DNA of 20,708 nt from a virus. Positions 1 through 20,708 of the stretch are shown piece after piece. Location of the stretch: the IMG/VR virus record IMGVR_UViG_3300006917_000192, positions 1 to 20,708 of that record; one strand, given 5' to 3'. Positions within the stretch are counted from its first letter, which is position 1. Each line of letters begins with the position of its first letter. A model generated the notes under the pieces. That model was given only the letters and a program-made list of their open reading frames with translations. It made no database searches and was not told the DNA's origin. Position numbers and translations under genes: made by a program.

Positions 1-299
1 ATCCACAGAACATAATTGGAGCACAGCAACTTTGGATCTTCAATACAAAGTTGAATCAATTGACCGTGTTTAATGCGTTAGGACCTTCTGGTTTCACGAT
101 CAAAGGAACTACAATTCAAAATTTTGATCCAGACTTATCGATCAAAAAGAAAGTCCGTAAACCAGAAGAAATCATTCCAAGAGTTTTAGATGGAGGAAAG
201 ATAGTATTAAAGAAATTGATGTCTGAATTAAAAACAAAACCAATTGATGTGAATGGACGAATTAATGATGATACAATCTTACTAAGATCACTAAGATAG
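1..299 (+). CDS. C-terminal part of an unidentified phage protein
   Basis: The frame is open from the left edge (first full codon at position 3) to TAG at 297-299, so the gene starts outside the window. A TTG at 51 could be read as a start, but the frame continues upstream with PQNIIGAQQLWIFNTK, which looks like genuine protein, so I treat it as truncated. The visible 98 residues include LTVFNALG, FTIKGTTIQNFD and a basic stretch SIKKKVRKPEE, and end in ILLRSLR. I do not recognise the family with confidence; the style resembles conserved genes of marine T4-like phages. It lies 8 nt upstream of the next gene and probably shares its transcript. No function is assigned. Confidence 0.75.
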   Translation, partial: PQNIIGAQQLWIFNTKLNQLTVFNALGPSGFTIKGTTIQNFDPDLSIKKKVRKPEEIIPRVLDGGKIVLKKLMSELKTKPIDVNGRINDDTILLRSLR

Positions 300-307
300 G
301 AGTTTTC

Positions 308-640
308 ATGCCAAAACAAAAAGAAGGAAAAACCAAAAATAACGTTGTAGTTTTTCCTAAAGTTAAACATGATACACCTCCTCAGACAGTTGAAGAGCTT
401 AAAAATAAAATTAGATTATCTAGAATGGAAATTGCTGACGTCTTAGCAGAAGAGATAACAAAAGAAAATGTTAGAATCATGATAGACAACGGCTATCACA
501 TCAATCATACAAAAGACATCGCATTCTTAATGACCACTATTAAATCAATTCTGTTGAGATATGATGAAATTGAATATCCTATTCAAGAAATGATAGACAA
601 ACAATTGACCTTTATCGATGAAGAAATGTTAGAAGATTAA
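308..640 (+). CDS. conserved small phage protein, unknown function
   Basis: A 110-residue protein with ATG start and a good ribosome binding site (ATAGGAG, about 296-302). The first 30 residues are basic and low in structure (KQKEGKTKNN); the rest is predicted helical and acidic at the end (FIDEEMLED). Residues about 30-55 (ELKNKIRLSRMEIADVLAEE) look like an amphipathic helix, and DIAFLMTTIKSILLRY about 80-95 like a second. There is no signal peptide, membrane segment or catalytic motif. It sits between the truncated first gene and RNase H in one operon. Similar small proteins occur beside RNase H in marine T4-like phages, but I can give no function. Confidence 0.75.
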   Translation: MPKQKEGKTKNNVVVFPKVKHDTPPQTVEELKNKIRLSRMEIADVLAEEITKENVRIMIDNGYHINHTKDIAFLMTTIKSILLRYDEIEYPIQEMIDKQLTFIDEEMLED

Positions 641-654
641 CAGCGGAGAATATA

Positions 655-1530
655 ATGATTATCCTTGATTTGAATCAAGTTATGATAGCCAACATCATGG
701 CACTTTATGGTAAGCATTTAGGTAAAACACCAATTGAACTTGATTTGTTTCGTTCAACCACTCTAAATACTATTAGATCCTTATATAAAAAGTTTGGCTC
801 TGAGTATGGCGAACTGATTATTGCAACAGATGGAAAACGTAGCTGGAGGAAAGATGTTTTTCCACACTATAAAGCGAATCGTAAGAAAAGTCGAGAAACA
901 TCTGATATCGACTGGGGCTTAATTTTCACAAACTTAAATGCTGTCCGTGATGAATTGAAAGAAATATTTCCTTATCGTGTCATTCATCTTGATCATGCTG
1001 AAGCTGATGATATTATTGGAACTATTGTTTGTGAATTTTCAGATCGAATTCTGCCCAAAAAAGAACATATCTTGATTCTATCTGGAGATAAAGATTTCAT
1101 CCAGTTACAGTCATATAATAGTTCTGTTCTGGTTAAGCAGTTTGATCCAATAAATAAGAAGTATATATCTAGTGATAATCCAAAAATGTTCATGAAAGAA
1201 CATATAATGAAGGGCGATGTTGGTGATGGTATTCCCAATTTTCTATCACCAGATAATAGTTTTGTGGATTCAATTAGGCAAAGACCAGTAACTAAAAAGA
1301 ATTTGGCTGAATGGGTAAAAAAGAAACCAGAAGAATTTTGCAATGAAGAAATGCTTCGTAACTATAAACGGAATGAAGTTTTGATAGATCTGTCAATGAC
1401 ACCACAATACATCAAAGACAAGATCATGCAAGAGTTTGAATCACAATCTGGAAAAGACAAATCAAAACTTTTCAATTACTTCATCAAGAATAAGTTAAAA
1501 GTTTTGATGGAATCTATTAATGATTTTTGA
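655..1530 (+). CDS. rnh: RNase H, FEN1-family 5'-3' nuclease
   Basis: A 291-residue protein close in length to T4 RNase H (305). In T4 this flap-endonuclease-family enzyme removes the RNA primers of lagging-strand fragments and some adjacent DNA, acting with gp32 behind the fork. The expected acidic metal-binding residues are visible: D5 (MIILDLNQ), D59 (ATDGKRSWRKD), E116/D118/D119 (HAEADDIIG), D145 and D147 (SGDKDF), and a helix-hairpin-helix region with D188 and D191 (GDVGDGIPN). The basic stretch HYKANRKK around 71-78 matches the DNA-binding arch of the family. The T4 order rnh ... 33-59-32 is kept here, with extra genes inserted between rnh and 33. The ATG at 655 follows CGGAG. Confidence 0.93.
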   Translation: MIILDLNQVMIANIMALYGKHLGKTPIELDLFRSTTLNTIRSLYKKFGSEYGELIIATDGKRSWRKDVFPHYKANRKKSRETSDIDWGLIFTNLNAVRDELKEIFPYRVIHLDHAEADDIIGTIVCEFSDRILPKKEHILILSGDKDFIQLQSYNSSVLVKQFDPINKKYISSDNPKMFMKEHIMKGDVGDGIPNFLSPDNSFVDSIRQRPVTKKNLAEWVKKKPEEFCNEEMLRNYKRNEVLIDLSMTPQYIKDKIMQEFESQSGKDKSKLFNYFIKNKLKVLMESINDF

Positions 1531-1538
1531 GGTTTTAG

Positions 1539-1955
1539 ATGAATAAATGTTTATACAATATTTTGAAAGAAATATCAGAACTCGGTTCCAATAAAGAAAA
1601 AGCACAAGCACTATCAACTAATAGATATGCTGATGCGTTTAAAACTATTTTCAAATATACATATGATTCTTCCATCAAATGGCTTCTACCAGAAGGTGAT
1701 CCGCCTTACAAGCCGTGTGAATTCTTGGACATTGAAGGAAGATTTCTATCCGAACTAAGAAAACTGTATTTGTTTGTTGAGGGAGGAAATCCTAACTTAA
1801 CAAATTTAAGACGAGAAACTTTGTTTATTCAGCTATTAGAATCAATAGATCCAAGTGATGCTAAACTACTTTTGGCAATCAAAGATAAAAAAAGTGCATT
1901 TAGCGGAATAAATAAAACTATAGTTCGTCAAGCTTTCCCTGATTTGGAAATTTGA
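1539..1955 (+). CDS. conserved T4-like phage protein (DUF6433-like)
   Basis: A 138-residue protein starting 8 nt after the rnh stop. It has the features of a small conserved family of marine T4-like phages, which I recall as DUF6433 but could not check: an N-terminal helix (LYNILKEISELGSNKEKAQAL), then KWLLPEGDPPYKP (about 48-60), ELRKLYLFVEGGNPNLTNLRRE (about 73-94) and ESIDPSDAKLLLAIKDKK (about 102-119). It is presumably cytoplasmic, with no membrane segment or recognisable catalytic centre. Its place between RNase H and PhoH suggests a role in DNA metabolism, but this is only inferred from position. Confidence 0.85.
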   Translation: MNKCLYNILKEISELGSNKEKAQALSTNRYADAFKTIFKYTYDSSIKWLLPEGDPPYKPCEFLDIEGRFLSELRKLYLFVEGGNPNLTNLRRETLFIQLLESIDPSDAKLLLAIKDKKSAFSGINKTIVRQAFPDLEI

Positions 1956-1965
1956 AGAGGAAACA

Positions 1966-2133
1966 ATGAGTAAGTCGTATAAAGAGCAGCGTCAAAATAA
2001 AGAATATGATTTTCTAGATAAGAAGCCAAGGCATGCTCAGAAAATCAACAAGAATCGTACAGAAAAGTTTATTCATAATGCTTTGAGATCTAAAAATCTT
2101 TTGGATCTTATTAAGTATTCTGAGGAAGAATAA
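1966..2133 (+). CDS. small basic protein, 55 residues
   Basis: ATG at 1966 follows a strong Shine-Dalgarno (GAAGAGGAA, about 1953-1961) and the frame ends with TAA at 2131-2133. The product starts MSKSYKEQRQNKEYDF, is rich in Lys, Arg and Asn (KKPRHAQKINKNR) and ends in LLDLIKYSEEE. It fits exactly between neighbours, 10 nt after the previous stop and 1 nt before the next start. Short charged proteins of this type are common at this place in marine T4-like phages. Residues 22-36 could bind nucleic acid, but I see no defined motif. Confidence 0.75.
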   Translation: MSKSYKEQRQNKEYDFLDKKPRHAQKINKNRTEKFIHNALRSKNLLDLIKYSEEE

Positions 2134-2134
2134 C

Positions 2135-2374
2135 ATGCCAACATATTCTTTTCAACACAAAGAAACTCAGGAGGTATTCGACATATTCTTTAAATCAATA
2201 GCATTAAAAGATGAATACCTTGAGCAAAATCCAGATGTTCAACAAATACATACCAGTTCTATTGGAGTGGTAGATCCGATAAGAATTGGATTAAGGAAAC
2301 CGGACGATGCTTTTAGAGACAAACTCAAAGATATTAAACGGGCACACAGACGAAGCACAATTAATACGTTTTGA
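2135..2374 (+). CDS. small conserved protein with FmdB-like N-terminus lacking zinc cysteines
   Basis: A 79-residue protein beginning MPTYSFQHKETQEVFDIFF. This resembles the start of FmdB-type zinc-ribbon proteins (MPxYxFxCxxC...), but the cysteines are absent, so it would be a ribbon-like fold without zinc, or only a superficial match. Residues 25-45 (KDEYLEQNPDVQQIHTSS) and the tail KPDDAFRDKLKDIKRAH are typical of a small family in T4-like marine phages. It ends in a basic helix. The last 68 nt overlap the likely start of phoH in another frame. Function unknown. Confidence 0.8.
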   Translation: MPTYSFQHKETQEVFDIFFKSIALKDEYLEQNPDVQQIHTSSIGVVDPIRIGLRKPDDAFRDKLKDIKRAHRRSTINTF

Positions 2375-3089
2375 GAGAAAATTAAATAAAAAAAGAAACA
2401 AACAACAAATAAAACAAGAAGAGATTCAAAGAAACCATTTACATCTTAAAAGAATAAATCCGCTTACTGACAATCAAAGAAAAGCATTTAAATCATGGAA
2501 TTCTGGTTATAATTTGCTGCTTCATGGATTAGCAGGAACTGGAAAATCTTACATCTCATTGTATTTGGCTCTTAGAGAAATACTCGAAAATGACGGTCGT
2601 TATAAGAGCATAGTCATTGTTAGAAGTGCAGTCCCCACTAGAGACATTGGATTCTTACCGGGATCCATAAAAGACAAAACAAAAGTTTATGAAATGCCTT
2701 ATCAAACTATCTGCACAGATTTGTTTGGAAGAGGCGATGCATATGAGCTACTTAAAACTAAACGAATAATTGACTTCACTACTACTTCATTTATTCGTGG
2801 TAATACATTCTATGATACTATAGTCATTGTCGACGAAGTTAATAACATGAGTTTTCATGAACTGGACTCTGTTATTACGCGTCTCGGAGACAATTGCAGA
2901 ATGATGATGTGCGGTGACTATAGACAATCAGACTTAGGTTATAATGAAAAGAATGGACTCTTATCTTTCATCAGTATCCTTGATGATATGAAAGGATTCT
3001 CACATGTTGAATTTGAAATTGAAGACATAGTAAGATCAGGCTTAGTGAAGGAATATATCATTGCAAAACATAAGCGCGGCATTACGTAA
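2307..3089 (+). CDS. phoH: PhoH-like ATPase
   Basis: A 260-residue P-loop ATPase. Walker A is GLAGTGKS at 74-81 and Walker B is TIVIVDE at 171-177. RSAVPTRDIGFLPG (106-119) and the sensor-like MMMCGDYRQSDL (199-210) are typical of the PhoH family. PhoH proteins are cytoplasmic RNA/DNA-associated ATPases, very common in marine phages; their phage role is unsettled and may not be phosphate starvation. The ATG at 2307 lies inside the previous gene, preceded by AAGGAAA (about 2294-2300), giving a 68-nt overlap; no other standard start exists before residue 40, so I keep it. The 50 residues before the ATPase core are basic and probably flexible. Confidence 0.92.
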   Translation: MLLETNSKILNGHTDEAQLIRFERKLNKKRNKQQIKQEEIQRNHLHLKRINPLTDNQRKAFKSWNSGYNLLLHGLAGTGKSYISLYLALREILENDGRYKSIVIVRSAVPTRDIGFLPGSIKDKTKVYEMPYQTICTDLFGRGDAYELLKTKRIIDFTTTSFIRGNTFYDTIVIVDEVNNMSFHELDSVITRLGDNCRMMMCGDYRQSDLGYNEKNGLLSFISILDDMKGFSHVEFEIEDIVRSGLVKEYIIAKHKRGIT

Positions 3090-3111
3090 TAAATTTTTCC
3101 AGCGAGAGGAA

Positions 3112-3744
3112 ATGGAATTCCTTGAGCTGGAATCTTTTATAGAAAACGACAAAAGATTTTATCTTACTCCTACTGGAGAAAAATACCCATCGGTGACGAC
3201 TGTACTTGGAAGCGCGTCTGATAAAAGATGGTTATATGAGTGGAGAAAAAAAGTAGGAGAAGAAAAAGCCAATAAGATATCAAATCATGCAGCTACTCGC
3301 GGTACAAGACTTCATAGCATGTGTGAAAAATACATGTTGAATGATGAATCATTTGCTGAGAAGCAAATGCCTCTAACAATAGAGATGTTTAAATCTATAC
3401 AAAAATATATAGATATGGTTGATTTGGTATATGGAAATGAGATACCGCTTTATTCGCATGATCTGAAAACGGCAGGAAGAACTGATTTGTTTTGTCAAGT
3501 AGGTGGGAAAAACGCCATACTCGATTTCAAAACATCCAGTCGCCAAAAAGATGAAGAAGATATTGAAAGTTATTTTCTTCAAGCAACGACTTATTGCATG
3601 ATGATCGAAGAGCTCAAACAAATTGAAGTTCCAAAGATCATAATTTTAATTGCAGTTGAGGGAGATCGACCTCAATATTTTATAAAATCTACATCATCAT
3701 ATAGAGATAAAGTAAGAAAGATATTTAAAACTTATCAAGGGTAG
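3112..3744 (+). CDS. PD-(D/E)XK (RecB/Cas4-like) nuclease
   Basis: A 210-residue protein with the ordered motifs of RecB-family nucleases: RGTRLHSMCEKYM with H68, E110, AGRTDLF with D125, AILDFKTS with D138 and K140, and FLQATTYCMM with Q157 (the QxxxY helix). This set predicts a metal-dependent DNA exonuclease or flap nuclease, cytoplasmic, acting in recombination or repair with the neighbouring replication genes. I chose ATG at 3112 rather than TTG at 3061, because the upstream stretch overlaps the end of phoH and adds no family-like sequence. The AGAGGA before 3112 is unusually close to the ATG, so the exact start is uncertain. Genes of this type recur next to phoH in T4-like marine phages. 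Confidence 0.87.
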   Translation: MEFLELESFIENDKRFYLTPTGEKYPSVTTVLGSASDKRWLYEWRKKVGEEKANKISNHAATRGTRLHSMCEKYMLNDESFAEKQMPLTIEMFKSIQKYIDMVDLVYGNEIPLYSHDLKTAGRTDLFCQVGGKNAILDFKTSSRQKDEEDIESYFLQATTYCMMIEELKQIEVPKIIILIAVEGDRPQYFIKSTSSYRDKVRKIFKTYQG

Positions 3745-3751
3745 AATACTC

Positions 3752-4201
3752 ATGAACATTAAAGTTTACAAGTGTTCAGATGAGGAATTAAAAAATGAAA
3801 TACGAGATTTATCAACTCGTGCTCTTGAATTTATGTTTAAAAAAAGAAAAAAAATACTTAATAAAGTCTATATTAGTATAAAGATAGATAATGAAGAAAC
3901 TGGTAAAGAAAAAGCTTACGGTTTATGTTCTTGGACAGATCAGATGCATAAACCAAAACGATTCAGTATTGTTCTGAATGATAAAGTTTCAAAGAAAACA
4001 TTTAAGCAAACACTACTTCATGAGCTAGTTCATGTCAAACAATACTTATTGAATGAACTTAAGGATTGCCAAAACGGTAGTATCAAGTGGAAAAAGAAAG
4101 AATATGAAGATACTCAAACATATTATGAATACATTAATTTGCCATGGGAAAAACAAGCCACTGCGATAAGTCAGAAGCTATATCAAAAATTGTGTACATA
4201 A
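3752..4201 (+). CDS. SprT-like zinc metallopeptidase
   Basis: A 149-residue protein with a clear HExxH zinc-metalloprotease motif, HELVH at 90-94, within KQTLLHELVHVKQY. It is preceded by a strand RFSIVLNDKV and followed by a C-terminal segment WEKQATAISQKLYQ that may supply the third ligand. This matches small SprT-like peptidases found in T4-like marine phages. In cells SprT/Spartan proteases act on DNA-bound proteins; that role for the phage enzyme is only an inference, though the replication-gene setting agrees. It starts 7 nt after the nuclease gene behind AAGGGTAG. The many Lys codons as AAA match the neighbours. Confidence 0.85.
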   Translation: MNIKVYKCSDEELKNEIRDLSTRALEFMFKKRKKILNKVYISIKIDNEETGKEKAYGLCSWTDQMHKPKRFSIVLNDKVSKKTFKQTLLHELVHVKQYLLNELKDCQNGSIKWKKKEYEDTQTYYEYINLPWEKQATAISQKLYQKLCT

Positions 4202-4204
4202 ATA
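4197..4204 (+). promoter_or_regulatory. late-type -10 box CATAAATA before the tRNA
   Basis: CATAAATA differs from the T4 late box TATAAATA only in its first base. It overlaps the stop of the metallopeptidase gene and would start RNA near 4210, 20 nt before the tRNA. It could let the tRNA and lysis region be transcribed late. It is a short match at a sensible place in an AT-rich genome, so confidence is moderate. Confidence 0.4.
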
Positions 4205-4229
4205 GATAACTTGTTTATTATTACTAAAT

Positions 4230-4305
<76 letters not shown>

Positions 4306-4307
4306 TT

Positions 4308-4315
4308 TATAAATA
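4308..4315 (+). promoter_or_regulatory. late promoter box TATAAATA
   Basis: An exact match to the T4 late -10 consensus (recognised in T4 by gp55 RNA polymerase with gp33 and the sliding clamp). It lies 2 nt after the tRNA. With T4 geometry, transcription would start at about 4321, only 5 nt before the ATG at 4326, and would run through the 34-residue ORF and the cell-wall hydrolase, which are expected late products. Confidence 0.65.
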
Positions 4316-4325
4316 AGATAAGTTT

Positions 4326-4523
4326 ATGATACAATTGAATCCTCCATTGCCCATAATCACACCAAAAGGAAAAGGCTGGGCACATTTTTTAATAGATCGT
4401 TCTCAGGAACATCATCTAGAATGGGTTGTCTTCATCGATCAAACGGGAGAATGTTGGACTTTCAGGAATCCTGAAATACGGATTCAAGAAAACTATAGCA
4501 TGGGAAGACAAAAACATCAATAG
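4326..4523 (+). CDS. conserved small phage protein, unknown function
   Basis: A 65-residue protein beginning MIQLNPPLPIITPKGKGWAH and containing DRSQEHHLEWVVFIDQTGECWTF. This pattern, a beta-rich core with HH and a GECWTF strand, is a small conserved family in T4-like marine phages that I recognise by style but cannot name. The predicted late transcript starts about 5 nt before the ATG, so this gene would be almost leaderless from that promoter and has no clear Shine-Dalgarno. It could also be translated from longer upstream RNA. No membrane segment. Confidence 0.8.
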   Translation: MIQLNPPLPIITPKGKGWAHFLIDRSQEHHLEWVVFIDQTGECWTFRNPEIRIQENYSMGRQKHQ

Positions 4524-4557
4524 GACATAGTCCTCTCCCTTAAATAAGGAGATCAAA

Positions 4558-4662
4558 ATGTTTAAAACAATACTAATTGGGATCATTTTGTGTATCCCTT
4601 CTATAGCACACAATCAAACGTTAATTCATTATAATGATCGTTACTTATTTCAAAACAAGTAA
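4558..4662 (+). CDS. 34-residue signal-peptide-like protein coupled to hydrolase
   Basis: ATG at 4558 follows a strong Shine-Dalgarno (AAGGAG, about 4546-4551). The protein starts MFKTILIGIILCIPSIA: a Lys at position 3, a hydrophobic run about 5-14, and S15-x-A17, which fits signal peptidase I cleavage before H18. The mature part would be only 17 residues (HNQTLIHYNDRYLFQNK). The TAA at 4660-4662 shares its last A with the ATG of the cell-wall hydrolase (TAATG), as several sure gene pairs here do. It may be a membrane lysis helper (pinholin- or spanin-like) or a detached signal peptide for the hydrolase. No family recognised. Confidence 0.6.
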   Translation: MFKTILIGIILCIPSIAHNQTLIHYNDRYLFQNK

Positions 4663-5096
4663 TGTTAATAGAAAAAGTAGGCTACAGACCATATAACAAA
4701 GTGATCAATCAAAAACAATTAAAGTGTTTAACCGATAACGTATACTTTGAAGCTGGTAACGACACAGAAAGCGCAAAAATAGCAGTTGCACTAGTCACGT
4801 TGAATCGGTTAAAGCACGAATATTTCCCTGATACTATTTGTGATGTAGTTTATCAAAGAACAAAATGGAAATGTCAATTCACTTGGGTGTGTAAAGGTCT
4901 GAGAAGAGTCTATTACAGAAATACTTATAATGAAAGCAAGAAAATAGCTGAATATGTAATCATGAATTATGATCATATTGAGGATAACACGAAAGGAGCT
5001 ACATTTTTTCACCATAGACGTATCCATAACCCCTTTATAAGAATCGGTGCTCGAAGAACTGCTTCTATAGGAAAACATATTTTTTACAAACTATGA
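4662..5096 (+). CDS. SleB/CwlJ-type cell-wall hydrolase (probable endolysin)
   Basis: A 144-residue protein with the features of the Hydrolase_2 (SleB/CwlJ) family, lytic transglycosylases or amidases that cut peptidoglycan. LTDNVYFEAGNDTESAKIAVALVTLNRL holds the putative catalytic Glu (E30) and the typical N-R; ICDVVYQRTKWKCQFTW (about 66-82) and GATFFHHRRIHNPF (about 121-134) are the other family blocks. It lacks its own signal peptide. The upstream 34-residue ORF overlaps it by TAATG, and a late promoter lies upstream, so it is probably the lysis endolysin. It overlaps the next gene by ATGA. Confidence 0.88.
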   Translation: MLIEKVGYRPYNKVINQKQLKCLTDNVYFEAGNDTESAKIAVALVTLNRLKHEYFPDTICDVVYQRTKWKCQFTWVCKGLRRVYYRNTYNESKKIAEYVIMNYDHIEDNTKGATFFHHRRIHNPFIRIGARRTASIGKHIFYKL

Positions 5097-5335
5097 AAAA
5101 AATTAAAATCAATTCAGTAAAATCAGTTCAAGACTTCATCAAAGAAATTGATGCGTTGGTGAATGATTTTCAACTCGATTACATAGACGCAGTTGTTTAT
5201 TATTGTGAAAAAAACAATATTGAAATCGAAACAGCTGCTTCCCTCGTAAAAAGCTCAAGTAAGATTAAAGCTAAAGTACAATTAGCTGCTGAAGAAAAAA
5301 ATTATATTGCTAAAAGTGCTAAGCTTCCAATATGA
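5093..5335 (+). CDS. 33: gp33-like late transcription coactivator
   Basis: An 80-residue helical protein immediately before gp59, the place of gene 33 in T4 (33-59-32). In T4, gp33 bridges the RNA polymerase beta flap and the sliding clamp so that late promoters are activated. This protein is shorter than T4 gp33 (112) but has the pattern I recall for the short marine versions: SVQDFIKEIDALVNDFQLDYIDAVVYYCEKNNIEIETAASLVKSS..., then a Lys-rich helix ending in KSAKLPI. Assignment rests mainly on gene order. It overlaps both neighbours by ATGA, so translation is likely coupled. Confidence 0.7.
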   Translation: MKKIKINSVKSVQDFIKEIDALVNDFQLDYIDAVVYYCEKNNIEIETAASLVKSSSKIKAKVQLAAEEKNYIAKSAKLPI

Positions 5336-5913
5336 TCATGGAACCGTTTGAGGCGTACAAGAAATACTTAGCGTTAAAACAACATTTTACAAGAGATAGC
5401 TATGACTATTTCAAGTACAATGGAAAAGTTAACGCCAAGAGCACGTCATTCGATGTGCGTAAAGACAAGTACATGTTTTATAAGCTGTCAAAGAAAAAAG
5501 ACGTAGAAGGTTACTTGATAGCAAACATGTTGAATAGTGACAAGTCGTGGATTGGCGATCTTTTGTCGTCAGAGTCTGAAGAAGTCTATATTAACTGGTT
5601 AAAGCGTCAAGAATCATTATCATATGTTTTTCAAAATGATCTATCTAAACTTGATGATGATATGAATTTGAATTTTAAATCAAAAGACGGAGAGTACCCT
5701 CTAGCTCTTGTTCTCTATTTTAGAAATGAAATATGTCTAGAAACTCTTATCATTATCAATGAAATTTTAAACATCTTCAAACATTGGAACAAAACCATAA
5801 AAGACACGGTGGTTTGGCCTGACATTTTTAAGAAGTGTCAGAAGTATCAATCGTTCCTAAAGTTTGATAAACGAACATATGTTAATCTGCTCAAGAGTAG
5901 ATTTGATATGTAA
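5332..5913 (+). CDS. 59: gp59 DNA helicase loader
   Basis: A 193-residue, almost all-helical protein, similar in length to T4 gp59 (217). In T4 gp59 binds forked DNA and gp32 and loads the gp41 helicase. Shared features: FEAYKKYLALKQHFTRDSYDYFKYNGKV near the N-terminus (T4 has KLYLMIKQHM...DVIKYN), RKDKYMFYKLSKK (T4 RRDKYFFQKLSEK), SWIGDLLSSESEEVYINWLKR (T4 AWIGDISDADALVFYREYIGR) and the tail LVLYFRNEICLETLIIINEILNIF. Start at 5332 overlaps gene 33 by ATGA; an in-frame ATG at 5338 is an alternative. It directly precedes gp32. Confidence 0.93.
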   Translation: MIMEPFEAYKKYLALKQHFTRDSYDYFKYNGKVNAKSTSFDVRKDKYMFYKLSKKKDVEGYLIANMLNSDKSWIGDLLSSESEEVYINWLKRQESLSYVFQNDLSKLDDDMNLNFKSKDGEYPLALVLYFRNEICLETLIIINEILNIFKHWNKTIKDTVVWPDIFKKCQKYQSFLKFDKRTYVNLLKSRFDM

Positions 5914-6049
5914 TTATTATTCTATATGTGATAGAATAAATAAGTTTGTAATATTCACTATTTTATGGATATTCATTGAACAGAGAATATTATCATATAA
6001 GTAAATATACAAATACACTGTAATACACTGTAATACGAGGTAAATACAA
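5914..6049 (+). promoter_or_regulatory. structured leader of gp32 with tandem repeats
   Basis: The 136 nt between genes 59 and 32 are rich in structure. A 9-bp hairpin pairs 5917-5925 with 5931-5939 (loop ATGTG). The segment GAATATT (5985-5991) can pair either with AATATTC (5950-5956) or with ATATTC (5969-5974). A period-10 repeat, AATACACTGT at 6012-6021 and 6022-6031 and AATACGAGGT at 6032-6041, ends in the ribosome binding site GAGG, 9 nt before the ATG. AATAAATA at 5935-5942 is a possible weak late box. In T4 the gp32 leader is an autogenous operator, with a folded element and an unstructured repeat bound by gp32; this leader has the same layout, by inference. Confidence 0.55.
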
Positions 6050-6958
6050 ATGACAACATCTTTTGCACAACTTAAAAACAATCGTCAGTCACAGTTTGAA
6101 AAGCTTGCCAGCGAGATCAATAAGCAAGGTGCTTATGAATCTAAGGACGACAATCGCTTTTGGAAGCCTGAGACTGATAAGGCTGGTAATGGGTACGCGG
6201 TAATTCGCTTCCTGCCCGCACCCGCAGGCGAGGACACTCCTTTTGTTCGTATCTGGGATCATGGATTTCAGGGTCCAGGCGGTTGGTATATTGAAAAGTC
6301 ACTAACTACTCTTGGTCAGAAGGATCCGGTATCTGAGTACAACACTCAACTCTGGAACTCAGGCGTTGAAGAAAACAAGGAAGTTGTTCGTAAGCAGAAG
6401 CGCCGTCTACACTACATCAGCAACATTTATGTAGTCAAGGATCCAGCTAATCCTCAGAACGAAGGCAAAGTCTTTCTTTACCAGTATGGTAAGAAGATCT
6501 TTGATAAGCTCAATGACCTAATGACTCCTCAGTTTCAGGATGAAGAACCAGTAAACCCATTTGATTTTTGGGAAGGTTCTAACTTCAAGCTCAAGATTCG
6601 TCAGGTTGAAGGGTATCGTAACTATGATAAGTCTGAGTTTGACTCTAAGTCACCTTTGCTGAATGACGATGAAGAACTAGAAAAGGTTTGGAAGCAAGAG
6701 CATTCGCTCAAGGCTTTCCTTGAGCCTTCTAACTTCAAGTCATATGATGAACTTAAGACGAGGCTTCATCGAGTTCTTGGTTGGAATCAGAATCAGTTTG
6801 AGGAACGTGCAAAAATCAGTGAATCAGCTGAAACAGCAAGTCTTCATGCTGAAGCTCCTACTTTCAAGGCTAAGCAAGCAAAGTCTACTGAGGAAGTATC
6901 GTGGGATGATGACGACGAAGGGCTAGATTTCTTTAAGAAGCTAGCTGAAGAAGACTAA
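6050..6958 (+). CDS. 32: gp32 single-stranded DNA-binding protein
   Basis: A 302-residue protein, same length class as T4 gp32 (301). It coats single-stranded DNA in replication, recombination and repair. The core matches: VIRFLPAP, ISNIYVVKDPANPQNEGKVFLYQYGKKIFDKLNDLM (T4 [35 protein letters not shown]), FWEGSNFKLKIRQVEGYRNYDKSEF, and an acidic C-terminal tail from about 286 (DDDDEGLDFFKKLAEED) that in T4 recruits partners. There is no cysteine in the protein, so the T4 zinc site is lost; DPVSEY (92-97) stands where T4 has CPVCQY. Codons differ from the neighbours: more AAG, GGT and CGT, as for a highly expressed gene. Its stop overlaps the convergent gene by 4 nt. Confidence 0.97.
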   Translation: MTTSFAQLKNNRQSQFEKLASEINKQGAYESKDDNRFWKPETDKAGNGYAVIRFLPAPAGEDTPFVRIWDHGFQGPGGWYIEKSLTTLGQKDPVSEYNTQLWNSGVEENKEVVRKQKRRLHYISNIYVVKDPANPQNEGKVFLYQYGKKIFDKLNDLMTPQFQDEEPVNPFDFWEGSNFKLKIRQVEGYRNYDKSEFDSKSPLLNDDEELEKVWKQEHSLKAFLEPSNFKSYDELKTRLHRVLGWNQNQFEERAKISESAETASLHAEAPTFKAKQAKSTEEVSWDDDDEGLDFFKKLAEED

Positions 6959-8712
6959 GCTACAGCAAAATAGTCAGAGTAACTTCTCTGAATAGCATTG
7001 GCTGGCGCTTTGGAACTTCCAACTCCAGCGCCAGCCATTCTTTGTGTATTTTCAATTTGAGGCATTGGCTGCGAAGCCATAGCAGTTTGAACAACAATTT
7101 GTTGCTGTTGTTCTTCTGCTTCTTCTGTTGAAGCTTTAACTTCTTGAGACGCTTGAGCAATAGTTGAACCAGTTGAAGCTGGTGCGGTTTCTGCTGGAAT
7201 TGCAGGAGCTTGCGCTGCTTCTGCCACCATTGTTTCTGGCTCAGATGCTTGAAGAATATCTACTGATCCAATTCTGAATCCTTCCATTTTTTGCATAGTG
7301 TTGACTATAGCTATTTGCTCATCGGAGCTATATTCACTCATCTGCTTATCTTCTCCGCCTACAGCACTTAAAACCGATTGATAATATCTTTCGCTATCAT
7401 TTTCATTAGGCGGAGCATAACGATATATAGCTTGTTTTAGTGATAAGTTTCTATAACCAGAACCTTTAAAAATCAAATCGATCTTTGCTTGCCTTCCCAT
7501 TTCATATGTTGGGAATATAGCAAATCTTCCATCTGTTCCTATTGCACCTTTGCCTTTAGCAAAATCACCATAAGATATATTTCCTGGATTGTTATTTCTC
7601 CAATTTCTATCACCTTTTCTTTTTTGGATACTTCCATCTTCCATCTCTAAAACATTATAGCCAGGACCAATTTCCAATATTTTAACTACAGTTCCAGGAG
7701 CACCAGAAACTGCGGTCCCCGGTGATATCGTTTTTGCTTTACCATAAGATTTAGTTTTCTTTTCTTTTACTGCATCTGCAGATGGTTTTTCTGGTGAAAC
7801 CTTATAAGAGCTTACAGAAGATCCTTGGCTTTCTGCCCAATCAGATAAAGGTAAAGTTCCAGATTCAACTCTAGTAACGTCTGGACCACTACTTTTTTGC
7901 TCCATTCTAGCATCAAAAGCTTCTTCTTCAGCTCTAATCATTTCATCATAAGCATTAGAAGATACTGGTTTAGGCGGTGGAGGAGCTGGAGTTCCGTACT
8001 CTGGTGGCTTATATTCTCCACCAAATTGAGCACTTTCTGTAGCACCAAATGATCCAGTACTTCCTACAGTAAGCTGAACTTCTGGTTGCTTTCCAGCATC
8101 TTTACCTTTTGCAATATCATCTGCCGCGCTTTGTGTTAATTCTTTGACAATATCAGGTAAATTATCTTTTAAGAATGTAGGCAAAGACGATATAACACCT
8201 ACAAATGTTTCTTCAACTGAAAGAACTAATGATCTCCACAACTCTGAAACAGTATCTTTTAAGTAATTGCCTATAGGAGTGAAGACATACTTGTCTATAG
8301 CTTTTTGAATATTTTTAAATAACAAAAGTATGATGTCTTTAAAAGACATCTTCATTATATCTGGTAAATCCCCAAACATCTTTTTAATTTTATCAAAGTT
8401 AGCAAATAGCAACGGAAGTAATACAACAATAAAACCCAACGCATTCTTAATTATCTTAAAAAAGCTTCCCTCTTCTTCTGATTCTGCTTCTTCAATTTCT
8501 TCTCCAGTTTCATCAACAGGAACAGCTTCTGGTTGATCACTTTCTTTTTCTAGAAAAGTTTCTACTTTTGCTGCTTCAACTGCTTGTTCTTTTTCATAAA
8601 GATTTAATTCAAGTGATTTAACAGAATTAGCAAATAAGCTAACTTCTGATAAAATATTCTTTAGTATTTCTTGTTTAGTTTCTTTGATATTTTCATTTTC
8701 TTTCTCGTTCAT
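6955..8712 (-). CDS. virion structural protein with peptidoglycan-hydrolase-like domain
   Basis: A 585-residue protein. Parts in order: charged coiled-coil-like N-terminus (about 1-50); Glu-rich linker (about 57-82); a strongly hydrophobic segment NALGFIVVLLPLLFANF (90-106); helices to about 200; Gly/Pro-rich linker with APPPPKP (243-249); a block at 255-295 shared with the upstream gene; then a domain about 368-485 starting DRNWRNNNPGNISYG, with GAIGTDGRFAIFPTYEMGRQA and QAIYRYAPPNENDSERY. The NNPGNI...GRFAIF pattern is common in phage lysozyme- or transglycosylase-like virion domains. The C-terminus is Ala/Gln-rich. It probably sits in the tail or hub and opens peptidoglycan at entry. It starts by ATGA overlap with the gene before it. 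Confidence 0.82.
   Translation of the reverse strand: MNEKENENIKETKQEILKNILSEVSLFANSVKSLELNLYEKEQAVEAAKVETFLEKESDQPEAVPVDETGEEIEEAESEEEGSFFKIIKNALGFIVVLLPLLFANFDKIKKMFGDLPDIMKMSFKDIILLLFKNIQKAIDKYVFTPIGNYLKDTVSELWRSLVLSVEETFVGVISSLPTFLKDNLPDIVKELTQSAADDIAKGKDAGKQPEVQLTVGSTGSFGATESAQFGGEYKPPEYGTPAPPPPKPVSSNAYDEMIRAEEEAFDARMEQKSSGPDVTRVESGTLPLSDWAESQGSSVSSYKVSPEKPSADAVKEKKTKSYGKAKTISPGTAVSGAPGTVVKILEIGPGYNVLEMEDGSIQKRKGDRNWRNNNPGNISYGDFAKGKGAIGTDGRFAIFPTYEMGRQAKIDLIFKGSGYRNLSLKQAIYRYAPPNENDSERYYQSVLSAVGGEDKQMSEYSSDEQIAIVNTMQKMEGFRIGSVDILQASEPETMVAEAAQAPAIPAETAPASTGSTIAQASQEVKASTEEAEEQQQQIVVQTAMASQPMPQIENTQRMAGAGVGSSKAPANAIQRSYSDYFAVA
7828..7950 (-). repeat. copy 1 of a 41-residue block shared by two virion genes
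   Basis: Residues 255-295 of the 585-residue protein (YDEMIRAEEEAFDARMEQ ... LPLSDWAESQ) match the second copy at 8949-9071 in about 31 of 41 positions. The DNA is also alike, so the block was probably duplicated or exchanged between these adjacent genes. Confidence 0.85.
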
Positions 8713-10487
8713 CTAGCAATCGCTCCTGAAAAATTAGTATCAGAAACAAATAGCTGAGACATAATATTTCCTAGAGTTGGAGAAGGATCTGGAACATCAT
8801 TTATATTCCAAGAATCACCAGGTTTTATCATTGGTCTTTGATTTCGTTGTTGAGTAGGAGCATTGATAATAATTGGTCTTAGTGGTTTAGGTGCTTGAGC
8901 TTGCACACTTGCATTTCCTATTTGCTCACCCATCATATTAGCTTTCTGCTGTTCAACCCAATTTGATAAAGGTAAAGTGCCAGATTCAACTTTAGTGACA
9001 TTTGGTCCACTATTTTTTTGTTCCATCCTAGCGTCAAAAGCAGCTTCTTCAGATTCTATTTTTTGATCATATGTTTGAGGTGTTTGAGTTGCAGAAGATT
9101 CTGGTACTGCATCTTCTGTGCCATACGCTCCATAAGACGGTGTTCCTTTACCGGTTGAAGCGTCAACAGTGTTTGACGTATCAATAGGAATCGCATTAGG
9201 ATTCCTAGTAGGCATTGGCTTAGCTTCTAATTCAGTTTCTCCTGCACTTTTTATTACTGGGTCCGCTTCAGCTTTAACACCTTCTTTTTCAAGAGCTTCT
9301 CTAGCTGCTTTCCTTTGTTCTGTTGTACCTAATAATTTAGTCTTGTAATCATCTTGTGTAACCATTGTAGCATCTGGAAACATTTGAGCTACTTTAGCAT
9401 CTAATAAATCTGTTCCTGATTTATTTTCTGATGCTACATCTGCTGCAGTCTTCTTCTTTCCAATAAGACTTCTTTTTTCATCTACCGTTAATGTACCTTC
9501 AACCATTTTCCATTTTTTGTCTGGAGATAGACTTTTAAACGTCTCGGCATCTTTAGATTTTAAAATCTTTTGAACTTTTCCTGCAATTATTCCTCTTACA
9601 CTACTTCCTTTTTGTCTAATATCTTCGGGCGCAGCGTCCATCACTTCTTTAGTAATGTTGTTTGCTTCTACATATGGCGCTGCTTCTGCAGCTCTTTCAG
9701 CATCCCATTTTTCTTTTGCTTCTTCTTCTCTTTTCTTATCTCCGTATTCACCAATAGCAGATACACCTTTCATCAACAATGCAGCAAATCCAGTCGCTGC
9801 TAATGCTGCGAGTCCCAAAGGTGAAACTAAAAATCCTAACAATGATTTTAGAAACCAGCCCGTTGTGCTAAACAAAGCTTTGGTTAATAAGTTTAATATT
9901 ACACCTTTACCTGCATAAAGAATCGTAGCTAATCCTGCAGACTTCAATATATCCATTCCAGTAATGCTTCCAATCACTTCTTTATCGAGGAAGTTACTAA
10001 CGATTGGTGCCAAATCATTTTTAAAGAACTTAGGAAGATCATTCGTAAACCAATCAAAAGCTTTTTTCAAAGTTTCTTTTATTTTTTCAGGGTCATCACC
10101 TAATTCTTTTAAATAATCAAGAATAGCAGGAGAAAATGCAAATAATGCTAATCCAGCTGCTCCTAGTAATCCACCACCTTTTTTCTTTCTTTTTGTATTA
10201 CTTTCCGCATCATCGTTAATGTTTATTGCATCAACTGTTGGTTCTTCTGGTAAAGCAATTGCTTCTTGATTGCTTGTTAAAAGTTTGATAACATTATCAA
10301 ATGATTGATTAATCTTGATAAAGTTTGACAATATGTCTTTTAAGATCGACTTTTCTGCTTCTATCTGCTCTTTTTTAGCCTCAATCGGCTTATCAAAAAA
10401 GTTATTTCTTATAACTTCTTCTTCTTTATAATCTAAATCCAATTTGGACTTAAGAATAAACAGAGCTTTTTCTGATATGTTAATCAT
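8709..10487 (-). CDS. tape-measure-like tail protein
   Basis: I start at ATG 10487 (592 residues, MINISEKALFIL), 4 nt after the preceding gene's stop; the 15-codon longer form starting at 10532 lies inside that gene. Residues 1-75 are helical; a Lys-rich KRKKKGGG (about 99-106) is followed by hydrophobic segments at about 106-125, 180-205 and 210-240 (GWFLKSLLGFLVSPLGLAALAATGFAALLM). Then come charged helices, and a Pro/Gln-rich end (QAQAPKPLRPIIINAP). Length close to T4 gp29 (590), hydrophobic centre and place in the 26-51-x cluster suggest a tape measure (gp29-like), but I see no decisive motif. Residues about 473-513 repeat a block of the next gene. Confidence 0.7.
   Translation of the reverse strand: MINISEKALFILKSKLDLDYKEEEVIRNNFFDKPIEAKKEQIEAEKSILKDILSNFIKINQSFDNVIKLLTSNQEAIALPEEPTVDAININDDAESNTKRKKKGGGLLGAAGLALFAFSPAILDYLKELGDDPEKIKETLKKAFDWFTNDLPKFFKNDLAPIVSNFLDKEVIGSITGMDILKSAGLATILYAGKGVILNLLTKALFSTTGWFLKSLLGFLVSPLGLAALAATGFAALLMKGVSAIGEYGDKKREEEAKEKWDAERAAEAAPYVEANNITKEVMDAAPEDIRQKGSSVRGIIAGKVQKILKSKDAETFKSLSPDKKWKMVEGTLTVDEKRSLIGKKKTAADVASENKSGTDLLDAKVAQMFPDATMVTQDDYKTKLLGTTEQRKAAREALEKEGVKAEADPVIKSAGETELEAKPMPTRNPNAIPIDTSNTVDASTGKGTPSYGAYGTEDAVPESSATQTPQTYDQKIESEEAAFDARMEQKNSGPNVTKVESGTLPLSNWVEQQKANMMGEQIGNASVQAQAPKPLRPIIINAPTQQRNQRPMIKPGDSWNINDVPDPSPTLGNIMSQLFVSDTNFSGAIAR
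8949..9071 (-). repeat. copy 2 of the shared 41-residue block
   Basis: Residues about 473-513 of the tape-measure-like protein (YDQKIESEEAAFDARMEQ ... LPLSNWVEQQ) match copy 1 at 7828-7950. Both copies lie after a Pro/Gly-rich linker, which suggests an equivalent docking role. Confidence 0.85.
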
Positions 10488-10491
10488 TGAT

Positions 10492-10761
10492 TTATTTCTT
10501 ATTAGCCCAGGTTGCGAATCCCATGTAAGCACCTACGATAGAAGCCATGGCTATGTAAAACATATCGAGAATATTCTCCAAAGATTTTATTCTTGCAGAA
10601 TCTACTAAAGGTGTAAAGAGAACAGCCGTGTATACTGCTAAGCAAATCATAGCAACCCAAGCCATTCTTCTTCTGTTTTTAAATTTATCTTCTGTTATTT
10701 GTTCTTCCACTTTAGTAACTTTCCCATCGCCATTTAAGTCTATGTTGTCTTGTTCTGGCAT
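10492..10761 (-). CDS. two-helix membrane protein with EF-hand-like loop
   Basis: An 89-residue protein. Residues 5-19 (DNIDLNGDGKVTKVE) look like a calcium-binding EF-hand/dockerin loop (D8-x-N10-x-D12-G13). Two predicted membrane segments follow: about 33-53 (MAWVAMICLAVYTAVLFTPLV) and 64-86 (ILDMFYIAMASIVGAYMGFATW), with basic KNRRR before the first. Size and shape fit a holin-like or other small phage membrane protein, but it lies in the tail-assembly cluster, far from the hydrolase, so lysis is only one option. The ATG at 10761 lies 2 nt after the stop of the small gene before it. Confidence 0.8.
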   Translation of the reverse strand: MPEQDNIDLNGDGKVTKVEEQITEDKFKNRRRMAWVAMICLAVYTAVLFTPLVDSARIKSLENILDMFYIAMASIVGAYMGFATWANKK

Positions 10762-10763
10762 CT

Positions 10764-10904
10764 TTATGGCTTCTCTCTTCTTTCCTTTTCTTCTTTAAGG
10801 TACTGCAAAAGCATCTCGACATATATGTCCCTCTCGAATGGTATAAGCTCATCTATTTCAGTTATCGAATATTTGTGGTGCTGAGCCAACGCAAAAACAG
10901 TCAT
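10764..10904 (-). CDS. small hub-assembly protein (gp51-like candidate), start uncertain
   Basis: From the ATG at 10904 the frame encodes 46 residues starting MTVFALAQHHKYSITEIDEL and containing IPFERDIYVEMLLQYL, ending TAA at 10764-10766. The same frame is open upstream to about 10967 and reads KRFFYVGLSHNSLKNYYMTVF, which looks like real protein overlapping the end of gene 26. The true start may therefore be non-ATG (CTG at 10934 or ATT at 10967). It lies directly after gene 26, where T4 has gene 51, a baseplate hub assembly catalyst; marine T4-like phages have a short protein of this type here. Position and pattern support the call, but no function is proven. Confidence 0.7.
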   Translation of the reverse strand: MTVFALAQHHKYSITEIDELIPFERDIYVEMLLQYLKEEKERREKP

Positions 10905-10936
10905 GTAATAGTTTTTGAGACTATTGTGACTCAGCC

Positions 10937-11635
10937 CTACGTAAAAAAATCTTTTAATGTACTCAATTTAATTTTACGAGTATTACCTAATGAATTTTCA
11001 TATTTAATTTCATGATATAACTTAGGCATCGTCGTAAAGAAGTTCTCTATTTTTTTAAATGATTTTGTATCCAAATTTTCTATAAAATCTATCAGTTCTT
11101 CTTCAGTGCTATCTTTTGCAGGGTAAACTTTTTCTTTATCGTAAATTACATCTATACAATTTATAAGAATTTTATTTAGCATGTCATTATCATCGGAAGC
11201 TTTTGATACTTTTTCTCCAACTTTTATATTGGGATATTTTAAAATCATTCCTATCTCTTCATTTATTTGAATTTTATTTGAATGATTCTCATCGAATATA
11301 ACTTCAATATCATCCAAGTTTAATTCAAATTCGTATATTTGATCGTCTTCTGTGTCCCTATAACGAAGCTTTACTATATTATTGACAGATCTAGCTCTCA
11401 GCTTTAGAAAAATATATTCAACGTCAAATGTAGTAAGCTTATCAGTATCTATGTTATCTAAGCAGCAATTATTGATTATTTGTTGCAAAGCTAACACTTC
11501 TTCGTTATCGTTCGATTGCTGTGCCATTAACAAAAGCTTTTCTTCTTTTACAAGAAAAGGACGAAATTTAAGTTCTTTCTGTAAAGAAGGAATCTTAATA
11601 AAAAACATCGGCGTTTGAATCTTTGGTAAAGCCAT
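10937..11635 (-). CDS. 26: gp26 baseplate hub assembly protein
   Basis: A 232-residue protein (T4 gp26 208). The start MALPKIQTPMFFIKIPSLQKELKFRPFLVKEEKLLLMAQQS and the following DVEYIFLKLRARSVNNIVKLRYR are typical of gp26/tail-assembly-chaperone-like proteins of T4-like phages. The middle is acidic with beta strands (YEFELNLDDIEVIF) and the C-terminus is helical (FFTTMPKLYHEIKYENSLGN). It acts in assembly of the central hub of the baseplate. The ATG at 11635 follows TAGGAG. The small gp51-like gene follows at once, as 26 and 51 are neighbours in T4. Confidence 0.85.
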   Translation of the reverse strand: MALPKIQTPMFFIKIPSLQKELKFRPFLVKEEKLLLMAQQSNDNEEVLALQQIINNCCLDNIDTDKLTTFDVEYIFLKLRARSVNNIVKLRYRDTEDDQIYEFELNLDDIEVIFDENHSNKIQINEEIGMILKYPNIKVGEKVSKASDDNDMLNKILINCIDVIYDKEKVYPAKDSTEEELIDFIENLDTKSFKKIENFFTTMPKLYHEIKYENSLGNTRKIKLSTLKDFFT

Positions 11636-11652
11636 TCTATATAACTCCTATA

Positions 11653-12492
11653 TTATCTAAAAACACCCAATCCAGTGCTTATTATATTTGCGTTGTTGAC
11701 TAAGTTTATAGCATCTCCAACACCCTGTGGTTTCTTGAGAGTAGCTAAAGTTTGTACTATTGTTCCAGCCTTAATTAACTTTTGAACAAATGAAAGACCA
11801 GTAGTGACACCTTCAGTTGCAGAAAATTGTTGAGAGACCCATGACTTATAATAGAAACTAGCATTGAATGTCATGAATCCTGAGTTATCGGCCCATTGTA
11901 GAGGCACCTGTGATAACCTATATGGAAAAGCATCTGTTAGTTTATACAACAAAATTCTATCTGAATATGTGTTATAAACCGAAATCTCCATTGAACATGT
12001 ATAATCGTCTCTATATCCGACTTTATAAAAATTTGTTCCCGGAGGTCCGCCATCGGTGTTTGTTTGAAATTCTACGATTGAAGTTAGCCAATTATGAAAA
12101 AGAGACATAACAGCACCTGCGCCATCACCAATAAATGTAAGATCTATGTCTCCATAGATAGCTGCATGAGGAAACCTTTCGACTGCACCTATTCCATTAG
12201 GAATGTTTTCATCGACAGCTATATCTATTCCAGGAAGATCAGCTTTCATTGTGAAAAAAGAAAGTGTCCTCGGGCCTTGAGAAGACAAAAAATAAGATCC
12301 AAATGTTCCAGCCGTAATTTTTGGATACATCGTCACTAAAAACAAGTTAGTAGGTAAAACCCCGTCATATTGACTAAGTGTAGATTTAAATTCTTCTATA
12401 GAAAAACCAACAGTTTTTCTTTGAGGCATAGTTCCATTAAGACCGATAACTGATCCTAATTTACCGGTTATGGAATCTAAGATTGTTGCCAT
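11653..12492 (-). CDS. tail-tube-fold virion protein (gp19/gp54-like)
   Basis: A 279-residue protein whose middle (about 50-215) has the pattern of the tail-tube superfamily: LFLVTMYPKI, LSFFTMKADLPGIDIA, a strand pair AAIYGDIDLTFIGD, the helix MSLFHNWLTSIVEF, a final YRDDYTCSMEISVYN, then FPYRLSQVPLQWADN and FMTFNASFYYKSW. Such proteins form the tube (gp19) or its first rings on the baseplate (gp48, gp54). Since gp48 is elsewhere in the window and this gene lies in the hub cluster, a gp54-like or other baseplate-tube junction role is more likely than the main tube, but I cannot separate them. The ribosome binding site is AAGGAAA. Confidence 0.78.
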   Translation of the reverse strand: MATILDSITGKLGSVIGLNGTMPQRKTVGFSIEEFKSTLSQYDGVLPTNLFLVTMYPKITAGTFGSYFLSSQGPRTLSFFTMKADLPGIDIAVDENIPNGIGAVERFPHAAIYGDIDLTFIGDGAGAVMSLFHNWLTSIVEFQTNTDGGPPGTNFYKVGYRDDYTCSMEISVYNTYSDRILLYKLTDAFPYRLSQVPLQWADNSGFMTFNASFYYKSWVSQQFSATEGVTTGLSFVQKLIKAGTIVQTLATLKKPQGVGDAINLVNNANIISTGLGVFR

Positions 12493-12495
12493 CTT

Positions 12496-13113
12496 TTATT
12501 TCCTTTTCTGTATTTGTGCTAGACTTTCTTTCCAAACTTGTGTCTCTGACTTTTTTTGAAATCTTTGTAAAGGCAGAAACAAAGCTAACTCCCATTCGCT
12601 TGGAGGAATGAAAGCAATCTTGGATCGAATTTGACTATTTAAGTAGGTCTTTACACATGGAGCAAAAAATCTAAAATTTCTTTGCGAATTTAAATAAGAA
12701 TAAGTCATTTTTTGCAATCGAGTAGTATCTTTTTTATAATCATTTGAGTTAGATAGAATATACAAGTTGTCCATCAATATAGCTCGATACGTAGGAGGCA
12801 AGTAGTGTAAATTTAATCCTAAAAAACCAGATTTTGTTATGTTAAACGGAAAAACTATGGGAAACGTATCATAATAATTTAATGTTTGTTTAGTTTTGGG
12901 GTTATAATTAAAGAGATATAAACTACCTATTTCACGAATAGATCTTATTCCAGTTACATGTTTTCTATCATTTATCGTGTTCAATGGAGATAGAGATGTC
13001 TTATTGATGGTCTCAGATTTAGTTCTGAACCACTCTCTTGACTTTCTATCATTCTCAAACTTCTGAGAATGACTTTGTTCGAGCAATTGCGTGTAAGAAT
13101 CTTTTGTAGCCAT
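12496..13113 (-). CDS. conserved T4-like virion/assembly protein, unidentified
   Basis: A 205-residue protein overlapping gp4 by TAATG. The first 60 residues are polar and basic; the core reads IGSLYLFNYNPKTKQTLNYYDTFPIVFPF, GFLGLNLHYLPPTYRAILMDNLY and FAPCVKTYLNSQIRSKIAFIPPSEWELALFLPLQRF. Proteins with YDTFP and GLNLHYLPP are widespread in T4-like phages, so this is a real family. In T4, gene 2 (DNA end protector) is next to gene 4, so a gp2-like role is an option, but this is by position only. No membrane or enzyme motif is visible. Confidence 0.8.
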   Translation of the reverse strand: MATKDSYTQLLEQSHSQKFENDRKSREWFRTKSETINKTSLSPLNTINDRKHVTGIRSIREIGSLYLFNYNPKTKQTLNYYDTFPIVFPFNITKSGFLGLNLHYLPPTYRAILMDNLYILSNSNDYKKDTTRLQKMTYSYLNSQRNFRFFAPCVKTYLNSQIRSKIAFIPPSEWELALFLPLQRFQKKSETQVWKESLAQIQKRK

Positions 13114-13553
13114 TAAACCATTATTCCTAATTCTTTTTCTGTTGCTATTACAAACTTCCAGTTTTTACTAGAACAATATTTGTTAGCTGCTTCCCATTTT
13201 GCTTGATTGACACCCCATGTTTGAACTTCATATAAATACTGTTTGGTTATAGTTTTTTGAGGAGTAGGCGGTATAGTTTGTTTTTGTGGTTTAACTTCTA
13301 TGACTACTGTTTCTACTAAACCTTCTTTATTTATTTTCTTAATCCAAAAATCAGGAAAATATCTATGTACTTTTCCATCTATGGGTGATACATAAGGAAT
13401 GAAAAATTCTTCACTAGCCCACTCTAAAACATTGGAATTCTTATCCAAATAGCTCATCAATTTTAGTTCATACAAAGATCTATAAATAATATTAGTTGGA
13501 TTTCCTTTGTATTTTTTAGGGTGTTTGGGTTTGAAATAGCCTTTATAACTCAT
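13113..13553 (-). CDS. 4: gp4 head completion protein, nuclease-like fold
   Basis: A 146-residue protein very like T4 gp4 (150, also 50/65), needed to finish DNA-filled heads before tail joining. Matches include YKGYFKPKHPKKYKGNPTNIIYRSLYE (T4 YSGKWVPKNISKYRGDPKKITYRSNWE), EWASEEFFIPYVSPIDGKVHRYFPDFWI (T4 AWGSETAVIPYFCNAEGKKRRYFMDIWM), VVIEVKPQKQTIPP (T4 FIEIKPKKETQPP) and EVQTWGVNQAKWEAA. D68 in RYFPDFW and E-x-K in IEVKP match a PD-(D/E)XK/TnsA-like nuclease centre. The late -10 box on this strand (13566-13559) would start RNA exactly at the ATG, so no leader is predicted. Confidence 0.95.
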   Translation of the reverse strand: MSYKGYFKPKHPKKYKGNPTNIIYRSLYELKLMSYLDKNSNVLEWASEEFFIPYVSPIDGKVHRYFPDFWIKKINKEGLVETVVIEVKPQKQTIPPTPQKTITKQYLYEVQTWGVNQAKWEAANKYCSSKNWKFVIATEKELGIMV

Positions 13554-13558
13554 GAAAC

Positions 13559-13570
13559 TATTTATAAATA
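13559..13570. promoter_or_regulatory. palindromic two-way late promoter TATTTATAAATA
   Basis: A perfect 12-bp palindrome between the divergent late blocks. The plus strand has TATAAATA at 13563-13570 and the minus strand has the same box at 13566-13559; both match the T4 late consensus exactly and they overlap by 4 bp. With T4 spacing, plus-strand RNA starts near 13576 (leader with AAAAAGGA before ATG 13589) and minus-strand RNA near 13553, the first base of gene 4. Confidence 0.85.
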
Positions 13571-13588
13571 CTTTTAAAAAGGATCAAA

Positions 13589-14737
13589 ATGGCTAGTTTC
13601 GATTCATTCAATTTCGTCAGCGATGTCGGGAAAAGCATTTCAGGCATAGCAACTACCGCCGCTGGTGTTTCTAAACAAGGGATGGGTGCTTTAAGCTCAG
13701 CTCTATCAGGAAATGGGCTATCATTAGATGGAATAAAGAATTTTGTTACAAACAAAACAGATTCTCTTTCATTAGGACAAAACTTTAATCGAGCTGGTTT
13801 GAATATGTTTTCTTCTAGATCACAGACATTCAATACAAGCAATGATCCTTCTACCGTATTAGATCCTAACTCTTCAATTTGGTCAGCACCTATAAAATAT
13901 CCAGTTGATAATCTTAGAACTGAATTTTTTACTATTGATTTTGCAAAATATAAACGACCAAGTAATTTTGATAAAGGTTCATTTTCTTCTGTTTTACAAG
14001 TCCACTTACCTATTCCAAGAAATTTATCAGAACAACATACAATAGACGTTGCTCCTACTTCGTTAAAAACAATAGGAGCCGCAGTTCCTATTGTTGAAAA
14101 TCTGCTTTCAGAGGCTCAGGGATCGGGCAGGGCAACTAAAACTGAATATGCCGAAGATGCTATTGGTTTAGGATACTCAGTATTAGCAAATAAAGTTTCT
14201 CAAACAAATGTATTAGGATTTAGTGGAGAGCAGTTAGCAGGGTTGGGGGGTCAATTTCTTGGTGCAATTCCGAATCCGCATATATCAGTCTTTTTTAATG
14301 GTGTAGATCTTAGACCAGCCATTGAGTTTAGCTGGCTTTTTACACCTAAATCGGCAGAAGACAGTGGCGTATTAAAAGATTTATTGAAACAAATTAAATC
14401 ATTAGTGTTGCCAGCTATTTCACAGGGAAATGGTAATGTAATGGACTACCCACACATGGTAAAAATAGAAATTCATGGGTTAGATCCAGATACAACTCCT
14501 CTCTATAAAAGAGGATTAATTACAGCGATTAATATAAACTATACTCCTAACGGACCTTCTTTTTTCAAAGGAACAAACGCTCCTACTTTTGTTGCTTTCA
14601 GTTTTCTATTTCAAGAAATAGAAATTATTACCGCAAATGATTATGGAGCAGAAGCGAGTAGCAGTATTGAAAGTATTAAGAAAGGATATAATACTTTGAA
14701 ATCTGGAATTGAACAAACAATTGCTAAATTAACATAA
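13589..14737 (+). CDS. 48: gp48 baseplate tail-tube cap protein
   Basis: A 382-residue protein (T4 gp48 364). The N-terminal 60 residues are Ser/Gly/Ala-rich (KSISGIATTAAGVSKQG), as in gp48 proteins. Next comes LDPNSSIWSAPIKYPVDNLRTEFFTIDFAKYKRPS (about 91-125), VLQVHLPIPRNLSEQHTIDV (about 134-153), and a tube-like C-terminal part: PNPHISVFFNGVDLRPAIEFSWLFTPKSAEDS, YPHMVKIEIHG and LITAININYTPNGPSFF. gp48 sits on the baseplate and, with gp54, starts tube assembly. It is the first gene of the plus late block, right after the palindromic promoter, behind AAAAAGGA. Confidence 0.9.
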   Translation: MASFDSFNFVSDVGKSISGIATTAAGVSKQGMGALSSALSGNGLSLDGIKNFVTNKTDSLSLGQNFNRAGLNMFSSRSQTFNTSNDPSTVLDPNSSIWSAPIKYPVDNLRTEFFTIDFAKYKRPSNFDKGSFSSVLQVHLPIPRNLSEQHTIDVAPTSLKTIGAAVPIVENLLSEAQGSGRATKTEYAEDAIGLGYSVLANKVSQTNVLGFSGEQLAGLGGQFLGAIPNPHISVFFNGVDLRPAIEFSWLFTPKSAEDSGVLKDLLKQIKSLVLPAISQGNGNVMDYPHMVKIEIHGLDPDTTPLYKRGLITAININYTPNGPSFFKGTNAPTFVAFSFLFQEIEIITANDYGAEASSSIESIKKGYNTLKSGIEQTIAKLT

Positions 14738-14741
14738 TCAT

Positions 14742-15629
14742 ATGAAATATTTCACAAATCTTCCAATCGTAAATTACTCTAATAATTACGTTAGAAATAT
14801 TTTAACACGAGTAAAATTTGGTGAAGAGTACAAACAAATCTCTTCATCATTTTATCCGTACGTACAAAAAGAATCAACAGGAAATTTAAGATATGAAAAT
14901 ATAGCATATGATTATTATGATGATGCAGATGATGTTTGGATACTTTATCTATTTAATGAAATAGTAGATCCTTATTATGACGTAGCTTTAACGCAAGAAA
15001 ATTTTGATAATTTTTTAACTAAAAAATATGGGTCATTAAGAAACGCATACCAGCAAATTGTATTTTATAGAAATAATTATGATCAAGATGATTCTATACT
15101 AGATCAAAATGCATATATGTCATTACCTAACCAATCTAAGAAATATTGGGCAGCTACAGTTACTTTCGATAATAGAATCTTAGGTTATGAAAGAATTAAA
15201 GAAAACACTGTTATTTCAACTAATAAGATCATAAATTTTGAAATTAACTTAGTAGGAAATACGCAATTTATAGTTGGAGAGAAGATCACTCAAGACGATT
15301 CATCTGGATTCATCACATTCAGCAACTCTTCATTGATCACAATTCAACATGTTTCTGGATTCATAGACATCAATGGAAATCCCTATGATTCAGGATATGT
15401 GACAGGCGATCAATCTTTAGCTAACGCTCAACTTACATCTGCCAACATTGTTTTTAACGCATTCGGTGGAACTACAGGAAGTATGTCTTCAAATGAAGAA
15501 GTATACTTTTCTCCAGTCACTGCATTTGATTATGAGACAGAACTCAATCAATTAAAGAAAAACATTAATATACTTGATAAGCGTTATGTTCAAGATGTGT
15601 ATTCATCGCTTAAAGAGTCGTTTTCATGA
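14742..15629 (+). CDS. 53: gp53 baseplate wedge protein, with inserted beta domain
   Basis: A 295-residue protein; T4 gp53 is 196. The N-terminal half has the gp53 pattern: MKYFTNLPIVNYSNNYVRNILTRVKF, YENIAYDYYDDADDVWILYLFNEIVDPYYDVALTQENFDNFLTKKYGS (about 53-100). The extra length lies at about 160-265, a beta-rich stretch with QFIVGEKITQDDSSGFITF and GYVTGDQSL, followed by the wedge C-terminus LNQLKKNINILDKRYVQ. gp53 joins the wedges around the hub. It starts 4 nt after gp48 and overlaps the next gene by ATGA. The inserted beta domain resembles small carbohydrate- or protein-contact modules, but I cannot name it. Confidence 0.9.
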   Translation: MKYFTNLPIVNYSNNYVRNILTRVKFGEEYKQISSSFYPYVQKESTGNLRYENIAYDYYDDADDVWILYLFNEIVDPYYDVALTQENFDNFLTKKYGSLRNAYQQIVFYRNNYDQDDSILDQNAYMSLPNQSKKYWAATVTFDNRILGYERIKENTVISTNKIINFEINLVGNTQFIVGEKITQDDSSGFITFSNSSLITIQHVSGFIDINGNPYDSGYVTGDQSLANAQLTSANIVFNAFGGTTGSMSSNEEVYFSPVTAFDYETELNQLKKNINILDKRYVQDVYSSLKESFS

Positions 15630-16915
15630 CATCTAAAAAGAGTTTTGAACCGGGTGACGTAATAATTGAGAGATTTGATTTAGTCGATATAACAGGAAAT
15701 AAATCTCCCTATAGTTTATTTGAACAATTTGAAACCATTGATATACATGAATCTATCAAAAGCCCTATCATAAGTGGTATAATTCAAATAACTGATAGTA
15801 TCAATCTCAGAGAAACATATCCAATACTAGCTGACAAGTGTAAGATCATATTGAAGTTTAAAAATCATCCTGATTTGCCGAGTAGAACATTTGATCTTTT
15901 GATCACCGAAGTAAAGAACGTAGCACCCGATCCAAATGCTCAATACGCTAAGTATCAATTAGTTCTTTGTTCAAAAGAAATATTAGATAATTCTAAACAA
16001 TTGTTCACTACAGCTATGAGAGAGAAAAAAATTGATGAGTACATAAAATACATCATGACAAGCGTAATTGGAACAAGCAAATCAGTGGTGTTAGAACCTT
16101 CTGGAACAAAGGGTGTTCAAAGCTTAGACTTGATACAAATGAAACCTTTTCAAAGCATAGATTATTTAAGAAGAAGAGCTGTATCAGTTAAATATAAATC
16201 TTCAACTTATTCTTTTTTTGAAAATAAAAATGGATTCATGTTTACACCAATAGAGTATTTGTTTGAAAGAAAAGAAGGTAAAATTCCAGATGCAGAATTT
16301 TTCTTTGATACAGATTCGAAAACTAATGTAAAAAATATCAACTTTAGAAACATATTAGCATACAACCACATAACTCAACAGTCAACTGCTAAGATGGTTC
16401 AAGAAGGTGCATTGAAAAACGTAACTACAAGTTTGGATCTAAGAACAAGATCTTATCAAACAAAAACTTTTGATTTAATAAAGGAAGTATCTAACTTTAA
16501 GTTTCCAGGAAAAACATCTGACTTGAATACTTCTAATTTTAAAAATGAGTATGGTAAATCGCCAGCTGTGACTAATTTTTACATCAACACGTCTAAAAAT
16601 CCAGATGATTTTTTAATAGACAAGATTGGTTTCAATAAAGCGTTTGTGGAATTGCTGACTCAGAATATATTAAGAATAATGACTTGGGGTGATAGTGTAT
16701 TGTCCGCAGGGTATCGAATACAGTGTCAAGTACCAGCGATTGATGGTCAAACAAAACCAAAAGGTAATAAGTTAAACAATGTTTCAACTCTAGTGTCAGG
16801 AGAATACTTGATATCATCGATACGTCATATGTTTCATAAGCTTCAAGCGAAACATAGGTATATGAATTCAATGGAGTTGATCAAAGGTGCATATGGTGAA
16901 AGCACAAGGAGCTAA
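15626..16915 (+). CDS. 27: gp27-like baseplate hub protein
   Basis: A 429-residue protein (T4 gp27 391). The start FEPGDVIIERFDLVDITGNKSPYSLFEQFETIDIHESIKSPIISGIIQITDSINL is typical of hub proteins that set a first tube-like domain (MSGEIxIxDxxxL). The second half, with IQCQVPAIDG, SGEYLISSIRHMF and ELIKGAYGES, fits the other hub barrels. gp27 forms a trimeric torus that binds the gp5 spike; the next gene is gp5 and they overlap by TAATG, as expected for partners. Sequence match to T4 gp27 is weak, so the call rests on domain pattern and order. Confidence 0.8.
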   Translation: MTSKKSFEPGDVIIERFDLVDITGNKSPYSLFEQFETIDIHESIKSPIISGIIQITDSINLRETYPILADKCKIILKFKNHPDLPSRTFDLLITEVKNVAPDPNAQYAKYQLVLCSKEILDNSKQLFTTAMREKKIDEYIKYIMTSVIGTSKSVVLEPSGTKGVQSLDLIQMKPFQSIDYLRRRAVSVKYKSSTYSFFENKNGFMFTPIEYLFERKEGKIPDAEFFFDTDSKTNVKNINFRNILAYNHITQQSTAKMVQEGALKNVTTSLDLRTRSYQTKTFDLIKEVSNFKFPGKTSDLNTSNFKNEYGKSPAVTNFYINTSKNPDDFLIDKIGFNKAFVELLTQNILRIMTWGDSVLSAGYRIQCQVPAIDGQTKPKGNKLNNVSTLVSGEYLISSIRHMFHKLQAKHRYMNSMELIKGAYGESTRS

Positions 16916-17676
16916 TGATGAATAGTAATAGATTCGTAGGCGATATACCATTTTGCTGGTTCTTTGCTGAAGTCGTAAATTTAATGGATCCAGACATGCT
17001 TGGGCAAGTGCAGATAAGGATCAAGGGATTCCATGATAGTTTCCAAGATGAAGATCTTCCATGGGCTGCTCCTCTTCTTCCTATAACAAGCGCTAGCTAT
17101 CAACAGCCGGAGTTTGGAGAAGTAGGAGTATCCCCAACAGGAATTCTAGTAGGAAGTTTTGTTTATGGATTTTTTGCAGATGGTCCTTCTGCAAAAGCTC
17201 CTGTTTTATTAGGAACTATGCCAGCTATAAAAGATAATGATCCTAAGTTACATGACGTATCACCATTAGCTAGGGAAGTCAACCAGTGGCAAACCAGACC
17301 TCTTCTAGGGCCTGAGCCTCCTTCAACGTATGCTGCGATATATCCTAACAATAAAGTGACTAGGACTCTCTCAGGTCACGTGATTGAACTAGATGATACA
17401 CCAAATGCAGAGCGCATTCAGATATATCACAAATCAGGGACGTATGTAGAGATCAGTGCCGATGGTAGAACTGTAACCAAGGTTACGGGAAATAATTTCG
17501 TAATCCACGCTCAAAACGATGAGATTCATGTACAAGGTAACGTTCATGTTCATGTGGTAGGAAATGTAAAGATGGAAGTTGATAAGAATTTTGAACTGCA
17601 AATAGGTGGGACATGTAAGATACAATCTGGTGGTCCAATGACTTTGATTGGTTCAAAAATAGATTTGAATCCGTAA
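16915..17676 (+). CDS. 5: gp5 spike protein without lysozyme domain
   Basis: A 253-residue protein. Residues about 1-105 form an OB-fold-like domain (DMLGQVQIRIKGFHDSFQDEDLPWAAPLLPI; VGVSPTGILVGSFVYGFFADGPSAKAPVLLGTMP), the type that sits under the hub in T4 gp5. Residues about 180-250 are beta-helix needle repeats (VTKVTGNNFVIHAQ, IHVQGNVHVHVVGNVKMEV, FELQIGGTCKIQSGG). T4 gp5 (575) has a lysozyme domain between these parts; here it is missing and replaced by a short linker. The protein pierces the outer membrane as a trimer. ATG at 16915 or 16918; stop overlaps the tip gene by TAATG. Confidence 0.92.
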   Translation: MMNSNRFVGDIPFCWFFAEVVNLMDPDMLGQVQIRIKGFHDSFQDEDLPWAAPLLPITSASYQQPEFGEVGVSPTGILVGSFVYGFFADGPSAKAPVLLGTMPAIKDNDPKLHDVSPLAREVNQWQTRPLLGPEPPSTYAAIYPNNKVTRTLSGHVIELDDTPNAERIQIYHKSGTYVEISADGRTVTKVTGNNFVIHAQNDEIHVQGNVHVHVVGNVKMEVDKNFELQIGGTCKIQSGGPMTLIGSKIDLNP

Positions 17677-17969
17677 TGGCTATTCCAATTCATAGACACA
17701 GTGATTCAAGGACATGTGGCGCATCGACAATTGTAAGCGGTCAAGGAACTGTTTTTGCAAATAAACTATTAGTTTCAGTTGATGCAGATCCAAACAGCCA
17801 TGGCGCAGGAGCGCTAAGCGCAGCCTGCAATCAAGTTTTTGTAAATGGAAAAATGGTAGTTATAGTAGGAAATTCTGCTGCTCCTGATTCTTTATGCCCT
17901 CCATTAGGAGGAGCACACTGTGCTCCTGCTTCTTCGAGTGGAAGTGGTAATGTGTTTGTAGGCGGATAA
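17676..17969 (+). CDS. PAAR-like spike tip protein (gp5.4-like)
   Basis: A 97-residue Gly/Ala/Ser-rich protein with the PAAR-repeat tip pattern: IPIHRHSDSRTCGAST, GQGTVFANKLLVSVDAD, CNQVFVNGKMVVIVGN and a final GSGNVFVGG. His and Cys residues (H6, H8, C13, C72, H79, C80) could bind the structural metal seen in PAAR tips. In T4 gp5.4 caps the gp5 needle with the same fold. The gene directly follows gp5 and overlaps it, which is the usual arrangement for tip and needle. Confidence 0.88.
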   Translation: MAIPIHRHSDSRTCGASTIVSGQGTVFANKLLVSVDADPNSHGAGALSAACNQVFVNGKMVVIVGNSAAPDSLCPPLGGAHCAPASSSGSGNVFVGG

Positions 17970-17972
17970 ATA
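17965..17972 (+). promoter_or_regulatory. late-type -10 box GATAAATA before gene 25
   Basis: GATAAATA differs from the T4 late consensus only at the first base. It overlaps the end of the tip gene and would start RNA near 17978, giving a 21-nt leader for gene 25. The 29-nt gap between the genes, unusual in this tightly packed block, supports a real site. Confidence 0.5.
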
Positions 17973-17998
17973 GACATAATAAACATAAGTAAAATCAT

Positions 17999-18430
17999 AT
18001 GGCACTACCAAAAGTAGCGGATAGATACACTGCTCAAAGACCTAAGCAAGATAATCTTTATTCTGATTTCTTAACTAATTTAAATGTTCATCCAGATAAT
18101 GGACAAGTTATCACAAATAAAAACGAAGAAGCAGTTATAAGTTCAATAAAAAATTTATTATTCACAAATAAATATGAAAGACTATTTCAACCAGATATAG
18201 GTTCTAATATTCAAAAGCTTCTATTTGAGCCTATGAGTCCTCAAACAGAAGTTGGTATAGCAAGTCAAGTAAGAGAGACTATAGAAAACTATGAGCCTAG
18301 AGCTAAATTAATAGACGTAGTTGCAAGCGCGTATCCAGACAACAATGCATATATGATAACTGTTTCTTTCTATATAACGTCTATTGAAGATGTAACTACT
18401 ATCAATATACCTCTTTACAGAGTAAGATAA
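17999..18430 (+). CDS. 25: gp25 baseplate wedge protein
   Basis: A 143-residue protein (T4 gp25 132). Middle and end carry the family pattern: EEAVISSIKNLLFTNKYERLFQPDIGSNIQKLLFEP, then ETIENYEPRAKLIDVV with the conserved EPR motif, and strands AYMITVSFYI and TTINIPLYRVR. gp25-like proteins are found in all contractile-tail systems and form, with gp6 and gp53, the wedge core that holds the sheath. Overlaps gene 6 by TAATG, so both are likely made in fixed ratio. A late-type box lies upstream. Confidence 0.95.
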   Translation: MALPKVADRYTAQRPKQDNLYSDFLTNLNVHPDNGQVITNKNEEAVISSIKNLLFTNKYERLFQPDIGSNIQKLLFEPMSPQTEVGIASQVRETIENYEPRAKLIDVVASAYPDNNAYMITVSFYITSIEDVTTINIPLYRVR

Positions 18431-20268
18431 TGGCCAACACAACTAACATAAATTTAGTAAATTTAGATTTCAATACTTTAAAAGATAATTTTAAAGATTA
18501 TCTTAAAGCACAATCTTCATTTAAAGACTATGATTTTGAAGGTAGCAACATGAACGTGTTGCTCGATGTACTATCATATAATACATATTTGAATGCATTC
18601 TACTTAAACATGATAGGAAATGAGATGTTTTTAGATAGCGCTCAACTTAGAGAAAGTGTAATATCAAGGGCTAAAGAATTAAATTATGTTCCTAGATCAT
18701 TTAAGTCATCTCGCGCAAATGTAGAAATTACAATCTCTACCGTTACTTCTAATGAAGATACTGCTCCAGTTACGTTTATAACAATTCCTAAAGGAACAAC
18801 ATTTACTTCTAGGGTTGGATCCAATACATTCACTTTTTCTACTGACAAAACGATCTTAACGACGTCTTTAAAGAGCACACCTGTTAGTTCTTCTAGCACA
18901 CGCTACGATTACACCACAGGCGAAATAACGATTTATGAAGGACAATATGTAACTGATACGTTTAACGTAAATTATTCTAATCCTATTCAAAGATTTATAA
19001 TGTCTAATCCTACGATAGATACAGATTCATTAAGTGTTATAGTTCTCGAAAACAATGGTGCAGATGTATATACCTATCTTAGAGCTACATCATTGTTTGG
19101 AAAAGGAGCTAATTCAAACATTTATTTCGTTCAAGGGTGTGAGGGAGAAAAGTACGAGATACTTTTCGGAGATGGAGTAATTGGTAGAAAGCCTGCGGAT
19201 AACGCAGTCATTGTGTGTGAGTATCGAGCAACAAAGGGAGAATTGCCCAATGGGTGTTCAGTATTTCGTGCAGACGGTGCCATAGGAACGTTTTCAAATG
19301 TATCGGTTAATACGCTATATGCTGCTTCTCAAGGATCTGTAAATGAATCTTTAGAATCGATCAAATTCAATGCTCCTAGATACTTTACTACTCAAGAAAG
19401 AGCAGTAACTGCTGAAGATTATGAAAATCTCTTAAAAATTAATTTTCCAGAAATTAATGCAGTATCTGTTTTTGGTGGTGAAGAACTAGATCCACCGCAA
19501 TTTGGTAAAGTTTATATTGCTGTAGATTTAAACAATGTAGATGGAGTTCCTGATATTAGAAAAGAACAATATTATAATTTTATAAAACCTAGAGCTTCTT
19601 TATCTATAGATCCGATCTTTATTGACCCAGATTTTATGTATTTAGATGTTGAAACTATTGTTAGATATAACATCAACTTGACTGCTTTAAGTGAAGAATC
19701 AATCAAAGATTTAGTGCTTAACACTATAAGAACGTTCAATACAGATAACATTGATGACTTTAATGTTAAGTTTAGGTATAGCAATTTAGTAACTTCTATT
19801 GATAGCACAGATAGAAGTATCATCAGTAATGACACTATAGTTAGAGCTATAAGAACGTTAACTCCGCAATTGGGCATAGAAACAAATTATAGTATAGACT
19901 TTCAACAAGCTTTAGAAGATGATTTTGCAGACTTGCAGAAAACGCACCCAGCGAATTATCTAAGCGCGGTTAGTTCTTCTCCTTTTTTATCAAATGGGAA
20001 AGTAGTAATTTTAGAAGATGATGGTTTAGGAACGTTGAAACTTAAAGCAGATTCTGGTGTTGAACACACTGAAGTTTCTGACATAGGAAGTGTAGATTAT
20101 GAAAGTGGAAGAATCATAATAAACAAATTAAAAATTGATTCTTTCACCGGAGAATTCGTAAAAATATATGCTAGAACAAAGTCTAAAGATATTTTATCAG
20201 AATTAAGAACGATTCTATCTATTAGAGATCAAGACATTAGAATAACTGTTGTTCCTGAAAGAGAGTAA
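18430..20268 (+). CDS. 6: gp6 baseplate wedge protein
   Basis: A 612-residue protein (T4 gp6 660), the ring-forming wedge subunit that drives the baseplate change at contraction. Family signs: FKDYLKAQSSFKDYDFEGSNMNVLLDVLSYNTYLNAFYLNMIGNEMFLDSAQLRESVISRAKELNYVPRS (about 20-96), EKYEILFGDGVIGRKP, RATKGELPNGCSV, and RYFTTQERAVTAEDYENLLKINFPEINAVSVFGGEEL in the middle. The J-like pattern AEDYE...FPEI is shared with phage Mu/P2 gpJ proteins. The end ITVVPERE follows a beta-rich part. It lies between gp25 and the gp7-like gene, as 25-6-7 are partners in the wedge. Confidence 0.95.
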   Translation: MANTTNINLVNLDFNTLKDNFKDYLKAQSSFKDYDFEGSNMNVLLDVLSYNTYLNAFYLNMIGNEMFLDSAQLRESVISRAKELNYVPRSFKSSRANVEITISTVTSNEDTAPVTFITIPKGTTFTSRVGSNTFTFSTDKTILTTSLKSTPVSSSSTRYDYTTGEITIYEGQYVTDTFNVNYSNPIQRFIMSNPTIDTDSLSVIVLENNGADVYTYLRATSLFGKGANSNIYFVQGCEGEKYEILFGDGVIGRKPADNAVIVCEYRATKGELPNGCSVFRADGAIGTFSNVSVNTLYAASQGSVNESLESIKFNAPRYFTTQERAVTAEDYENLLKINFPEINAVSVFGGEELDPPQFGKVYIAVDLNNVDGVPDIRKEQYYNFIKPRASLSIDPIFIDPDFMYLDVETIVRYNINLTALSEESIKDLVLNTIRTFNTDNIDDFNVKFRYSNLVTSIDSTDRSIISNDTIVRAIRTLTPQLGIETNYSIDFQQALEDDFADLQKTHPANYLSAVSSSPFLSNGKVVILEDDGLGTLKLKADSGVEHTEVSDIGSVDYESGRIIINKLKIDSFTGEFVKIYARTKSKDILSELRTILSIRDQDIRITVVPERE

Positions 20269-20274
20269 TTTCAA

Positions 20275-20708
20275 GTGAAAGACATAACTTCTTTTATATC
20301 TCCTTTAGTAGAATCGCAATTTCCTGCTTTCTATAGAGAAGAAGGCCCGCAGTTCATAACACTAATAAAATCTTATTATGAATGGCTCGAGCAATCTAAC
20401 AACGTAATGTATCATTCACGTAGATTACTCGAATATAGAGACATAGATCAAACCGTTGAAGATTTCATTGTATATTTTAAAGAAGAAACATTAAAAAATA
20501 TACAATTTGATGTAGCTACGAATAAAAGATTACTAGCAAAAAATGCATTAGATTTCTATCGTTCTAAAGGAACAGAAAGATCAGTAGACTTATTCTTTAA
20601 ATTAGTCTACGCCCAGCCAGCTAAAGTGTATTACCCAGGTGATGATGTATTTAAACTGTCTGATAATACATGGAAAATACCTGAGTATTTAGAAGTTACT
20701 AATACACG
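20275..20708 (+). CDS. 7: N-terminal part of a gp7-like baseplate wedge protein
   Basis: GTG at 20275, 6 nt after the gp6 stop, opens a frame that runs off the right edge (144 residues seen). The protein begins VKDITSFISPLVESQFPAFY and contains FITLIKSYYEWLEQSNN, and LLAKNALDFYRSKGTERSVDLFFKLVYAQPAKV. The last resembles a T4 gp7 segment I recall, FYSTKGIEASYKFLFKVLYNEEVEI, located far inside T4 gp7 (roughly residue 700-800). Position after gp6 also fits gene 7. Homologous proteins in marine T4-like phages are large virion proteins. No clear Shine-Dalgarno is seen before the GTG, so translation may depend on gp6. Confidence 0.72.
   Translation, partial: MKDITSFISPLVESQFPAFYREEGPQFITLIKSYYEWLEQSNNVMYHSRRLLEYRDIDQTVEDFIVYFKEETLKNIQFDVATNKRLLAKNALDFYRSKGTERSVDLFFKLVYAQPAKVYYPGDDVFKLSDNTWKIPEYLEVTNT

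Follow-up and report, generated by a model that had tools for sequence, protein, structure and literature searches.

A predicted two-way palindromic late promoter between gp4 and gp48 of a T4-like phage, and a class of predicted leaderless gp4 starts

The divergent genes for a gp4-like head closure protein and a gp48-like baseplate tail tube cap, found in a viral record of 20,708 nucleotides (the whole of which is referred to here as the window), have between them a 12-bp palindrome, TATTTATAAATA, which we consider likely to be a bidirectional T4-type late promoter that includes a leaderless start for gp4. Beyond the window, the gp4 junctions of uncultured T4-like phages point to a widespread class in which the late gp4 mRNA would be leaderless, the box would have been doubled in several lineages into a palindrome that also fires gp48, and, where the gap is short, the gp48 promoter would lie inside gp4 at synonymous positions, a broader reading for which we regard the case as evenly balanced. 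The less expected result is this leaderless gp4 class, and not the two-way palindrome.

The record is assigned to a T4-like phage because it encodes a gp33-like late-transcription co-activator, a gp59-like loader and a gp32-like SSB, and the putative gp33 homologue points to the presence of T4-type late transcription; gp55 was not found within the 20.7-kb record, which is explained by the record being a fragment of that size. Family searches identified a gp53-like wedge protein, a gp2 end protector, tail tube and hub genes as neighbours of the junction (Table 1). Genes run on the plus strand up to about 6958, on the minus strand from 13553 down to 6955, and then on the plus strand again, and the 35-bp gap between gp4 and gp48 (13554-13588) is the sole divergent junction of the window. 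The coordinates and the family searches confirm the original prediction on this point, and the sequence confirms that the palindrome is self-complementary and holds an exact T4-type late box on each strand, with a 4-bp overlap.

Table 1. Features at the gp4/gp48 junction and related features of the window; all transcription starts are predictions from sequence by T4 geometry.
Feature	Coordinates	Strand	Evidence and remarks
gp33-like late-transcription co-activator	5093..5335	+	phrog_254 late promoter transcriptional regulator, 3.3e-12
gp4-like head closure protein, 146 aa	13113..13553	-	phrog_218, 1.6e-57; Pfam TnsA-like N, 2.2e-23; without Shine-Dalgarno
Second gp48-directed late box TATAAATA	13481..13488	+	antisense to gp4 codons 22-25 (I-I-Y-R); synonymous-codon bias
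Palindrome TATTTATAAATA	13559..13570		two late -10 boxes, 4-bp overlap; conserved in L133-L137 and L139
gp4-directed late box TATAAATA	13559..13566	-	predicted start 13553, the A of the gp4 ATG; spacer 5 nt
gp48-directed late box TATAAATA	13563..13570	+	predicted start 13576, leader 13 nt; 18 nt before gp48 ATG
Shine-Dalgarno AAGGA of gp48	13579..13583	+	sequence; anti-SD pairing -5.4 kcal/mol
gp48-like baseplate tail tube cap, 382 aa	13589..14737	+	phrog_230, 3.6e-24

The T4-type late -10 consensus is TATAAATA (PMC1524935, PMC2984593), and in T4 the late box spans positions -13 to -6 (PMC1524935). The palindrome is this element, present in relatives as NATAAATA, read exactly on both strands (plus, 13563-13570; minus, 13566-13559), with the 4 bp TATA in common. 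Its two opposed boxes stand upstream of virion genes on either side, as is the case for T4-type late promoters, and in the overlapping divergent arrangement of the T4 26/51 junction. TATTTATAAATA occurs as a single copy in the record, where 0.03 copies are expected per dinucleotide shuffle (3 of 100 shuffles had one copy). TATAAATA alone is not rare in the window, which has a G+C content of 34%: there are five matches against 3.1 expected, and thus no over-representation. What goes beyond chance is the position, the palindromic overlap and the conservation of TATTTATAAATA, and not the count of TATAAATA by itself. One exact TATAAATA at 4308-4315 (+) comes directly after a tRNA-Thr gene (4230-4305) and 10 nt before a 65-aa ORF at 4326 that has little SD.

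A near-identity search of annotated phages with the junction gave no match, and relatives were therefore taken from IMG/VR. Among seven IMG/VR loci related to the window through gp48, TATTTATAAATA is exact in L002 (gp48 100% identical), L003 (73%), L004 (65%), L006 (62%) and L005 (61%), and only the gp4-directed half is found in L008 (39%) and L007 (45%). When relatives are approached through gp4, the palindrome is present in 6 of 80 loci (Table 1). It is exactly conserved in relatives despite diverged flanks, and the gp48 half is invariant across all members of the palindrome clade. Two-way use is apparently not essential to the gp4/gp48 gene order, since the gp48 half is missing from the immediate sisters L138, L140 and L141, in which TATAAATA stands exactly 5 nt upstream of the gp4 ATG. 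The expectation that the palindrome would be kept in relatives with the same gene order thus holds for the nearest clade and breaks down just outside it, for the gp48 half only. On the gp4 tree the window palindrome clade (the window, L136 and L137) is nested in a short-spacer clade that also includes L138, L140 and L292. This nesting suggests that the gp4 box may be older than the gp48 half, on a tree whose rooting is arbitrary and which does not of itself set the direction of change.

The two-way palindromic late promoter is not new, and is already known in kind from T4. In a 1989 report in Virology, Scarlato et al. are said to have described overlapping T4 late promoters serving divergent transcription of the baseplate cluster. 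Our literature searches turned up no publication on T4-type late promoters of the overlapping or the leaderless kind. The identical TATTTATAAATA, the only copy in T4, lies between the divergent genes 26 (-) and 51 (+) (AF158101 116450-116461), so that, as in the window, two TATAAATA boxes overlap by 4 bp at a divergent late-gene junction, and the T4-like record OL960580 annotates two T4-type late promoters at 26/51 that overlap by 4 bp. The T4 junction differs in its gene pair and in the gene 51 box, which stands 17 nt before the ATG with an SD; the distance from the palindrome to the start of gene 26 is about 22 bp, and neither T4 26/51 mRNA is predicted to be leaderless, in contrast to the window gp4. 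At the T4 gp4/gp53 junction (AF158101 77337-77385) a homologous gp4 and a baseplate gene diverge, and the gap between them holds a pair of opposed late boxes, both annotated in X15728. In this case the boxes face each other without overlap, at an offset of 15 bp, the neighbour is gp53 and not gp48, and gp4 has a 26-nt spacer with an SD, compared with 5 nt and no SD in the window. The facing boxes (AF158101 77349-77371; L129 3350-3372) place each promoter on the far side, which would make the 5' ends of the two transcripts overlap. The description of the palindrome as a single site suggests uniqueness, but the same device is found in T4 at 26/51, and T4 gp4/gp53 shows a version without overlap. 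In the cyanophages Syn9, P-SSM2, S-SSM7 and S-SCSM2R, gp4 likewise has a late-type box upstream and diverges from a baseplate or hypothetical gene, but this box is 24-25 nt before the gp4 ATG, in some as TCTAAATA, and forms no palindrome.

On the minus strand of the window the order is box, GTTTC and the ATG of gp4, and because the box ends 5 nt upstream the T4 geometry places the predicted +1 on the A of the ATG. The original prediction had given starts at 13553 and 13576, both of which fit the T4 rule, but it missed that the gp4 start codon begins at 13553, and with it the point that the gp4-directed transcript is predicted to be leaderless. A leaderless mRNA would begin on or within about 5 nt of its start codon, where this predicted position falls, and would have no Shine-Dalgarno upstream, in line with the anti-SD pairing of -0.1 kcal/mol for gp4 versus -5.4 kcal/mol for gp48. 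Among the 24 pairs of exact late box and ATG listed for T4 the shortest spacer is 13 nt, and no T4 late gene examined has its box nearer to the ATG.

A gp4 mRNA that is not leaderless, either through initiation shifted upstream or through an extra promoter inside gp48 that provides a leader, is in our judgement unlikely. Start choice can vary by a few nucleotides, and after such a shift the gp4 mRNA could carry a short leader, or its 5' end could fall within the ATG. Against this, no further gp4-directed NATAAATA lies within 530 bp upstream in the window, where a single weak sigma-70-like match is found, there is no SD upstream of gp4 that a leader could use, and the gp4 start is fixed by homology from the first residues (MSYKGYFKPKHPKKYKG versus MAYSGKWVPKNISKYRG in T4).

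The same short spacer is found at many other gp4 junctions. A pattern scan for M-x-Y-K-G starts with an exact box 0-30 nt upstream gave at least 119 analysable matches, at least 102 of them gp4, and the class sizes given here, which are those of the matches listed for this pattern and distance, are not frequencies in nature. Among the dereplicated matches listed the spacer between box and ATG is bimodal, with at least 27 at 4-7 nt (17 at exactly 5), at least two at 10 nt and at least 39 at 14-30 nt (36 of these at 24-30). Anti-SD pairing of -3 kcal/mol or lower was found for none of the 27 short-spacer starts and for 13 of the 39 long-spacer starts among the matches listed (Mann-Whitney p 4e-7 for short versus long spacers, a value that ignores relatedness among the phages), and we infer that the short-spacer gp4 mRNAs are probably leaderless. 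In an independent sample of 50 dereplicated gp4 junctions, a box with no more than one mismatch lies at 4-7 nt in 27, compared with a mean of 0.5 and a maximum of 4 in 500 shuffles; 26 loci have it at 5 or 6 nt. The neighbour is divergent for 33 of 36 short-spacer and 57 of 66 long-spacer cases among the matches listed. A cultured phage of the short-spacer class was sought, and none was found in the panel examined: the spacer is long in T4, Syn9, P-SSM2, S-SSM7, S-SCSM2R, S-CREM1, S-T4, Sf-CH8 and DLP6, and no close box is present in S-SZBM1, P-TIM40, S-WAM1, S-RIM8, ACG-2014f, Vibrio K484 and phiM12, with Cr30 placed in neither group as its gp4 start was not resolved.

The palindrome is enriched at these short-spacer boxes. 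Among the matches listed, the 12-bp form is present at 7 of 27 short-spacer gp4 boxes versus 17 of 306 other boxes on the same contigs, and a 14-bp version, TATTTATATAAATA, at 5 of 27 versus 7 of 306 (Fisher p 1.4e-3 for the 12-mer and 2.3e-6 for the 12- plus 14-mer, values that again hold for the matches listed and ignore relatedness). A tree of 128 gp4 proteins requires six changes for the 12-mer, at least five of which are forced by well-supported branches, and the palindrome thus recurs at gp4 junctions in no fewer than five distinct parts of the tree; TATTTATATAAATA corresponds to one clade. The loci with TATTTATATAAATA, whose boxes overlap by 2 bp and stand 6-7 nt before gp4 (L242, L246, L248, L267, L303, L311, L313 and L317), form a separate and well-supported gp4 clade. 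A scan for a 14-mer palindrome returned mostly unrelated AT-rich contigs.

The two-way late promoter of the original prediction is supported by conservation in relatives, recurrence in gp4 lineages, the T4 26/51 element, the OL960580 annotation and the gp33 homologue, as far as sequence comparison can establish it. We propose that a T4-type (gp55-gp33-gp45) polymerase would bind the -10 element common to both promoters, facing either way. Facing along the plus strand, it would start at about 13576 and give a gp48 mRNA with AAGGA in its 13-nt leader. Facing along the minus strand, it would start close to 13553, where the gp4 ATG has its A, and the gp4 mRNA would be leaderless. In the clade of the window, an older box directed towards gp4 probably gained, or retained, the gp48 half at this compact junction.

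A second source of gp48 transcripts has to be considered, because the box at 13481-13488, inside gp4, is a candidate alternative gp48 promoter. A coding coincidence of the gp4 sequence NIIYRS, in which CGN arginine codons remove the last base, was considered for this box and was dropped because of the Ile codon usage and the link with gap length. The Ile codons at the in-gene box are ATT in 70-79% of cases, versus about 35% at other gp4 Ile positions, and NATAAATA antisense to gp4 I-I-Y is present in 29 of 33 junctions with gaps of at most 26 bp, 4 of 26 with gaps of 27-40 bp and 14 of 47 with gaps above 40 bp (18 of 73 for all gaps longer than 26 bp). Where the gap leaves no room for a gp48 promoter, the promoter may sit inside gp4, a relation that involves few independent pairs on the tree. 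A third gp48-directed TATAAATA is present at 13231-13238 (+) inside gp4, about 358 nt before the gp48 ATG; L003-L006 and L008 have it too, and in L142, L144, L146, L147 and L186 it occupies the same position of gp4.

The in-gene box at 13481 bears on the possibility that only the gp4-directed half of the palindrome works, the gp48 half being chance or drift in a small clade and gp48 being read from the 13481 box. The link with short gaps, the ATT bias and the perfect TATAAATA of the in-gene box in the window clade speak for it, as do the nearest sisters, which keep the gp4 half without the gp48 half. We nevertheless find it improbable, given that the gp48 half is invariant in the palindrome clade and lies at the usual 18-19-nt spacer, before an SD, and that the palindrome recurs in other lineages, most of them without an in-gene box; a tree-aware test of gap length against the in-gene box had too few pairs to decide.

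The original prediction went further and suggested that competition at the shared site could act as regulation and set the ratio of gp4/gp2/hub-block to baseplate-block transcripts. By geometry two polymerases cannot occupy overlapping -10 boxes, so the two proposed initiations would be mutually exclusive on one DNA copy, and the overlap recurs. As late DNA is multi-copy, such exclusion need not limit output. In addition, the gp48 half is absent from sister phages that share this gene order, T4 gp4/gp53 has separate boxes, and compact AT-rich geometry accounts for the overlap without regulation. The second gp48 box also means that in the window gp48 may have two promoters and gp4 one, which further weakens a competition model that we consider quite doubtful. 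A chance AT-rich palindrome without promoter function would suit the low G+C of the window and the ordinary frequency of TATAAATA, but is extremely unlikely in view of the exact conservation amid diverged flanks, the exact 5-6-nt register to the gp4 ATG, the enrichment at the gp4 junction and the identical element at a divergent T4 late junction.

The two-way palindrome alone adds little, since T4 has one. If the leaderless reading of the gp4 class is correct, leaderless translation would be a standing feature of how a large environmental T4-like group expresses its virion genes. The gp4 junctions would then form a natural series, with separate boxes, overlapping boxes, a box on the start codon and a box inside the neighbour gene, which could be used to study both the sharing or exclusion of polymerase by divergent late genes and the possibility that leaderless starts keep low-copy head proteins low. 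In S-SZBM1, P-TIM40 and S-WAM1 (L459 1501, L464 1501 and L476 1201) there is no gap at all, and gp4 and gp48 stand head to head in one CATG, with start codons that overlap by 2 bp.
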